Source: an uncultured SAR86 cluster bacterium (GTDB lineage Bacteria; Pseudomonadota; Gammaproteobacteria; Magnimaribacterales; AG-339-G14). From it: DNA of 64,000 nucleotides. Below the pieces are notes generated by a model. The model worked only from the letters and a program-made list of their open reading frames with translations, ran no database searches and was not told where the DNA came from. Location of the stretch: NCBI GenBank assembly GCA_902616715.1, contig CACMTR010000001.1:124001-188000 (forward strand), given 5' to 3'. The translations under genes and the position numbers were made by a program. Positions 1 through 64,000 of the stretch are shown here, piece after piece (position 1 is the stretch's first letter; every line of letters starts with the position of its first letter).

Positions 1-491
1 GCCAGAATTATAAAGTCGGAGTTCTCAGCATCTAGAACGAATAAGGCTCGACCATTTAATTTATTTTTTGAAAATTCTATTCCAGCGTCTTCTCTGGCTC
101 CAACAAATTCACTCATACCAATACCAAACCTTAATTCGTTACTAGCAATCTTAGGTAAGTAATTATTTTTTTGTTCTTCACTTCCGCCCAAATTAATTGC
201 GATTGGAGCCATTACATATGATCCGACAAAAGGAATTGGACCAACTCCAGCACCTAAGGCTTGCGCAACTGCCACAGCATGTAAAAGTCCGGCGCCTAAA
301 CCATTATGTTCTTCAGGTATTAGAAGGGTATTGATACCAAGATTCAAAATGCCATCAAAGATGTTTTTTTCTAATTCCTCACCTTCACCATTCGCAATTT
401 TTCTAATTTCATCGACTGAAGCATTGTCGGCAAGAAATTTTTTTACAAAATCTTGAATGGATTCTTGTTCTTCAGATAAACCAAAATACAT
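1..491 (-). CDS. Acyl-CoA dehydrogenase, N-terminal part (runs off the window)
   Basis: The start codon is the ATG at 491-489 and the frame stays open to the window edge, giving 163 residues. It begins MYFGLSEEQESIQDFVKKFL, the typical helical N-terminal domain of FAD-dependent acyl-CoA dehydrogenases, and continues with the LIPEEHNGLG and GIGMSEF segments. It oxidises an acyl-CoA at the alpha-beta bond and passes electrons to ETF. The C-terminal FAD-binding half lies outside the window. The start is 3 bases downstream of the stop of the neighbouring acyl-CoA dehydrogenase, so the two are probably co-transcribed and may form one heteromeric enzyme (inference). The substrate cannot be told. 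Confidence 0.88.
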   Translation of the reverse strand, partial: MYFGLSEEQESIQDFVKKFLADNASVDEIRKIANGEGEELEKNIFDGILNLGINTLLIPEEHNGLGAGLLHAVAVAQALGAGVGPIPFVGSYVMAPIAINLGGSEEQKNNYLPKIASNELRFGIGMSEFVGAREDAGIEFSKNKLNGRALFVLDAENSDFIIL

Positions 492-493
492 TT

Positions 494-1738
494 TTAGACC
501 TCTACTTGAACTTTTGGTTCTCTAGGCATTCCAAGACCTCTTTCAGAGATAATATTTTTCTGAATCTGATTGGTGCCTCCACCAATAATTAGCCCAAGGA
601 AATACATGTAAGTGAATTGCCAGGAGCCACCACCTCGAACATTTGGATCATCTTCATATAAAGTACCTAGTTCTCCCATAATATCGATTGCGAGACCCTC
701 TAATTCATGACGTAATTCAGTACCAACTAACTTTTGAATCATGCCGCCAAGTTTCACATTTTGTCCTGGATTAATTTTTGCGGAAAGCAGTCTTAAAGAA
801 TGCGCTTGAGCTGCTAAAACTTTTCCTTGCACTTGAAGCAATCTGTCTCGATAAGAAGCCACATCAATTAATCTTCTTCCATCAATAGTTTCTTCTTTCA
901 TAAGATTAATGAGAGTATTCAATCTATTAAGAGTTACGTTCGGATTTGCAAGTGAACCTCTTTCGTGACCAAGTACAGAGTTCGCAACAGACCAACCTTC
1001 ACCTCTTTTGCCTACGATATTTTCTTCTGGCACTGTAACGTCATCAAAGAATACCTCGTTGAAACCTGCCTTTAAGGTCATATCAACTAATGGTCTAATT
1101 TCAATTCCCGGAGTATCCATAGGAATTAAGATAAAGCTAATCCCAGCATGTTTCGATGCTTCGGGTTCAGTCCTGACTAGACAAAACATCATTTGAGAGA
1201 ATTGTGCTGTACTGGTCCAAATTTTTTGACCATTTATTACCCACTTTCCATCAATAAGCTCGCCTTTAGTTTGTAAGCTTGCTAGATCACTACCCGCGTT
1301 AGGTTCTGAATAACCCTGACACCAAATCGTTTCACCATGAAGTGTCGACTCAATGTATTGTTGTTTTTGCTCTTCTGTTCCCCACTCCAAAAGAGTAGGC
1401 ACTAGCATATCTATGCCCTGGCCACCCATAGCATTAGGAACTTTATATTTTGCAAATGCACCAGCAATGATTCTACTTTTAATAATGTCAGGTTCGCCTC
1501 CATAGCCACCATATTCTTTGGGAATAGATCTAGCGAAGTATCCTTTTTCAATTAAAAGCTTTTGCCATTCTGATCTACCAACGGACTTACCAGATTTGCG
1601 AGAAGAATTTCCGGATAGTGCATCATGCATTTCAAATTTTTTATCATTTGATGTGATGACGGCACCACTATATTCTTTACAAAACTCTTCGACTTCATTT
1701 GTGAATTCGTCGTATTCTGAACCAAACTCTAAATTCAT
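494..1738 (-). CDS. Acyl-CoA dehydrogenase
   Basis: This is a full-length 414-residue acyl-CoA dehydrogenase. Visible family motifs are WCQGYSEPNAGSDLASL (about 139-155, FAD/substrate loop), the middle beta domain with GQKIWTSTAQ, and GGGTNQIQKNIISERGLG near the end (dinucleotide-binding turn). The YEGT glutamate of medium-chain enzymes is absent. Glu259 in GHERGS sits where isovaleryl-CoA-dehydrogenase-type enzymes carry their catalytic base (alignment from memory). A good Shine-Dalgarno (AAGGAG) lies just upstream of the ATG. It is followed after 3 bases by a second, partial acyl-CoA dehydrogenase. The electron acceptor is probably the ETF encoded at 39219-40897. The substrate is unknown. 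Confidence 0.93.
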   Translation of the reverse strand: MNLEFGSEYDEFTNEVEEFCKEYSGAVITSNDKKFEMHDALSGNSSRKSGKSVGRSEWQKLLIEKGYFARSIPKEYGGYGGEPDIIKSRIIAGAFAKYKVPNAMGGQGIDMLVPTLLEWGTEEQKQQYIESTLHGETIWCQGYSEPNAGSDLASLQTKGELIDGKWVINGQKIWTSTAQFSQMMFCLVRTEPEASKHAGISFILIPMDTPGIEIRPLVDMTLKAGFNEVFFDDVTVPEENIVGKRGEGWSVANSVLGHERGSLANPNVTLNRLNTLINLMKEETIDGRRLIDVASYRDRLLQVQGKVLAAQAHSLRLLSAKINPGQNVKLGGMIQKLVGTELRHELEGLAIDIMGELGTLYEDDPNVRGGGSWQFTYMYFLGLIIGGGTNQIQKNIISERGLGMPREPKVQVEV

Positions 1739-1820
1739 ATTGATCTCCTTATGCGAAAATATATTTTATAGGTTTCTATTTAAAAATTCATATTTTCGTT
1801 AGAAAAAAAGGTCAAAGATG

Positions 1821-1826
1821 TATAAT
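1821..1826 (+). promoter_or_regulatory. Putative -10 element of the tRNA-Gly gene
   Basis: A perfect TATAAT lies 19 bases before the first tRNA base, a normal distance for a short 5' leader. The -35 region at the expected spacing is not a good match. AT-rich DNA makes such hexamers common, so this is moderate evidence only. Confidence 0.45.
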
Positions 1827-1845
1827 CTTCATCAAATTAAGATTT

Positions 1846-1920
<75 letters not shown>

Positions 1921-1928
1921 GAGATTTT

Positions 1929-2597
1929 TTATTCGTTACCAGTTGACTTGAATAATTGATCAGCTACATAGGGATTGGTCATGCGCTCTTGTCCAAAAGT
2001 AGATACCGGTCCATGACCAGGTACAAAAGTAACGTCATCTCCTAAAGGCCAAAGTTTGGTTCTTATGGCATTAATCAATTCTTCGTGGTTTCCTCTTGGA
2101 AAATCCGTTCTTCCAATTGAACCTTGGAATAAAACATCTCCTACGATGGCAAATTTAGATTCTTTATTGTGGAAAATTACGTGCCCTGGAGTGTGCCCAG
2201 GACAATGATAAACATCAAAATGTATTCCATCCAACTCTAACTGATCCCCATCATCTAACCATCTATCAGGTAAAAAGTTTTTTGAATCTGAAAGTCCATA
2301 CATTTTTCCATGTTCTTCTAAAGCCGAAATTAAAAATTCATCTTCCTTATGTGGTCCCTCGATTGGGACATTAAATTTTTTAGATAAATTGAATGCTCCT
2401 CCAGCATGATCAAGGTGTCCATGTGTAATAAAAATCTTGATTAGTTGTAAATCATTTTCCTTTAAGTAAGATTCAATTTTTTCAAGGTCTCCCCCAGGAT
2501 CTGTGACGGCAGCGTTTTTTGTATCTTCATTCCAAATAATGCAAGAATTTTGCATTAGAGGTGTAACTGGAATTATTTTTGCCTTAAGATTACTCAC
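1929..2597 (-). CDS. Metallo-beta-lactamase-fold hydrolase, glyoxalase II-like
   Basis: This 222-residue protein has the metal-binding motif THGHLDHAGG (HxHxDH, about 59-68), a second metal His in CPGHTPGH (about 132-139), the bridging Asp in VGDVLFQGSIGR, and the late His in VPGHGP. This is the glyoxalase II / YcbL-type branch of the family, which hydrolyses thioesters such as S-lactoylglutathione. It has no C-terminal glyoxalase II substrate domain, so YcbL-type is closer than GloB. It diverges from the hydrolase gene at 2619 with a 21-base gap. The exact substrate cannot be told. Confidence 0.9.
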   Translation of the reverse strand: MSNLKAKIIPVTPLMQNSCIIWNEDTKNAAVTDPGGDLEKIESYLKENDLQLIKIFITHGHLDHAGGAFNLSKKFNVPIEGPHKEDEFLISALEEHGKMYGLSDSKNFLPDRWLDDGDQLELDGIHFDVYHCPGHTPGHVIFHNKESKFAIVGDVLFQGSIGRTDFPRGNHEELINAIRTKLWPLGDDVTFVPGHGPVSTFGQERMTNPYVADQLFKSTGNE

Positions 2598-2618
2598 ATT
2601 GATAGTTTACTATAAATT

Positions 2619-3602
2619 ATGGAATTTAAGTTTATCGAAACTAATGGAATTACTCTTCGAGCCGCAGTAGAAGGAGAAGGGCCATTAGTAATTATGGTGC
2701 ATGGTTGTCCAGAGAGCTGGTTTAGTTGGAGACGACAAATACCTGTAATTGCAGAGGCTGGTTATAAAGTAGTTGCGATCGACGTAAGAGGATATGGAGG
2801 CTCTGATAAACCTTACGCGGTTGAAGAATACACCATTAAAAAGATAAGTGACGATCTTATAGGAGTCATAGATTTTTTTGGGGAAGATCAGGCAATACTC
2901 TTTGGTCATGATTGGGGCGGTCCAATAGTTTGGTATACAAGTTTGTTGAATGAAGACAGAATATCTGCGGTAGCTGGATTATCTGTGCCTTATTTTCCAC
3001 AGAGAGAATTTTCTCCCTTGGATGCTTTCGAGACAATCTATGAAGGTAAATTCTTTTATCAACTTTATTTTCAAGAAGAGGGAGTTGCCGAAGCTGAATT
3101 TGAACCCAATCTCAGAAAATATTTAGAATCCACTTACTTTTCTATTGATGCAAGAGGGATGAAAAAACAATTTGAAAATCCCCTCAATGCAATGGATAAA
3201 GGTTCAGACGCAAAATATTTAGACGGCGTAATTGAATTCGATGACTATCCAAATTGGATTAATAAAGACGAAATGAATTATTTGATTAATGAATTTGAAA
3301 CAAGCGGTATGAGGGGTCCACTAAATAGATACAGAGCTCAAAGAAAAGATTTTGAGGATTTAAAAAACTACAAAGATCAAAAGTTAAAACAACCTGCTGC
3401 CTTAATGGTCGGTTCTCTGGATCCAGTAAATTTCTTTGTGGGCGATGGCTATAAAGACACTGCGCATCTAAAAGAAACTTTTGATCCAGTATATGAAAAT
3501 TTAATCGCTGCCAATCTTATTGAAGACGTAGGACATTGGACACAACAAGAAGCCCCAGAAGAAGTGAATGAATTTCTATTAAATTTCCTTAAACAGATTT
3601 AG
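2619..3602 (+). CDS. Alpha/beta hydrolase, epoxide hydrolase-like
   Basis: This is a 327-residue alpha/beta hydrolase. The oxyanion motif is HGCPESW (about 28-34), the nucleophile elbow GHDWGG carries Asp rather than Ser (about 97-102), the acid is probably the Asp in GSLDPVN, and the catalytic His is in VGHWTQQ near the end. Asp as nucleophile with the HGxP motif is typical of epoxide hydrolases and haloalkane dehalogenases; overall the sequence reads as epoxide hydrolase. There is no signal peptide, so it is cytoplasmic. Its 3' end overlaps the convergent sbmA-like gene by 14 bases. Natural substrate unknown. Confidence 0.9.
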   Translation: MEFKFIETNGITLRAAVEGEGPLVIMVHGCPESWFSWRRQIPVIAEAGYKVVAIDVRGYGGSDKPYAVEEYTIKKISDDLIGVIDFFGEDQAILFGHDWGGPIVWYTSLLNEDRISAVAGLSVPYFPQREFSPLDAFETIYEGKFFYQLYFQEEGVAEAEFEPNLRKYLESTYFSIDARGMKKQFENPLNAMDKGSDAKYLDGVIEFDDYPNWINKDEMNYLINEFETSGMRGPLNRYRAQRKDFEDLKNYKDQKLKQPAALMVGSLDPVNFFVGDGYKDTAHLKETFDPVYENLIAANLIEDVGHWTQQEAPEEVNEFLLNFLKQI

Positions 3603-4644
3603 ATTCAATTTGATCCGTATTTGAGAATCTAACCAAGTTTGCTTCAAACTCATGAAGTCGTTTCCAAATACTTCTCAATTCCGTAATAGTTGTCCAATTA
3701 AAAAGAAATAAAGCAAATCCGCTATGCACTCGGTCAAAAGCGTTAGAAATTTGAATCACTACTCCTAAAAGCGCTGCGCCAGTAAATAAACTTGGCCCGA
3801 TAATTAAAAATGGAACCACTACCATGAATTGACCGTAACTTTCGATCCAAATATCGAAATATCCATAATGCAAATAAAGCCTTTGATAATTAAAACGTAT
3901 GCCAGTGAAAAGATACCAAAGCGTATCAGTTTGAGCATAATTTACTTTGTCGTCTTCTCCAAGAACTAAATCTTTTCGAAATGCAGCCTCTACTTTTTGA
4001 TTATTGTATTCAAGACCTGGCAATCGATATCCCACAAACCAAGAAATAATTAATCCACCTATAGAAACCGAAAGAGCCGTCCAAACTAGAGAGCCTTGAA
4101 TATCACTAAAAAAAGGAATGGTTACAGAATCACTCAAGGCCCAAAGTACAGGAACAAACGCAACCAAAGTCATAATTGCCCTAACAACCTGCAAACCTAA
4201 ACTTTCTACTATTCGAGCGAATCTATTGCAGTCTTCTTGGATTCTTTGACTGGCACCCTCAATTTCCTCTTCAACATTTTGCCACCTTGGAATGTAATTA
4301 AATGTTATGGCTTGCCTCCAGCGCAGACCATAAATTCTCGTAAACCAAGCCGTAAATGTCGCTAATAGAACATAAGGCATTGCAATTACTAAAAAACTTG
4401 GATTACCTTCAAATCCATTAAATAAAAAATCAGTAGAAATTAAAAAATCATAAAATATGTCTATACCTTCTTGAGGGTTCTCTGAGAATTCAGCCGCAAT
4501 TTGAAGATGATCATAAAAACCACCATACCAAGAGTTAATTGCCACAGTTAATTGAACTTGTATCCAGAGGGAACTAATCAATAAAGCCAAGCCACCATAA
4601 GCCCAAGTAGCCCATTCTTTAGATGCATAAAAAGCACGTAACAT
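3589..4644 (-). CDS. sbmA: SbmA/BacA-family peptide transporter
   Basis: This 351-residue inner-membrane protein matches SbmA/BacA as I remember it: segments such as AVNSWYGGFYD-like AINSWYGGFYD, EGASQRIQED, AIMTLVAFVPVL, RLPGLEYNNQKVEAAFRKDL and LVLGEDD correspond closely to E. coli SbmA. The family imports proline-rich antimicrobial peptides, bleomycin and microcins using the proton gradient, and in rhizobia is needed in symbiosis. The gene is shorter than E. coli SbmA (about 406) because the first N-terminal segment is missing. It has several hydrophobic segments and no ATPase domain. It overlaps the convergent hydrolase gene by 14 bases and diverges from the methyltransferase gene at 4691. 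Confidence 0.88.
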   Translation of the reverse strand: MLRAFYASKEWATWAYGGLALLISSLWIQVQLTVAINSWYGGFYDHLQIAAEFSENPQEGIDIFYDFLISTDFLFNGFEGNPSFLVIAMPYVLLATFTAWFTRIYGLRWRQAITFNYIPRWQNVEEEIEGASQRIQEDCNRFARIVESLGLQVVRAIMTLVAFVPVLWALSDSVTIPFFSDIQGSLVWTALSVSIGGLIISWFVGYRLPGLEYNNQKVEAAFRKDLVLGEDDKVNYAQTDTLWYLFTGIRFNYQRLYLHYGYFDIWIESYGQFMVVVPFLIIGPSLFTGAALLGVVIQISNAFDRVHSGFALFLFNWTTITELRSIWKRLHEFEANLVRFSNTDQIESKSV

Positions 4645-4678
4645 AAAAAATAATTTTAAATTGTCAAAAAGTTTAAAC

Positions 4679-4684
4679 TATTAT
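4679..4684 (+). promoter_or_regulatory. Putative -10 element, leaderless start of the methyltransferase gene
   Basis: TATTAT (5 of 6 to consensus) ends 6 bases before the ATG at 4691, and no Shine-Dalgarno is visible. Transcription would begin at or next to the start codon. Only sequence pattern supports this. Confidence 0.32.
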
Positions 4685-4690
4685 ATTCCT

Positions 4691-5452
4691 ATGAGCAGAT
4701 CAAAAGAAAACTTTAGAAAAAAATCTAAATCTCCCTTTTTGATAACCAAAAAAAGTTTTTACGGCGTCATGGAAATAATCTTTAGTGAAATTAAAAATAT
4801 GTTCTTAGCTAGCTTCAATAAAAAGATGACTAAAGAAAATAAGGTTTTGAAATATGTTTTATCAGAAGCAACAAAAAATAATCCAGATAGTGTTTTAAAA
4901 GTAATTGATAAATGTGGATACAACAATTTTTTTCTAATGAATATTGGCGATAAAAAAGGAAAAATTTTGGATGAGTATGTTTTAAAAAGTAATGCAAAAT
5001 GTCTTCTTGAATTAGGAGTTTACTTAGGTTATTCAACCATTCGAATAGCAAAAAATTTATCTGATGATGCTCATCTTTACTCGATAGACGTGAACGAAGA
5101 GTTTCTTAATATTGCCAAACAACATTTAGAGTTTTCAGGACTCACTGAAAAAGTAAGTTTTTTTAATGGAAAAGCATCTAAAGTAATACCTCAACTTGAT
5201 CAAAAGTTTGATTTCGTATTTATTGATCATTGGAAAGAAGCCTATCTTGATGATTTAAAAATTCTAATTAATCATGATCGTCTTAAAGATGGCGCAGTCA
5301 TCTTTGCTGACAACATAGTATTATTTCATTTAGAAGAATATTTAGATTTTGTGAGAACGAGTCCAAATTTTTCGAGTGAATTCATTCCCGCTTTGAGAGA
5401 ATATTCGTCTTCGCACCCAGATGGTATTGAAGTTTCTTATTTTAAAAAATGA
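4691..5452 (+). CDS. Catechol O-methyltransferase-like SAM methyltransferase
   Basis: I start at ATG 4691 (253 residues) rather than the in-frame TTG at 4661. It is a class I methyltransferase: the SAM motif is LLELGVYLGYS (105-115) and the acidic residue after beta2 is in SIDVNEE. The region IDHWKEAY (178-185) and ADNIV (206-210) match catechol O-methyltransferase. Asp179, Lys182, Asp207, Asn208 and Glu237 keep the spacing of human COMT Asp141, Lys144, Asp169, Asn170 and Glu199 (numbers from memory), i.e. the Mg2+ and catechol ligands. It probably methylates a catechol-like phenol. A basic N-terminal stretch of about 45 residues precedes the domain. The Smr gene overlaps its stop by 4 bases. 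Confidence 0.87.
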   Translation: MSRSKENFRKKSKSPFLITKKSFYGVMEIIFSEIKNMFLASFNKKMTKENKVLKYVLSEATKNNPDSVLKVIDKCGYNNFFLMNIGDKKGKILDEYVLKSNAKCLLELGVYLGYSTIRIAKNLSDDAHLYSIDVNEEFLNIAKQHLEFSGLTEKVSFFNGKASKVIPQLDQKFDFVFIDHWKEAYLDDLKILINHDRLKDGAVIFADNIVLFHLEEYLDFVRTSPNFSSEFIPALREYSSSHPDGIEVSYFKK

Positions 5453-5673
5453 AGTTTAATACTCTTGATTTACATGGAATAAGACATCACGAAGTTGATC
5501 TGATGGTAGAAAATTATGTTTATTTAAATCAAGAAGATACCCCTTTAAAAATAATATGTGGGAATAGTCAAAAAATGCATTCATTGGTTAAAACGGTTTT
5601 AGATAGAATAGAGTGCGAATATGAAGAGGGCATGGGAAACAATTATGGAGCGATTATTGTGAGGAAACTTTAA
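5449..5673 (+). CDS. Small Smr-domain-like protein
   Basis: This 74-residue protein begins LDLHGIRHHEVDLMVENY and has IICGNSQKMHSLV followed by a basic end. This is the pattern of the Smr domain (LDLHG near the start, then an IxGxG/S loop), found in MutS2 and in stand-alone nucleases or nucleic-acid-binding proteins. The usual second-loop HGKG is replaced by CGNS, so nuclease activity is doubtful. It overlaps the methyltransferase stop (ATGA) and the next start (TAATG), so translation is coupled in a four-gene run leading to pyrC. Confidence 0.7.
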   Translation: MKFNTLDLHGIRHHEVDLMVENYVYLNQEDTPLKIICGNSQKMHSLVKTVLDRIECEYEEGMGNNYGAIIVRKL

Positions 5674-6017
5674 TGAAATTAAATGGAGTTATCTTATTAA
5701 CCGATCAAGGGGAAATTGTTGAAAACCCTGATGCAGCAGAATCAGTAATACTCATTTTGGACATATTGTCTTTAAAAATTTTAATTAAAGAAATATTTAC
5801 TTTGCAATTTAAAAAAATATGGTTTTTTATCTCGTTTCTGGTTACTGCTACATATTTTAGGAATGAAGTTGGTCTTTCAAAATTCTATTCAAAGTCAATT
5901 TTTGAAATCTATGATACTTTCGAATCTATTCCGGCTAGAGTAGAATTTGATACAAATAAAGTTTCAATAAAAAAGAAAATTTTTTTGTTGTCTAATCCAT
6001 TAACAAATGAAAACTAG
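5673..6017 (+). CDS. Unknown protein with hydrophobic segments
   Basis: I do not recognise this 114-residue protein. It starts MKLNGVILLTDQGEIVENPD, has hydrophobic stretches at about 22-40 and 47-62 that could be one or two membrane helices, then a mixed C-terminus rich in Lys and Phe. The start overlaps the Smr stop by one base and the end overlaps pyrC by 11 bases, which argues that it is real and translated as part of the run. No domain or catalytic motif can be named. Confidence 0.55.
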   Translation: MKLNGVILLTDQGEIVENPDAAESVILILDILSLKILIKEIFTLQFKKIWFFISFLVTATYFRNEVGLSKFYSKSIFEIYDTFESIPARVEFDTNKVSIKKKIFLLSNPLTNEN

Positions 6018-7341
6018 TCTAGTTTTAAAAAACTGCAATTTAGTAAACGAAGGTGAAATCAAACCTGTCGATGTCGCTATTAATGGAGACCGAATTGAAA
6101 AGATTGCCGCATCATTAGATATTGAGGCCGAAAAGGTAATCGACTGTGCTGGAAAATATGTCGCTCCAGGAATTATAGATGATCAAGTTCATTTTCGAGA
6201 TCCTGGGCTTACAGAAAAGGGTGATATTCGCTCTGAATCTTTAGCTGCTGTGCACGGCGGAGTGACTTCAACTTTTGATATGCCAAATGTAAATCCTAAC
6301 ACTACAACCATTGAATTGATGTCTGCAAGAAATAAGCTTGGTGCAGAGAAGTCATGGACAAATTACGCTTATTATTTCGGAGCGACTGAAACTAATATTG
6401 AAGAAATTAAAAAACTTGATCCCAAAGAAATTTGTGGCTTGAAAGTATTTATGGGAACTTCGACTGGAACTCTTCTCGTAGAAGATGACCATGCACTTGA
6501 AGAAATTTTTAAATACTGCCCTGTCACTATAGTGACTCATTGCGAAGACAATGAAACCATGAAAAATAATCTAGAAAAAGTAAAGCTTGAGAATGCCGAA
6601 ATCGACGCAAGTTTTCATCCTATCATTAAAGACGATATATGCTGTTATCGTTCTTCTTCAAAAGTAATTAACTTAGCCAAAAAGTACTCATCCGATTTAC
6701 ATGTCTTACATTTGACTACGGAAAAAGAAATTGAACTATTCACAAATGATCCTGTTAAAGACAAAAATATTACCTGCGAAGTATGTGTTCATCATCTTTG
6801 GTTTGATGAGAGGGATTACAAGGAGTTAGGCAATTTAATAGTATGTAATCCTGCCATAAAAAAAGAATCAGATAGAAACGCGCTTAGAAAAGCGCTTAAA
6901 GATGGTTTCATTGATTATGTGGCTACGGATCATGCACCACATGTCTATGAAGAAAAGTTACGCCCTTACCTTCAAGCATCTGCAGGAATTCCATTAATTG
7001 AACACTCGTTTCACATCATGATGGAATTACAAAAGCAGGGCGTGTACTCGATTGAAGAAGTTGTTGCTTTTATGAGTCATAAGGTCGCTGATCGGTTTTC
7101 AATCATTGATCGAGGTTATATTAGAGAGGGCTATAAAGCTGATTTTATGATTTTTGATTTAGATAAAGAAACTCAAGTTTCGAATGATACCGAATTAACA
7201 AAATGTGGTTGGACTCCTTTTGATGGAAAAACTTTTAATTCTTCAGTTTATGGAACAATCATAAATGGAAGAGCGATTGTAATTGATGGAAAGCTAGTTT
7301 CAGAATCTTCTTCCGCTGAAAAAATAATCTTCGATAGGTAA
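6007..7341 (+). CDS. pyrC: Dihydroorotase
   Basis: This 444-residue amidohydrolase converts carbamoyl-aspartate to dihydroorotate in pyrimidine synthesis. Features seen are IDDQVHFRDPGLT (57-69), DMPNVNP (91-97), the probable carboxylated Lys146 in GLKVFMG, His178 in THCED, His232/His235 in HVLHLTT, and catalytic Asp308 in ATDHAPH. The first His of the usual HxH metal motif is Gln60; I recall DDQVHFR as a recurring variant of the multifunctional-complex type, so this may be normal for its subclass. An allantoinase or hydantoinase role is less likely. It starts inside the preceding unknown gene and the amidase follows after 2 bases. Confidence 0.88.
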   Translation: MKTSLVLKNCNLVNEGEIKPVDVAINGDRIEKIAASLDIEAEKVIDCAGKYVAPGIIDDQVHFRDPGLTEKGDIRSESLAAVHGGVTSTFDMPNVNPNTTTIELMSARNKLGAEKSWTNYAYYFGATETNIEEIKKLDPKEICGLKVFMGTSTGTLLVEDDHALEEIFKYCPVTIVTHCEDNETMKNNLEKVKLENAEIDASFHPIIKDDICCYRSSSKVINLAKKYSSDLHVLHLTTEKEIELFTNDPVKDKNITCEVCVHHLWFDERDYKELGNLIVCNPAIKKESDRNALRKALKDGFIDYVATDHAPHVYEEKLRPYLQASAGIPLIEHSFHIMMELQKQGVYSIEEVVAFMSHKVADRFSIIDRGYIREGYKADFMIFDLDKETQVSNDTELTKCGWTPFDGKTFNSSVYGTIINGRAIVIDGKLVSESSSAEKIIFDR

Positions 7342-7343
7342 AA

Positions 7344-8771
7344 ATGTTTAAAGAATATAAAAACTTCGATGCTACAGGACTGGCTGAGCTTCTTAATAAA
7401 AAAGAGATTAAACCAAGCGAATTATTAGACGAAGCCATCTTTCAAACAGAAATATTAGATCCTCTTATCAATGCAATTCCGCAAAAACATTTTGAATTAG
7501 CTAAACAACAACTTGAGAGTAAATTAGGCAAACCTTTTCATGGAGTTCCTTTCTTACTGAAAGACTTACATGCCTCATTAAAAGGAACTATAACTTCGGA
7601 TGGTTCTAGATTGAATGAAAAAAATATTGCCAAATTTACTGATACTTTAACTCAAAGGTGTCTTGACTCTGGGCTGGTAATTTTTGGCAAAACAAATTCG
7701 CCTGAATTTGGTTTGACTGTTACCACTGAACCGGTTCTGCACGGCCCAACTAGAAATCCTTGGAATCTAGATTATTCTGCTGGTGGATCTAGCGGCGGAG
7801 CGGCAGCAGCTGTCGCGGCAGGAATAATCCCAATGGCTCAAGCAACTGATGGAGGTGGCTCTATTAGAATTCCAGCTTCATGTTGTGGGCTAGTAGGTTT
7901 AAAACCTACCAGAGCAAGAACCCCAAGGGGCCCAGCAGTATTTGAAGGTTGGGCTGGACAATCTATTGCCCATTGCGTTTCTGTTTCTGTTAGAGATAGT
8001 GCTCTTTTATTAGATGCGACTGCAGGTGCTGAGGTGGGGAGTCCATATCATGCTCCGTATCAAGAAAATAGTTTTGTCTCGGCTCTGGAACTAAATCCTA
8101 AGTCTTTAAAAATTGCATACATTGTTCCAGATTTTGTTGCTTTGGATCCTGAGGTAAACGCAGTGATGAAAAAAACGATTAACTTATTAGAGGGTTTGGG
8201 CCACAAAATAGAGAATCAAACAATCAATTTACCTTTTGAAGAAATGATGAATACCATTGCAAATATCATTTCATCGAGCATGGCAAATAAAATTGATGAA
8301 GTCGAAAAAGAAATGAATATTACTGTTGATAATTCCCTCTTAGAAAACGTATCTTTGCAAATGCAAAAAAATGGAAGAGATGTCCTTGCAAAAGATTATA
8401 TTCAAGCAGTTAAAACGAACCATAAGATTGGATACGAAGTTGAAAAGATGTTTGCGGATTATGACGTTTTATTGAGTCCAGTTCTTGCGAAACCACCTGT
8501 GAAGATTGGAGAGATAAACTTAAACACTACAGATTTTAAAGATTATCAAGAAAAACTTATGGCCTACACTCCTTTTACTGGAATATTTAACCAATCTGGA
8601 CATCCTTCAATATCTTTACCACTTTATAGATCAGATAAAAATTTACCCATTGGTTCAATGTTTACTGCTGCATTTGGTAATGAGTCTTTATTATTTGGAT
8701 TGGCTAAACAGCTCGAGGACGCTGAACCTTGGCTTGGAGCTATAAAGGAAATGAGAACTAACTTAAGTTAG
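7344..8771 (+). CDS. Amidase-signature family amidase
   Basis: This 475-residue protein is an amidase-signature enzyme. Lys73 in LLKDLHAS, the cis-Ser in SAGGSSGGAAAA (145-156) and the nucleophile Ser173 in DGGGSIRIPAS form the Ser-cisSer-Lys triad. Members hydrolyse a range of amides. It is not next to gatC or gatB, and the C-terminus does not read as GatA, so I call it a general amidase rather than the glutamyl-tRNA amidotransferase subunit. It follows pyrC after 2 bases, so it may act on a cyclic or carbamoyl nitrogen compound, but that is inference. Its stop abuts the stop of a small convergent gene. Confidence 0.9.
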   Translation: MFKEYKNFDATGLAELLNKKEIKPSELLDEAIFQTEILDPLINAIPQKHFELAKQQLESKLGKPFHGVPFLLKDLHASLKGTITSDGSRLNEKNIAKFTDTLTQRCLDSGLVIFGKTNSPEFGLTVTTEPVLHGPTRNPWNLDYSAGGSSGGAAAAVAAGIIPMAQATDGGGSIRIPASCCGLVGLKPTRARTPRGPAVFEGWAGQSIAHCVSVSVRDSALLLDATAGAEVGSPYHAPYQENSFVSALELNPKSLKIAYIVPDFVALDPEVNAVMKKTINLLEGLGHKIENQTINLPFEEMMNTIANIISSSMANKIDEVEKEMNITVDNSLLENVSLQMQKNGRDVLAKDYIQAVKTNHKIGYEVEKMFADYDVLLSPVLAKPPVKIGEINLNTTDFKDYQEKLMAYTPFTGIFNQSGHPSISLPLYRSDKNLPIGSMFTAAFGNESLLFGLAKQLEDAEPWLGAIKEMRTNLS

Positions 8772-8936
8772 TTATTCGTTCAAAGCTTCTCTAGTTTCTT
8801 CCTCAAGATTTGCCCTGAAATCGGATTCTTGAATATACATACCCAACCCGGCAAGAATTGCAGTTATCGCAGCAATGACAATAAAGAAAATAACCAAGTT
8901 TCTTGTTATTTGGTAATCATTGAGATCGTTTGACAT
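8772..8936 (-). CDS. Small single-span membrane protein
   Basis: This frame encodes 54 residues beginning MSNDLNDYQITRNLVIFFIV and ending ETREALNE. Residues about 12-34 form one clear membrane helix, followed by an acidic cytoplasmic or periplasmic tail. TATAAT on the minus strand ends 6 bases before the ATG and no Shine-Dalgarno is visible, so the mRNA may be leaderless. The stop abuts the amidase stop. The composition looks like a genuine small inner-membrane protein; the function is unknown. Confidence 0.62.
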   Translation of the reverse strand: MSNDLNDYQITRNLVIFFIVIAAITAILAGLGMYIQESDFRANLEEETREALNE

Positions 8937-8942
8937 GATTGC

Positions 8943-8948
8943 ATTATA
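8943..8948 (-). promoter_or_regulatory. Putative -10 element of the small membrane-protein gene
   Basis: On the minus strand this reads TATAAT and is separated from the ATG (8936) by 6 bases, the distance expected if transcription starts at the A of the start codon. No clear -35 was found. Confidence 0.4.
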
Positions 8949-8967
8949 CTTATTTTGAGATCAAAGT

Positions 8968-10230
8968 ATGAAGACTGAAAAAAAAATACTAAGTAAAGAA
9001 GTTATCTCTTGGGCTTTTTACGATTGGGCTAATTCAGCTTTTGCTACAACAGTAATAGCTGGATTTTTCCCCATTTTTTTTAAAAGTTTTTGGGCAAACA
9101 GTTTAAGCGATACTGAAAGCACTGCCTTATTAGGTTTAGCAAACTCTTTATCTGGATTTTTTATTTTGATTTTTGCTCCTTTCTTAGGTGCACTTGCCGA
9201 TATAACCTTCAGAAAAAAATATATGTTGGTTTTCTTTATGTTGATTGGTGCAGGCTCAACAGTTTCTTTCTTTTTTATTTACGAAGGATATTGGATGATT
9301 GCAGTGATCGCATACATCTTGGCAAGTATTGGTTTCTCCGGTGGAAATATTTTTTATGATTCTCTTATTATTGATGTTTCAAATGACCAGTCACGAAACC
9401 AAGTCTCAGCTTTCGGTTACGCAATGGGTTATTTAGGAGGCGGGATATTGTTTGTTGTAAACGTATTAATGTATCTGCAACCAAATATTTTTGGCTTGGC
9501 TTCTGAAATTGATGCGGTTTTGTTTTCTTTTTTGAGTGTTGCTATTTGGTGGTCAATTTTCACTTTGCCACTGATTAAGTTCGTAAAGGAAAGAAAAGGT
9601 GAAATTACTTCACTTTCATTAACAAGCACTGTGAAGAATTCTTTTTTTAGAGTCATAAATACTTTTAAAGAAATAAGACAATACAAAAATCTCTTTTATT
9701 TCTTAGTTGCCTATTGGCTTTACATGGATGGCATAGATACAGTAGTAAGAATGGCTTTAGCCTTCGGCAGCGATATCGGCTTGGCCTCATCGGAGTTAAT
9801 AGTCGCCTTAATAATTACACAGTTTATTGGGTTTCCTTCAACCATATTTTTTGGCTTGTTAGCAGAAAGATTTGGGTTAAAAATTCTTTTATATATAGGT
9901 ATAGGAATTTACATTTTAATTTGTTTTGGGGGCTTGGTAATTTCAACCATCTTTGGTTTTTATCTTTTAGCTGGAGTTATAGGACTAGTTCAAGGCGGAG
10001 TCCAATCAGTTAGTAGGGCAGTTTTCTCAAAAATGGTTCCTGATGGAAAAGATTCTGAATTTTTTGGATTTTATAATTTGGTCGGTAAATCCGCAGTAAT
10101 CTTTGGTCCAATGATGATGGGTTTGGTAAGTTATTTGTTCAGCGATCCAAGAGCAGGAATCATTAGTTTGTTAATACTTTTTATTCCTGGACTATTAGTT
10201 TTAAGAATGGTCGAAATTAAAGAGAGATAA
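8968..10230 (+). CDS. MFS transporter, UMF1 / Atg22-like
   Basis: This is a 420-residue membrane protein with about 12 hydrophobic segments. The N-terminal WAFYDWANSAFATTV segment (about 15-29) is a hallmark of the UMF1 (Atg22-like) branch of the major facilitator superfamily. The loop GALADITFRKKY corresponds to the MFS loop 2-3 motif. In yeast Atg22 exports amino acids from the vacuole; bacterial substrates are mostly unknown. Its 3' end overlaps the convergent GDPD gene by 14 bases. Confidence 0.9.
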   Translation: MKTEKKILSKEVISWAFYDWANSAFATTVIAGFFPIFFKSFWANSLSDTESTALLGLANSLSGFFILIFAPFLGALADITFRKKYMLVFFMLIGAGSTVSFFFIYEGYWMIAVIAYILASIGFSGGNIFYDSLIIDVSNDQSRNQVSAFGYAMGYLGGGILFVVNVLMYLQPNIFGLASEIDAVLFSFLSVAIWWSIFTLPLIKFVKERKGEITSLSLTSTVKNSFFRVINTFKEIRQYKNLFYFLVAYWLYMDGIDTVVRMALAFGSDIGLASSELIVALIITQFIGFPSTIFFGLLAERFGLKILLYIGIGIYILICFGGLVISTIFGFYLLAGVIGLVQGGVQSVSRAVFSKMVPDGKDSEFFGFYNLVGKSAVIFGPMMMGLVSYLFSDPRAGIISLLILFIPGLLVLRMVEIKER

Positions 10231-10948
10231 CATTTTTAATCAAAACATTTTTCAAAACTTTAGGCTTATCGGTCATTATTCCATCGACTCCTAAGTCGAT
10301 TAATCTTTGCATATCTTTTTCTTCGTTGATGGTCCACACATGAACTTTTAAATCTAGCAACTTGCATCTTTCCAACAAGCTTTTAGATAAAACCTTTAAT
10401 CCTTTCCAAGTTTCTGGGATTTGGACTATCTTAGACCTTAAGTTAGGAAGATTTAAAAATTTAAGCTTTACAATGTCCCTTATACCCATACTTGTAAGAA
10501 TCCTAGGATTAAGATATTGAACTTCGTCTAAATTTTTTGAATTAAATGACCCTATACAAACTCTTTCTTCTGCTTTTGTATCTTTAAGAATTTTCAAAAC
10601 TGTTTTACCTATTTTAGGAATTTTTAAGTCTATGTTAAAAAAACTCGATGGAAATTCTTCTAAAAGTTCATACAGAGTAGGAGTGTGACCTGATTTATAG
10701 AAATCTAATTTGTTTAATTCCTCAAAATTGATTTCTTTTATTTTTATTTTTCTTCCACATACTCTTTCAAGATCTTTATCATGAAAGGTAACAATTTTAT
10801 TATCTTTCGTTTTCCTTAAATCTGTCTCTAAATAATTAAAACCTAGATCCTTTGAATCTCTAAAAGCTTCTATTGTATTTTCTCTAAAGTTACTAGTATC
10901 CCCTCGGTGCACAAAAGCTTGAAAATTTTTATCTAAGAACCCTCCCAT
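10217..10948 (-). CDS. Glycerophosphodiester phosphodiesterase
   Basis: This is a 243-residue GDPD-family TIM barrel. The signature VHRGDTSNFRENTIEAF (about 13-29) gives the first catalytic His and the ENT motif, YLETDLR supplies the metal Glu/Asp, and TFHDKDLERV the second His. The late segment VHVWTINEEKDM is also typical. It hydrolyses glycerophosphodiesters to glycerol-3-phosphate and an alcohol. There is no signal peptide, so it is a cytoplasmic UgpQ-like form. It could recycle phospholipid head groups. Confidence 0.9.
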   Translation of the reverse strand: MGGFLDKNFQAFVHRGDTSNFRENTIEAFRDSKDLGFNYLETDLRKTKDNKIVTFHDKDLERVCGRKIKIKEINFEELNKLDFYKSGHTPTLYELLEEFPSSFFNIDLKIPKIGKTVLKILKDTKAEERVCIGSFNSKNLDEVQYLNPRILTSMGIRDIVKLKFLNLPNLRSKIVQIPETWKGLKVLSKSLLERCKLLDLKVHVWTINEEKDMQRLIDLGVDGIMTDKPKVLKNVLIKNVISL

Positions 10949-11005
10949 GGCAAGTATTATTTCATAAATTTAATACTAAAAAATAATGTAATATTGAATT
11001 TATAA

Positions 11006-12376
11006 ATGAACACCTCAAGCCCCAAAAAATTGGGTATCACTGAAGTCGTATTAAGGGATGGAAATCAATCCCTGCTCGCTACCAGAATTAAAATTGAAGA
11101 CCTTCTTCCTATAGCTAATGCCTTAGACCAAATTGGTTATTGGTCTATAGAGTCTTGGGGCGGGGCTACTTTTGATGCTTGTCTGAGGTATTTAAATGAA
11201 GATCCCTGGGAAAGGCTTAGACTTTTTAAAGAGGCTATGCCAAATACTAAACAGCAAATGCTTTTGAGGGGGCAAAACTTATTGGGGTATAAACACTTTC
11301 CTGATTCTGTGGTGGAAAAATTTATAAATAGATCCTCTGAAAACGGAATAGATGTATTTAGAATTTTTGATGCTTTAAATGATGTCAACAACTTGGAGTT
11401 TTCAATAAAACAGGTAAAGGAAAATTCTAAACATGCTCAAGCTGCAATGGCCTATACAGTAAGTCCTGTGCATAAAATAGAGTATTGGCTAGATCTAGCA
11501 AAAAAATTTGAAGACTTGGGAGTTGATTCGATTGCAATAAAAGATATGTCTGGAATTCTAAAACCTTATGTTGCTTTTGAGATGATCTCTCAATTAAAGG
11601 AAATAATCTCAGTTCCTATACATATGCAAACTCATGCAACTGCAGGATTATCTACGGCTACGAATCTGAAAGCTGTTGAAGCAGGAATAGATAATGTCGA
11701 TACTTCAATATCATCAATGAGTCTAACTTATGGACACTCTCCAACCGAGAGCATTGTTTCAAGTTTTGAGGATTCTGAACGAGCTACAGGACTTGATTTG
11801 TTGAAGCTTCAAAAAGTCGCAGACTATTTTAAAAAAGTTAGAGTTAAGTACTCAGAATTTGAAGGTAGCCTGAAAGGAGTAGATACGCAGATGCTATCTA
11901 GCCAAGTTCCTGGAGGCATGCTTTCAAATTTAGAATCTCAATTGAAAGAATTAAATAAAATTAATCTTTTTGAGGATGTAATAAAAGAAATACCAAAGGT
12001 AAGAAAAGATTTGGGATTCCCTCCGTTGGTTACTCCAGTTTCACAAATTGTTGGCGCGCAAGCTATGATGAATGTCTCAGAAAAAAAACCTTACAATAAT
12101 TTATCAAAAGAAACGATTAATCTAGCTACTGGCCATTATGGAAAACTTCCTGGCAGGATAAATGATGAGTTGCTAGCACTCGTTGAAAAAAATCAAGAAA
12201 CTGTAAGTGTAAGACCTGCAGATCTCATAGAAGATGACATAGAGGAAAGAAAAGAGGATTTAAAAAATTTTTGCGTCCAGAACAATCTCAAAGATTATAG
12301 TAAAAACGAAGAATATTTACTTTGTTTTATTCAATTTCCTTACAGCACCACGGACTATTTAAAAAGTCTTGCATAA
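11006..12376 (+). CDS. Biotin-dependent carboxyltransferase subunit (PycB/OadA-like) without biotinyl domain
   Basis: This 456-residue protein is the carboxyltransferase TIM barrel of pyruvate carboxylase subunit B or oxaloacetate decarboxylase alpha. It has VVLRDGNQSLLATR (14-27), the probable carboxylated Lys179 in AIKDMSG, metal His residues in IHMQTHATAG (205-214) and SSQVPGGMLSNL. It ends at about the point where the barrel-associated domain finishes, so the C-terminal biotinyl domain (usually with MKM) is absent. The usual DAHQS reads DGNQS here. No partner subunit lies in the window. Pyruvate or oxaloacetate is the likely substrate; I cannot choose between carboxylase and decarboxylase. 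An intrinsic terminator follows. Confidence 0.85.
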   Translation: MNTSSPKKLGITEVVLRDGNQSLLATRIKIEDLLPIANALDQIGYWSIESWGGATFDACLRYLNEDPWERLRLFKEAMPNTKQQMLLRGQNLLGYKHFPDSVVEKFINRSSENGIDVFRIFDALNDVNNLEFSIKQVKENSKHAQAAMAYTVSPVHKIEYWLDLAKKFEDLGVDSIAIKDMSGILKPYVAFEMISQLKEIISVPIHMQTHATAGLSTATNLKAVEAGIDNVDTSISSMSLTYGHSPTESIVSSFEDSERATGLDLLKLQKVADYFKKVRVKYSEFEGSLKGVDTQMLSSQVPGGMLSNLESQLKELNKINLFEDVIKEIPKVRKDLGFPPLVTPVSQIVGAQAMMNVSEKKPYNNLSKETINLATGHYGKLPGRINDELLALVEKNQETVSVRPADLIEDDIEERKEDLKNFCVQNNLKDYSKNEEYLLCFIQFPYSTTDYLKSLA

Positions 12377-12380
12377 AAAA

Positions 12381-12409
12381 AAAGCCTCTCAAAAGAGAGG
12401 CTTTTTTTG
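12381..12409. terminator. Bidirectional intrinsic terminator
   Basis: AGCCTCTC (12383-12390), loop AAAA, and GAGAGGCT (12395-12402) form a strong hairpin flanked by an A-run before and a T-run after. It lies between convergent genes and can end both the carboxyltransferase transcript (plus) and the TorF-like gene transcript (minus). Confidence 0.95.
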
Positions 12410-12419
12410 TTAAGAATTT

Positions 12420-13031
12420 TTACATTCCTAAAGTTACAACAAATGCGTCTTCGTCAGCAGTTCCTGAGTCAGATTCATAGTCTGTGTAAGCTAAAGATAA
12501 AGTAAAGTCTCCAACTGGGATATCGTAACCAATTACATAGTTAGTACCTGAGTCTTCGTAATCTCCGTAAGAGAGACCAATTGAACCAGGTCCAGCGTCA
12601 AAACCGTAAGAGATTTCAGCGTAATCGCCAAACTCGTCTCCAGCTGCGTAGAAAAGTCCTACACCCATGACGTCTAATCCTAGGTAAGTTTCTGAGAAAT
12701 CACTCGCAGATACTCCAGGATATGTAACTTCGATGAAACCAATGTCGTATCCGATGTCACCAATTGAACCTGAGTAACCACCGTAGTAGTCTAATTCAAG
12801 AGATTCACCATTACCGAATTTGGCTGATCCGCCCCAAGTTCCAATATAGAAACCTGCATCAGTTTCTAGGTCAAAACCACCGGAAACAGAAACTTCACCA
12901 CCGTTTTGAGTCATTCCACGCCAGATGTAATCTGAAGTTATGGCCATGTTTCCTGAAACTGAGACTGCGTGAGCAATACCAGAAGAAGCAATAAGCACTA
13001 AACTAACGACTAATGTTTTAAGTTTATTCAT
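12420..13031 (-). CDS. TorF-like putative outer-membrane porin
   Basis: This 203-residue protein has a clear signal peptide with cleavage after HA (about residue 22). The mature part is rich in Gly, Tyr, Asp and Ser with alternating beta-strand pattern; GNMAITSDYIWRGMTQ near its start is typical of the Gcw_chp / TorF family of putative porins. It ends in a beta-strand, as outer-membrane barrels do. A Shine-Dalgarno (GGAG) precedes the ATG. The upstream 215-base gap (13032-13246) should hold its promoter. The transported solute is unknown; strong acidity suggests cation or peptide passage only as a guess. Confidence 0.82.
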   Translation of the reverse strand: MNKLKTLVVSLVLIASSGIAHAVSVSGNMAITSDYIWRGMTQNGGEVSVSGGFDLETDAGFYIGTWGGSAKFGNGESLELDYYGGYSGSIGDIGYDIGFIEVTYPGVSASDFSETYLGLDVMGVGLFYAAGDEFGDYAEISYGFDAGPGSIGLSYGDYEDSGTNYVIGYDIPVGDFTLSLAYTDYESDSGTADEDAFVVTLGM

Positions 13032-13246
13032 ATGTTCTCCATTTATAAATTTATAAACTGAAACATAATTTTAAACCTAAAAAAGTTGAACGGGTAAATT
13101 AAAAAAATGCCGCTTATATGGATTTTTTGCTCTTTTCAAGCACAAAATGTAGTTTTTTCTACCCTTATAGCTTTATTTTAGTGCATTTTATGTTTTGTAC
13201 TAAATAAAAATTGAATTTTGATCAGATAAAAGTTTAAATCTTGCAC

Positions 13247-14230
13247 ATGAAATTTAAAGCACTAGTTTCTTCAGAATCAAATAAAAAGTATGAATCGAAA
13301 GTACAATCTAGAACCATTCAAGATCTTCCAGAGGGAGATGTTCTAATAAAAGTTTATTTTTCTTCATTAAATTATAAGGACGCACTATCAGCAATTGGCA
13401 ACAAAGGTGTTTCGAGAAACTATCCTCACACCCCAGGCATTGATGCAGCGGGAATTATAGAAACTTCAGAATCTAAAAATTTTAAAGTAGGAGAAGAAGT
13501 TATTGTCACTGGTTATGATTTAGGAATGAATACCTCAGGGGGCTTTTCGGAATATATAAGAGTTCCCAGTGAATGGGTTGTGAAAAAACCCGAGGGCATC
13601 TCTCTATCCGAATCGATGGCTTTGGGTACCGCAGGCCTTACGGCAGGTCTTTGTGTAAGAAAGCTTATAAACCATAAGCTGACTCCTGACTCAGGGAAAT
13701 TATTTGTCACGGGTGCAACTGGCGGCGTAGGAATCGTTGCGATGATGTTACTTTCAAAACTTGGTTTTGAAGTTGTTGCCATTACTGGAAAACTTGATTC
13801 ACAAGACATGCTGAAAGAATATGGAGCTAGCGAGGTTATAACAAGAGAAGACTTAGATCAGCCACTTATTAGCCCACTACAAAAATCTATTTATGCTGGG
13901 GGTATTGATGCGGTTGGCGGAAACGTTTTATCAAATCTTCTTTGTGCAACTTCGCAAAGAGCAGCAATAGCTTGTTGTGGTATGGTTAATGGCGCTGACC
14001 TTAACACGAGTGTTTTTCCTTTTATTTTGAGAGGTATTTCTTTATACGGCGTCGATTCTGCTGAAACAGAATTAGGAATCAAAGAAGAGGTTTGGAATAA
14101 TTTTTCCAGTGCATGGAAATTAAAGGATTTAGAAAATCAGATTAAGGAAATAACTCTATCAGATTTACCTGCAGAAATTGATACTATACTTAAAGGCCAA
14201 CAGATCGGTAGAATACGAGTGAAAATTTAA
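13247..14230 (+). CDS. acuI: Acrylyl-CoA reductase-like zinc-independent quinone oxidoreductase (YhdH/AcuI family)
   Basis: The ATG at 13247 is preferred over an in-frame TTG at 13241, giving 327 residues. It is a medium-chain reductase without the Zn ligands. Family signatures are LNYKDALSAIGN, YPHTPGIDAAG (about 59-69) and the NADPH site VTGATGGVGIVAM (about 147-159). YhdH/AcuI enzymes reduce acryloyl-CoA to propionyl-CoA, which in marine bacteria helps detoxify acrylate made from DMSP. No other DMSP gene is present here, so the AcuI role is inference. A tiny membrane-protein gene follows after 2 bases. Confidence 0.85.
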   Translation: MKFKALVSSESNKKYESKVQSRTIQDLPEGDVLIKVYFSSLNYKDALSAIGNKGVSRNYPHTPGIDAAGIIETSESKNFKVGEEVIVTGYDLGMNTSGGFSEYIRVPSEWVVKKPEGISLSESMALGTAGLTAGLCVRKLINHKLTPDSGKLFVTGATGGVGIVAMMLLSKLGFEVVAITGKLDSQDMLKEYGASEVITREDLDQPLISPLQKSIYAGGIDAVGGNVLSNLLCATSQRAAIACCGMVNGADLNTSVFPFILRGISLYGVDSAETELGIKEEVWNNFSSAWKLKDLENQIKEITLSDLPAEIDTILKGQQIGRIRVKI

Positions 14231-14232
14231 AT

Positions 14233-14361
14233 ATGGAGAAAAAGGAAAACAACTATAACGAAAAAATTGCTAGCTCAGATAGTAAGGCTGATGCAGTGGT
14301 GGCTGTTTGTGCAGTTTTAGTAATTACAGCAATTATCGTTTTTTGGGTATCTACACAATAA
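14233..14361 (+). CDS. Very small single-span membrane protein
   Basis: This frame of 42 residues starts MEKKENNYNEKIASSDSKAD and continues with one strong membrane helix (about 21-39) ending WVSTQ. The ATG lies 2 bases after the acuI stop and the next gene follows 20 bases after its stop, so it fits within an operon. Length and hydrophobic pattern argue for a real small membrane protein. The function is unknown. Confidence 0.55.
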   Translation: MEKKENNYNEKIASSDSKADAVVAVCAVLVITAIIVFWVSTQ

Positions 14362-14381
14362 CATTTCACGGAGAGAAAATT

Positions 14382-15341
14382 ATGTCAAAAGCATCTGAAT
14401 TAAAAAAACAACTTAGATTACCTGTCATCGGCGCTCCATTATTTACAGTGTCTTATCCTGAATTAGTTATTGCTCAATGCAAGGCAGGTGTCGTTGGTTC
14501 TTTTCCGGCCTTAAATGCCAGGCCTCAAGAAGAATTAGAAGTCTGGATTAATAAAATTTCCGAAGAGCTCAAAAAATATCAAGACGAAAATCCTGATAAA
14601 AAAGTTGCTCCTTTCGCCGTCAATCAAATTTGTCACCACTCAAATGATCGCTTACAACATGATGTTGATGTTTGTGTAAAACATGAAGTTCCTTTGATTA
14701 TCACAAGTTTGAGGGCACCAAAGTTTGTTACTGAAGCAGTCCATAGTTACGGTGGGCTAGTAATGCATGACGTTATCAACATAAGACACGCTAAAAAAGC
14801 AATTGAAGAGGGCGCAGATGGACTGATTTTAGTTTGTGCTGGCGCCGGGGGCCATGCTGGTACACTGAGTCCATTTGCCTTAGTTCGTGAAGTTAGAGAA
14901 TTTTTTGATGGGCCAATTGCTTTGTCAGGAAGTATTTCTGAAGGATCATCGATTTTATCAGCTTTAGCTCTTGGTGCTGACTTTGCTTACATTGGAACTA
15001 AATTCATAGCTACTGCTGAAGCAAATGCATCTCCAGGATATAAGCAAATGATTGTAGATAGTAAAGCTGATGACATAATGTACAGCGCAACTTTTACTGG
15101 CGTGCATGGAAATTATCTTCGCCCGAGCGTCGAAGCCGCAGGTCTAAACCCAGAAGAGCATATGGATGGAAGTAAAGACTCAATGAATTTTGGATCTTCT
15201 GCCACTAAAGCCTGGAAAGACATTTGGGGATCAGGTCAAGGAATAGGAAACATCAATGTTGTCAAAACTGTAAGTGATGCCGTGGACGATTTAGAAGAAG
15301 AATATAATTCAGCAAAACTTAGACTCGAAGAAGTTGGTTAA
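14382..15341 (+). CDS. Nitronate monooxygenase (2-nitropropane dioxygenase family)
   Basis: I start at ATG 14382 (319 residues), preceded by GGAGAG as Shine-Dalgarno; a longer frame from 14307 would read through the small membrane-protein gene. This is an FMN-dependent TIM barrel: LPVIGAPLF near the start, CAGAGGHAGTLSPF (about 151-164) and ALSGSISEGSS / ALGADFAYIGTKF (phosphate-binding part) are family motifs. Such enzymes oxidise nitronates, such as propionate-3-nitronate, to carbonyl compounds and nitrite; some family members have other flavin reactions. Convergent with trxB, with a 15-base gap. Confidence 0.9.
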   Translation: MSKASELKKQLRLPVIGAPLFTVSYPELVIAQCKAGVVGSFPALNARPQEELEVWINKISEELKKYQDENPDKKVAPFAVNQICHHSNDRLQHDVDVCVKHEVPLIITSLRAPKFVTEAVHSYGGLVMHDVINIRHAKKAIEEGADGLILVCAGAGGHAGTLSPFALVREVREFFDGPIALSGSISEGSSILSALALGADFAYIGTKFIATAEANASPGYKQMIVDSKADDIMYSATFTGVHGNYLRPSVEAAGLNPEEHMDGSKDSMNFGSSATKAWKDIWGSGQGIGNINVVKTVSDAVDDLEEEYNSAKLRLEEVG

Positions 15342-15356
15342 GTTTTAATTATATTT

Positions 15357-16301
<945 letters not shown>

Positions 16302-16369
16302 CTAAATTAATTAGAAAAAAAGAGACAGATAGAATAATTCTGAAACTATTATTAAATAGTAAGGACAGA

Positions 16370-16375
16370 TATAAT
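16370..16375 (+). promoter_or_regulatory. Putative -10 element of ftsK
   Basis: A perfect TATAAT ends 19 bases before the TTG start codon of ftsK. No good -35 is visible at the right distance and no Shine-Dalgarno lies between, so the leader would be about 12 bases. Confidence 0.35.
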
Positions 16376-16394
16376 AGATTTTTGAATTGAAAAA

Positions 16395-18743
16395 TTGACT
16401 AAAAATAAATCATCTCTATTTTCAAAAATTTTTAATCCAGCTTTCTCGCTGAGCTCAACTACCAAAACACTTACTCTAGATTTATTAAATTTATTTTTTG
16501 TAATTTTAGGAATTATCCTTGCAGTTGCTTTGGGATCCTTCGATATATCCGATCCTAACTGGAGACTCCTGACTTCCGCCGACCTAAATCTCGAGAATAG
16601 CATTGGCATTGTTGGAGCCTGGTTGAGTAGTTTTTTATATGAGCTCTTGGGAATTACTGCTTGGTCTATTTGTGGGTTACTTTTTTTGCCATCTTTAGCT
16701 TCTTTTATCAAAAGTTCAGATGCTAGCTCTGAGTCAAAAAATTATTCTTTAAGAATTTTCGGCTTCTTTATTTTTTGTAGTTCTTTTTGTTTGCTGATGG
16801 ACTTGCATTTGAAACCTTATGAAACTTATTTTCCAGAAACAAGTTCAGGAATTTTAGGCTCTTCAATATCAAAATCTTTATTTCCATATCTAAGTCTAAT
16901 CGGTTCTACGCTTTTCGGGATTTTCTTTTTAATGGTAAGCCTGAGTTTGATGATTAATTTAAATTGGCGTAATGCTTTTATTAATTTTCAAGATAATTTA
17001 AAAAATTTGATTTATGCACTTAAAAAGTATTCAAAAAATAGTTTTGAGCATTTAAAAGAAGCTAGACAAAAAAAAGTAGATCAAAAAAATAGACAAGCTT
17101 TCTTAGACTCACATAAGGAAAAAATTAAGGCCATGCCTAAACCTGAGATAAAAAAAGTTGAAAAACCTATAGAAGAAGGAAAGAAAGTCCATAAAGAAAA
17201 ACAAGTCGAATTATTCGAAGAAAAGATTCCAGGTGAAATGCCTAAAATATCCTTACTTGATGAAAAGCGAAATGACGCTCAGGTGATGAATTCTCAACAA
17301 CTCTATGAATTAGATATTTTAAAAGAAGCATTAATTACAAAATTAGCCGAGTTTAAAATCACTGGTCCTGAAGGAGAGTATGCGATTGTTCGAGAAACTA
17401 TGAGAGGACCTGTTGTAACTAGATTTGAAGTAGAACTTCCAAAAGGAATAAAAGTTTCACAAGTTTCTAATTTGAATAAGGATCTCGCAAGATCTTTGGG
17501 AGTCGGCAGTATAAGAATCGTCGAGGTAATTGAAGGAAGAGAGACGATCGGCATAGAGGTTCCTAATGCTGATAGGGAGGATGTTCTATTAGGTGAAGTG
17601 ATTGCCTCTAAATTATTTGAGGAAACAAAAAGTCCTTTGACCTTAGCCTATGGAAAAGATATCGAGGGCAAGCCAGTCCTAGAAGACCTAGCCTCTTTGC
17701 CTCATTTATTGATTGCTGGTACAACCGGCTCCGGTAAGTCGGTTGCCCTAAACTCAATGCTAATGAGCATTCTCTATAAAGCTACGCCGCAAGAAGTTCG
17801 ATTAGTTTTGATTGATCCAAAAATGTTGGAATTATCAGTTTACGAAGATTTACCTCACTTACTTTGTCCAGTTATAACCGACATGGGTCAAGCTGCCTTT
17901 GGATTGAGATGGTGTGTCAATGAAATGGAGAGGCGATATAAATTGATGGCAGCGTTGTCAGTAAGAAATTTAAATGGTTTCAATTCCAAAGTAAAAAAAG
18001 CAAATGAATCAGGTAAGCCAATAAAAGACCCCACTTTTAAAATTGATGAAGAAAAAGGAATTACCGAAGACGATATTCCAAATTTAGAAGAATTACCTTT
18101 GATCGTGATAGCTGTTGACGAATTGGCAGATTTAATGATGGTAGTTGGAAAAAAAGTAGAACAATTAATTGCTAGGTTGGCTCAAAAAGCCAGAGCTGCT
18201 GGAATTCATATGTTACTGGCAACTCAAAGGCCTTCAGTCGATGTAATCACCGGATTAATTAAAGCTAATATTTCTGCAAGGATGGCTTTTAATGTCGCTT
18301 CGTCAATGGATTCAAGAGTGGTTTTAGATCAAGTTGGGGCCGAACAATTATTAGGTCGAGGAGACATGCTATATGTTGGCTCAGGTACCTCTGTTCCTTT
18401 AAGAGTGCACGGTGCCTACGTTGGAGAAGAAGAAATTATTCGAGTTGTGAAAGACTGGAAAGATAAGGAAACTGTAAAATATCTTGATGCAGTTACTAAA
18501 GCACCAGAAACAGGAGAAGATTCAGAGGGAAATAGCGATTCTGAAAAAGATGAATTTTATGATCAAGCAGTAGCATTTGTAGTCGAAACAAGAAGAGCGT
18601 CGATCTCAGCTGTACAAAGAAAGTTTAGAATCGGTTACAACAGAGCAGCAAGATTAATAGAGGCCATGGAAGTAGCTGGGCTAGTAAGTGAAATGAATTC
18701 TAATGGGAATAGAGAGGTGCTAGCTCCTAACAATGCAGAATAA
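16395..18743 (+). CDS. ftsK: DNA translocase FtsK
   Basis: This 782-residue protein pumps DNA at the septum and activates XerCD dimer resolution. The N-terminal about 190 residues hold four membrane helices; a short charged linker (about 200-300) is far smaller than in E. coli. The motor has Walker A GTTGSGKS (442-449), Walker B IVIAVDELADLMM and ATQRPSVDVITG; the C-terminal gamma winged helix is present (RKFRIGYNRAARLIEAME). The frame opens after a TGA at 16383 and TTG 16395 is the first usual start codon. lolA overlaps the end by 11 bases. Confidence 0.95.
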   Translation: MTKNKSSLFSKIFNPAFSLSSTTKTLTLDLLNLFFVILGIILAVALGSFDISDPNWRLLTSADLNLENSIGIVGAWLSSFLYELLGITAWSICGLLFLPSLASFIKSSDASSESKNYSLRIFGFFIFCSSFCLLMDLHLKPYETYFPETSSGILGSSISKSLFPYLSLIGSTLFGIFFLMVSLSLMINLNWRNAFINFQDNLKNLIYALKKYSKNSFEHLKEARQKKVDQKNRQAFLDSHKEKIKAMPKPEIKKVEKPIEEGKKVHKEKQVELFEEKIPGEMPKISLLDEKRNDAQVMNSQQLYELDILKEALITKLAEFKITGPEGEYAIVRETMRGPVVTRFEVELPKGIKVSQVSNLNKDLARSLGVGSIRIVEVIEGRETIGIEVPNADREDVLLGEVIASKLFEETKSPLTLAYGKDIEGKPVLEDLASLPHLLIAGTTGSGKSVALNSMLMSILYKATPQEVRLVLIDPKMLELSVYEDLPHLLCPVITDMGQAAFGLRWCVNEMERRYKLMAALSVRNLNGFNSKVKKANESGKPIKDPTFKIDEEKGITEDDIPNLEELPLIVIAVDELADLMMVVGKKVEQLIARLAQKARAAGIHMLLATQRPSVDVITGLIKANISARMAFNVASSMDSRVVLDQVGAEQLLGRGDMLYVGSGTSVPLRVHGAYVGEEEIIRVVKDWKDKETVKYLDAVTKAPETGEDSEGNSDSEKDEFYDQAVAFVVETRRASISAVQRKFRIGYNRAARLIEAMEVAGLVSEMNSNGNREVLAPNNAE

Positions 18744-19329
18744 ATTTCATATATTTTTTTTCTACTTACTCTCTAATTTAGCTTACGCAAAATGTGATCT
18801 TGGATCAGAATCTTTAAACAAATTTTTTGATTCAAAGTTTTCTCTATCTTCAGATTTTATTCAATCTTTTGTAAACAATGACAAAGCTCCGATTGAAGGA
18901 AGTATTCTTTTACAGAGACCTAATTATTTAAAAATTACATTAAAGTCTCCCATGAACTCTGAGATCTTAATTAACAAAGATTACATTTTTCAAACCGACT
19001 TTGATTTAGATCAAACAGTTCGATACGATCGAAATCAAATGATTGATCAAATACCAGCAGCAATTTTATTGCTCTCTAGCGAGCGAGTTTGTAAATCTTT
19101 TCAAATAGATACATGTAGCAATGAAAAATGTTTGCTCATAAATAAAAACAACAAATTAGAATTAGTTTTTTTTGACGAAATACTAAAGTCTCTGTCTTTC
19201 TATAGCCCAAATTTCAATGAATCTAAAATAAATTTTGAAAATCTTTCAATTATGCAAAAGATTAATGATTCTGCTTTTAGTTATAATCAACAGGTAACCG
19301 ATTTATTAATATTTGATAGAAATGATTGA
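18733..19329 (+). CDS. lolA: Outer-membrane lipoprotein carrier protein LolA
   Basis: This 198-residue protein has a signal peptide (about 1-19, cleaved after AYA). The mature part shows the LolA pattern: SSDFIQSF, GSILLQRPNYLKI, and DYIFQTDFDLDQTVRYD. LolA takes lipoproteins released by LolCDE and carries them through the periplasm to LolB. It overlaps both ftsK and serS, so it is in one operon, and the order ftsK-lolA-serS is common in gammaproteobacteria (here without rarA). The releasing ABC complex is at 28870-30775. Confidence 0.9.
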   Translation: MQNKFHIFFFYLLSNLAYAKCDLGSESLNKFFDSKFSLSSDFIQSFVNNDKAPIEGSILLQRPNYLKITLKSPMNSEILINKDYIFQTDFDLDQTVRYDRNQMIDQIPAAILLLSSERVCKSFQIDTCSNEKCLLINKNNKLELVFFDEILKSLSFYSPNFNESKINFENLSIMQKINDSAFSYNQQVTDLLIFDRND

Positions 19330-20590
19330 CCTAGATCTCTTAAGAAACAATCCCGAAGAAGTAAAAGCTAATCTTGCTTTGAGAGGTTATGATTTAAACA
19401 TTTCGCAATGGCAAACTTTGGAAGAAAATCGAAAAGTTTTTCAAGTTAAAATGGAAAACTCCCAAGCAAAACAAAACAAAATTGCCAAAGAAATAGGTTT
19501 GGCTCAAAAGAATAAAGAGAATATCGAAGATTTAAAGTCCAAGGCGACTAAAATTTCAAGTGAACTCAAAGATGCCAAGAATAAATTCCAGACCAATAAG
19601 ATTGAGTATGAAGATTTTTTGTTGAATATTCCAAATCTTTTAGATCCGTCTGTGCCTCTTGGTAAGTCAGCAGAAGATAATGAGGTTCTAAAAGAAGCTG
19701 GAATGATTTCTTCATTTGATTTTACTCCAAGAGATCATCAAGAATTAGGCATCTTGGCGGATGGTATGGATTTTGAAGCTGCTACAAAAATCTCAAAATC
19801 AAGATTTGTTATTTTTAAAAATTCAGTTGCAAAATTAAGTAGAGCTTTAATTCAATTCATGTTGAATACTCATACTAATGAACACGGCTATCAAGAAATA
19901 TACGTCCCTTACATTGTCAATAAAGATTCTTTATTAGGAACGGGTCAATTACCTAAATTCAAAGAGGATCAATTTCAAATCAATGATGATGAAAACGAGA
20001 TGTATTTAATTCCCACGGCAGAAGTACCCGTCACAAATTATCACAGAGACGAAATTTTAAACTCTAAAGATCTCACGTTGTCTTATGTATCTCACACACC
20101 ATGTTTTAGATCGGAAGCAGGAAGCTATGGGTTAGATACAAAAGGAATCATTAGACAACACCAGTTTGAAAAAGTAGAGCTCGTTAAAATTACGCACCCA
20201 GATAAATCTAGCCATGAGTTGGAACAACTTACTGCAGATGCAGAAAAAATATTGGAGTTACTAGAACTTCCATATAGAAAAGTAAAATTATGTTCTGGAG
20301 ATATAGGTTTTGGTTCGTCTATAACTTATGATCTAGAAGTTTGGCTACCAAGTCAGAAAAAATACCGAGAAATCTCTTCGTGCAGTAACTACAAGGACTT
20401 CCAAACTCGAAGACTAAAAATAAGAACTGAAGAGAAAGGTTCTAAGGTCCTTTGTCATACTCTAAATGGATCAGGTTTAGCTGTTGGTAGAACCATGGCA
20501 GCAATCTTAGAGAATTTTCAAGAAAAATCTGGCTCAGTTCAAATTCCTAAAGTTTTGAGGCCTTACATGGACGGCCAAGAAGTTCTGTAA
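19322..20590 (+). CDS. serS: Serine--tRNA ligase
   Basis: I start at ATG 19322 (422 residues; MIDLDLLRNNPEEVKANL matches the family N-terminus) rather than TTG 19313. It charges tRNA-Ser and tRNA-Sec. The N-terminal coiled-coil arm (about 28-105) is rich in Lys and Glu. Class II motif 2 is TPCFRSEAGSYG with the following RQHQFEKVEL, and motif 3 is NGSGLAVGRTMAAILEN. It overlaps the lolA stop by 8 bases. A tRNA-Ser is encoded at 23316. Confidence 0.97.
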   Translation: MIDLDLLRNNPEEVKANLALRGYDLNISQWQTLEENRKVFQVKMENSQAKQNKIAKEIGLAQKNKENIEDLKSKATKISSELKDAKNKFQTNKIEYEDFLLNIPNLLDPSVPLGKSAEDNEVLKEAGMISSFDFTPRDHQELGILADGMDFEAATKISKSRFVIFKNSVAKLSRALIQFMLNTHTNEHGYQEIYVPYIVNKDSLLGTGQLPKFKEDQFQINDDENEMYLIPTAEVPVTNYHRDEILNSKDLTLSYVSHTPCFRSEAGSYGLDTKGIIRQHQFEKVELVKITHPDKSSHELEQLTADAEKILELLELPYRKVKLCSGDIGFGSSITYDLEVWLPSQKKYREISSCSNYKDFQTRRLKIRTEEKGSKVLCHTLNGSGLAVGRTMAAILENFQEKSGSVQIPKVLRPYMDGQEVL

Positions 20591-20638
20591 GCTTTCAAAT
20601 TATGCTGATAGAATCCCATTTCAATTTAGAGAAGCTCT

Positions 20639-21664
20639 ATGGAAATATTCATTGAATTTTTATTATTTGTATTAAAGGCTTTGACAATAGCTGTTCTTAT
20701 TTTTGTCCCAATTTTTTTGATTTCTTTATCACGTAAGACTAAAGAAGAAAGTCTTGGAGAGTTAAAGATCAAAAACCTGTCTAATCAATATAAATCGATG
20801 GCGAATTCTTTAAAGGTATTAAATCTGAATAAAGATGAAACTAAAAAATTTATTAAAGCAGAAAAAAAACAACTCAAGGCCACTTTAAAAGGGGGGTCTA
20901 AAGGAAAGAAAAAACCTGTTTATGTTTTAAATTTTGAAGGAGATATTGAAGCTTCAAGTGTAGAAAGTCTAAGAGAAGAAATTAATGCGATTTTAAATAG
21001 CGAAACTAAATGTGAAGAAATAATTCTAAGATTAGAAAGTAGAGGTGGGACAGTTATTGGTTATGGATTATGCGCTGCCCAATTACAAAGAATTAGAGAT
21101 GCTAATATTAAGCTTACGGCTTGCGTTGATAAGGTAGCAGCTTCAGGTGGATATATGATGGCTTGTGTTGCCGATAAAATTATTTCAGCACCTTTTGCAG
21201 TAATCGGTTCTATAGGAGTGGTCGCAGCCATTCCTAATTTTCATAAGGTTTTGAAAAAAAATGATATAGATTACGAACTTCATACCGCCGGAGAATTTAA
21301 AAGGACCATTACTACTTTCGGCGAAACAACAGAGGAAGGTAGGACAAAATTTAAAGAAGACTTAGAAGATATTCACACCTTATTTAAAAATCACGTCAGC
21401 AAATTTAGGCCGGAATTAGATATTTCAAAAATCGCTACTGGGGAAGTTTGGGAAGGTATTGAAGCGTTAGAAGTAGGACTTGTAGATGAGCTTAAAACTA
21501 GTGATGAATATATCTTAAATTTTGCGAAGAAACATGATGTTTATAGTATTACCTATGAAATCAAGGAAAATATTTCAGATAAATTTAATAAGTTTCTAAA
21601 GTTATTAATTAAAAATTCTCTGAGTTCCATTGAAGACTATTTTGAGAATAAAAAATTTAAGTAA
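20639..21664 (+). CDS. sohB: Peptidase family S49, SohB-like
   Basis: This 341-residue protein has one N-terminal membrane helix (about 7-30), a charged linker, then an S49 serine protease domain. The catalytic Ser is in VAASGGYMMA and the general base Lys in TAGEFKRTIT; LESRGGTVIGYG and IGSIGVVAAIPN are family segments. The N-terminal SohB region (KTKEESLGELKIKNLS) supports SohB rather than SppA. It acts at the inner membrane, probably with the active site in the periplasm. Its regulation is not evident from sequence. Confidence 0.92.
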   Translation: MEIFIEFLLFVLKALTIAVLIFVPIFLISLSRKTKEESLGELKIKNLSNQYKSMANSLKVLNLNKDETKKFIKAEKKQLKATLKGGSKGKKKPVYVLNFEGDIEASSVESLREEINAILNSETKCEEIILRLESRGGTVIGYGLCAAQLQRIRDANIKLTACVDKVAASGGYMMACVADKIISAPFAVIGSIGVVAAIPNFHKVLKKNDIDYELHTAGEFKRTITTFGETTEEGRTKFKEDLEDIHTLFKNHVSKFRPELDISKIATGEVWEGIEALEVGLVDELKTSDEYILNFAKKHDVYSITYEIKENISDKFNKFLKLLIKNSLSSIEDYFENKKFK

Positions 21665-21682
21665 TCAATAAAAGACAATTGA

Positions 21683-21703
21683 TTTACTTTTTTAAAAAGT
21701 AAA
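21683..21703 (+). repeat. Perfect inverted repeat, possible weak terminator
   Basis: Ten-base arms TTTACTTTTT and AAAAAGTAAA are separated by one base, just after sohB. A preceding AATCAAT/ATTGATT pair could also form a hairpin followed by a T-run. All stems are AT-only or nearly so, so terminator function is uncertain. Confidence 0.35.
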
Positions 21704-21778
21704 CTTTACCTCCTAGTTCTTTACTTATTTTTTTTGAAAATTGAATGACTATAGAAATTAAAAAAAGGGAGAAAAGAT

Positions 21779-22172
21779 ATGTTTAGCCACATAATGATTG
21801 GATCAAATGATATTGAAAAATCAAAAATATTTTACGACAACGTACTAGGTGTTTTAGGTGCCAAAGAAGGAGTTTTTATGCCAAACCTTACTGGTCAAAC
21901 AAGATATTTTTATTTTTTGGATAAAAAATACTTTTTGTATTACTGAGCCAATTGATGGAAATGAAGCTCATCCTGGAAATGGAAACACAGTGGCTTTTAA
22001 TGTTCCTGACGAAGAAACTGGAAACAAATGGCACGCAGTTGGACTAGAACATGGCGGTATTTCTATTGAGGAGAATCCAGGCATAAGAGAATTTGAAAAT
22101 ATGAAAATGTATTTGGCATATTTAAAAGATCCGTCTGGAAACAAAATTTGTGCGATTAAAATTATTAAGTAA
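21779..22172 (+). pseudogene. VOC (glyoxalase/bleomycin-resistance) family protein, frameshifted
   Basis: A GGGAG Shine-Dalgarno precedes ATG 21779. The first frame gives MFSHIMIGSNDIEKSKIFYD and goes on to TGQTRYFYFLDKKYF, typical of the first half of a small VOC-fold protein, then stops at TGA 21944-21946. The second half, CITEPIDGNEAHPGN through LKDPSGNKICAIKII, is intact in another frame to the stop at 22170-22172. The break falls in the T-run 21932-21936: one T too many, or two too few. VOC metal ligands (His in MFSH, Glu in ITEP) are present. Real decay, an assembly error and programmed slippage are all possible. Confidence 0.72.
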
Positions 22173-22954
22173 TGACAGAAGACATAAGAATTTTTTCTTA
22201 CTTGCCTAATCCAAGAGTTTGGAAGTCTTTGATTACAGCTAAATTAGCAAAAGTAGAAATAAAAGTCATTGGCGATAAGCCAAGAAATCTACCTGAGTGG
22301 CTTTGGGATTTTGATGCAAAAAAATTAGAAGAAATTGATTCTGAAGAATTAAGAAAATATAAACGTCAAAGCAAAAGAGGTTTTAAGGGAGATTTATTCA
22401 AAACTGACGAATTTTTAGATAAACATCCTTTTGGAACAGTTCCCGCAGGCTTTAATTCTGATGGGTCAGTAGGAATTTTTGAATCAAATAGTATTATGCG
22501 GGCAGTGGCTAGAGCTTCTAATAATCATAAACTTTATGGCGGTACTAACAAATTAACACAATCTAGAATCGATAGTTTCTTGGATGCTAATTTAGTTTTT
22601 GCTAGGGAGTTTCAAGTTTATGTTTTAGAACTTACCGAGCTTAATGATTATTTATATAAGCGAATGACATCAGCTTATTTATTTTATTTGGATGGAATTG
22701 AAAAAGCTCTGGCAAATCAGTCATATATTGTAGGTAATGAACTTTCGATTGCAGATATATCTTTCGTCTGTGATTTTGCTCAATTTTTGAGAGAAAGAGA
22801 TAGTAAGGAAATTATTAATAATCAAGGTTACGAAATAATTTCAAAAAATTTCGAAGAAGAATTTCCTTATGTTTTTGAACATTTAATGAAACTATATCAA
22901 AGACAAGAATTCAAAGAAGTTATGCAAGACTATTTAGACAAAGCATTTACATAA
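22172..22954 (+). CDS. Glutathione S-transferase family protein
   Basis: This 260-residue protein has an N-terminal thioredoxin-like part ending in HPFGTVPAGF and IFESNSIMRAVAR, the usual cis-Pro and Glu-Ser glutathione contacts, though with an insertion of about 50 residues after the first strand. The C-terminal helical domain contains GNELSIADISFVCDF, the N-capping box of GSTs. The insertion and the end resemble the EF1B-gamma-type group more than classic detoxifying enzymes (tentative). The start overlaps the stop of the VOC gene by one base, so both were likely one operon. Confidence 0.82.
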   Translation: MTEDIRIFSYLPNPRVWKSLITAKLAKVEIKVIGDKPRNLPEWLWDFDAKKLEEIDSEELRKYKRQSKRGFKGDLFKTDEFLDKHPFGTVPAGFNSDGSVGIFESNSIMRAVARASNNHKLYGGTNKLTQSRIDSFLDANLVFAREFQVYVLELTELNDYLYKRMTSAYLFYLDGIEKALANQSYIVGNELSIADISFVCDFAQFLRERDSKEIINNQGYEIISKNFEEEFPYVFEHLMKLYQRQEFKEVMQDYLDKAFT

Positions 22955-23043
22955 AAATAAATAAAGCTTAAATGAAAAAAAAGAGTTTCTTTTTTCTGAA
23001 ATTACTATTCAATACACACTTTAAAACAAATAGGTAAATATTT

Positions 23044-23277
23044 ATGAAATTATATGTAGGTAACCTTCCTTGGAGTATAGGCGATCAAGAGCTTGAAGAG
23101 CTTTTTTCGGACTATGCTGTTGTTTCGGCAAAAGTTATTAAGGATAGAAATACTGATAGATCCAGAGGTTTTGGATTTGTAGAACTAGAATCAGGTGGCG
23201 AAGAAGCTATTGAGGCTCTTAATGAAGCTGAAGTTGAAGGAAGACAGTTAAAAGTTAACGAAGCAAAACCTAAATAA
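23044..23277 (+). CDS. Small RRM RNA-binding protein
   Basis: This 77-residue protein is a single RNA recognition motif. RNP2 is KLYVGNLPWS (2-11) and RNP1 is RSRGFGFVELE (about 39-49), with the aromatic residues that stack on RNA. Such stand-alone RRM proteins in bacteria are often cold-inducible and may act as RNA chaperones. It sits just before tRNA-Ser and the unassigned structured RNA; a link is speculation. The preceding 89-base gap is A- and T-rich. Confidence 0.93.
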   Translation: MKLYVGNLPWSIGDQELEELFSDYAVVSAKVIKDRNTDRSRGFGFVELESGGEEAIEALNEAEVEGRQLKVNEAKPK

Positions 23278-23315
23278 GTTCTTTTTAGTAAAAATCCTTT
23301 TAAATAAACAATTTT

Positions 23316-23407
23316 GGAGGGGTGGCAGAGCTTGGTTGAATGCACCGGTCTTGAAAACCGGCAAGTCAGAGATGGCTTCGTGGGTTCGAATCCCACCCCC
23401 TCCGCCA
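23316..23407 (+). tRNA. tRNA-Ser (anticodon TGA)
   Basis: Acceptor GGAGGGG (23316-23322) pairs with CCCCTCC (23397-23403), discriminator G23404, encoded CCA 23405-23407. The anticodon stem CCGGT/ACCGG encloses loop CTTGAAA with TGA at 23352-23354. A long variable arm (around AGTCAGAGATGGCTT) and the T arm GTGGGTTCGAATCCCAC identify a class II serine tRNA. Confidence 0.97.
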
Positions 23408-23488
23408 AAAAAAAAGTTTTTAATAATTTTTTCAAATCAAAAAATTTTTTTTTATGCAAACTTAATCTAAAAAACTGCATTTTAGCTA

Positions 23489-23517
23489 TTGCACCATTAT
23501 AAAATTAAGCTAATATA
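23489..23517 (+). promoter_or_regulatory. Putative sigma70-type promoter of the structured RNA upstream of trpS
   Basis: TTGCAC (23489-23494) is followed at 16-19 bases by TAATAT/TATATA (23511-23519). The predicted start near 23524 coincides with the first base of a stem, CTACTG (23525-23530), which supports the assignment. Confidence 0.5.
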
Positions 23518-23523
23518 TATTTA

Positions 23524-23709
23524 TCTACTGAGGGACGTTTTAACAACTCGAGACGGTAAAAAAGAAGACAGTAGAAAGAAGGAGAAGGGTGAAAAGCTGA
23601 AAGAAATTTCACCACATGTAGGACACGGGGTAAAGTCCAACACTAGGAAGCCCGCTAGGCCCCTTCAACTTCGCTAAAAAGAGCACCACTTAAGTGGTGT
23701 TTTTTTTTA
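23524..23709 (+). ncRNA. Unassigned structured RNA or trpS leader
   Basis: About 185 bases between tRNA-Ser and trpS carry no convincing coding frame but show many helices. CTACTG (23525-23530) pairs with CAGTAG (23569-23574), with CGTTT/AGACG inside. GAAG-GA-GAAGGG (23578-23589) pairs with CCCTTC-AA-CTTC (23661-23672). Within that lie TGAAA/TTTCA (23590-23594 with 23607-23611), GGAC/GTCC (23621-23624 with 23635-23638) and CTAG/CTAG (23643-23646 with 23655-23658). A promoter lies upstream and a strong terminator at the end. It does not read as RNase P RNA, tmRNA, 6S, SRP RNA or a T-box. It could be a free small RNA or an attenuating leader of trpS. Confidence 0.6.
23682..23708 (+). terminator. 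Intrinsic terminator abutting trpS
   Basis: CACCAC (23684-23689), loop TTAA, and GTGGTG (23694-23699) are followed by nine T (23700-23708). The T-run ends only 11 bases before the trpS ATG. It ends the structured RNA; whether it also controls trpS by read-through is open. Confidence 0.92.
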
Positions 23710-23713
23710 TACT
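23708..23713 (+). promoter_or_regulatory. Putative -10 element for leaderless trpS
   Basis: TATACT ends 6 bases before the trpS ATG, so a transcript starting at the ATG is possible. No -35 consensus lies at the right distance (the terminator stem occupies it). The alternative is read-through from the upstream RNA. Confidence 0.3.
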
Positions 23714-23719
23714 TACTAT

Positions 23720-24715
23720 ATGTCAACTCTTCTAACAGGTATCACCACAAGCGGAACCCCTCATTTAGGAAACTATGTTGGCGCAATAAAACCCTCAATT
23801 GCAAAATCTAAGGATTTTAAAAAAAACTTTTTATTTCTTGCTGACTATCATTCTTTGATTAAGAATCAAGATCCAGAGCTAACTTTTAAATCTTCTATTG
23901 AAATTGCTGCGGCATGGATCGCATGCGGAATAGATTTTAAAAAAGTAATTTTTTACAGGCAATCAAGTATCCCCCAGATTCTTGAATTGAACTGGATACT
24001 CACTTCAGTGACCCCTAAAGGGATCCTTAATCGGGCACATGCTTATAAGGCGGCAGTGGATTTAAACGATAAAACTGATCCAGATAGTGGAATTAATGCA
24101 GGATTGTTTAACTATCCAATCTTAATGGCTGCAGATATTTTATTATTCGATGCAAATTTTGTGCCTGTAGGTAGTGATCAAAAGCAACACATTGAAATGA
24201 CTCGTGACATTGCGGGTAGATTTAATAATTCCTATGGTGAAACGTTTGACCTTCCCGAGCCAATAATTTCTACTGATACACCTTTGCTTCCTGGATTGGA
24301 CGGTAGAAAGATGAGCAAATCTTACAAAAATTTTATAGAGCTTTTCTCTTCAGAAAAAAATTTGCAAAAATCTATCAATCAAATTGTAACTGACTCTTTA
24401 ATGCCAGGAGACTCAAAAAATACAAAAGACTCTATTCTTTTTGAATACTTCAGTGCCTTCTTAACTCAAGATAAACTCAAGGAAGTTGAAGAGTTATTTA
24501 AAGAAGGAGCTGGTTGGGGAGAATTAAAAAAAATGCTTTTCGAAATTATTAATGAAGAACTTATTCCTCTTAGAGAAAAGTATGAAGAATTAGTAAGCAA
24601 ACCAGATACTATTGAGGAGATTCTTTTAGCAGGAGAAAAACAAGCGATTATTCAAGCTGAAAATAAAATAAAAGAAGTCAGAGAAAAAGTTGGCATCAAA
24701 CCTTTGCATGGATGA
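23720..24715 (+). CDS. trpS: Tryptophan--tRNA ligase
   Basis: This 331-residue class I synthetase charges tRNA-Trp. The HIGH-type motif is TPHLGNYVGA (about 14-23) and the KMSKS motif is GRKMSKSYKN (about 195-204); AADILLFDA and the VPVGSDQKQHIEMTRDIA block are typical. Length is as expected. There is no Shine-Dalgarno: the terminator T-run ends 11 bases before ATG. The unknown gene at 24708 overlaps its 3' end by 8 bases. Confidence 0.97.
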   Translation: MSTLLTGITTSGTPHLGNYVGAIKPSIAKSKDFKKNFLFLADYHSLIKNQDPELTFKSSIEIAAAWIACGIDFKKVIFYRQSSIPQILELNWILTSVTPKGILNRAHAYKAAVDLNDKTDPDSGINAGLFNYPILMAADILLFDANFVPVGSDQKQHIEMTRDIAGRFNNSYGETFDLPEPIISTDTPLLPGLDGRKMSKSYKNFIELFSSEKNLQKSINQIVTDSLMPGDSKNTKDSILFEYFSAFLTQDKLKEVEELFKEGAGWGELKKMLFEIINEELIPLREKYEELVSKPDTIEEILLAGEKQAIIQAENKIKEVREKVGIKPLHG

Positions 24716-25271
24716 TAAGAAAGAAGTTCTAAAATACCCTATCAAAAATAAATATTCGCTGATGGGAATGGAGTTTTTGAGGCTCCATGATCACGGACAA
24801 GCATTGATTATTAGAACTAAATTCTCAGATAAATTAACAAAACATAACTATGAGTTTTTAATTGATAGTTATTTGAAGGAAGAATTTGTAAATTTTCAAT
24901 TGACCGATTTTATGTTCGCTAGAGCTCAGGGATTTCATGGCCCATTTTTAACAAAAAAATTAAATAATAAATCATACGTAAAGATTGATTCTTCAGATTT
25001 CTTATCATTCGTGGTGGAAATTGTGATTTCTGAAAGAAAGCAGACTCCAAAAATTTCTTCTTCAATTTTAGAAAAGTTAGAGTCTTTTCTAAACATTATC
25101 CTTAACGAAGATTCGATAACTTTTTTTTTAAAACAAAATAAAATACGAAAAACCTCTAAGAAAGAAGAATTCGATCATGAGTGGTCTCATGCCTTAAATG
25201 AATTTTATGAATTTCTAGTCTTTAATCCATCAACGAATGAATTATTCATCCTAATTCTGGCTTATGACTAA
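24708..25271 (+). CDS. Unknown protein downstream of trpS
   Basis: I do not recognise this 187-residue protein. The ATG at 24708 (MDDKKEVLKYPI) is preferred over TTG 24690. It seems soluble, with no signal peptide or membrane helix: an N-terminal part with YSLMGMEFLRLHDHGQA, a mixed alpha/beta middle and an acidic-basic C-terminus. It overlaps trpS by 8 bases and the following MFS gene by 8 bases, so it is probably translated as part of one operon. No catalytic motif is evident. Confidence 0.68.
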   Translation: MDDKKEVLKYPIKNKYSLMGMEFLRLHDHGQALIIRTKFSDKLTKHNYEFLIDSYLKEEFVNFQLTDFMFARAQGFHGPFLTKKLNNKSYVKIDSSDFLSFVVEIVISERKQTPKISSSILEKLESFLNIILNEDSITFFLKQNKIRKTSKKEEFDHEWSHALNEFYEFLVFNPSTNELFILILAYD

Positions 25272-26493
25272 CGTAGCTCAAAAACCAGATTGGTCCATCT
25301 GGTATTTGGCTGCAGCCATCGCTTGCATTGGTGCCGGACAGTCGACAATTTTCATTTTAATTCCGGCAGAAGTAAGATCCCTTGGGTTTAATGAATTTGA
25401 AGTTGGAATAATATTTTCTATCTCGGCAATAGCATGGATGATTTTTAGTCCATTTTGGGGAAGATTAAGCGATAGGTTTGGACGAAAGTGGATTTTTTTA
25501 ATTGGAATTTTTGGGTTTTCTTTGTCAATGATTTTGTTCGCTGCAATTATTTCAGCTGCGAGTTATAACTTAATCCCTTTTGTTTTAATTCTTCCTCTCT
25601 TAATTATTACCAGATTGATTAATGGATTATTAGGCAGCGCAGTTAGACCTGCAGCCGGAGGGAGAATTGCCGATCTAACGTCTCCCGAAACTAGAGCAGC
25701 TGGATTTGCTAGATTTGATGCGGGATGGCAAATGGGAGTGGTTACTGGTCCTATTTTGATAGGAGTCCTTTTATCGATTTTTAATAACAACCTTTTTATT
25801 CCTTTTTTATTTATCGCTCTGCTAGGTATTTCTTTAGGATTCTATAATTTTTTTCAAATGGGTGAATCCGATCACCAATTTAATGAGGAAAAATTAGAAA
25901 TGCCAAGAAAAATAAGTATGTTTGATTCAAGAGTTTGGCCATCGTTAGTTATTGCCTCTTTTATGGGTCTTTCAAATGCAGGGTTGGTATTAACTAGCTC
26001 AATTTTTGTCAAAGACGTTATTCTTGCTAATCAATCAGAAGTCTATTCAACTGTCGCGATTGGATTTTCTATTGTTGCCTTGGCCTCAATGTTTTCGCAA
26101 TTGGTAATAGTCCAAAACTACAAAATTAAATCAATAAGTCTAATCAAATGGGGCTTGCTAATAGTTTTTTTGGGCTTTTTATCTCTGTCGCAAGCTTCTT
26201 CAATACCGGGGCTATATCTGGGGTTGATGTTAAAGGGCTTAGGTATGGGCTTAGCTAGGGCGGGAAACATAACGATGTTGTCACTGTCTGTTTCAAAAGA
26301 CGAACAAGGCGCAGCCAATGGACTACTCAATATGGTATTTCCAATTGGTCACATTCTGGTCCCAGTCGTCATAATGCCCCTATATATTTTATCTCCAGAA
26401 ATTCCATACATACTATTATCTTCTCTAGCAATCTTATTAATAATATTTATACTTTCTAATCAGAAAAGATATTTCACTGTGGAGAAGATTTAA
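25264..26493 (+). CDS. MFS transporter (drug/H+ antiporter-like)
   Basis: This is a 409-residue membrane protein with about 12 hydrophobic segments. The MFS loop 2-3 motif is WGRLSDRFGRKWIF (about 64-77), and the fifth-helix region GWQMGVVTGPILIG resembles the antiporter motif C of TetA-like exporters. It is probably an exporter of small molecules. It overlaps the unknown gene before it by 8 bases and the SDR after it by one base. Confidence 0.92.
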   Translation: MTNVAQKPDWSIWYLAAAIACIGAGQSTIFILIPAEVRSLGFNEFEVGIIFSISAIAWMIFSPFWGRLSDRFGRKWIFLIGIFGFSLSMILFAAIISAASYNLIPFVLILPLLIITRLINGLLGSAVRPAAGGRIADLTSPETRAAGFARFDAGWQMGVVTGPILIGVLLSIFNNNLFIPFLFIALLGISLGFYNFFQMGESDHQFNEEKLEMPRKISMFDSRVWPSLVIASFMGLSNAGLVLTSSIFVKDVILANQSEVYSTVAIGFSIVALASMFSQLVIVQNYKIKSISLIKWGLLIVFLGFLSLSQASSIPGLYLGLMLKGLGMGLARAGNITMLSLSVSKDEQGAANGLLNMVFPIGHILVPVVIMPLYILSPEIPYILLSSLAILLIIFILSNQKRYFTVEKI

Positions 26494-27380
26494 TGTTTGA
26501 TAAAAATTTATTAGAGGGAAAGAGGATTTTAGTCACCGGAGGCGGCAGCGGCTTAGGAAAAGAGATGTCCAGGCACTTTTTAACATATGGAGCTGAAGTC
26601 ATAATTTGTGGCCGAAGAGATGAAGTCCTTCAAAAAACTGCAAAAGAACTTAATGATGAAACCAAAGGGAAAATAACAGCTCATAGTTTGGACATAAGAG
26701 ATTCTCTGGCTATTGAAGAAACCATCAACAATGTTTTTGATGAAGGGCCTCTAGATGGTTTGGTAAACAATGCTGCAGGTAATTTTATCAGTAGAACCAA
26801 TGACTTATCTCCAAATGGATTTAACGCTATTGCTTCTATTGTTTTTCATGGCACTTTTAACATGACCAATACTGTTGGTAAAAAATGGATAGAACTCAAA
26901 CAGCCTGGTACGATTCTTTCGATCACTACTACGTGGGTTTGGACTGGATCGCCCTTTGTGGTTCCTTCAGCCATGTCTAAATCCGGAATAAATGCTATGA
27001 CTAAATCTCTTGCTGTAGAGTGGGGTCCTCATAACATAAGACTAAATTGTATTGCTCCTGGACCTTTTCCAACAGAAGGAGCATGGTCAAGATTGAGTCC
27101 CGATACTGAAGCAACTGAAGGCGCAATGGATCAAAGCTCAATGTCATCAAACCCAATGGGCCGAGTTGGAGAAATGAGTGAACTTGGCAATTTAGCTACT
27201 TTTCTAATGGCTGATGGTTGTGATTATCTTACTGGTCAAACTATTGCCATAGACGGCGGTGCATATCTATCTGCCGGTGGAACTTTTTCTAGCCTTGGAA
27301 AATTAAAAGATGAAGACTGGACAAACATCAGAGAAACTATTAAAAAAAGTAACGAAAAAGATAAAAAAATGAGATCTTGA
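26493..27380 (+). CDS. SDR oxidoreductase, 2,4-dienoyl-CoA reductase-like
   Basis: This is a 295-residue short-chain dehydrogenase. Cofactor motif VTGGGSGLGKEMS (14-26), NNAAGNF (92-98), and the late APGPFPTEGAWSRL segment match DECR-type 2,4-dienoyl-CoA reductases, which help beta-oxidation of polyunsaturated acyl-CoAs. The YxxxK motif reads SAMSK (159-163): Lys163 is kept and Ser replaces Tyr, as in DECR. The separate catalytic Tyr of DECR1 (Tyr199 from memory) aligns with Trp148. Function could therefore differ. It starts within the stop of the MFS gene. Confidence 0.87.
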   Translation: MFDKNLLEGKRILVTGGGSGLGKEMSRHFLTYGAEVIICGRRDEVLQKTAKELNDETKGKITAHSLDIRDSLAIEETINNVFDEGPLDGLVNNAAGNFISRTNDLSPNGFNAIASIVFHGTFNMTNTVGKKWIELKQPGTILSITTTWVWTGSPFVVPSAMSKSGINAMTKSLAVEWGPHNIRLNCIAPGPFPTEGAWSRLSPDTEATEGAMDQSSMSSNPMGRVGEMSELGNLATFLMADGCDYLTGQTIAIDGGAYLSAGGTFSSLGKLKDEDWTNIRETIKKSNEKDKKMRS

Positions 27381-27398
27381 TCAATTAGGAGTAAAACT

Positions 27399-28850
27399 AT
27401 GACAAACGAAACAATTCAGGAAATGGAGAATATCTTAAAGCTCCAAAAAAAATTATACATCGATGAGGGCATCCCAAGTTTAGAGCTTAGACAAGATAGA
27501 CTTTCAAGATCGGTTGATATGTTGAAGAAATACCATGTAGAAATACTTGAAGCGATTACTGCAGATTTTGGAAGTAGAGATCCTAGAGCAGGCTTTATGT
27601 CAGAGATTATGAGCACAATTGGTTCTTTGAATTATGCAAAAGAAAATGTAAAAAATTGGATGAAAGATGAGAAACGAAACAGCAATGCCTCTCAACCTTT
27701 TGTTGTTAGAACGTTAATGAGTTTGCTAGGAGCTAAGTCAAAAATTAAGTATCAACCTCTCGGTACAGTTGGCGTTATCAGCCCTTGGAATTTTCCTATT
27801 AATTTAGTTTTAGCTCCTTTAGGTACAATTTTTGCTGCAGGAAACCGAGTCATGATTAAACCCTCAGAATTTACTCCTGAGACATCTGAATTGACTAAAA
27901 AAATGTTTCAAGAGTATTTTGATTCTGCCGAAGCTGCAGTTTTCACTGGCGGACCAGATGTTGGAGCTGCTTTTAGTGCTCTACCTTTTGATCATTTATT
28001 ATTTACCGGTAGTACAAATACTGGAAAATTAGTCATGAAGTCTGCCGCGGAAAATTTAGTTCCTGTTACTTTAGAATTAGGTGGAAAGTCACCAGTAATA
28101 GTTGATGACGATGCCGACATGAAATCTGCTACTACCAGAATTATGAGAGGCAAAACAATGAATGCTGGCCAAATTTGTTTAGCACCTGATTATGTAATGG
28201 TTCCAAAGGGAAAATCTGAAGAGTTTTATGAGAAATCTAAAGAGGCTATAGAAAAGTCTTATGAATCTTTGAAATATAATCCAGATTACACTTCTGTAAT
28301 CAATGAAAAACACTACGACAGACTTAACGATCTAATTGAGGATGCCAAAGAAAAAGGTGCTGAGGTTAAAGTAATTAATCCTGCAAATGAAGATTTTTCT
28401 CAGCAAGAAGTTCATAAAATACCTCCAACCTTAATAATGAATCCAACGGATGATATGCAAATAATGAAAGAAGAAATATTTGGTCCAGTTCTTCCTGTGA
28501 AAGAATATGAAAACTTTCAGGAGACAATTGATTACGTAAACTCTAAGGATCGTCCATTAGGACTTTATTATTTTGGAAAAAATAAAGAACGAGAAGATAA
28601 AGTTTTAAATAACACCATTTCAGGAGGAGTAACTATCAATGACGTGATTTGGCACATTGGACAAGAAGACTTGCCTTTTGGAGGAGTTGGACCGAGTGGC
28701 ATAGGAAATTATCATGGGTTTGATGGGTTTAAAGCATTTAGTCATGCTAAGGCTATTTACAGACAGTTTTCTGCTGACTTATTAGGGCCGATGATGCCTC
28801 CGTATTCCGGGAAGCAATTTGAATCTACTAAAGAACAAACTCTGAAGTAA
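27399..28850 (+). CDS. Aldehyde dehydrogenase, coniferyl-aldehyde dehydrogenase type
   Basis: This 483-residue protein is an NAD(P)+-dependent aldehyde dehydrogenase. Motifs: SPWNFPINLVLAPL (about 129-142), FTGSTNTGK, the general-base Glu in LELGGKSPV, and the catalytic Cys in NAGQICLAPDYV. The GQxCxAPDY form and the missing usual C-terminal tail match the coniferyl-aldehyde/medium-chain aldehyde subgroup. A good Shine-Dalgarno (TAGGAG) lies before the ATG. Aldehydes from lipids or aromatic compounds are plausible substrates. Confidence 0.92.
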   Translation: MTNETIQEMENILKLQKKLYIDEGIPSLELRQDRLSRSVDMLKKYHVEILEAITADFGSRDPRAGFMSEIMSTIGSLNYAKENVKNWMKDEKRNSNASQPFVVRTLMSLLGAKSKIKYQPLGTVGVISPWNFPINLVLAPLGTIFAAGNRVMIKPSEFTPETSELTKKMFQEYFDSAEAAVFTGGPDVGAAFSALPFDHLLFTGSTNTGKLVMKSAAENLVPVTLELGGKSPVIVDDDADMKSATTRIMRGKTMNAGQICLAPDYVMVPKGKSEEFYEKSKEAIEKSYESLKYNPDYTSVINEKHYDRLNDLIEDAKEKGAEVKVINPANEDFSQQEVHKIPPTLIMNPTDDMQIMKEEIFGPVLPVKEYENFQETIDYVNSKDRPLGLYYFGKNKEREDKVLNNTISGGVTINDVIWHIGQEDLPFGGVGPSGIGNYHGFDGFKAFSHAKAIYRQFSADLLGPMMPPYSGKQFESTKEQTLK

Positions 28851-28869
28851 TCGATTTAAACAATGTCTA

Positions 28870-30114
28870 ATGATATTAAAAGATCTATCTTTTTTAATAG
28901 CCATTAGATTTTTGAAAGCTCGAAAAAAGGGCTTTCTTTCTTTCGTAACAGGACTTTCATTTACTTGCATAGCCTTAGGTGTTGCAGTACTTATAGTTGT
29001 AACTTCGGTAATGAATGGATTCGAAAGAGAGCTTAGAGAAAGAATACTAGATACAATCCCCCACGCATCAATAGAAGGCATTAGACCAATTGATAATTGG
29101 GAATTAATTTATGCAGAATTAAAAAAGAACGATGAAATAATTGGGTTGGCACCCTTTGTTGAAAGCCAATCTTTATTGAGTCATAAGGGAGAAGTACTAG
29201 GCACAAAAATTTTCGGAATTAACCCCGACTTTGAAAAGTCTGTTTCTGTAGTGAATGATTTTATGTTGCAAGGTTCTTTGGATTCTCTTGAAGCAAACTC
29301 TTTTAATATTGTCATAGGGTTATCTCAAAGTAGAAAGCTTAATGCCGGTATTGGTGATGAAATTGCTTTAATGATCCCGGATACAAATGCATCATTTGCA
29401 GGGTACTTTCCTAAAATTAAGACCTTCACAGTCTCGGGAATATTTAGGGTAGGTTCACCAGAATTAGATCAAACCAACGCATTCATAAATATTAGTGATG
29501 CTTCAAAACTTATGTCGTTAGATAATAAGGTGCATGGACTTAGATTAAAATTTGATGATTTATTCAAAGCCGGCACTTTATCTTTAACGGCTCTGACAGA
29601 TGCAGAAACAAAAACAAATCAATTATTAACCTCTAAAGATTGGACAAATTCGTATGGCTCTCTTTTCGAAGCAATCATGCAAGAAAGGGTTTTGGTTGGA
29701 TTATTACTTTTTTTAATAATAGTTGTGGCAGCGTTTAATATTATTTCAATGTTAATGATGATGATTAATGACAAAAGATCTCAGCTGGCAATTTTAAAAA
29801 CAATGGGAATGTCTAATTTTGAAATCCAAAAGATTTTTTTGTATTTAGGCTCCATCATATCTTTGGTAGGCACTTTGATTGGGCTTTTCTTTGGGCTCCT
29901 GATCACATTTTTTTTATCAACCGAATATATGGAAGTTTTATTAAGCTTTTTAATGCGTGATTCTTATTTTATAAATTATTTTCCTACCGATTTAAGATGG
30001 AATTGGATCGCCTTAATTATGTTAGCTGCTTTGACAATGACCATTTCTGTCTGTTTTTATCCTGCAAGATTAGCTTCTAGAATTTATCCATCAAAGGTTT
30101 TGAGAAATGAATAG
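28870..30114 (+). CDS. lolC: Lipoprotein-releasing ABC permease (LolC/LolE type)
   Basis: This 414-residue inner-membrane protein has the LolC/E layout: one N-terminal helix (about 25-45), a large periplasmic domain (about 48-265), then three C-terminal helices in an FtsX-like block (LILFLIIVVAAFNIISM-like region, then 310-340 and 370-395). It extracts lipoproteins from the inner membrane and hands them to LolA. Only one permease gene is present here, followed by lolD, so it may form a homodimer as in LolF-type systems (inference). The lolD start overlaps its 3' end by 8 bases. Confidence 0.9.
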   Translation: MILKDLSFLIAIRFLKARKKGFLSFVTGLSFTCIALGVAVLIVVTSVMNGFERELRERILDTIPHASIEGIRPIDNWELIYAELKKNDEIIGLAPFVESQSLLSHKGEVLGTKIFGINPDFEKSVSVVNDFMLQGSLDSLEANSFNIVIGLSQSRKLNAGIGDEIALMIPDTNASFAGYFPKIKTFTVSGIFRVGSPELDQTNAFINISDASKLMSLDNKVHGLRLKFDDLFKAGTLSLTALTDAETKTNQLLTSKDWTNSYGSLFEAIMQERVLVGLLLFLIIVVAAFNIISMLMMMINDKRSQLAILKTMGMSNFEIQKIFLYLGSIISLVGTLIGLFFGLLITFFLSTEYMEVLLSFLMRDSYFINYFPTDLRWNWIALIMLAALTMTISVCFYPARLASRIYPSKVLRNE

Positions 30115-30775
30115 TATTTTAAAAGCAAATCAATTAACAAAAACGTTTGACGCAACAACTATTCCTGTACATGCAGTCAAAGAAGTAAATATTGATATAT
30201 ATGAAGGTGAAATCACTGTTTTAACTGGCAGATCTGGATCAGGAAAATCAACTTTATTGCATTTACTGGCGGGTCTAGAGCAAAAAACTTCTGGGACAAT
30301 TTTTTATAAAGACAAAAGTTACGATGACCTTAACTCTAATGAACTAACTAAATTAAGAAGAAGTGACATGGGTTTTGTATATCAATTTCACTATCTTTTA
30401 AATGAATTAACGGCTATCGAAAATGTTTCTTTGCCTTTATTGATGAATAATCTTGAAAAGAAAGAGGTTTTAGAAAAATCCAAAGAAATACTTAATATTT
30501 TAGGTCTTAGTCATCGATTTACTCACAAACCAAGTGAAATGTCTGGCGGTGAAAAACAGCGCGTGGCTATTGCAAGGTCTATGGTTCATTCTCCAAGTTT
30601 AGTAATCTTGGACGAACCTACCGGTGATTTGGATTCCCAAACAGCTTTGGAAGTAATCGAGTCGCTAAAAAATTATGTAAGCGACGTAAAATCAAGTTTG
30701 ATAATTGCAACGCACGACATGAATTTCAAAGAAATCTCAGATCAAACCTTAATTATGGATTCAGGCATAATATAA
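30107..30775 (+). CDS. lolD: Lipoprotein-releasing ABC ATPase LolD
   Basis: This is a 222-residue ABC ATPase. Walker A LTGRSGSGKSTLLH (about 39-52), signature MSGGEKQRVAIARS (about 144-157), Walker B LVILDEPTGDLD. The MacB/LolD subfamily features and its position right after the LolC/E permease identify LolD, which powers lipoprotein release at the inner membrane. exbB follows after 6 bases. Confidence 0.95.
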   Translation: MNSILKANQLTKTFDATTIPVHAVKEVNIDIYEGEITVLTGRSGSGKSTLLHLLAGLEQKTSGTIFYKDKSYDDLNSNELTKLRRSDMGFVYQFHYLLNELTAIENVSLPLLMNNLEKKEVLEKSKEILNILGLSHRFTHKPSEMSGGEKQRVAIARSMVHSPSLVILDEPTGDLDSQTALEVIESLKNYVSDVKSSLIIATHDMNFKEISDQTLIMDSGII

Positions 30776-30781
30776 GCTCTT

Positions 30782-31381
30782 ATGAGTTATATTATTTTAT
30801 CTGGTGGAATAATTATTTGGCCGATCATATTACTTTCCATTATTTCTCTTGCTATTGTTTTAGAAAAACTTTGGAATCTAGCTAGAGACATAATAATTCC
30901 AAGAAATCTGACTGAAAATTTGATTTCTCTGGTTTCAGATGACTCTTTATCAGAAAAAAAAATAAAGAAAATGTCGAATGATTCAGTTTTAGGAAATATT
31001 TTTGCTCATTTGATTAGAGAAAAAAATAAAGACAAGGCTAGTTTAAGGCTTAAAGCTGAAGAGGTAGGAAGGTTTGAAGTTAATCGCTTAGAACAGTATT
31101 TATCTTTGTTAGGGACTATAGCTACAGTGTCACCTATCCTTGGCCTACTAGGAACAGTCATGGGTATGATAAATATATTTAGCAACTTATTGGAGTCTAA
31201 TTTGGGATCAGTAAGTCCTTTAGCTGGCGGTATTGCTGAAGCTCTAGTTACCACCGCTGCAGGTTTATTTGTGGCTATTCCAACTTTAATTTTCTATCGA
31301 CACTTCTCGCGTACGATCGAGAATTACTCCCTTGAGCTGGAAGAAGAATCAAACAAACTGATTGATTATTTATCAAAATAA
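30782..31381 (+). CDS. exbB: ExbB/TolQ-type proton channel
   Basis: This 199-residue protein has three membrane helices in the MotA/TolQ/ExbB pattern: an N-terminal one (about 5-27), then a pair (about 107-130 and 152-175) with GTIATVSPILGLLGTVMGM and ALVTTAAGLFVAIPTLIFY. With ExbD it uses the proton gradient to energise TonB or a similar partner. No tonB is in the window. The placement between lol genes and lpxK is also known from Pseudomonas (from memory). Confidence 0.92.
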   Translation: MSYIILSGGIIIWPIILLSIISLAIVLEKLWNLARDIIIPRNLTENLISLVSDDSLSEKKIKKMSNDSVLGNIFAHLIREKNKDKASLRLKAEEVGRFEVNRLEQYLSLLGTIATVSPILGLLGTVMGMINIFSNLLESNLGSVSPLAGGIAEALVTTAAGLFVAIPTLIFYRHFSRTIENYSLELEEESNKLIDYLSK

Positions 31382-31792
31382 ATGAAATTCTTAAGAAAAA
31401 AAAATACTGAATTGTCTTTAGAGGTGACTCCTTTAATAGACATAGTTTTCTTACTATTAATTTTCTTTGTGCTTAATAGCCAATTTGACAAATTAACTAC
31501 TATGGAATTGAGTTTACCTAAAGTAAATTCCAATCAACTTAATGAGCTTGCAAATGAAAATTTGATAATTGAAATCAATTCAGCTGAAGAAATTATTCTT
31601 AACGGCAAACGTTTGAGTGAATTTTCATATACATCCTTAAACGATTTCATAATCAACAATTATCCTGAAAATAAAAAAGCTGTTATATCGGCTGATTCGG
31701 ACACAAAATATCAACATTTAGTCACAGTCATGGATGTTCTTAATAAAAATAATTTCGATAGCGTTGAAATTAACGCCATTGAACTTAAATAG
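31382..31792 (+). CDS. exbD: ExbD/TolR-type protein
   Basis: This 136-residue protein has one N-terminal membrane helix with the essential Asp20 in PLIDIVFLLLIFFV, and a periplasmic domain ending in a beta-rich part (KAVISADSDTKYQHLV). It starts right after the exbB stop. Together they form a proton-driven energiser complex. ExbD or TolR cannot be fully separated from sequence alone, but ExbD fits the context. Confidence 0.9.
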   Translation: MKFLRKKNTELSLEVTPLIDIVFLLLIFFVLNSQFDKLTTMELSLPKVNSNQLNELANENLIIEINSAEEIILNGKRLSEFSYTSLNDFIINNYPENKKAVISADSDTKYQHLVTVMDVLNKNNFDSVEINAIELK

Positions 31793-31797
31793 TAATA

Positions 31798-34572
31798 ATG
31801 GCAAAGAAACAATCAAATTATTCTAGGCTTATTGGTTATGTTGTTCCAAGTTACGGTTTTTTTCTATTAAGTTTTTTTGGTTTCATAATCTTTGCAGGTT
31901 CTCAGGTTGCAATAGCGGAATGGTTTAGACAAATTGTAGATTTTGTGTCTAATCCAGTTGCAGACCAATACTTCTATCTTCCTACAGCCCTTGTTGTATT
32001 GGCTTTAGTGAGAGGAATAGGTTTTTACTTAGGTTCTTATTTCATGGCTTATGTGGCCACTAAACTTGTTCATGATCTTAGATCAGATCTATTTGTCACA
32101 ATAGTTAATTTACCCTCAAAATTTTTTGATTCAAATACCAGTGGGCATCTTCTATCAAGAATTACTTTTAATGTTTCTCAAGTAAGCGAGGCCGGAACAG
32201 AAGCAATAAAAATTATTTTAAGGGAAGGTTTAATTGTTATTGGTCTCATCGGGTATCTTGTTTATTTAAACTGGCAACTAACATTAGTTCTCGTCTTCAC
32301 TAGCCCATTTATTGCTGGAATAGTTTTTCTTGCAGGAAAAAGACTGAGGCGAGTGAGCACTAGAATTCAAAATGCTATGGGAGATGTAACTCATTTAAGT
32401 TCGGAATCTATCAATGCAAATAAAGAAGTGAAACTTTTTGGAAGGCAAGAGTCCGAATATGAAAAACTTGTCGAAGCAAGCGACCATAATAGAATCCAAA
32501 GTCTAAAATTAGAGTCTACCAATGCAATTGCCTCTCCTTTAATACAAATTATTTTATCTATTGCACTGGCAACTATTACTTGGTTCGCGATAGACGCATC
32601 AGTAATTACGAAGATGTCTTCAGGAACTTTTATTGCATTTTTTGGAGCTGCCGCAATGCTAGCTAAACCAATAAGACAACTTTCTATTACTAACTCGATG
32701 ATTCAAAGAGGTCTGGCTGCGGCGGAAGTAATATTCAATCAAATTGATGAAAAGGATGAAGAAGACCATGGAGAAAAGGAATTAAATAATACTAAAGGAG
32801 AAATTGAGTTTTCTGACGTAAATTTTCGTTACGATGGAATGGACTTTGATTCTTTGAAGAACATAAGTTTTTCTGTATCCAAAGGTTCAACTTTAGCAAT
32901 TGTTGGCTCTTCGGGAGCTGGTAAATCTACTTTAGTCAACTTAATACCTAGATTTTATGAAATTAAAGACGGAGCAATTAAGGTAGATGGCGAAAATATA
33001 AATGAATTTAGCCTCAAATCGTTGAGATCAGAAATATCTTTTGTTAGTCAAAATACTATTCTATTTAATGATTCAATTTTAAATAATATAAGATTCGCCA
33101 ATCCAGAAGCTACCGAGGATCAAGTCATTGATGCAGCAAAAAAAGCTTGTGCAGATGAATTTATTTCTAAACTTCCACACGGTTATGAAACAAAAATTGG
33201 AGATGACGGAACTTTGCTCTCTGGAGGTCAAAAGCAAAGAATAGCTATCGCAAGAGCTCTTTTAAAGGATTGCTCTATTCTGATTTTAGACGAAGCTACT
33301 TCTGCCTTAGATTCGGAATCAGAGACCTTAGTTCAAGAAGCTGTAGAAAATCTGAAAGAAGGAAAGACTACTCTTGTTATAGCCCATAGATTATCAACAG
33401 TAGAAAATGCTGATGAAATTATTGTTTTAAGTAATGGAAGAATTTCGGAAAGAGGTTCACATGAAGACCTCATTGAAAAGAAGGGAGATTATTTTGATTT
33501 GTATAAAAATCAATTTGCTGACATAGAGCCACAAATCGAGGAGAAAAAACCTATCTTCGTTCCAGAAATTAAAATTGAAGAATCATTGCATAACGGTTAC
33601 ATAGAAAATGCTTGGTATAAAAATAAAGTTTGGATTAAATTATTTTATCCGTTATCAATTATTTTTCGTTTAATTTCAAACTACAGAAGGCAAAAATTAT
33701 CAAAATCGTCATGGAAAGCCTCTGTTAAAACGATAGTGGTTGGAAATATAACAGTTGGAGGAAATGGCAAAACTCCTTTTGTGATTTGGTTGGCAAATAT
33801 CTTAAAGAAAAATGGATACAAGCCCGGAATAATTTCCAGAGGTTATAAGAGCGTATCAAAAAAATTTCCACTTTCTGTAGATTCAGACACTCAAGTATAT
33901 GATTCCGGAGACGAAGCTAAGATCATATCTAATTCTACACAATGTCCTTTAGTGGTCGGTCCTAAAAGAGTCGATTCATCAAAATATTTATTGGACAATT
34001 ATGACTGCGATGTTTTGATTACAGATGATGGTCTTCAACATTATGCTCTAGGAAGAGATATTGAAATCGCTATGGTTGATGGGATAAAAAAATTTGGTAA
34101 TAAATTAATGTTACCAGCAGGCCCTCTCAGAGAGCCAATCAAAAGGCTTAATGAAGTAGATTTCATAGTGAATACAAATTCATTTTGCAATAATGAATCT
34201 GAAAGAAAGCAAAATGAGTTTTTAATGACATATAAACCAATTTCATGGATAAATATTTGTACAAAAAAAACCTACGAAATTCATGATTGGCCATATCAGA
34301 AGATGGTTCATGCGGTAGCAGGAATATCTAATCCAAACAATTTTTTCTCGTCTTTGAGAAGCTTGGGCTTTGAAGTTGTCGAACACATTTATCCTGACCA
34401 TTACAATTTTTCAAAAAATGATTTTGAACAATTAACTAATTTACCTGTAATCATGACTGAAAAAGATGCCGTAAAATGCGATTACTTAAGTGACAATTTT
34501 TGGTATTTGAAAATTGAGGCTCAGATACCTGAAAGTTTGGAAGGGAAAATCATTGAAAAATTAAGATCTTGA
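31798..34572 (+). CDS. msbA-lpxK: MsbA-LpxK fusion: lipid A flippase and tetraacyldisaccharide 4'-kinase
   Basis: One open frame of 924 residues carries two complete lipid A enzymes. Residues about 1-575 are MsbA: six membrane helices, Walker A GSSGAGKST (370-378), signature LSGGQKQR (474-481), DEATSALD (498-505). Residues about 600-924 are LpxK: KNKVWIKLFYPLSIIFRL, the P-loop VGNITVGGNGKTP (648-660), RGYKS and DDGLQH (743-748). A linker of about 25 acidic and Pro residues joins them with no stop codon. LpxK phosphorylates the lipid A precursor and MsbA flips the finished lipid A, so both act at the inner leaflet. TTG at 33586 could start a free 328-residue LpxK. Confidence 0.92.
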   Translation: MAKKQSNYSRLIGYVVPSYGFFLLSFFGFIIFAGSQVAIAEWFRQIVDFVSNPVADQYFYLPTALVVLALVRGIGFYLGSYFMAYVATKLVHDLRSDLFVTIVNLPSKFFDSNTSGHLLSRITFNVSQVSEAGTEAIKIILREGLIVIGLIGYLVYLNWQLTLVLVFTSPFIAGIVFLAGKRLRRVSTRIQNAMGDVTHLSSESINANKEVKLFGRQESEYEKLVEASDHNRIQSLKLESTNAIASPLIQIILSIALATITWFAIDASVITKMSSGTFIAFFGAAAMLAKPIRQLSITNSMIQRGLAAAEVIFNQIDEKDEEDHGEKELNNTKGEIEFSDVNFRYDGMDFDSLKNISFSVSKGSTLAIVGSSGAGKSTLVNLIPRFYEIKDGAIKVDGENINEFSLKSLRSEISFVSQNTILFNDSILNNIRFANPEATEDQVIDAAKKACADEFISKLPHGYETKIGDDGTLLSGGQKQRIAIARALLKDCSILILDEATSALDSESETLVQEAVENLKEGKTTLVIAHRLSTVENADEIIVLSNGRISERGSHEDLIEKKGDYFDLYKNQFADIEPQIEEKKPIFVPEIKIEESLHNGYIENAWYKNKVWIKLFYPLSIIFRLISNYRRQKLSKSSWKASVKTIVVGNITVGGNGKTPFVIWLANILKKNGYKPGIISRGYKSVSKKFPLSVDSDTQVYDSGDEAKIISNSTQCPLVVGPKRVDSSKYLLDNYDCDVLITDDGLQHYALGRDIEIAMVDGIKKFGNKLMLPAGPLREPIKRLNEVDFIVNTNSFCNNESERKQNEFLMTYKPISWINICTKKTYEIHDWPYQKMVHAVAGISNPNNFFSSLRSLGFEVVEHIYPDHYNFSKNDFEQLTNLPVIMTEKDAVKCDYLSDNFWYLKIEAQIPESLEGKIIEKLRS

Positions 34573-35282
34573 ATAAAATAATTTTAATACCTTCTCGCCT
34601 ACAATCCGAAAGATTACCTGAAAAACCCCTAAAATTAATTGGTAGTAAAACAATGATTGAGATGGTCTATGATGCTGCATCTAAATCAGTTGCAGATAAA
34701 GTAACAATAGCTACAGATTCTCAATCCATATTTAAAGAAGTTAAAAATTTTGGTGGCAATGTTGAAATGACTAATCCCAACCACTCAAATGGAACTGAAA
34801 GGATCTTTGAAGCAGCAGAAAAAATGGGTTTAGCAGGCGAAGATATTGTGATCAATTTACAAGGAGACGAGCCTTTTTCAGATCCAAATGATATCAATAA
34901 TATTTTTGAGTTGCTTCAAGAAAAAAATATTGAAATGGTCTCAATGTTTACCGAACTTAAAGATAAATCTGATCTTAAAAACCCCAATGTAGTGAAGGTC
35001 TCAGTAGTAGACTCTGTTGCTCAAGATTTTTATAGGAAAGAAACTAACATCGATAAAAAAGCTTATATGCATCTAGGAGTTTATGGTTTCAAGTTTAGTA
35101 CTTTAAAAAAAATAATAAATTTACCTAAATCGGAAAATGAAATTGCACTTAAATTAGAACAAATGCGAGCTATGGATAATAATATTTTAATTCACATGAT
35201 TAAATCAGTAGCAAAAATACATTTAGGAGTTGATACACACGAGGATTTAGAATTAGCCAATAAACTAATTGGAAATGACTAA
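34569..35282 (+). CDS. kdsB: 3-deoxy-manno-octulosonate cytidylyltransferase
   Basis: This 237-residue protein makes CMP-Kdo for lipopolysaccharide. IILIPSRLQSERLPEKPL at the start is the nucleotide-binding motif, and INLQGDEPF (about 98-106) and HLGVYGF are conserved. The start is TTG at 34569, overlapping the lpxK stop as TTGA; no ATG fits the N-terminus. Position after lpxK is the usual gammaproteobacterial order. murB overlaps its end by 8 bases. Confidence 0.95.
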   Translation: MNKIILIPSRLQSERLPEKPLKLIGSKTMIEMVYDAASKSVADKVTIATDSQSIFKEVKNFGGNVEMTNPNHSNGTERIFEAAEKMGLAGEDIVINLQGDEPFSDPNDINNIFELLQEKNIEMVSMFTELKDKSDLKNPNVVKVSVVDSVAQDFYRKETNIDKKAYMHLGVYGFKFSTLKKIINLPKSENEIALKLEQMRAMDNNILIHMIKSVAKIHLGVDTHEDLELANKLIGND

Positions 35283-36246
35283 TAAAAGTTTAAAAAATTT
35301 AAATTCTTTGAAATTTGATTATTCCTGCAAAAGTTTTATAGAAATAACGTGCTATGAGGATTTATTCCAATTATCTAAAAAAATTAGAGAGTCAAAAACT
35401 AAATATTGGATTTTAGGCGAGGGTACCAACGTCGTTATTCTTAATGACCTAGAAGGCCTAGTCATTAAAAATAAACTTCTTGGGGTAACCTATAATAATA
35501 ATTCTGTGGAATCAGCCTCAGGAGAAAATTGGGACGATTTAGTAAAAGATTGTCTTCAAAAGAAGCTATATGGTTTTGAAAATTTATCTGGAATTCCTGG
35601 CAGCGTTGGCGGTAGTCCAATTCAAAATATTGGGGCATATGGCGTCGAAGTTTCAAACTTCATTGATTATGTTGAAACAGTGAATCTAGATACTGGAAAT
35701 TTAGAAATATTTAATTTTGAAGAATGCAAATTTGGTTATAGAGAAAGCATTTTTAAAAAATTTCCTAGTTTGTTTATAACAAAAATAAAATTTTCTTTGA
35801 GCAAAGCTTTTAAACCAAATTTAGCTTATGAATCTATTCCTGAGGATATAGAGATTGATTCAGCTGATGAAGTGAGAAAAATCATATTAAAAATAAGAAA
35901 TGAAAGGTTGATAAATCCTAAGGAGGAACCAAACGTTGGTAGTTTTTTTAAAAATCCAGTCATATCAAAAACTCTTTTAGATAAATTATTATTAAAATTT
36001 TCAGACTTGAAGTTTTATTACGTCAATGAAAACCAATACAAAGTTTCTGCTGCCTGGCTAATAGAAAAAATTGGAATGAAGGGGTACGAAGCAAAAGATT
36101 GTGGCGTTTCAAAAAAACATTCTTTAGTGCTAGTCAATTTTTCTCAAAAATCAGAAAATATTATTCATTTATCAAATAAAATAAGGAATGAGATATCTAA
36201 AAAATTCGATATCACATTGGAATATGAACCAACATTAATTACTTGA
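35275..36246 (+). CDS. murB: UDP-N-acetylenolpyruvoylglucosamine reductase
   Basis: I use ATG 35275 (323 residues) and not TTG 35269. MurB reduces the enolpyruvyl group to make UDP-MurNAc for peptidoglycan. The FAD site is WILGEGTNVVILND, then FENLSGIPGSVGGSPIQNIG (about 99-118) and GSFFKNPV with the proton-donor Ser. The C-terminal LEYEPTLI keeps the catalytic Glu. It overlaps kdsB and is followed after 2 bases by the DUF1285 gene, so the cell-wall and LPS genes are co-transcribed. Confidence 0.95.
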   Translation: MTNKSLKNLNSLKFDYSCKSFIEITCYEDLFQLSKKIRESKTKYWILGEGTNVVILNDLEGLVIKNKLLGVTYNNNSVESASGENWDDLVKDCLQKKLYGFENLSGIPGSVGGSPIQNIGAYGVEVSNFIDYVETVNLDTGNLEIFNFEECKFGYRESIFKKFPSLFITKIKFSLSKAFKPNLAYESIPEDIEIDSADEVRKIILKIRNERLINPKEEPNVGSFFKNPVISKTLLDKLLLKFSDLKFYYVNENQYKVSAAWLIEKIGMKGYEAKDCGVSKKHSLVLVNFSQKSENIIHLSNKIRNEISKKFDITLEYEPTLIT

Positions 36247-36248
36247 GT

Positions 36249-36806
36249 ATGGTTACAACTGCTAGTCTTTTTCAAAGTATTATGGAAGCCCAGAAAAATA
36301 ATGGAGGTCTTCCGCCAGTGGAAAAATGGAACCCTCCTTTGTGCGAAAACGTTGATATGAAGATTGCTAGAGACGGCAAGTGGTACTTTATGAATTCTCT
36401 TATTTCGAGAGAGAAGATGGTTAACTTATTCAGTTCAGTTATTCGATATGATGACGATGGCTTCTATTATTTGGTTACTCCTCATGAAAAAATAAAATTA
36501 GACGTAGAAGACAAACCTTTTGTAATTACGACTTATAGTAAAGAGACGGTGAAGGGCATTGAGACTTATTTGTTTAAAACTAATGTTGGTGAAATTGTTC
36601 CATTAAGTGATCAACATCCTATGAGAATTGAAATTTCTGAAAAAAAGGAACCTTCCCCTTATGTGCTTATTAGAAAAAATCTTGAAGCCTTGCTGACTAG
36701 AAATGTTTATTACCAGCTAGTTGAAGAAGCTGAAATGGATGACAAAAAAAAGGAACTATATCTGTTAAGTTCCAACAAAAGATTTAGTCTTGGAGTTTTT
36801 GAGTAA
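36249..36806 (+). CDS. DUF1285 family protein
   Basis: ATG 36249 gives 185 residues; the in-frame TTG at 36243 lies inside the murB stop region. The sequence reads as DUF1285: LPPVEKWNPPLC, DMKIARDGKWYFMNSLISR, and YYLVTPHEKIKLDVED. The family is common in gammaproteobacteria and alphaproteobacteria and has no firm function. It is cytoplasmic by sequence. It is the last gene of the envelope run starting at 28870. Confidence 0.8.
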   Translation: MVTTASLFQSIMEAQKNNGGLPPVEKWNPPLCENVDMKIARDGKWYFMNSLISREKMVNLFSSVIRYDDDGFYYLVTPHEKIKLDVEDKPFVITTYSKETVKGIETYLFKTNVGEIVPLSDQHPMRIEISEKKEPSPYVLIRKNLEALLTRNVYYQLVEEAEMDDKKKELYLLSSNKRFSLGVFE

Positions 36807-36839
36807 GGGTAATAAAATAAATTTTAAATTGGAGAAAAG

Positions 36840-37442
36840 ATGAAATTAGTATTTATTATTTTAAGTTTAATCTTAAGTTTTAACATTCTTAGTAACGATC
36901 ATCACAGCATGAGTAATCATGATCACACATCGGCAGAATGGCAAATTAAGACTTATTCATCTGCAGCACCATCATTTATAGGTGACTTTGCAACTGTAAT
37001 CGGAGGAAACGGTGAAACTCTTCGAGTAGGTACTAATGGATGGATTTGCCAACATGGCAATCCTAGACCTTTTCCTGAAATGGGTTGGAAATCAGCTCAC
37101 GAAGCTATGCCGGTTTGTCATGACGATGAGGGAATGAAATGGATGATGGCATACGGCGAGGGAAAAAAACCAAACTTAAGTCGGGATTCGTTTATGTGGA
37201 TGCTTCACGGAGATGTTGGAGAAGATAATTTAGTGCCAGGAGTATTAAATAAAAAAGACTCTACTCCTGGAGAGTGGATTGAATCTGGTCCTCATCTTAT
37301 GCTGATGCCTAAAGATCCTAAGACAATAGAAAATTTTACAACTGATTTTACCAAGGGCGAGCCCTACGTTATGTTTCCAGGCACAGATTACGCACACCTA
37401 ATGATACCTGTTGAAGGATATTACAAGTATCAAAACGATTAA
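36840..37442 (+). CDS. Unknown secreted protein
   Basis: I do not recognise this 200-residue protein. It has a signal peptide (about 1-18), then a His-rich N-terminus (NDHHSMSNHDHTSAEW), two Cys (ICQHGN, PVCHDDEG), many Met and Trp, and a GPHLMLMPKDP segment. His, Met and Cys together could bind metal in the periplasm, but this is speculation. A GGAGA Shine-Dalgarno stands 7 bases before the ATG. It lies alone between the DUF1285 gene and the convergent etfD gene. Confidence 0.75.
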   Translation: MKLVFIILSLILSFNILSNDHHSMSNHDHTSAEWQIKTYSSAAPSFIGDFATVIGGNGETLRVGTNGWICQHGNPRPFPEMGWKSAHEAMPVCHDDEGMKWMMAYGEGKKPNLSRDSFMWMLHGDVGEDNLVPGVLNKKDSTPGEWIESGPHLMLMPKDPKTIENFTTDFTKGEPYVMFPGTDYAHLMIPVEGYYKYQND

Positions 37443-37456
37443 GTAGTTTTTTAAAA

Positions 37457-39109
37457 TTACATGTTGGGGTAGTTCGGACCACCCATCCCCTCAGGAGTAA
37501 CCCAAACAATATTTTGGCTGGGATCCTTGATATCACATGTTTTGCAATGAACGCAGTTTTGTGCGTTTATTTGAAATTTACTTTCTCCATCTTTTTCCAC
37601 TACTTCGTAGACTCCCGCAGGGCAATACCTCTGGGCGGGTTCGTCATATTCAGGAAGATTTACAGAAATAGGTATGGAAGAATCTTTGAGCGTTAAATGA
37701 CATGGTTGATCCTCCTCATGATTAGTATTTGAAAGAAAAACGGAAGATAATTTATCAAAACTAATTACTCCATCGGGTTTAGGGTAATCTATCTTTTCAC
37801 ATTCAGCTGCTTTTTTCATACAAGCATAGTCTGGAGTTTTATGTCTCCAAGTGAAAGGTAGCTTACCTCTAAATAAAAATTGTTCTATTCCCATAATTAA
37901 ACCGCCAATTAGGGTTCCATATTTATGTAGAAGGGCAGTCATGTTTCTAGATTTGTACAAATCAGTTTCAATCCAAGAGGATTTAAGTTTTTCTTCAAAA
38001 TCAATTAAATCTTCTCCAATCCTGTTTTTGCTAATAGCTTCAAATGCGCTCTCAGCAGCAAGCATTCCCGATTTCATGGCTGTATGTGTTCCTTTAATTT
38101 TTGTGAAAACCATCAAGCCGGCATCACAACCAACTAAAATTCCTCCAGGAAAGGTCATTTTTGGTCTTGAGTGGTAACCGCCTTTGGTTAAGGCTCTAGC
38201 CCCGTAAGCAACTCTAGTACCATTTTCTAAAAGTTTTTTTATATCTTTGTGATGTTTCCACTGTTGAAATTCATCAAAAGGACTTATGTGAGGATTAGAA
38301 TAATCCAAAGGCACAACAATACCTAAGTACACTTGGTTATTTTCTCCGTGATAACAATAAGAACCAGCATTTGACTTACTTGGCCAGCCAAATGAGTGCA
38401 TAACTGTTCCTTCTGAATGAACTTCTTTCGGAACATCCCAAACTTCTTTAAACCCTATTCCGTAATGTTGTGGATCGGAGTTTGCATCCAACGCGTATTT
38501 CGAAATTAATTTCTTTCCAAGATGACCCCTACATCCTTCGGCAAAAATTGTATATTTTGCTCTTAGTTCCATTGGAGGTTGGTAGGAAGGCTTTTTTTCA
38601 CCTTCTTTAGTAAGACCCATTTCTCCGGTTAAAATTCCTTTTACCATATCGTTTTCGTAAATAACCTCAGCGGCAGTAAAACCAGGAAATATCTCAACTC
38701 CTAGATTTTCAGCCTGAGTAGCTAACCAGCGGCAGAAATTTGCTAAGCTCATTACATAATTTCCATGATTGTTAAAGTTTGGAGCAAAAAAGGACGCAAA
38801 TGGTATACCCAGAGACAATTTCTCTGTTAAGAAAAATTTTACGATATCTTTTTTTGCTGGGGTGTTAAGTGGTGCACCTTTTTTCTTCCAATCAGGAATT
38901 AATTCATTGAGCGCAGTAGGTTCAAAACAATTTCCAGATAGTATGTGAGCACCTATTTCAGATCCTTTCTCAATTAAACAAACACTTAAATCTGAGTTAT
39001 TTTCAGCAGCTAACTGTTTTAATTTAATGGCAGTAGATAGGCCAGACGGACCTCCTCCGACGATGACCACGTCGTACTCCATTGAATCTACAGCAATTTC
39101 TTCACTCAT
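37457..39109 (-). CDS. etfD: Electron-transfer flavoprotein-ubiquinone oxidoreductase
   Basis: This 550-residue protein carries electrons from ETF to ubiquinone. The FAD motif is VVIVGGGPSGLSTAI (about 14-28), and the C-terminal 4Fe-4S ligands are in RYCPAGVYE and NCVHCKTCDIKDP. The GGILVGCDAGLM and KGTHTAMKSGMLAA segments are also characteristic. It is a monotopic inner-membrane enzyme. It is divergent from etfBA, sharing a 109-base intergenic region, so acyl-CoA dehydrogenase electrons from this genome can enter the quinone pool. Confidence 0.97.
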   Translation of the reverse strand: MSEEIAVDSMEYDVVIVGGGPSGLSTAIKLKQLAAENNSDLSVCLIEKGSEIGAHILSGNCFEPTALNELIPDWKKKGAPLNTPAKKDIVKFFLTEKLSLGIPFASFFAPNFNNHGNYVMSLANFCRWLATQAENLGVEIFPGFTAAEVIYENDMVKGILTGEMGLTKEGEKKPSYQPPMELRAKYTIFAEGCRGHLGKKLISKYALDANSDPQHYGIGFKEVWDVPKEVHSEGTVMHSFGWPSKSNAGSYCYHGENNQVYLGIVVPLDYSNPHISPFDEFQQWKHHKDIKKLLENGTRVAYGARALTKGGYHSRPKMTFPGGILVGCDAGLMVFTKIKGTHTAMKSGMLAAESAFEAISKNRIGEDLIDFEEKLKSSWIETDLYKSRNMTALLHKYGTLIGGLIMGIEQFLFRGKLPFTWRHKTPDYACMKKAAECEKIDYPKPDGVISFDKLSSVFLSNTNHEEDQPCHLTLKDSSIPISVNLPEYDEPAQRYCPAGVYEVVEKDGESKFQINAQNCVHCKTCDIKDPSQNIVWVTPEGMGGPNYPNM

Positions 39110-39205
39110 TTAAACCCTCAAACCATATAATTTTATATTCTAAAGCTTTGCCGATAAGCAGTATATCTTTTAGAATGGGGTTTTTTTGAAATAATTCAAA
39201 TATAA

Positions 39206-39211
39206 TATACT
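39206..39211 (+). promoter_or_regulatory. Putative -10 element of etfB
   Basis: TATACT ends 7 bases before the etfB ATG, consistent with a leaderless message; an overlapping TATAAT at 39201-39206 is an alternative. A small palindrome, TTGAA-ATAA-TTCAA, lies at 39186-39199. No Shine-Dalgarno is visible. Confidence 0.35.
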
Positions 39212-39218
39212 TATAAAT

Positions 39219-39971
39219 ATGAAGATTCTTATTCCAATTAAGAGAGTTGTCGACTACAACGTGAAAGTAAGGCCAATGGCAGATGAATCAGGCGTTGACT
39301 TAAATAACGTAAAAATGGCAATAAATCCATTTTGTGAGATTGCTGTGGAAGAAGCAGTAAGACTAAAAGAATCAGGTGCTGCAGAAGAAATAGTTTCAGT
39401 AACTATTGGATCTTCTGCTTCCCAAGAACAACTCAGAACTTCTTTAGCTTTAGGAGCTGATAGGGCGATTTTAGTTGAATCTGATGCGGAGGTAGAGCCG
39501 TTAGGAATCGCAAAGCTCCTAAAAGCAGTAGTAGAAAAAGAAAATCCAGATTTAATTATTATGGGAAAACAGGCAATTGACGGGGACAATAATCAAACTG
39601 GTCAGAAACTTGCTGCTTTATTAGGTTATCCTCAAGCAACTTTTGCTTCAGAATTATCCATTGCCGATGGTAAAGCCGTGGTGACCAGAGAAATTGATGG
39701 CGGCTTACAAACTGTTTCGGTAAATTTACCTGCAATCGTCACTACTGACTTGAGGTTAAATGAGCCAAGGTACGCATCATTACCCAACATAATGAAAGCA
39801 AAGTCTAAACCTCTTGATATTATGCCAGCTGCAGATTTTGGCCTAGACATTACCCCTAGAATATCTACATTGAAGGTGTCTTTGCCTCCTGAAAGAGAAG
39901 CTGGAGTCATAGTGGAAAGCGTAGACGAACTAATTGATAAACTAAAAAACGAAGCAAAGGTGATTTCATGA
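39219..39971 (+). CDS. etfB: Electron-transfer flavoprotein beta subunit
   Basis: This is the 250-residue ETF small subunit, which binds AMP and forms ETF with Etf[18 protein letters not shown] at the start, [14 protein letters not shown] (about 33-46), and [13 protein letters not shown] (about 121-133) are family motifs. The recognition loop region with [18 protein letters not shown] that contacts dehydrogenases is present. etfA overlaps by 4 bases. It accepts electrons from the acyl-CoA dehydrogenases in this window. Confidence 0.97.
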
Positions 39972-40897
39972 CAGCACTAGTAATCTCAGAACATAACAAC
40001 AATGAATTAAAACCAGTAACTCTTAACACTGTTACTGCTGCTAAAGCACTTGATGAAGAAGTGCATGTTCTAGTAGCTGGAAAGGATTGTGCAAGTGTAG
40101 CCGAAGCTTCAAGTAAGATTGAAGGCGTTACAAAAGTGCTTCTAATAGATTCAGAAGAATATGAGCATTTCTTAGCCGAAAACATATCAACCTTGGTTTC
40201 AAAAATTGCCGCTGAATATAATTTCATTTTGGCGCCCACAACTACCAGTGGTAAAAATTTTATGCCGAGAGTTGCAGCTCTCTTAGATGTCAGTCAAATT
40301 TCTGATATATGTGCTATCGAAAGTTCAGATACTTTTCAACGCCCGATTTACGCAGGAAATTGTATTGCAACAGTAAAAACAACTGACGAGAAAAAAGTTA
40401 TAACTGTTAGAACAACTGCTTTTGATGCCGCTCCTGCAGAAGCTGGTTCAGCAGACATTGTCTCCATGGAAGAGGTTCATGATTCAGGAATTTCAGAATT
40501 TATAAAAGAAGAGTTAGCTCAATCTGATAGACCTGAATTAACAGCTGCCGATGTAATTATTTCAGGAGGAAGAGGAATGCAAAACGGCGAAAATTTTTCT
40601 TTGCTTGAGGGTATTGCTGATAAATTAGGTGCGGCAATCGGCGCATCTAGAGCTGCCGTGGATTCGGGTTTTGTTCCAAATGATTATCAAGTTGGCCAAA
40701 CAGGTAAAATCGTTGCGCCAAATTTATACATCGCTGTAGGAATTTCTGGTGCGATTCAACATTTAGCGGGAATGAAAGATAGTAAAGTAATTGTCGCAAT
40801 TAACAAGGACGAGGATGCTCCAATCTTTCAAGTAGCGGATTATGGTCTAGTTGGCGATCTTTTTGATGTGGTTCCTGAATTGGAAGGCAAAATTTAA
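39968..40897 (+). CDS. etfA: Electron-transfer flavoprotein alpha subunit
   Basis: This is the 309-residue FAD-binding ETF subunit. The C-terminal FAD site shows [12 protein letters not shown] (about 197-208), [40 protein letters not shown] and [10 protein letters not shown]. The start is ATG 39968, overlapping etfB by 4 bases. nfuA follows after 5 bases. It passes electrons to the ETF-ubiquinone oxidoreductase encoded divergently. Confidence 0.97.
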
Positions 40898-40902
40898 TTT
40901 TC

Positions 40903-41487
40903 ATGGAAAATTTAAACATAACTGATTCAGCTCAGGAGTATTTATCTGAATTACTTTCAAAACAAGAGGAACCAACAAATATAAAAATTTTCGTTTCTGA
41001 TCCTGGTACACCTAAAGCTGAAACTTGTATTGTTTATTGCAAAGAAGGAGAGCAAGAATCAGACGATGTTCTGTTTGAGTTAGAAAAAATTAATGTGTTT
41101 CTTGAGAACTTAAGTATTCCCTTCTTAGAAGACATTAAAGTTGACTACAATCCTGATAAGTTTGGCGGTCAATTAACTATAAGAGCTCCTAATGCCAAAA
41201 TGCCGAATCTTAATGAGAACAGCAGTATTGAAGATAAAATTAATTATTTTTTGTACAGTGAGATCAATCCTTCTCTGGCATCCCACGGAGGCGAGGTTCA
41301 CTTAGTCGAAGTACTTGAGGATACTAAAGTAGTTTTGAGGTTTGGTGGAGGTTGTCAAGGTTGCGGAATGGTCGACTTAACTTTGAGAGACGGAGTAGAA
41401 AAAACTTTAAAAAACAATATTCCAGAGCTTACTGAAATAATTGATTCCACCGATCATACTCAAACTGAAAACGCTTATTACAAGTAA
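40903..41487 (+). CDS. nfuA: Fe-S biogenesis protein NfuA
   Basis: This 194-residue protein has an N-terminal degenerate A-type domain and a C-terminal Nfu domain. The 4Fe-4S binding motif is GGGCQGCGMVDLTL with Cys151 and Cys154. NfuA carries Fe-S clusters to target enzymes. Its location after etfBA may supply the cluster enzyme ETF-QO (inference). Length equals the E. coli protein closely. Confidence 0.95.
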   Translation: MENLNITDSAQEYLSELLSKQEEPTNIKIFVSDPGTPKAETCIVYCKEGEQESDDVLFELEKINVFLENLSIPFLEDIKVDYNPDKFGGQLTIRAPNAKMPNLNENSSIEDKINYFLYSEINPSLASHGGEVHLVEVLEDTKVVLRFGGGCQGCGMVDLTLRDGVEKTLKNNIPELTEIIDSTDHTQTENAYYK

Positions 41488-41518
41488 TTTCTTTCGTCAT
41501 AAAAGATTTTTTCTGAAG

Positions 41519-41524
41519 TATAAT
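41519..41524 (+). promoter_or_regulatory. Putative -10 element of sbcB
   Basis: A perfect TATAAT ends 8 bases before the sbcB ATG with no Shine-Dalgarno between; the leader would be zero to two bases. The -35 region is poor. Confidence 0.38.
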
Positions 41525-41532
41525 TTTCTCTA

Positions 41533-42948
41533 ATGGCTGAAAAATCGTATGTATTTAATGATACAGAAACAACTGGACTTAATACTTGGTTTTCTCAAAT
41601 CATTCAAATAGGTTCAGTTTTAACCGATAATCAATTCAACGTTGAAGAAGAGTTAAATTTAAACTCTAAAGTTCTCCCTTGGGTTGTTCCTACAAAAGGT
41701 GCGTATGAGACCCATAAACAAACTAAAAATCTAAATGAAGGAATGTCTCATTTTGACATGATGCATTTCTTAAAAAATAAATGGCTAGGTTGGGGGAAAA
41801 CAAAGGAGCTAGTTCACGTTACGTATAACGGGATGAAATTTGATGAAGAATTATTTCGAAGACAATTTTATTGGAATTTGATTGATCCTTATTTGACAAC
41901 CAACGTTAATGGATCTTCCCGAGTCGATTTGATGGTAATAATATTTCTCATAGCAAATTTTTTTTCAGATAAAGTCAAAATACCAACTGATGATGAAGGC
42001 AACTTAAGATATAAACTTGAAATGGTGGCTGAAGCGAATGGTATTTCATCTTTAAATGCTCATGATGCTGTAGTGGATTCTTATTTGATGATCAATCTAG
42101 TAAGGTTAATCAATGAAAAAATTCCTCAACTCTGGGAGTCGGCTGTTAAAACTGCGACAAAAAAGGATTTCATTACATCAATTAATAAAGAGCCGTTTTC
42201 TATGTTGGCAGAAATTGTTAAAGGCCAAGCTTTTAATTATCCAGTTTTTCCATGTGCACAAAACTCTAAAAAACCAAATGAAGTTTTGTTAGCGGACCTT
42301 TATTTCGACCCTAAAGAGCTTTTTGAAATGTCTTATTCTGAATTAAAAGGACAGATAGGAAAATCTGGAGCTTTTAAAAAGATTGCTATCAACAAAACTC
42401 AACCGATAGTTAACGTAAATCTCATTGACAATCCTGACAAGTTTTTAGATCTTTCTTTAGAAGTTTTGGCAGATCGGGCTCAAATGATAAATGAGAACCA
42501 AGAGTTCAAGCAAAAGTTATCTCAAATTTTAGAGGACGACGATAAAACATGGCCAGAGAAAAATATAGTTGAACAAAAAATCTATGATGGGTTTAGTTCG
42601 AATGCTGACAAACTATGGATGGAAAGATTTGAGATAAGTAATTGGGATGAAAAAGTTAAATTAATTGATGGGTTTGAAGACGAAAGATATAGAGAATTAG
42701 CTTCCAGGATTGTTTGTTATGAAAAGCCAGAATTTGCTAGCGATGAAATGTTAGAAAATTATAACAATCTAGTCAGATCAAGATTATTTACTAAAGGCCC
42801 TTGGAATACTCCTGGAGAGACTTTAGACCAAGCAACTCTAAAAGTGGAAGCGGCTATTAGAGAAACAGATGATCAAGAAAAAAAGGAAATTTATAAGCAA
42901 TTACTAAATCACTACAAAATTAAGACTGCTCAATTTTCTCAGTCTTAA
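41533..42948 (+). CDS. sbcB: Exodeoxyribonuclease I
   Basis: This 471-residue protein degrades single-stranded DNA 3' to 5' in mismatch repair and recombination. The DnaQ-fold ExoI motif is FNDTETTGLNTWFSQIIQIG (8-27), with the later NAHDAVVDSYLMI supplying the third acidic residue and His. The C-terminal SH3-like and helical domain follows with WMERF, and FTKGPWNTPGE. Its 3' end overlaps the convergent csiV gene by 29 bases. Confidence 0.93.
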   Translation: MAEKSYVFNDTETTGLNTWFSQIIQIGSVLTDNQFNVEEELNLNSKVLPWVVPTKGAYETHKQTKNLNEGMSHFDMMHFLKNKWLGWGKTKELVHVTYNGMKFDEELFRRQFYWNLIDPYLTTNVNGSSRVDLMVIIFLIANFFSDKVKIPTDDEGNLRYKLEMVAEANGISSLNAHDAVVDSYLMINLVRLINEKIPQLWESAVKTATKKDFITSINKEPFSMLAEIVKGQAFNYPVFPCAQNSKKPNEVLLADLYFDPKELFEMSYSELKGQIGKSGAFKKIAINKTQPIVNVNLIDNPDKFLDLSLEVLADRAQMINENQEFKQKLSQILEDDDKTWPEKNIVEQKIYDGFSSNADKLWMERFEISNWDEKVKLIDGFEDERYRELASRIVCYEKPEFASDEMLENYNNLVRSRLFTKGPWNTPGETLDQATLKVEAAIRETDDQEKKEIYKQLLNHYKIKTAQFSQS

Positions 42949-43693
42949 CAATTCTATAAATTATTCCAAATTTTGGGTGATCAATGTAGTGAAGTTCACC
43001 GGACTTAAGTTTTCTTGATTGTTTGAGTTGATAATTTAGTTTCATAGAATCTTCCTTGCTTAAAATTACATATTCTTCGGGAGATTCTCTCGTTAAAAAT
43101 AATCTTAATTCTTGAGATTCAGATTCTTCTACTTCATCGGCTAAGAAAAAATTAAAATCAGAATGAAGGAATCTTTTTTTATAAACATTTAAAGTTCCAA
43201 AAATTTTGCTTCCTTTAAATTTTTCTGTTTCGATCAATAGAGGTACAGAAGAATCTTCCTCGGCAATAGGTTGAAACCAAGAGAAATGACCAATGACACG
43301 ATAATCGCGGCTTTTCTCAAAAGATTCAACTTCTGATGCTAAAGAAAATTTTTCTCCAATATCTATCTCAAAAAATTTTCTATTTTCAGGTTTGGTTACC
43401 GATTTGGAATCAGTTTCTTCTTCAGCAACAATTTCTGGGGATGAAATCTCAATAAATAATTCTTCGAATTGATAATTTAAATCTAAGGTAAGCGGATCAA
43501 TAAATTCTGGGTATTTCATTGAAGAAAGAGTAAAAAGATTTTCTTCAAATTCTGCCTCAGGGATTTTAAATTTTTCTTTGGATTCAAGATTAGGAAGAAA
43601 CTTAAAAAGTATGATATCAATCCTGTAAATATTTTCCTGAGCAAAAAGAAAAGGGCTTACTAGTATCGAAAAAGTTAATATGATCAGTTTCAT
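42920..43693 (-). CDS. csiV: CsiV-family periplasmic peptidoglycan-binding protein
   Basis: This 257-residue protein has a signal peptide (about 1-18, cleaved after LFA). YRIDIILFKF and the late ELHYIDHPKFGIIYRI block match CsiV, a protein known in Vibrio to activate the penicillin-binding protein PBP1a with LpoA. The middle is acidic and variable. The location just after mfd is the typical place of this family in gammaproteobacteria, which strengthens an otherwise weak match. Its 3' end overlaps the convergent sbcB gene by 29 bases. Confidence 0.78.
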   Translation of the reverse strand: MKLIILTFSILVSPFLFAQENIYRIDIILFKFLPNLESKEKFKIPEAEFEENLFTLSSMKYPEFIDPLTLDLNYQFEELFIEISSPEIVAEEETDSKSVTKPENRKFFEIDIGEKFSLASEVESFEKSRDYRVIGHFSWFQPIAEEDSSVPLLIETEKFKGSKIFGTLNVYKKRFLHSDFNFFLADEVEESESQELRLFLTRESPEEYVILSKEDSMKLNYQLKQSRKLKSGELHYIDHPKFGIIYRIVKTEKIEQS

Positions 43694-43703
43694 ATTGTTT
43701 TAA

Positions 43704-46631
43704 TTAATTACTAAAAGATTTTAACTTATTTAAAACAAATTCTGATTTAGAATTCAGTTGATCAGGATAGTTGAAAGAAATTTCTTTCAAATTAGATTGT
43801 TTAGAAACTAAATTTGAATTTTCACTCAAAGATAAAGTGCATTTTTTATTGTCACCTCTTATCTTTGTTATAAGAAGATTACTCGATTCTATTCTTATGT
43901 GAGTTAAATTAATTAAAGTTTTAATATCTTCAGGAATAGATCCAAACCTATCTTCCAATTCTTTAATTAATTGATTCAGCGAATTAATATTTTTTACTGA
44001 GGAGAATTTTTTATAAATTTCTAATCTAACTTCAGTTTGAGGAATGAATGTTTCAGGAATGAAACCATTTTCTCCAATTTTTACCTCAAAATCTTCATAG
44101 GTTTCATCGATTCCTTCAAGAAGTTTTATAGATCTATTTATCATGGATGAAAAAAGACTTAACCCTACATAGTCTATGAGTCCACTTTGCTTTTCTCCTA
44201 AAATTTCCCCTGCTCCACGTATTTCTAAATCCCTCATAGCTAAATTAAATCCTGAGTTTAATGAATCACTAAATTTAAGAGCTTCAAGTCTAGCCATAGC
44301 ATTTTTTGATAAAGTTTTATCGGGAGTAATAAAAAAGTAAGCATAAGCCTGTCTATTTGATCTACCAACTCTTCCCCTTATTTGATGTAATTGCGATAAT
44401 CCGAAATTTTCAACACCTTCTATAATTAGAGTATTTGCATTAGCGATATCAATTCCACTTTCAATGATTGTCGTGCATAGAAGAATATCTATTTTTTTAT
44501 TGAGAAAGTTCAACATCACTTCTTTTAACTTCTTCGGAGTCATTTGGCCGTGAGCAATTTCTATTTTTGCTGTCGGAATTATCTTTCTAAGTTCAATAAG
44601 TTTTTCCTCTAGGTAAGAGACATTATTTACTAGATAAAAAACTTGACCCGATCTCGTAAATTCTCTTTCGATTGCTTCTTTGGCTAAACTTTTAGAATAA
44701 GTTGCGACTAAAGTTTCAACTGTTTTTCTTCCAGGTGGGGGGGTGCTAATAATTGATATATCTCTTACTCTAGAGAGGGCTAAATTTAAAGATCTTGGAA
44801 TAGGCGTAGCCGATAAAGAAATAGAATTAATGCCTTTAGAATATTTTCTAAGCTTTTCTTTTTGTCTCACACCAAACTTATGTTCCTCATCAATCACTAA
44901 AAGCCCTAAATCAAAAAATTCAAGTTGGTCACTTAAAAGTGCGTGAGTACCGATAATTATTGAAGTACTACCTTCACTTAAATTTTTGAAAATTGTTTTT
45001 TTTTCATTTAAAGTTTTTTCCCGCGAAATAAATTCAATTTTTATGTTTGTTTCTAAAAATCTTTCACGAAATAAATCGAAGTGTTGTCTAGCTAAAATAG
45101 TCGTAGGGGCGAGTACTGCAACTTGTTTATTATTTTTAGCACAGATAAAAGCTGCTCTGAGAGCGATCTCTGTTTTGCCGAATCCAACTTCTCCGCAAAT
45201 CAGCCTATCTTGAGGTTTCTCTGATGCAAGATCATTTTTTACTTCTGCAATAACACTAGCTTGATCGTTTGTCTCTTGAAATCCAAAACCTTTTGAGAAA
45301 GAATCTAATTCTTCTTGGTCAATAAGAAATTGCTTAGATTTATCTATTTTTCTTGAAGCTTCTGCTTCTAATAATTCTGCTGCAATATCAAAAGCCTTTT
45401 TTCTTGTTTTTTCTTTTTTTATTTTCCAGTTATTTTTTCTCAGTGAATCGAGTCTAATTTCGCTGTTACCATGATAAGGCGTAAGCAGATTCATCGAACT
45501 TATTGGAACATAAAGTGTTTCGCCTTCGGCATATTCAATAGCGAAACATTCGGTATTACTTAAATTTTTTAATCCTTTGAATATTCCAATCCCATGATTG
45601 CTATGTACAACTTTCGAATCAACTTTAAATTGGTACTGTTCTTCTTGAATAAAACTCTCTTTTTCATTTATTTTTTTTACAACTGTAGATCTATCTTCAT
45701 TAACAATATTTTTTTGGTCTTTATCAAGATCTACATTTTCAATACATATGCCTTTTTTTGCCAAGAAATCTTCTGCGCTATTAAATAGAATAGAAGGATT
45801 TAACGGAGGCCTATCTTCATTATTTATGAATTCCTCATATCTTAAGTTGATAATTTTCCAATAAGATTCTGAAGAGGCTTCTACATCTCCATAGAAAAAA
45901 ATGTCAAACTTTGAAAAGAAATCTTCAAATCTTGGCTTTTCAAGGTAGAAAAGTGGAAAGTAGGACTCTATCCCTTCAGGAAATCTGCCCTTCGAAACAT
46001 CATCAAAAATCTTTCCATCATTACTAAAATTTGATCTCCAGTTTTTTTTAAAAATAGCTATTGAGTCTGGATCAAGTGTAAAACCTTTTGAAGCTTTACA
46101 TTCATACTTATTAATTTTATGAATCCCAAGTTGTGAATCTTTATCAAAAGTCCTTATTGATTCAATAAAATTATCTTCTAAATTTATTCTTATAGGATTT
46201 CTCGAATTAATTGGAAAAATATCTATTACAGAACCTCTAATTGCAAATTCTCCTCTTGACGAGACGACTTGGACAGCTTCGTAGCCAGAAATTCCCAATT
46301 TATTTACGAGTTCATTTCTATCAATCTTTTTTTGGATTTCAAATAAATATGAAAATGAATTTATTGATGTCCTTTCAAAAAGAGGTTGTATTAAAGCATT
46401 AGTGGTCGTAAGTATAGTAATTTCTTCAGAATCAGCCTTCGAAAGTGTCTCTATTCGGTTGGAAAGGTTGTCTATATGAGGTGAAAAATTATCATATGGT
46501 AAAGTTTCAAACTCTTTGAAGATAAGAAAATTTTTAGACGAATTAATTCTTAAAAACTCAGAAACTAAGTTTAATTTAGACACATTTTCACAGATAACTA
46601 GGCTTTTTTTCTTATCTAAAATTCTATGCAT
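43704..46631 (-). CDS. mfd: Transcription-repair coupling factor Mfd, compact form
   Basis: This 975-residue protein removes RNA polymerase stalled at DNA damage and recruits UvrA. It begins with the UvrB-like domain (FETLPYDNFSPH, about 41-52), then the RNA-polymerase-interacting domain (VVHSNHGIGIFKG, 341-353), translocase with Walker A GEVGFGKTE (480-488), the DEEH box in LVIDEEHKFG, TRG region RGAGEILGEKQSG, and the C-terminal D7 domain. E. coli Mfd has 1148 residues; about 110 are missing between RPPLNPS (274-280) and VVHSNHG, where the D3 domain should be. ATG 46631 is the only good start. csiV follows. Confidence 0.93.
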   Translation of the reverse strand: MHRILDKKKSLVICENVSKLNLVSEFLRINSSKNFLIFKEFETLPYDNFSPHIDNLSNRIETLSKADSEEITILTTTNALIQPLFERTSINSFSYLFEIQKKIDRNELVNKLGISGYEAVQVVSSRGEFAIRGSVIDIFPINSRNPIRINLEDNFIESIRTFDKDSQLGIHKINKYECKASKGFTLDPDSIAIFKKNWRSNFSNDGKIFDDVSKGRFPEGIESYFPLFYLEKPRFEDFFSKFDIFFYGDVEASSESYWKIINLRYEEFINNEDRPPLNPSILFNSAEDFLAKKGICIENVDLDKDQKNIVNEDRSTVVKKINEKESFIQEEQYQFKVDSKVVHSNHGIGIFKGLKNLSNTECFAIEYAEGETLYVPISSMNLLTPYHGNSEIRLDSLRKNNWKIKKEKTRKKAFDIAAELLEAEASRKIDKSKQFLIDQEELDSFSKGFGFQETNDQASVIAEVKNDLASEKPQDRLICGEVGFGKTEIALRAAFICAKNNKQVAVLAPTTILARQHFDLFRERFLETNIKIEFISREKTLNEKKTIFKNLSEGSTSIIIGTHALLSDQLEFFDLGLLVIDEEHKFGVRQKEKLRKYSKGINSISLSATPIPRSLNLALSRVRDISIISTPPPGRKTVETLVATYSKSLAKEAIEREFTRSGQVFYLVNNVSYLEEKLIELRKIIPTAKIEIAHGQMTPKKLKEVMLNFLNKKIDILLCTTIIESGIDIANANTLIIEGVENFGLSQLHQIRGRVGRSNRQAYAYFFITPDKTLSKNAMARLEALKFSDSLNSGFNLAMRDLEIRGAGEILGEKQSGLIDYVGLSLFSSMINRSIKLLEGIDETYEDFEVKIGENGFIPETFIPQTEVRLEIYKKFSSVKNINSLNQLIKELEDRFGSIPEDIKTLINLTHIRIESSNLLITKIRGDNKKCTLSLSENSNLVSKQSNLKEISFNYPDQLNSKSEFVLNKLKSFSN

Positions 46632-46669
46632 ATGAAAAAGATTCTACTTTGGATAAAATAATCTGAGTG

Positions 46670-46675
46670 TATAAT
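46670..46675 (+). promoter_or_regulatory. Putative -10 element of the acyl-CoA dehydrogenase pair
   Basis: TATAAT lies about 45 bases before ATG 46721, with CTTTGG at a 17-base spacing as a weak -35. A GAGGT Shine-Dalgarno precedes the ATG, so this gene has a normal leader. Confidence 0.45.
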
Positions 46676-46720
46676 ACAGCTTTCAGAATGATTTCAAATT
46701 TTAATTATGAGGTATAAAAA

Positions 46721-47914
46721 ATGAATCTATCTTTTTCACCAGAAGATCTAAAATTTCAGGATGAGGTTAGAACTTTTCTAGAAAAAAACTATCCTGCCGA
46801 TGTTAAAAGGAAAATGGATAATGGCATTCCATTAGAAAGAGAAGACCATTTGAAATGGCAAAAAGTTTTAAGTAAAAAAGGTTGGTTTGCAGTAAATTGG
46901 CCGGAAGAATATGGTGGAACTGGCTGGTCGGTTACTCAAAAACATATATTTCAAAATGAATTAGCCGCTATAAATTCTCCTAATATAGTTCCTTTTGGAG
47001 TAAGCATGTGCGGTCCTGTAATTTACACTTTTGGAACTGAAGAACAAAAAGAAAAATTCCTTCCCGCCATCAGAGATAATGATGTTTGGTGGTGCCAAGG
47101 TTACTCTGAACCTGGATCAGGTTCTGATTTAGCATCCTTGAAAACAAAAGCTGAGAAGAAAGGAGACAAATACATAGTTAATGGAACTAAAACTTGGACT
47201 ACTATGGCACAACATGCTGATTGGATTTTCTGCTTGGTTAGAACAGATTCATCAGGAATTAAACAAGAAGGTATAAGTTTCTTATTAATAGATATGAAGT
47301 CTCCGGGGGTAGAGGTTAAGCCTATCATTACTATAGATGGTTCTCATGAAGTTAATATGGTCTATCTTGATAATGTTGAAGTTCCTGTTGAGAATTTAAT
47401 AGGAGAAGAGGGAGCTGGATGGAGTATTGCTAAATTTCTTTTGGCTCACGAAAGAACTGGAATAGGCGGCATTCCTCACTTAAAAAGAGAAATTAAAAGA
47501 TTGAGGGAAATTGCTAACGAGTTACCTTTGAATGATGGTTTTCTAAAAGATGACGACCTTTTTATGGATAAGTTGAATAAACTTGAAATAGATCTTTTAT
47601 CAGCTGAGTTTACAGAGCTAAGAACTTTAGCAGCTATGTCGGCAGGAGGTCACCCTGGACCTGAGTCTTCAATCTTAAAAATTGGAGGAACAGATCTACA
47701 GCAAGCACTTTCTGAATTATTTGTTGAAGCTCTAGGATATTATGCTCATCCTTTTATGAGTGAAGCAGATCTTGCATCAAATGAAAAAAGAATTGGCCCT
47801 GATTTTGCCGCAACTGCAATGCCTCATTACCTAAACTTTAGAAAAGTTTCGATTTACGGAGGAAGTAACGAAGTTCAAAGGAACGTGATTGCTAAAGCCG
47901 TTTTAGGTTTATAA
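46721..47914 (+). CDS. Acyl-CoA dehydrogenase (catalytic-type subunit)
   Basis: This is a 397-residue acyl-CoA dehydrogenase. Motifs: WCQGYSEPGSGSDLASLKT (124-142), NGTKTWTTMAQ, and YGGSNEVQRNVIAK near the end. The likely catalytic base is Glu244 in LAHERTG, in the position of isovaleryl-CoA dehydrogenase Glu (alignment from memory); YEGT is absent. It is followed after 10 bases by a second acyl-CoA dehydrogenase lacking these features, as in actinobacterial alpha2-beta2 enzymes. Electrons go to ETF. The substrate is unknown but could be a bulky or branched acyl-CoA. Confidence 0.94.
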   Translation: MNLSFSPEDLKFQDEVRTFLEKNYPADVKRKMDNGIPLEREDHLKWQKVLSKKGWFAVNWPEEYGGTGWSVTQKHIFQNELAAINSPNIVPFGVSMCGPVIYTFGTEEQKEKFLPAIRDNDVWWCQGYSEPGSGSDLASLKTKAEKKGDKYIVNGTKTWTTMAQHADWIFCLVRTDSSGIKQEGISFLLIDMKSPGVEVKPIITIDGSHEVNMVYLDNVEVPVENLIGEEGAGWSIAKFLLAHERTGIGGIPHLKREIKRLREIANELPLNDGFLKDDDLFMDKLNKLEIDLLSAEFTELRTLAAMSAGGHPGPESSILKIGGTDLQQALSELFVEALGYYAHPFMSEADLASNEKRIGPDFAATAMPHYLNFRKVSIYGGSNEVQRNVIAKAVLGL

Positions 47915-47924
47915 AAAATTTCAT

Positions 47925-49052
47925 ATGGATTTCGCTTTATCTGACGAACAGAAACAAGTTCAGGAGCTCATCACGCAGTTTATTGCTAAAGACTATCCTT
48001 TTGATGTTAGAGAAAAACTAGTTAAGTCAGAAGACGGTTTTAGTAGAGAATTCTGGAAAACTTTCGGCGAATTTGGCTTGCTAGCCATGCCTTTTCCTGA
48101 AGGAGACGGTGGATTCAATGGCGGGCCAGTTGATCTGATGGTAATTCTCGAGGCTTTTGGTACCGGTTTGATTGTTGAGCCTTACATACCAAACATCGTT
48201 TTATCAGGTCATTTGGTAAGCAAACTTGGCAGTGAAGACCAAAAAAAAGAAATACTACCTAAATTGATGTCAGGCGAACTTCAAATGTCTTTTGCCTTTA
48301 CAGAGCCACAAAGTAGGTTTGATCTAAATGATGTAACTACTTCCGCAAAACTCGATGGAGATAACTATGTGGTTGATGGATATAAAGCCGTTGTTATGAA
48401 TGGCCCAGCATCAGATAAGATCATTGTTTCATGTCGAACTTCGGGCAATCAATTGGATGAAGATGGAATTTCCCTTTTAATAATAGATAAGGATTCAAAA
48501 GGGCTCAGTTCAAGAGATTACTCTAATGTAGATGGATCAAAAGCTTCTGAAGTCACTCTTGAAAATGTTTCTGTGCCCAAAACTAATTTAATTGGTGATG
48601 AAGGTAAAGCCTTCAAAATTATTTCTCAAGTAATAGACCTAGCAACACTAGCTATATCAGCGGAAGCTGTTGGGATAATGCAAAAAATGAACGAATTAAC
48701 TCTTGAATATACTAAGACTAGAGAACAGTTTGGTCAGACTTTAAGTAAGTTTCAAGCTTTGCAACACAGAATGGTCGATACATTTATGGTTCACGAACAA
48801 ACTAAGTCACTTTTATTAATGGCTGCAGCAAAATTGAACGATAATGCGCCAGATGCGTCTAAATCTATATCGGCTTTAAAATTCCAAATTGGAAGTGCTG
48901 CTAAGCTGATAGGTGAAGAATCTATTCAACTTCATGGTGGAATGGGTGTAACAGAAGAAATGAGCATTGGTCATTACTTTAAAAGATTAACTACTATTAG
49001 AACTATTTTCGGGAATTCTGATTATCATTTAAAAAGATATTCCTCTCTTTAA
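47925..49052 (+). CDS. Acyl-CoA dehydrogenase (partner-type subunit)
   Basis: This 375-residue protein has the acyl-CoA dehydrogenase fold: MDFALSDEQKQVQELITQFI at the start, FAFTEPQSRFDLNDV in the flavin loop, TREQFGQTLSKFQALQHRM and QLHGGMGVTEEMSI. The C-terminal dinucleotide turn reads IFGNSDYHL in place of YxGTxxIQ, and no Glu is at the HER position of its neighbour. So it probably cannot act alone and forms a heteromer with the protein at 46721 (inference from known ChsE4-ChsE5-like enzymes). The GAPDH gene follows after 3 bases. Confidence 0.92.
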   Translation: MDFALSDEQKQVQELITQFIAKDYPFDVREKLVKSEDGFSREFWKTFGEFGLLAMPFPEGDGGFNGGPVDLMVILEAFGTGLIVEPYIPNIVLSGHLVSKLGSEDQKKEILPKLMSGELQMSFAFTEPQSRFDLNDVTTSAKLDGDNYVVDGYKAVVMNGPASDKIIVSCRTSGNQLDEDGISLLIIDKDSKGLSSRDYSNVDGSKASEVTLENVSVPKTNLIGDEGKAFKIISQVIDLATLAISAEAVGIMQKMNELTLEYTKTREQFGQTLSKFQALQHRMVDTFMVHEQTKSLLLMAAAKLNDNAPDASKSISALKFQIGSAAKLIGEESIQLHGGMGVTEEMSIGHYFKRLTTIRTIFGNSDYHLKRYSSL

Positions 49053-49055
49053 GAA

Positions 49056-50540
49056 ATGACAGAGATAAAGTCTGATACTAATCCAGACAAAAGAAAAAGA
49101 GATAAACCAGATAATTACCTAGATAACTGGATTGAGAGACAGTCTCTAATTGAGTCTGCAATACCTATCATTGGAAAGATGCATAGGAAAAACGTTCGAA
49201 TTCTTCTTTATGGCGCTCCTTTAATGACACTCTCTGTAATTGAAATTATGCAGTTACATAGAAAAGTTAGAGAAGCAGAAGGAAATGAATTAAGCGAATT
49301 CGAAACCTCAAAGGTTTTAGAATGCTTAGATGCTATAGATGTCGGTCCTTGCCAATTAGATATTGGAATTTTAGCTGCAGGATATATGTTTGATTCCAAG
49401 GGATTGCCTTTGGAGGAATTTGTTAAAGAGCAAGTAAAAGATGTAATCGGTATACACACACCAATCCTGGATAAGTCACAAGATTTAGTTTTGTATGGGT
49501 TTGGTCGGATTGGTAGACTTTTTACAAGACTTCTATTGGAAGACACTGGAGCAGGCGAAACTCTTTGTTTAAAAGCTGTAGTAACAAGATCAGGATCCGA
49601 TGAAGATCTTCTAAAAAGAGCAGAACTGATGCGAAAAGATTCAGTGCATGGCAGATTTAAAGGCACTATCAGAGTCGACGAACAAGAAAATGCTCTAATT
49701 ATGAACGGAAATGTTGTGAAGTTCATTTCTGCTGATAGTCCAGATAAAGTTGATTATGCGAGCTGTGGAATTTCTAACGCTATTGTTATTGATAATACAG
49801 GAATGTCATCTTCAAAAGAGGGTTTAGAAAAACACTTAAAAAATAAAGAGATAAAAAAAGTTTTATTTACTGCTCCAGTAAAAAAAGATTTAAAGAATAT
49901 AGTTTACGGAGTCAATCACGACAACATTGCTGACCAAGACACAATAATTGGAGCTGCATCCTGTACAACGAATGCAATCGTACCTGTTTTAAGCGCTGTC
50001 GATAAAGAATTTGGAATTGATAATGGTCATGTAGAGACGATACATTCCTATACTAATGATCAAAACCTTATCGATAATTACCATAGAAAATCAAGAAGGG
50101 GGAGGGCTGCAGCTCTGAATATGGTGATTACTGAAACTGGAGCTGCTAGCGCAGTTTCACAAATTTTAACTAATTTAGAAGGAAGACTTAGCGCCAATGC
50201 AATAAGGGTTCCTACACCAAATGTTTCTTTAGCAATTTTAAGTTTGTATCTTAAAAATTCTTCTAATCAAGAAAATTTTATTGAATTTTTAAAACAAACC
50301 GCTTTTCATAGTTTATTGAAGGACCAAATTGACTTTACACAATCAGCTGAAGTCGTCTCCTCTGATATTGTCGGCGGAAGATATGCCGGAGTAATAGATG
50401 GACAAGCCACTAGATGTAACAATAGAAACGCCATAATTTATTTATGGTATGACAATGAAATTGGCTACTGTGCGCAATTAATTAAAGTCGTCAAAAGAAT
50501 GGCTGGTATTAAATATATAAAATTACCTAATTTCTTATAA
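49056..50540 (+). CDS. gap: Glyceraldehyde-3-phosphate dehydrogenase, long form
   Basis: This 494-residue protein carries a GAPDH after an N-terminal extension of about 143 residues. The NAD motif is YGFGRIGR (147-154), the catalytic Cys303 lies in AASCTTNAIVP, and His330 in HVETIHSYTNDQ; the C-terminus has WYDNEIGY. The long extension is typical of the GAPDH next to nqr and mfd in Pseudomonas and other gammaproteobacteria (PA3001 type, from memory). It interconverts glyceraldehyde-3-phosphate and 1,3-bisphosphoglycerate. nqrA follows after 21 bases. Confidence 0.93.
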   Translation: MTEIKSDTNPDKRKRDKPDNYLDNWIERQSLIESAIPIIGKMHRKNVRILLYGAPLMTLSVIEIMQLHRKVREAEGNELSEFETSKVLECLDAIDVGPCQLDIGILAAGYMFDSKGLPLEEFVKEQVKDVIGIHTPILDKSQDLVLYGFGRIGRLFTRLLLEDTGAGETLCLKAVVTRSGSDEDLLKRAELMRKDSVHGRFKGTIRVDEQENALIMNGNVVKFISADSPDKVDYASCGISNAIVIDNTGMSSSKEGLEKHLKNKEIKKVLFTAPVKKDLKNIVYGVNHDNIADQDTIIGAASCTTNAIVPVLSAVDKEFGIDNGHVETIHSYTNDQNLIDNYHRKSRRGRAAALNMVITETGAASAVSQILTNLEGRLSANAIRVPTPNVSLAILSLYLKNSSNQENFIEFLKQTAFHSLLKDQIDFTQSAEVVSSDIVGGRYAGVIDGQATRCNNRNAIIYLWYDNEIGYCAQLIKVVKRMAGIKYIKLPNFL

Positions 50541-50561
50541 CACTATTCGTCTCTGCAGATA

Positions 50562-51917
50562 ATGGTTTTTAAAATAAAAAAAGGACTGGAAATACCTATT
50601 AAGGGCGAACCTAGTTTGGACACAGTGAACGAAGTCACAACAAAGTCAGTGGGCGTTCTCGGAAGTGATTTTCATGGCATGAAGCCAACTATGTTAGTAA
50701 AGGAGGATGACAGTGTTGTAAAAGGCCAACCTTTATTTGAGGATAAAAAAAATCCAGGCGTAATTTTCACAGCACCAGTATCTGGAATTATTTCAAGCAT
50801 CAACAGAGGAGATAGAAGGGCTTTTTTATCTTTGATAATAGAAAAAAAAGAAAATGATTTAGATCAAATAGAATTTTCAACATCTCAAAATTTATCAGAT
50901 CTTGATAATGAGACAATCGTAAATACTTTAATAAATTCTGGAACATGGACTGCATTTAGAACTAGACCTTTTTCGAAAATACCCAACATCCAAGATCGTC
51001 CTAATGAAATCTTTATTTCTTTGATCGACTCAAATCCCTTAAGTATCGATCCAGAGTTGATCATTAAATCCGATGAAGAACATTTTAATGAAGGCTTAAA
51101 AGTTCTACTGCGCTTAACAAACAACTCTTTAAATGTATCCACAAAACCATCAAGTACGATAAAAAAACTTGATTTAGAAAATCTATTTTATTACGAGTTT
51201 GATGGACCTCATCCGGTTGGCTTAGTTGGGACTCAAATTCATAACATATCACCTGCATCACTTTCTAATCAAATATGGACGATTGGATATCAGGATGTCC
51301 TAATGATTGGAAAACTTTTCAAAACTGGTCTATTAGATAATACAAAAAAAATAGCTTTATCAGGTCCAATGGTTAAAGACCCAACTATGATTATTTCTGA
51401 AAATGGAGCAAATTTAGATGAAATTCTTGACGGTAAAACTATAGGTGAAAATAATAGAATTATTTCAGGTTCTGTTCTGAATGGATCTGAATCTAAAGCT
51501 CCTACAAATTTTTTAGGCAGATATCATAATCAAATAACTGTTCTGAGAGAGGTAAATAAAGGCGATAGAGAATTTTTAAATTTTTTGAGACCTGAGTTAA
51601 AGAAACACTCTTTTTTAAGAGTATTTCTAACCAAATTAAAAGAAAAAGGTTTAAATTTAAATTACACAACCGCAATGAATGGTTCTGATCGCGCCATAGT
51701 CCCATTAGGAATATATGAGGATATATTTCCTTATAAGATAATGATTACTCAATTGTTGCGTAGTATAGTTGTCGGCGATACTGAGTCAGCTCAAAAGCTT
51801 GGAATACTTGAATTAGATGAGGAAGACTTAGCTCTCTGTACTTATTCCTGTCCTAGCAAATACGACTACGGATCATTATTAAGGGAAATGCTTACTAAAA
51901 TTGAAGAAGAAGGTTAA
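50562..51917 (+). CDS. nqrA: Na+-translocating NADH:quinone reductase subunit A
   Basis: This 451-residue peripheral subunit of the Na+-NQR contributes to the quinone site. The start MVFKIKKGLEIPIKGEP and the segments HGMKPTMLVKEDD, FEDKKNPGVIFTAPVSG and GPHPVGLVGTQIHNISP are conserved. The complex oxidises NADH, reduces ubiquinone and pumps Na+. It starts the operon nqrABCDEF-apbE-nqrM, whose genes overlap or abut. No clear Shine-Dalgarno is visible. Confidence 0.96.
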   Translation: MVFKIKKGLEIPIKGEPSLDTVNEVTTKSVGVLGSDFHGMKPTMLVKEDDSVVKGQPLFEDKKNPGVIFTAPVSGIISSINRGDRRAFLSLIIEKKENDLDQIEFSTSQNLSDLDNETIVNTLINSGTWTAFRTRPFSKIPNIQDRPNEIFISLIDSNPLSIDPELIIKSDEEHFNEGLKVLLRLTNNSLNVSTKPSSTIKKLDLENLFYYEFDGPHPVGLVGTQIHNISPASLSNQIWTIGYQDVLMIGKLFKTGLLDNTKKIALSGPMVKDPTMIISENGANLDEILDGKTIGENNRIISGSVLNGSESKAPTNFLGRYHNQITVLREVNKGDREFLNFLRPELKKHSFLRVFLTKLKEKGLNLNYTTAMNGSDRAIVPLGIYEDIFPYKIMITQLLRSIVVGDTESAQKLGILELDEEDLALCTYSCPSKYDYGSLLREMLTKIEEEG

Positions 51918-53141
51918 ATGAGTGATCCTCTAAGAAACTTATTTGATAAATCTAAACCTCTATTTGAAGGTAAAGGTAGATTTGCGCGTTTTTTCCCTTT
52001 GTTTGATGTTTTTGAAAATCTCTTTTATTCCTCAGAAAGGAAGACTTCAGGCCTAACTCACGTAAGAGATGGGAGTGATATCCAAAGAGTAATGGTAGTG
52101 GTTTGGTTAGCAACTTTCCCTACTATGTTTTTTGGTATGTACAACATTGGTTATCAGGCTTTAGCAGCTCTTGAAGCAATTAATTTGGCAGGAGCTGAAC
52201 ACATTAAAGATTGGCACTGGCCATTAGTACAGCTTTTTTCGGGTTTAGATCCTAATAGTATTTTAGATTGTATAGCCTATGGTGCGATTTATTTTATTCC
52301 AATTTACTTAGTAACTTTTTTTGTCGGGATTGCCTGGGAAATGGTATTTGCCGTAGTTCGTCAACATGAAATCAGTGAAGGAGCCTTTGTAACTACAGTA
52401 CTTTTTGCTCTTTCTTGTCCTCCCGATGCTCCATTATGGCAAGTAGCTTTAGGTATTAGTGTTGGACTTGTTATTGGAAAAGAAATCTTTGGTGGTACAG
52501 GGAAAAATTTTTTAAATCCTGCTCTAACTGGAAGAGCTTTTTTATATTTCGCTTATCCTGCATCTTGGTCAGGAGATATGTCATGGGTTGCGGTAGATGG
52601 CTATACGGCTGCAACAATGCTCGGTATTTCTGCTCAAGACGGTTATGCCAACATGCCAGATGCCTTTACTTGGAGCAATGCTTTTTTTGGATTGGTGCCA
52701 GGCTCTATAGGAGAAACTTCTACAGTTGCGATTTTGGTAGGATTAGCCATTCTTCTTTTCACCAAAATAGCTTCTTATAGGATTGTTGGAGGAGTAATTT
52801 TAGGAACAATTGTTACATCGTATCTATTTAATTTAATTGGAAGTGATACAAATCCAATGTTTCAAATGCCATTTTGGTGGCACATGGTCATGGGGGGGTA
52901 TGCATTTGGGTTAGTCTTTATGGCCACGGAGCCTGTATCTGGGTCACACACCAATACTGGAAGATGGATTTATGGTTTTGTTATCGGATTTATGGTGATA
53001 ATGATTAGAGTTTTAAATCCAGCATATCCTGAAGGAATGATGCTTGCCATACTTTTTGGCAATTTACTTTCTCCGTTAATAGATCATTTTGTAGTTTCTC
53101 GAAATATTAGTTATAGAGTTAAGGTTTTGAATGCAAAATAA
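51918..53141 (+). CDS. nqrB: Na+-NQR subunit B
   Basis: This 407-residue membrane subunit holds riboflavin and covalently bound FMN. About ten hydrophobic helices are visible. The FMN-Thr motif reads DGYTAATMLG (227-236), with Thr233 the likely attachment residue, close to Thr236 of Vibrio (from memory). The GKNFLNPALTGRAF segment is conserved. It starts right after the nqrA stop and overlaps nqrC by 11 bases. Confidence 0.96.
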   Translation: MSDPLRNLFDKSKPLFEGKGRFARFFPLFDVFENLFYSSERKTSGLTHVRDGSDIQRVMVVVWLATFPTMFFGMYNIGYQALAALEAINLAGAEHIKDWHWPLVQLFSGLDPNSILDCIAYGAIYFIPIYLVTFFVGIAWEMVFAVVRQHEISEGAFVTTVLFALSCPPDAPLWQVALGISVGLVIGKEIFGGTGKNFLNPALTGRAFLYFAYPASWSGDMSWVAVDGYTAATMLGISAQDGYANMPDAFTWSNAFFGLVPGSIGETSTVAILVGLAILLFTKIASYRIVGGVILGTIVTSYLFNLIGSDTNPMFQMPFWWHMVMGGYAFGLVFMATEPVSGSHTNTGRWIYGFVIGFMVIMIRVLNPAYPEGMMLAILFGNLLSPLIDHFVVSRNISYRVKVLNAK

Positions 53142-53907
53142 AGACAGCATAAAAAATACTTTATTTATTGGATTAGGGCTTTGCCTAGTCTGCGCTGCAG
53201 TAATATCTTTTATTGCAGTTGGTTTAAAACAACTTCAGAAACAAAACATCATTATCGATCAACAGAAAAAAATTGTCGCTGCAGCAAATTTAGAAAGTTT
53301 TTATGGAAGTGTTTCCAATGCTTACAATTCTATAGAAGAAATTGTCATCGATCTTGACACAGGTAACTTCACCGATTTGAGTCCAGAAGAATATGATCTC
53401 TCTAAGGAACTTCAAGACACTTCAAAATATATAAGCCTGTCATCATCGGAAGATATAGCAACTATCAAAGTAAGAGAAAATTTTTCGAAAGTTTTCCTCG
53501 AATATAGAGATGGAGATCTGAATACAGTAATTTTGCCAGTAAGAGGCTATGGTCTATGGGGTATTCTTTATGGTTATTTAGCTATATCTAACGATTTAAA
53601 TACAATAGTAGGGTTAGAGTTTTACGAACATAAAGAGACTCCAGGGTTAGGTGCTGAAATCGATAATCCTGCCTGGAAGGCCTTATGGAACGGAAAAAAA
53701 CTCTTTGATGAAGAGGGAAATTTATTAATAAAAGTTATTAAAGGTAAAGTAACAGTGAACGAAGCTAATTCAAATTACAAAGTTGATGGATTGTCTGGAG
53801 CTACGTTAACCAGTAACGGAGTAACCAACTTACTTGCTTTTTGGTTAGGAGAGTTAGGTTATTTAAAATTTTTATCTAACTTAAAAGAAGAGGTTTCAAA
53901 TGTCTAA
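53131..53907 (+). CDS. nqrC: Na+-NQR subunit C
   Basis: This 258-residue protein has one N-terminal helix (about 10-32) and a periplasmic domain. The FMN attachment motif is [12 protein letters not shown] (219-230) with Thr225, the residue flavinylated in Vibrio NqrC (from memory). The transferase is ApbE, encoded at the end of this operon. It overlaps nqrB and nqrD. Confidence 0.96.
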
Positions 53908-54571
53908 AGCTTCTGATGTATTGTTCGCGCCACTTTTTAAGGATAATCCTATTGCTTTGCAAGTGTTGGGAATCTGTTCTGCGTTAGCTGTGACTAGCAA
54001 GCTTTATCCAACTCTTATAATGTGCGTCGCTTTAACAGCAACAATAACTTTATCGAGCTTCTTTATCTCTCTTATCAGAAACTATATTCCTAACAATATT
54101 AGAATCATAGTTCAAATGACTATAATTTCCTCATTAGTCATTATTGTGGATCAACTTCTCAAAGCATACGATTACGAAACAAGTAAAACTTTATCTGTTT
54201 TTGTCGGCCTGATAATTACCAATTGTATAGTCATGGGAAGAGCGGAAGCTTACGCAATGCAAAATGGTCCAGCAATGAGTGCACTTGACGGATTTGGCAA
54301 TGGACTTGGGTATAGTCTAATCTTGATAATTGTTGGTTCCATTAGAGAATTGATTGGAAGTGGGCAGCTTTTAGGTTATCAAATACTTCACATGACAACT
54401 GATGGTGGTTGGTATGTTCCCAATAATTTCTTTTTATTACCCCCCGCATCTTTTTTAATAATTGGTCTTTTTATATGGGCTTTGAGAGTTTGGAAAAAAG
54501 AACAAGTTGAAGTTCCCGAATTTTCAATGAAACAAAACGCGCCCAAGGAAATAAAGGTGGAACATGCTTGA
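53900..54571 (+). CDS. nqrD: Na+-NQR subunit D
   Basis: This 223-residue membrane subunit has six hydrophobic helices. [20 protein letters not shown] at the start, [14 protein letters not shown] (with the Fe-coordinating Cys) and [14 protein letters not shown] are conserved with NqrD/RnfE. NqrD and NqrE together bind a 2Fe-2S centre in the membrane. It overlaps both neighbours by 8 bases. Confidence 0.96.
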
Positions 54572-55175
54572 GCAATATTTAAGCATCCTAGTTAATTCTA
54601 TTTTTATTGAAAATATTGCTCTTTCAGTATTCTTAGGAATGTGCACTTTTATTGCCATTTCAAAAAAAATTGAAGCAGCAATAGGATTGGGTATAGCGGT
54701 AATAGTCGTTATTGGAATTACAGTGCCTTTGAACAATCTTATTTATACATACGTGCTTAAAGAAGGCGCCTTGTCTTGGTTAGGTTATCCGGAAGTGTCA
54801 CTAGAATTTGTTGGGTTAATTAGTTACATAGGGATAATTGCTGCGGTAGTACAAATTTTAGAAATGTTTTTAGATAAATATGTCCCGGTTCTCTATAACG
54901 CTTTAGGAGTTTTTCTACCTTTAATTACAGTTAACTGTGCAATTTTAGGTGCCTCATTGTTTATGGTTGAGAAAAGTTTAGCTTTTGGCGAAAGTGTCGT
55001 TTATGGACTTGGAGCAGGTATTGGTTGGGCATTAGCAATTGCTATGCTAGCTGGTATTAGAGAAAAACTAAAATATAGTGACATTCCCGAAGGACTTCAA
55101 GGATTAGGTATTACTTTCATCACAGTTGGATTGATGTCTTTTGGTTTCATGTCCTTTGGAGGAATAAGTTTGTAA
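54564..55175 (+). CDS. nqrE: Na+-NQR subunit E
   Basis: This 203-residue protein has six membrane helices and is homologous to NqrD/Rnf[21 protein letters not shown] near the start and [17 protein letters not shown] carry the conserved Cys residues that with NqrD bind the membrane Fe-S centre. The stop codon's last base is the first base of nqrF's ATG. Length is at the family norm. Confidence 0.96.
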
Positions 55176-56407
55176 TGGTCGATACAATTGAAATAATCTT
55201 AGGAATTGTTTCTTTTACGATAATCGTAAATTTAATGATTTTCGTGATTTTACTTGCTAGGTCCAGATTGGTTTCAACTGGAGATGTCACGGTAGAAATT
55301 AATGGTGATCCTGAAAAAACAATTAGCGTTCCTGCCGGAGGCAAATTATTACAAACTTTAGCTGAACAAAATTTATTTTTATCCTCAGCCTGCGGCGGCG
55401 GCGGAACTTGTGCTCAATGTAGATGCCAAGTATTTGATGGAGGAGGATCGATCTTATCTACCGAAGAAGCTCACTTTAATAATCGAGAAAAGAAAAACAA
55501 TTGGCGTCTTTCATGTCAGGTTCCCGTTAAAGGAGACATGAAAATTCAAATTCCTGATGAGGTATTTGGCGTTAAACGATGGGAAACTACTGTTGTCTCT
55601 AACGATAACGTTGCTACTTTTATAAAAGAGTTAATTCTAAAGTTACCTGATGGCGAAGACGTAGGTTTTGATGCAGGAGGTTACGTCCAGATGGAAATTC
55701 CACCTTACAAAGCTGACTATAAATCTTTTAGCATCCAGGATATTTACAAAGGCGACTGGGAAAAATTCAAAGTCTTTGAAAATGTTTCTACTGTTGGAGT
55801 TCCAGTCATTAGAGCTTACTCTATGGCTAACTATCCGGAGGAAAAGGGCATCATGAAATTCAATATTAGAATTGCTTCACCTCCCCCTGGAACTAGTTTT
55901 CCTCCAGGAGAAGCTTCTTCATATTTATTTAATTTAAAGCCTGGAGATAAGTTAACCATTTTTGGTCCTTTCGGAGAATTTATGGCAAGAGAAACACTTA
56001 ACGAAATGGTGTTCATAGGAGGTGGCGCTGGGATGGCACCTATGAGATCTCATATATTCGATCAGTTACTAAGATTAGATTCTTCAAGAAAAATAAGCTT
56101 TTGGTATGGAGCGAGAAGTTTAAAGGAAATGTTTTATGTTGACGATTTTAATAGGCTTCAAGACCAATATGAAAATTTTTCTTGGCATGCAGCTTTATCA
56201 GATCCTCTTGAAGACGACAATTGGGATGGCAAGACTGGCTTTATTCATCAAGTTCTTCTAGAAAATTATTTGAAAGATCATCCTGCACCTGAAGATTGTG
56301 AATATTATCTCTGTGGGCCTCCAATGATGATGGAAGCATGTTTTAAAATGCTTGATAGCCTTGGGGTCGAACCTGAGAACATAATGTTCGATGACTTCGG
56401 TGGCTAG
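55175..56407 (+). CDS. nqrF: Na+-NQR subunit F, NADH dehydrogenase flavoprotein
   Basis: This 410-residue subunit accepts electrons from NADH. It has one N-terminal helix (about 6-28), a 2Fe-2S ferredoxin domain with Cys73, Cys79, Cys82 and Cys114, an FAD domain with RAYSMANYP, and an NADH domain with [14 protein letters not shown] and LCGPPMMM. The order and the Cys spacing match Vibrio NqrF. apbE overlaps its end by 17 bases. Confidence 0.97.
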
Positions 56408-57236
56408 ACTTTCACTTTATTTTTTTCTCTTATTTCTTTTCATAGCTTGTACAAGTGTAAGTGATCCTTATAGCCTTCAGGGGGAGGCGTATGGAACTAC
56501 TTGGCAAATAAAATTTTTTGAAGACCAGAATGTAATTGATAAAGAAGAACTTGAAATAAAAGTTAAAGAGGAATTAATGAGAATAGATTCGATTTTCTCC
56601 CTTTATGATAAGGAATCTTCAATTAGTAAAATTAATAAAAACAAAAATTTAAGTTGGAATAATTTACCTGGTAATAAAGACTTTCAAGAATTATCTAAAG
56701 TTTCGAGTGAAGTCGTAAACAACTCAAATGGAAGTTATGAAGTTTTTTTAAATGGTGAGTGGGACTTTAATTCAGTTGCAAAAGGATATGCTGTCGATAG
56801 AGTTTGTCAAATATTAGAGCTTTTTAACTTAAAGAATTATATGGTTGAGATTGGAGGAGAAATAAGATTTTCAGGTAAAAAACCAGATGGATATTGGAAA
56901 TTCGCAATAATAAATCCTTCATTGCAAAATAAAATGTTTGATGAGTTTTCAACTCCTATTACTCTGTCAATTGCAACTTCAGGAAATTATAGAAATCCTG
57001 GACATATTATTGATCCCGATACTAATTTATCAATACAATCTAATTTGTTATCAGTTTCGGTGATTGACGAAACATCTACCGCAAAAGCAGATGCTTGGGC
57101 AACTGCATTATTTGCTACCAAAATAGACTGGTTAAATTTGGCAAATAATAAAGAAATTGCTGCTTTTTTTATTTTTGAAGAAGGAGGAAAGATGAATTCG
57201 ATTGCTTCTGAAAAATGGATAGAACTGTTAAAATGA
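56391..57236 (+). CDS. apbE: FAD:protein FMN transferase ApbE
   Basis: This 281-residue protein has a lipoprotein-type signal ([10 protein letters not shown], Cys about residue 20), so it is probably membrane-anchored in the periplasm. The flavin site is seen in [23 protein letters not shown] and [12 protein letters not shown]; Mg2+ binding is in [14 protein letters not shown]. ApbE attaches FMN to Thr of NqrB and NqrC, and its place at the end of the nqr operon fits. It overlaps nqrF by 17 bases. Confidence 0.95.
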
Positions 57237-57240
57237 ATCT

Positions 57241-57399
57241 ATGGCAACTGTGATATTTTCTCTTATAGTCGTAGCTCTTTCAATTGGAGGAATGGCAATA
57301 GGATTAATTTTAAAAAACAAACCTTTACAACCTAGTTGTGGCGGTATCTACCTCAATAAAGGCGACACTTGTCAGGTTTGCGGGAAAATAAAAGACTAA
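57241..57399 (+). CDS. nqrM: Na+-NQR maturation protein NqrM (DUF539)
   Basis: A 52-residue frame starting ATG 57241, 4 bases after apbE, begins MATVIFSLIVVALSIGGMAI with one membrane helix (about 4-24), then QPSCGGIYLNKGDTCQVCG. SCGG after the helix is the signature of NqrM, needed to insert iron into the Na+-NQR. Cys33, Cys44 and Cys47 are present; Vibrio NqrM has four Cys as I recall. Position at the end of nqrABCDEF-apbE is the usual one. Its stop is next to the stop of aceA. Confidence 0.88.
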   Translation: MATVIFSLIVVALSIGGMAIGLILKNKPLQPSCGGIYLNKGDTCQVCGKIKD

Positions 57400-57400
57400 A

Positions 57401-59005
57401 TTAAAACTGATTCATCGTATTATCTGCACCGCCAGCCTTTAGCGCATTATCTCCTGAGAAGTACTCTTTATGAGTATCTCCCACAGTCGATCCAGCAAGA
57501 TCTTGGTGTTTAACCGATGACATTTCTCTTCTAATTTCTTGTCTCTGAATTTCCTTAACATAAGCCAACATACCTTTATCACCAAAATATCCTTCCGTTA
57601 AAACAGCCGTCCCGAGTGCCGTTTCATGATATGTTGGTAAAGTTATCAAATGATGGAAAATACCTGCTTCTTTGGAAGCGTCTTTTTGAAAATTTTGAAT
57701 AAGGGCATCGGCCTCGTGAGCTAATTCACTGTCATCAAATTTTTGATCCATAAGACCTCTAGGCTCTTTCTCAGGATTTGGATAAGCTGATACGTCTTTA
57801 CCAGAGTTAACCCATTCCTCATAAACCTGTTCTCTAAAAGCTAGTGTCCAATTAAAAGAAGGAGAATTATTGTAGACAAGTTTTGCACTTGGCTCGACTT
57901 CTCTAATTTTATTAACCATTGAAGCAATTTGTTCGACATTTGGTTTTTCGGTTTCTATCCATAACAAGTCTGCACCATTTTGAAGACTAGTGATGCAGTC
58001 AAGTACTACTCTATCTACACCAGTTCCATCTTTAAATTTATAAAGACCATTTGGTAGCCTCACAGGCTTAACTTGAATCCCTTTTTGATGGATGGCAATG
58101 TCATTTTCGGCTAATTCTTCTAAATTATGTATTTCTTCTGTTTCTAAAAAAGAATTATATTTATCTGCAAGATCACCTGGCTCTTTTGCAACGGGGACTT
58201 TTTGAGTTAAACCTGCACCAAGAGAGTCTGTTCGAGCAACTATTAAGCCATTTTCAACACCTAATTCTAAAAATGCATATCTGACAGCGTTAATTTTGGC
58301 TAAAAAGTCTTCATGAGGAACTGTAACTTTTCCGTCTTGATGGCCACATTGTTTTTCATCTGAAACTTGATTTTCTATTTGAATACAGCATGCGCCTGCT
58401 TGAATCATTTTTTTTGCAAGAAGATAAGTTGCCTCTTCATTTCCAAAGCCAGCGTCTATATCTGCAATTATTGGGACGACATGAGTTTCAAAATTATCTA
58501 TTTTCTTAATAATTTCTGAAGTGTCTGAGTTATTTTTATAAGCTTCATCTAACTCAGTAAAATAATGTTGGAGTTGGACTGAATCAGCTCTTTTCAAAAA
58601 TGTATAAATTTCTTTAATTAGATCAGGAACAGCTGTTTTTTCGTGCATACTTTGGTCAGGTAAAGGTCCAAATTGAGACCTTAAAGCGGCAACCATCCAA
58701 CCACTAAGATAAACATATGACTTAGATGTTGTTTTTTGGGATTTCTTTATTTCCATCATCATCTGTTGAGCAGTAAAACCATGCCAACATCCTAGAGATT
58801 GTGTGTAATTTGCAGGATCGTTATCATAATCTTTCATATCCGCATGCATGATATCGGCTGTATATCTAGCAATGTCTAATCCAGTGTGAAATCTGTTTTG
58901 CAACCTCATTCTTGCTGCACTTTCTGCATTGATATGCTTTAAAAGATTTGGTTCACTCTCTCTTAGATCTTTGTAATGAGAGATCATTTCTTCATATTTG
59001 AGCAT
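57401..59005 (-). CDS. aceA: Isocitrate lyase, long form
   Basis: This 534-residue protein splits isocitrate into glyoxylate and succinate. The active-site Cys220 is in EKQCGHQDGK, preceded by ADIDAGFGNEEATY and CIQIENQ. The length and the extra helices between about 250 and 350 place it with the longer Pseudomonas-type enzymes, not the 434-residue E. coli type. AAGGAG precedes the ATG as Shine-Dalgarno. With icd at 61566 it sets the branch between glyoxylate shunt and TCA cycle, as expected for growth on fatty acids or acetate. No aceB or aceK is in this window. Confidence 0.96.
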   Translation of the reverse strand: MLKYEEMISHYKDLRESEPNLLKHINAESAARMRLQNRFHTGLDIARYTADIMHADMKDYDNDPANYTQSLGCWHGFTAQQMMMEIKKSQKTTSKSYVYLSGWMVAALRSQFGPLPDQSMHEKTAVPDLIKEIYTFLKRADSVQLQHYFTELDEAYKNNSDTSEIIKKIDNFETHVVPIIADIDAGFGNEEATYLLAKKMIQAGACCIQIENQVSDEKQCGHQDGKVTVPHEDFLAKINAVRYAFLELGVENGLIVARTDSLGAGLTQKVPVAKEPGDLADKYNSFLETEEIHNLEELAENDIAIHQKGIQVKPVRLPNGLYKFKDGTGVDRVVLDCITSLQNGADLLWIETEKPNVEQIASMVNKIREVEPSAKLVYNNSPSFNWTLAFREQVYEEWVNSGKDVSAYPNPEKEPRGLMDQKFDDSELAHEADALIQNFQKDASKEAGIFHHLITLPTYHETALGTAVLTEGYFGDKGMLAYVKEIQRQEIRREMSSVKHQDLAGSTVGDTHKEYFSGDNALKAGGADNTMNQF

Positions 59006-59029
59006 TCTTTCTCCTTGACTGATGAAAAA

Positions 59030-60394
59030 TTAAATTTCTTTGGCTAGTTTCTCCGCTAGCCCGATGTATTTTAATGGAGTTAAATCCGAAAGTTTAGTTT
59101 TATCTTCTTCGCTTATGTCCAAAGCGGCTATGATAGCTAAATAAGAATTTTTATCAAACGATTTTCCTCTGGATAATTTTTTTATTTTTTCGTAACTATT
59201 CTCAACATTATTTTTTCTTAATATTGTTTGAATTGCTTCTGTCAGAACTTCCCAATTTGATTCTAAATCTTCAGAGAGCTTCTCTCTATTCGCTTGTATC
59301 TTTGATAAACCTTTAATTAAAGAAGTAATTGCAAGATAAGAATAGGATAGTGCAGAGCCAAGGTTTCTCAGAGTTGTTGAATCAGATAAATCTCTTTGCA
59401 TTCTTGAGATCTGAATTTTTTCTTTTATCGAAATTAAAAGTGAATTTGATAATTTTAAGTTCCCTTCTGCGTTTTCAAAATCTATTGGATTGACTTTATG
59501 CGGCATTGTTGAGGACCCAACTTCTTTATCTTTGGTAAGTTGTTTAATGTATCCCTTAGAAATGTATAACCAAATGTCTTGAGAGAAATCTATTAAGACA
59601 TTATTTAAGTTTTCTTGATAAGAAATCATGGTAGCTAAATTATCTTTCAGTTCAATTTGCGTCGAATACTTTGTCCAATCTAACCCCAATGAATTTACAA
59701 ACCTTTTAGAAAAGACAGTCCAATTTATTTTACTGTCTATTAAATAATGAGCATTATAGTTGCCTACAGCTCCATTTATTTTTCCTGAAGGTTTAAATTT
59801 ATTTATTAAGTGAAAATGAAAATCTATTCTGGAATAAAAGTTAGCGAGTTCCTTCCCCATGGTTGTGGGAGAAGCAGTTTGTCCATGAGTGTGAGACAGC
59901 ATTGCATAATTCGCCCATTTCTTTGCTTTTCGCTTTATATCTTGTCGAAGCTCTATAATAATTTCTTTAAATTCAGATTCTAGATAATCTTTAATCATTA
60001 AATTGTAAGATAAATTATTTATATCCTCTGAAGTACAAAAGAGATGCACAAATTCGTTATATCTGTTTAATTTTAGAGAAGTTAATTTTTTTGTAATAAA
60101 AAGTTCAACTGCTTTTACGTCATGGTTTGAAGTAGATTCAATTTTTTTAATTTCCTTCGCATCCTTCAATGAAAAATTTTCTATAAGATCTCTTAGTGCA
60201 GTAATATTTTTTTTAGAAAGTGGCTTTATAAAACTTATTGACTTCTGATTACTTAGAAAAATTAACCACTCAATTTCAACTTTGAGTCTAGATTTTATTA
60301 AGGCATATTCGCTAAATCTTTCTTCTAGCGCTTGAAGTCTTTTTGAATATCTACCGTCTAAAGGAGAGATAGATCTTAGTTCGTCTTTTAGCAT
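59030..60394 (-). CDS. purB: Adenylosuccinate lyase
   Basis: ATG 60394 (454 residues; MLKDELRSISPLDGRYSKRL matches the family start) is chosen over TTG 60406. It acts twice in purine synthesis, releasing fumarate from SAICAR and adenylosuccinate. Motifs: TSNHDVKAVE (about 86-95), HTHGQTASPTTMGKE, and the superfamily signature GSSTMPHKVNPIDFENAEGN. It follows mnmA on the minus strand after 23 bases, as in E. coli but without hflD between them. It precedes aceA. Confidence 0.96.
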   Translation of the reverse strand: MLKDELRSISPLDGRYSKRLQALEERFSEYALIKSRLKVEIEWLIFLSNQKSISFIKPLSKKNITALRDLIENFSLKDAKEIKKIESTSNHDVKAVELFITKKLTSLKLNRYNEFVHLFCTSEDINNLSYNLMIKDYLESEFKEIIIELRQDIKRKAKKWANYAMLSHTHGQTASPTTMGKELANFYSRIDFHFHLINKFKPSGKINGAVGNYNAHYLIDSKINWTVFSKRFVNSLGLDWTKYSTQIELKDNLATMISYQENLNNVLIDFSQDIWLYISKGYIKQLTKDKEVGSSTMPHKVNPIDFENAEGNLKLSNSLLISIKEKIQISRMQRDLSDSTTLRNLGSALSYSYLAITSLIKGLSKIQANREKLSEDLESNWEVLTEAIQTILRKNNVENSYEKIKKLSRGKSFDKNSYLAIIAALDISEEDKTKLSDLTPLKYIGLAEKLAKEI

Positions 60395-60417
60395 TAAGCT
60401 TGGCAATTATACATAAA

Positions 60418-61494
60418 TCAATGATCTATTTCTCCTCCACCCAAACAAATATTGTCTTTATAAAAAACAATCATTTGACCAGGAGTAATCGCCCTTTGAG
60501 GCTCTTTGAATTCTACATTCCAGTATTCTTTTTTATTTATGACAGAACAAATTTGGTCCTTTTGACGATATCTAATTTTCGCACATATATTTTCTAAATC
60601 CGGTAACTCATTAACCAACCAATTAATTTTTTTTACTTTTAATTCCGACTTAAATAACAGTGGGTGACTATTGTCTTGAACAACAGTTAAAGTGTTATTC
60701 AAATGATCTTTCTTAGCAACATACCAAGGTCTTTCCTCAGCATCTTTTACGCCTCCGATCCCTAGACCTTGTCTTTGTCCTAATGTGAAAAAATGAGTGC
60801 CGTTATGAGTACCTATTTTTTGGTTATTTTCGTCAATTATTTCTCCTTTTTTGATGGGAACATACTTAGATAGAAACTCTGGAAACGGCCTCTCTCCAAT
60901 AAAACAAATACCAGTACTATCTTTTTTGTTAAAAGTTATTAACTTTCTAGCTTCAGCGATCTTCCTCACATCTTTTTTGAGAAGTTTTCCTAAAGGAAAA
61001 AGACAATGATCTAAGACGTTTTTATTTATATCGCCTAAAAAGTACGTTTGATCTTTATTATCGTCTAGGGCTTTTACTAAGAAAGTATCTTTAGTTGATA
61101 TGTCTAAATCACAATAATGTCCAGTAGCAATGTAATCAAAATTATTTTTTTTTGCATAATTAAAAAATTCTTTGAATTTTATAAACGAATTGCAAAAAAT
61201 ATCAGGGTTTGGAGTCCTGCCATTTTCTAATCCTTCTATGAAATGTGAAAAAACATTGTCTCGATATTCTTGAGAAAAATTAAGATCAATTAGATCAATC
61301 TTTAAAATGTCACAAACCGAGGCCGCATCTAAAAAGTCTTCTTTGACACTACAATAGGGCGTACCGTCATCATCTTCCCAATTCTTCATAAATGCCCCAG
61401 TCACTTGGTATCCCTCGTCTTTCAGTAAAGCTGCGGCAACGGATGAATCCACTCCACCAGAGATTCCAACTAAAACTTTTTTATCTTTATTCAT
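60418..61494 (-). CDS. mnmA: tRNA-specific 2-thiouridylase MnmA
   Basis: This 358-residue protein makes 2-thiouridine at position 34 of Lys, Glu and Gln tRNAs. The ATP PP-loop is GISGGVDSSVAAAL (10-23), catalytic Cys101 is in NPDIFCN, and the second catalytic Cys197 in DSTGICFIGERPF. KDQTYFLG and GQRQGLGIGG are conserved. It diverges from icd with a 71-base gap and is followed by purB. Confidence 0.96.
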   Translation of the reverse strand: MNKDKKVLVGISGGVDSSVAAALLKDEGYQVTGAFMKNWEDDDGTPYCSVKEDFLDAASVCDILKIDLIDLNFSQEYRDNVFSHFIEGLENGRTPNPDIFCNSFIKFKEFFNYAKKNNFDYIATGHYCDLDISTKDTFLVKALDDNKDQTYFLGDINKNVLDHCLFPLGKLLKKDVRKIAEARKLITFNKKDSTGICFIGERPFPEFLSKYVPIKKGEIIDENNQKIGTHNGTHFFTLGQRQGLGIGGVKDAEERPWYVAKKDHLNNTLTVVQDNSHPLLFKSELKVKKINWLVNELPDLENICAKIRYRQKDQICSVINKKEYWNVEFKEPQRAITPGQMIVFYKDNICLGGGEIDH

Positions 61495-61565
61495 TTTTTA
61501 GATGCGCTTAAGTAAACTTGCTTAAAATGATACAATAGCTTTTTCCTTTATTTTTAAAAAAAATT

Positions 61566-62852
61566 ATGAAATATAAAAATATAATTACACCAAAAACTGG
61601 AGAAAAAATATCTTTCGACAAAAGTGGAAAAATGATCGTCCCTGATCACGTAATTGTTCCTTTCATTGAAGGCGATGGAATTGGAACCGATATTACTCCT
61701 GCGACAATCAAAGTAGTCGATCATGCAGTCAAAACTGCTTATGGCGATAAAAGAAAAATTGAATGGATGGAAGTATATTGTGGTGAAAAATCTGTTAAAA
61801 CTTATGGGGAAGATACTTGGATGCCCGATGAGACTATCGATGCAATCAAAGAATATTCTATTGGAATAAAAGGTCCGCTTACCACCCCAATTGGAGGTGG
61901 AATAAGATCCCTAAATGTAGCTTTACGACAAAAGTTGGATTTATTTCTTTGTCAAAGACCTATTACTTATTTTGAGGGAGTTCCTTCACCTGTTCGATAT
62001 CCGCAAAATACGGACATGATTGTTTTTAGAGAAAATTCTGAAGATATTTATACTGGAATTGAATTTGAAGCTGATTCAAAAGAAGCTAAAAAAATAATTG
62101 ATTTCCTTTCCAATGAAATGGGAGTTGAGAATATTAGATTTGAAAACAATTGTGGAATAGGGGTTAAGAACATCTCCAGAGAAGGTACTGAAAGGTTGGT
62201 TAGAAAAGCAATTGATTATGCTATAGAACATGACAGGGCCTCAGTGAGTATTGTTCATAAAGGTAATATTATGAAGTTTACCGAGGGTGCTTTTAAGAAA
62301 TGGGCTTATGATCTTGCTGAAAAAGAGTATGGTGCAACCTCATTGGATGGAGGAGACTGGATGTCCTTTGTGAATCCTAAGACAAAGAAACAAATTATTC
62401 TAAAAGATATTATCACTGACAATTTTTTACAACAGATTTTGATTAGACCCCTTGATTACGATGTGATTGCAACAATGAATTTGAATGGCGATTTTATTTC
62501 AGATGCTTTAGCTGCAAAAGTTGGAGGACTTGGATTAGCTCCTGGGGCTAATATTGGAGATAGAGTTGCCTTGTTCGAGGCGACACATGGAACCGCTCCT
62601 AAGTACGCTGGACAAGACAAAGTTAACCCTTCGTCATTAATATTATCGGCTGAAATGATGATGAGATATCTTGGTTGGAAAGAAGCTGCAGATAATATTC
62701 TTAAAGGCGTTAGGTGGGCAATAAAGAATAAGTTAGTAACTTATGATTTAGAAAGATTGATGAAAGATGCAACTTTATTAAAATGTTCTGAGTTTGCTGA
62801 TGAAATAAATCATGGCATGACTACAGAATATTTTAAATATATGGAATCTTAA
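61566..62852 (+). CDS. icd: Isocitrate dehydrogenase (NADP+)
   Basis: This 428-residue dimeric IDH oxidises isocitrate to 2-oxoglutarate. The region [13 protein letters not shown] (110-122) contains Ser115, matching the phosphorylated Ser113 of E. coli; the NADP site [19 protein letters not shown] is also present. No Shine-Dalgarno is clear; an A-rich run precedes ATG. It is the start of an icd-clpS-clpA run: clpS follows with a 1-base gap. Confidence 0.97.
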
Positions 62853-62853
62853 A

Positions 62854-63204
62854 ATGAACATTTTTGCATCGAACTCAGAAGAAAATGATTTTGAGGGAGG
62901 TTCATCCTTTGCAACTCAAACAGTAGACCCAATTTTAAAAAAACCTACTCTTTATAGAGTAATTTTATTGAACGATGATTACACCCCAATGGAATTTGTA
63001 GTTTACGTACTACAGAATTTTTTTGGATTTGATAAAGAAAAAGCTACTCAGGTTATGTTAGCGGTTCATACTAAAGGAAAAGGCGTTTGCGGGGTATTTA
63101 CTAGGGAAGTTGCTGAAACAAAATCCATGCAAATAAATAATTATTCGCAACAAAATGAGCATCCTTTAGTAAGTGAAATAGAACCAGTTGAGGAAGAAGA
63201 TTAA
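62854..63204 (+). CDS. clpS: ATP-dependent Clp protease adaptor ClpS
   Basis: This 116-residue adaptor recognises N-degron proteins and delivers them to ClpAP. The core [22 protein letters not shown] (split at about 33-53) holds the conserved [10 protein letters not shown] ligand pocket, followed by [19 protein letters not shown]. The acidic N-terminal extension (about 1-28) is usual. It overlaps clpA by one base (TAATG). Confidence 0.97.
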
Positions 63205-64000
63205 TGTTAGAGAAAAATTTAGAAACTTGTTTGAATAATTCTTTTAAAAAAGCTCATGCTGAAAAACATGAGTTTGTTACAACAGAACACTTGTTGTTAT
63301 CTCTTCTTGATAACGAGGATGCCTTAAATGTTTTAGCATCATGCGATGTTGATGTTGAGGTTTTAAGAAAAGAACTCACAGAGTTTATAGATAATCATGC
63401 ACCAAAGACAGAAACGGAAACTAAAGAAATCCAACCTACTTTAAGTTATCAAAGAGTTATTCAAAGAGCAGTTTTTCATGTCCAATCTACTGGAGCAAAT
63501 GAAGTATCGGGGGCTAACGTCCTGGTTGCCTTATTTAGTGAAAAAGAAAGTCACAGTGTTTTTCTTTTAAAAAAACAAGGAATGACTAGATTAGATGCTG
63601 TTTCTTATTTAAGTCACGGCGAGACAAATAAATTGAATGATGATTCTTCCGAAATAAAAGACGAGGAAACAGAGCAAAATACTAACGAATCAAATATTTT
63701 AAAATTTGCATTAAACCTTAACGAAGAAGCCAAGGAAGGAAGAATTGATCCAATTATTGGAAGAGAAAATGAGTTGGTTAGGATTTCTCAAATTCTTGCA
63801 AGAAGAAGCAAAAACAATCCGATCCTAGTTGGGGAGTCTGGAGTTGGGAAAACGGCCTTAATCGAAGGGTTAGCAAAAAATATTGTTGAAAATAAAGTTC
63901 CAGATACTCTAAAAAACTCTCAAATATTTTCGTTAGACATGGGTTCTCTTCTAGCAGGAACAAAATATCGAGGTGACTTTGAGAAAAGGTTGAAAACTAT
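63204..64000 (+). CDS. clpA: ATP-dependent Clp protease ATPase ClpA, N-terminal part
   Basis: The gene starts at ATG 63204, overlapping the clpS stop by one base, and runs off the window after 265 codons. The N-domain (about 1-145) has two Clp repeats and [12 protein letters not shown]. The first AAA+ module begins with [13 protein letters not shown] and Walker [15 protein letters not shown] (about 211-224). ClpA unfolds substrates into ClpP. The remainder lies outside the window. Confidence 0.97.

Follow-up and report, generated by a model that had tools for sequence, protein, structure and literature searches.

Pimeloyl-CoA dehydrogenase of Rhodopseudomonas palustris is composed of a large subunit (PimC, TIGR03204) and a small subunit (PimD, TIGR03203), which are encoded by adjacent genes in pimFABCDE. 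In Ralstonia CL21, a PimCD-like pair (ABZR87_RS14790/14795) with 74% similarity to PimCD was described, for which fitness defects were strong with C8-C12 dicarboxylic acids; homologues in three other bacteria had similar profiles and synteny, and the authors considered a heterotetramer possible (PMC12543098). In ChsE4-ChsE5 (FadE26-FadE27, PDB 4x28), the catalytic Glu is found on the alpha subunit only, and a division of labour between alpha and beta was stated in PMC11153573, which also linked a helix-breaking proline to the wide pockets of LCAD and ChsE4. The steroid dehydrogenase Tcur3481-Tcur3483 (PDB 6wy8/6wy9) was described as alpha2beta2 in PMC8399759, and Fic32-33 (PDB 8hk0) is a complex by its title.

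In the window, the 64,000-nucleotide stretch of SAR86 DNA that was analysed, computation revealed a pair of acyl-CoA dehydrogenase genes, together with its complementary residues, its clade and its conserved gene order. The pair is read here as a heteromeric PimC/PimD-type, ETF-linked core dehydrogenase of SAR86 with a putative dicarboxylyl-CoA-like substrate (probability about 0.55). As SAR86 is hardly cultured, its diet has to be deduced from its genes. Labelling the pair as sterol-type would be a wrong lead, while a PimCD-type label would direct attention to the use of diacids or medium-chain acids and to an enzyme conserved across the order.

Gene pair and neighbours in the window

Alpha, a PimC-type acyl-CoA dehydrogenase of 397 aa, was encoded at 46721..47914 on the plus strand, with start and stop of the ORF confirmed. 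Beta, a PimD-type homologue of 375 aa lacking the catalytic Glu, followed 10 bp later in a confirmed ORF (47925..49052, plus strand), and only 3 bp separated it from gap (49056..50540, plus strand), the long-form glyceraldehyde-3-phosphate dehydrogenase, which scored 662 bits with the NF006139/PRK08289 profile against a cut-off of 431. Next came nqrABCDEF (50562..56407, plus strand) for the Na+-translocating NADH:quinone reductase, in which the NqrA, NqrB and NqrF domains were checked, and the divergent upstream neighbour was mfd (43704..46631, minus strand; Pfam TRCF, UvrB_inter and CarD_TRCF_RID). These coordinates bear out the original prediction, in which two unlike acyl-CoA dehydrogenases stood between mfd and gap and abutted gap.

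The adjacent alpha and beta genes resemble pimC and pimD, but the SAR86 pair is tied to gap and nqr instead of pim genes. None of pimA, pimB, pimF and pimE could be recognised adjoining it, where mfd, gap and nqr were found, and no dicarboxylate genes were recognised beside it, the neighbours being housekeeping genes.

Acyl-CoA dehydrogenases usually hand their electrons to ETF. Genes for ETF and its quinone oxidoreductase were located about 6-9 kb upstream of the pair, namely etfB (39219-39971, plus strand) and etfA (39968-40897, plus strand), with Pfam matches to PF01012/PF00766, and ETF:ubiquinone oxidoreductase (ETF-QO; 37457..39109, minus strand; PF05187, PF21162). Electrons from the pair would then pass to ETF, from there to ETF-QO and finally to ubiquinone.

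Residues divided between the two subunits

The IVD/LCAD-type catalytic base position of alpha was occupied by Glu244 (codon 47450..47452, plus strand), which aligned with HER of 4x28_A (ChsE4). Glu was present in this column in 18/18 SAR86 alphas, 21/21 other PimC-type alphas and 8/8 ChsE4-clade alphas, and in 0/18 SAR86 betas, which carried Ala (12), Gly (3) or Ser (3), Ala240 being the residue in the window (codon 48642..48644, plus strand). In alpha, the MCAD-type Glu slot was Gly380 within YGGSNEVQ (residues 379-386; 47855..47878, plus strand). The betas had Phe or Tyr in the MCAD-type column, and an acid at either known base position was found in none of the 18. It had been predicted that alpha keeps both Glu244 and YGGSNEVQ and that beta lacks them, and this was the case at those positions. 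Asp136, Trp159 and Thr160 were also invariant in the 18 SAR86 alphas.

Two motifs of beta were missing from alpha, REQFG (residues 266-270; 48720..48734, plus strand) and QLHGGMG (residues 335-341; 48927..48947, plus strand), both of which presumably serve FAD binding, as in the family. Arg266 and Phe269 occurred in all 18 SAR86 betas and G270 in 15; in the corresponding columns of the 18 SAR86 alphas neither R nor F was seen, with a gap in seven. Gln335, His337, Gly338, Gly339 and Gly341 were each present in 18/18 betas, while the alphas had E at Q335 (18/18), H at H337 in no case and G at G338 in 17/18. With the motif roles taken as above, the alignment divides the FAD-site motifs between the two proteins.

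The motif division is largely the same in ChsE4-ChsE5, although ChsE5-clade betas have His or Arg in the Gln335 column where SAR86 betas have Gln. The alpha/beta pattern of ChsE4-ChsE5 that the original prediction had recognised was indeed found, as complementary half-sites with the catalytic Glu on alpha alone. Judged from these residues, alpha and beta very likely form one two-subunit enzyme built like ChsE4-ChsE5. They would assemble, most likely as alpha2beta2 with two active sites, in which alpha would provide the acyl-CoA pocket, Glu244 for catalysis and that side of the FAD pocket which holds the flavin ring, and beta, catalytically dead, would contribute the remaining half of the FAD site. 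The heteromer is predicted to convert acyl-CoA into 2,3-enoyl-CoA.

In both proteins, all three Pfam domains of acyl-CoA dehydrogenases exceeded the cut-off, a complete set, as would be expected if two separate homomeric enzymes merely adjoined each other. This is highly improbable, since an acid at the known base positions was missing from every beta, the Arg, Phe, Gln and His of the beta motifs appeared in 0/18 alphas, and the Glu split was repeated when 21 further alphas of PimC type were set against 18 betas of PimD type, and again within each of the genome's three other pairs. The lack of Glu in beta is by itself no proof of inactivity, because three of the four single dehydrogenases of the genome also lacked Glu in both columns and had Asp in the MCAD-type one. 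Taken over all these residues, beta as an active homomer was rejected.

Single chains of alpha and of beta were modelled. The first fold matches of alpha were 4x28_B, 6wy9_A, 4x28_A and 6wy8_B (ChsE4 and Tcur3483 chains), and those of beta were 6wy8_A, 6wy8_C and 6wy9_B (Tcur3481 chains), with 4x28_C at rank 8. Fic32-33 was also among the top fold matches; identity to the SAR86 pair was at most 28% for this complex and for Tcur3481-Tcur3483. The beta model had a mean pLDDT of 90, and the alpha model was poor at its C-terminus, where pLDDT fell below 50 in several segments of residues 343-397. Many homomeric enzymes matched both predicted structures nearly equally well.

Family placement and the candidate substrates

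Among the curated families, alpha matched TIGR03204 PimC best, with 503 bits against a cut-off of 624, and beta matched TIGR03203 PimD best, with 371 bits against 653. As both scores fell below the NCBI curated cut-offs, neither protein may be named an equivalog; a relative in the same clade (locus L079) exceeded the PimC cut-off with 667 bits, unlike the SAR86 alpha. The annotated pimC/pimD pair of Roseomonas mucosa (L130) also fell into the clade of the SAR86 pair. A quick tree with 114 rows placed the PimC-type alphas in a clade of 39 rows (support 100), separate from a ChsE4 clade of 9 rows (support 99), and a careful tree of the alphas gave these two clades supports of 99/99 and 100/100, respectively, with several PimC-type groups not separable from one another. 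By these comparisons of protein sequences, alpha and beta belong to the PimC/PimD clade. The enzyme type is already known, and the SAR86 pair is very probably a further member of it, below the curated PimC/PimD cut-offs. Likeness to the Ralstonia pair, the PimCD-like one with fitness evidence, was drawn from its published description (PMC12543098).

The step from the pair to sterol side-chain CoAs, which the original prediction had also taken, was not supported by the tree, the AU test, the curated families or the steroid-ring marker KshA_C. A dehydrogenase like ChsE4-ChsE5 that acts on bulky sterol or bile-acid side-chain CoAs would share the alpha/beta architecture, 4x28_A was the best PDB sequence match of alpha, and SAR86 genomes with a steroid pathway have been reported (PMC4810484). 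The two-half architecture alone is not a sign of steroid use, because the PimC/PimD branch has the same architecture. When the proposed phylogeny against FadE26/27 and ChsE pairs was run, the SAR86 alphas fell into the PimC clade, and joining them to the ChsE4 clade was rejected by the AU test (p 0.0155), for which the question came from the original prediction and the ChsE4-clade rows were chosen after the quick tree had been seen. Pocket-loop length also differed between the SAR86 pair and ChsE4-ChsE5, and no link to steroid genes was found for the former. KshA_C was detected in 3 of the 12 SAR86 genomes tested, against 12 of 12 for alpha; this one marker had no match in the genome of the window (G000, 86% complete) or in G003 (97%). 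In addition, a distinct pair of the ChsE4/ChsE5 clade was present in other SAR86 genomes that carried KshA_C (loci L121 and L126; KshA-positive genomes G030 and G089). A sterol-type enzyme as the likelier reading was rejected on these grounds, and a sterol side-chain substrate is very unlikely.

The proline of the pocket loop was at residue 87 of the window alpha and, by eye, in 18/18 SAR86 alphas. The feature was also seen by eye in 8/8 members of the ChsE4 clade, which would agree with a sterol substrate, and the first proline was in 17/21 other PimC-type alphas, 2/3 other alphas of the genome and 0/4 single enzymes. The loop was not used to prove a bulky substrate, because 17 of the 21 other PimC-type alphas share the first proline.

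For the PimCD-type heteromer, the best guess at a substrate would be acyl-CoAs of medium chain length whose far end is polar, for example dicarboxylyl-CoAs, by likeness to PimCD. The same heteromer might possibly act on ordinary or branched fatty acyl-CoAs instead, as the general beta-oxidation dehydrogenase of SAR86. Five genomes of family f4 had only 3-4 acyl-CoA dehydrogenases left, two of them alpha and beta, and the proline tied to wide pockets in PMC11153573 was invariant in the SAR86 alphas; both facts would suit such a role. It is opposed by the PimCD-like pair of PMC12543098, which had a strong effect with C8-C12 dicarboxylates and a weak one with just a single fatty acid, and by the 3HCDH domain, which was found in none of the window's own genome, its 97% complete congener and three f4 genomes, so that the classical FadB-type spiral was not seen in those five.

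These three f4 genomes, without 3HCDH, had 1-2 thiolase domains and 1-2 enoyl-CoA hydratases, and the retention of the pair in the five f4 genomes could also mean that the heteromer introduces a single, stand-alone double bond in some core pathway, perhaps of biosynthesis or salvage, outside the beta-oxidation spiral. We consider this unlikely, as the 3HCDH search leaves SDR-type or other 3-hydroxyacyl-CoA dehydrogenases possible and the relatives outside SAR86 are in beta-oxidation operons. The content of these operons, which hold the same alpha clade in other bacteria, was varied, which tells against a firm substrate assignment.

Conservation and gene order

Alpha was found in 166/199 genomes of the order and in 38/40 of high quality, with no match at E 1e-100 in the other 33 (two of high quality). 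The pair appears to be a core SAR86 enzyme; the papers found on SAR86 and acyl-CoA dehydrogenases did not show it in their titles or abstract openings. More tentatively, the PimCD-type dehydrogenase may be a core, perhaps indispensable, enzyme of streamlined SAR86, in one block with gap and the sodium pump and retained despite the loss of most other acyl-CoA dehydrogenases, which would suit a constant core reaction rather than a changing diet.

The order mfd, long GAPDH, nqr, given for Pseudomonas in the original prediction, had suggested that the pair was inserted between mfd and gap. Its position there stood as the usual SAR86 order, but a local insertion event was rejected, given the same order across SAR86. 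Among 22 non-SAR86 Gammaproteobacteria loci with long-form gap, mfd was directly beside gap in 2/22 and mfd-alpha-beta-gap occurred in 1/22, so insertion was not established and either order may be ancestral. All 22 were compared with the window proteins and the upstream ORFs of 10/22 were Pfam-scanned; coverage was 1.5 kb, so that a divergent mfd could be missed.

Out of 64 SAR86 loci, nine were set aside, eight ending too early downstream and one at a contig end (L104) having alpha matches below the filter. In the 55 with enough downstream sequence, alpha-beta-gap-nqrA on one strand was intact in 54, and in the remaining one (L078) alpha and beta were fragmented. nqrB to nqrF were seen downstream as far as the sequence stretches reach. 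Upstream, mfd was present in 54/58 loci with enough sequence, the four exceptions all belonging to family f4, and etfA was in the flank of 44/55 loci with more than 8.5 kb upstream.

The pair and the division of residues between alpha and beta

Two complete open reading frames on the forward strand, alpha (46721-47914) and beta (47925-49052), both acyl-CoA dehydrogenases by Pfam, lie between mfd and gap, as the original prediction had observed. Alpha is separated from beta by 10 bp and beta from gap by 3 bp; downstream of gap, which is of the long form, come nqrA-F, and the divergent mfd adjoins the pair on the other side. The ETF and ETF-QO genes are about 6-9 kb upstream, which fits an ETF-linked enzyme. 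The window belongs to a genome of the SAR86 cluster: alpha was up to 97% identical in relatives named SAR86, and 99% in one Gammaproteobacterium assembly.

Glu244 of alpha aligned with HER of ChsE4 in a pairwise alignment with 4x28_A. Residues were counted in an alignment of 113 selected proteins with over-long ORFs trimmed, 100 of them in groups, and two ChsE4-clade pairs of SAR86 family f3 were tallied within the ChsE4 and ChsE5 groups. Left out of the count were 13 rows, namely three of locus L100, two of L101, L089_1968, L089_783, L082_1235, L218_5007, L218_6267, L217_1475, L220 and L106_8130, the last being identical to L011. Glu244, Asp136, Trp159 and Thr160 were each present in 18/18 SAR86 alphas of this pair, with Gly at the MCAD-type Glu slot in all 18. 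None of the 18 SAR86 betas had Glu at the Glu244 column (Ala 12, Gly 3, Ser 3), and the MCAD-type slot was Phe in 17 and Tyr in one. Arg266 and Phe269 (18/18), Gly270 (15/18) and Gln335, His337, Gly338, Gly339 and Gly341 (each 18/18) were found in these betas; the Arg, Phe, Gln and His of these motifs, which we take to be FAD-binding, occurred in 0/18 SAR86 alphas.

The Glu was split in the same way between 21 other PimC-type alphas and 18 PimD-type betas, between 8 ChsE4-clade alphas and 7 betas, and within each of the genome's three further pairs. The motif split was complete in the PimC/PimD-type rows and less clean elsewhere, with Arg at column 266 in one ChsE4-clade alpha and with column 335 occupied by His (6) or Arg (1) in ChsE5-clade betas and by Glu in one beta of the genome's other three pairs. 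As a control, three of the four single dehydrogenases of the genome lacked Glu at both columns and had Asp at the MCAD-type one, and the Arg and Gln of the beta motifs were present in 4/4. The two-subunit architecture predicted originally is very probably correct. In ChsE, the flavin ring is reported to be bound by the alpha subunit, which also bears the Glu, and the ADP-ribose part to be contacted by beta (PMC11153573); PMC8399759 places one FAD at each dimer interface.

The AlphaFold2 model of alpha (26 sequences, mean pLDDT 78, pTM 0.77, C-terminus poor) matched, in order, 4x28_B, 6wy9_A, 4x28_A, 6wy8_B and then two 8hk0 chains. The beta model (20 sequences, mean pLDDT 90, pTM 0.90) matched 6wy8_A, 6wy8_C and 6wy9_B best, with 4x28_C, probably ChsE5, at rank 8; in the PDB sequence matches 6wy8_B is Tcur3483 and 6wy8_A is Tcur3481. 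Many homomeric family members scored close to the top matches of both models, so the ranking is support, not proof.

Family placement and possible substrate

The top NCBIfam family was PimC for alpha (503 bits against a cut-off of 624) and PimD for beta (371 against 653). Scores with the PimC model ran from 667 for a Mesorhizobium relative through 598 for an annotated Roseomonas pimC and 470 for a SAR86 f4 alpha to 277 for the second pair of the window's genome and 206 for a 340-residue piece of a Nocardia ChsE4-type protein. In a 114-row tree, a quick search with SH-aLRT support only, the PimC-type alpha clade (39 rows, support 100) stood apart from the ChsE4 clade (9 rows, support 99), and the betas split likewise. 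The careful 40-row alpha tree placed the SAR86 alphas in the PimC-type clade (99/99), separate from the ChsE4 clade (100/100), and forcing the SAR86 alphas and the ChsE4 clade together cost 29.8 log units (AU p 0.0155). In the tree, reference 4x28_A is a 345-residue piece, and the proteobacterial steroid references L218 and L219 are putative, labelled from neighbour genes (such as lipid-transfer protein, MaoC, OB-fold). The pair is an ordinary representative of the PimC/PimD type that occurs across the order.

Six plasmid regions selected from 196 matching records had thiolases, hydratases, 3-hydroxyacyl-CoA dehydrogenases or CoA ligases beside the non-SAR86 relatives in varied combinations, one with pimA. 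A Ralstonia PimCD-like pair, possibly a heterotetramer in its authors' view, is described as having strong defects on dicarboxylic acids of C8-C12 and, among fatty acids, a weak defect on heptanoic acid only (PMC12543098). For growth on diacids, PMC12016538 and PMC2864759 cite work of 2005 on the pim operon. By analogy, the SAR86 pair may act in PimCD-type diacid use. The 3HCDH domain (PF00725) was present in one of six genomes searched, an f3 genome, and had no match in the window's genome, in the congener G003 or in the f4 genomes G008, G012 and G004, so the 3-hydroxyacyl-CoA step would either fall to a different kind of enzyme or be absent. Thiolase and enoyl-CoA hydratase domains were present in the four genomes searched for them (G003, G008, G012 and G004).

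Steroid catabolism and the other dehydrogenases

A steroid pathway is described in all three SAR86 draft genomes of one study (PMC4810484). KshA_C was found in 3/12 SAR86 genomes (G001, G030 and G089), whereas alpha was in 12/12; it had no match in the window's genome (86% complete) or its 97% complete congener. In G030 and G089 another pair, this one from the ChsE4/ChsE5 clade, lies between etfA and nfuA (L121 2272-4553 and L126 952-3272), within a few kb of the PimC/PimD pair; it is a candidate steroid side-chain dehydrogenase of SAR86. From these counts and the separate ChsE4/ChsE5-clade pair, the pair between mfd and gap is not tied to steroid catabolism, although KshA_C is one marker, and some steroid reactions may occur where it is absent. 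The sterol side-chain substrate originally proposed is therefore unsupported, in view of the PimC/PimD clade, the AU test and the KshA_C count.

The window's genome (1.16 Mb, 6 contigs) has 12 acyl-CoA dehydrogenase C-terminal domains; four adjacent alpha-beta pairs account for eight of them, and the other four are encoded singly. The PimC score of alpha (502.5 bits) was far above the next in the genome (277.1). The further pairs are window 494-1738 (minus strand) together with G000:C1:123418-124482, L106 11073-13505 and L107 7321-9655. In trees, the L107 pair grouped with the second of the pairs in a Vibrio alfacsensis plasmid cluster (L218) that resembles steroid side-chain clusters, although KshA_C has no match in the window's genome.

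Distribution and gene order

Alpha was matched (E up to 1e-100) in 166/199 genomes of the order, including 38/40 high-quality ones and all 22 genera, and was absent at this threshold in 33/199. Sixty-four SAR86 loci were examined, and the order alpha-beta-gap-nqrA, on one strand, was intact in 54 of the 55 with enough sequence. Median spacings along the block were 2.5, 12 and 25 bp (rough, from BLAST ends), which suggests one transcript. The next upstream gene was mfd in 54/58 loci, and etfA was within the upstream flank in 44 of 55 loci with flank > 8.5 kb. The exceptions without adjacent mfd were the four f4 loci (L116-L119), where the next matched gene was nfuA, mfd was unmatched between nfuA and the pair, and the remainder of the block was retained. 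The five f4 genomes tested had three dehydrogenases each, except G004 with four; two of them are the pair, and the remaining ones resemble single enzymes.

Outside SAR86, alpha was matched (E up to 1e-100) in 20/229 genomes of the class (23/232 including three SAR86 genomes). Among 22 non-SAR86 loci with this gap, one (G239) had mfd-alpha-beta-gap, an extra small ORF and nqrA-F, and in two (L168 and L172) mfd adjoined gap directly. The block is thus not confined to SAR86, and either order may be the older. G239 is a 3.2 Mb Gammaproteobacterium with this locus (L214) on contig 152. The long-form gap of another Gammaproteobacterium (G422, locus L183) has etfB and etfA immediately upstream of it, a second link between gap and ETF genes.
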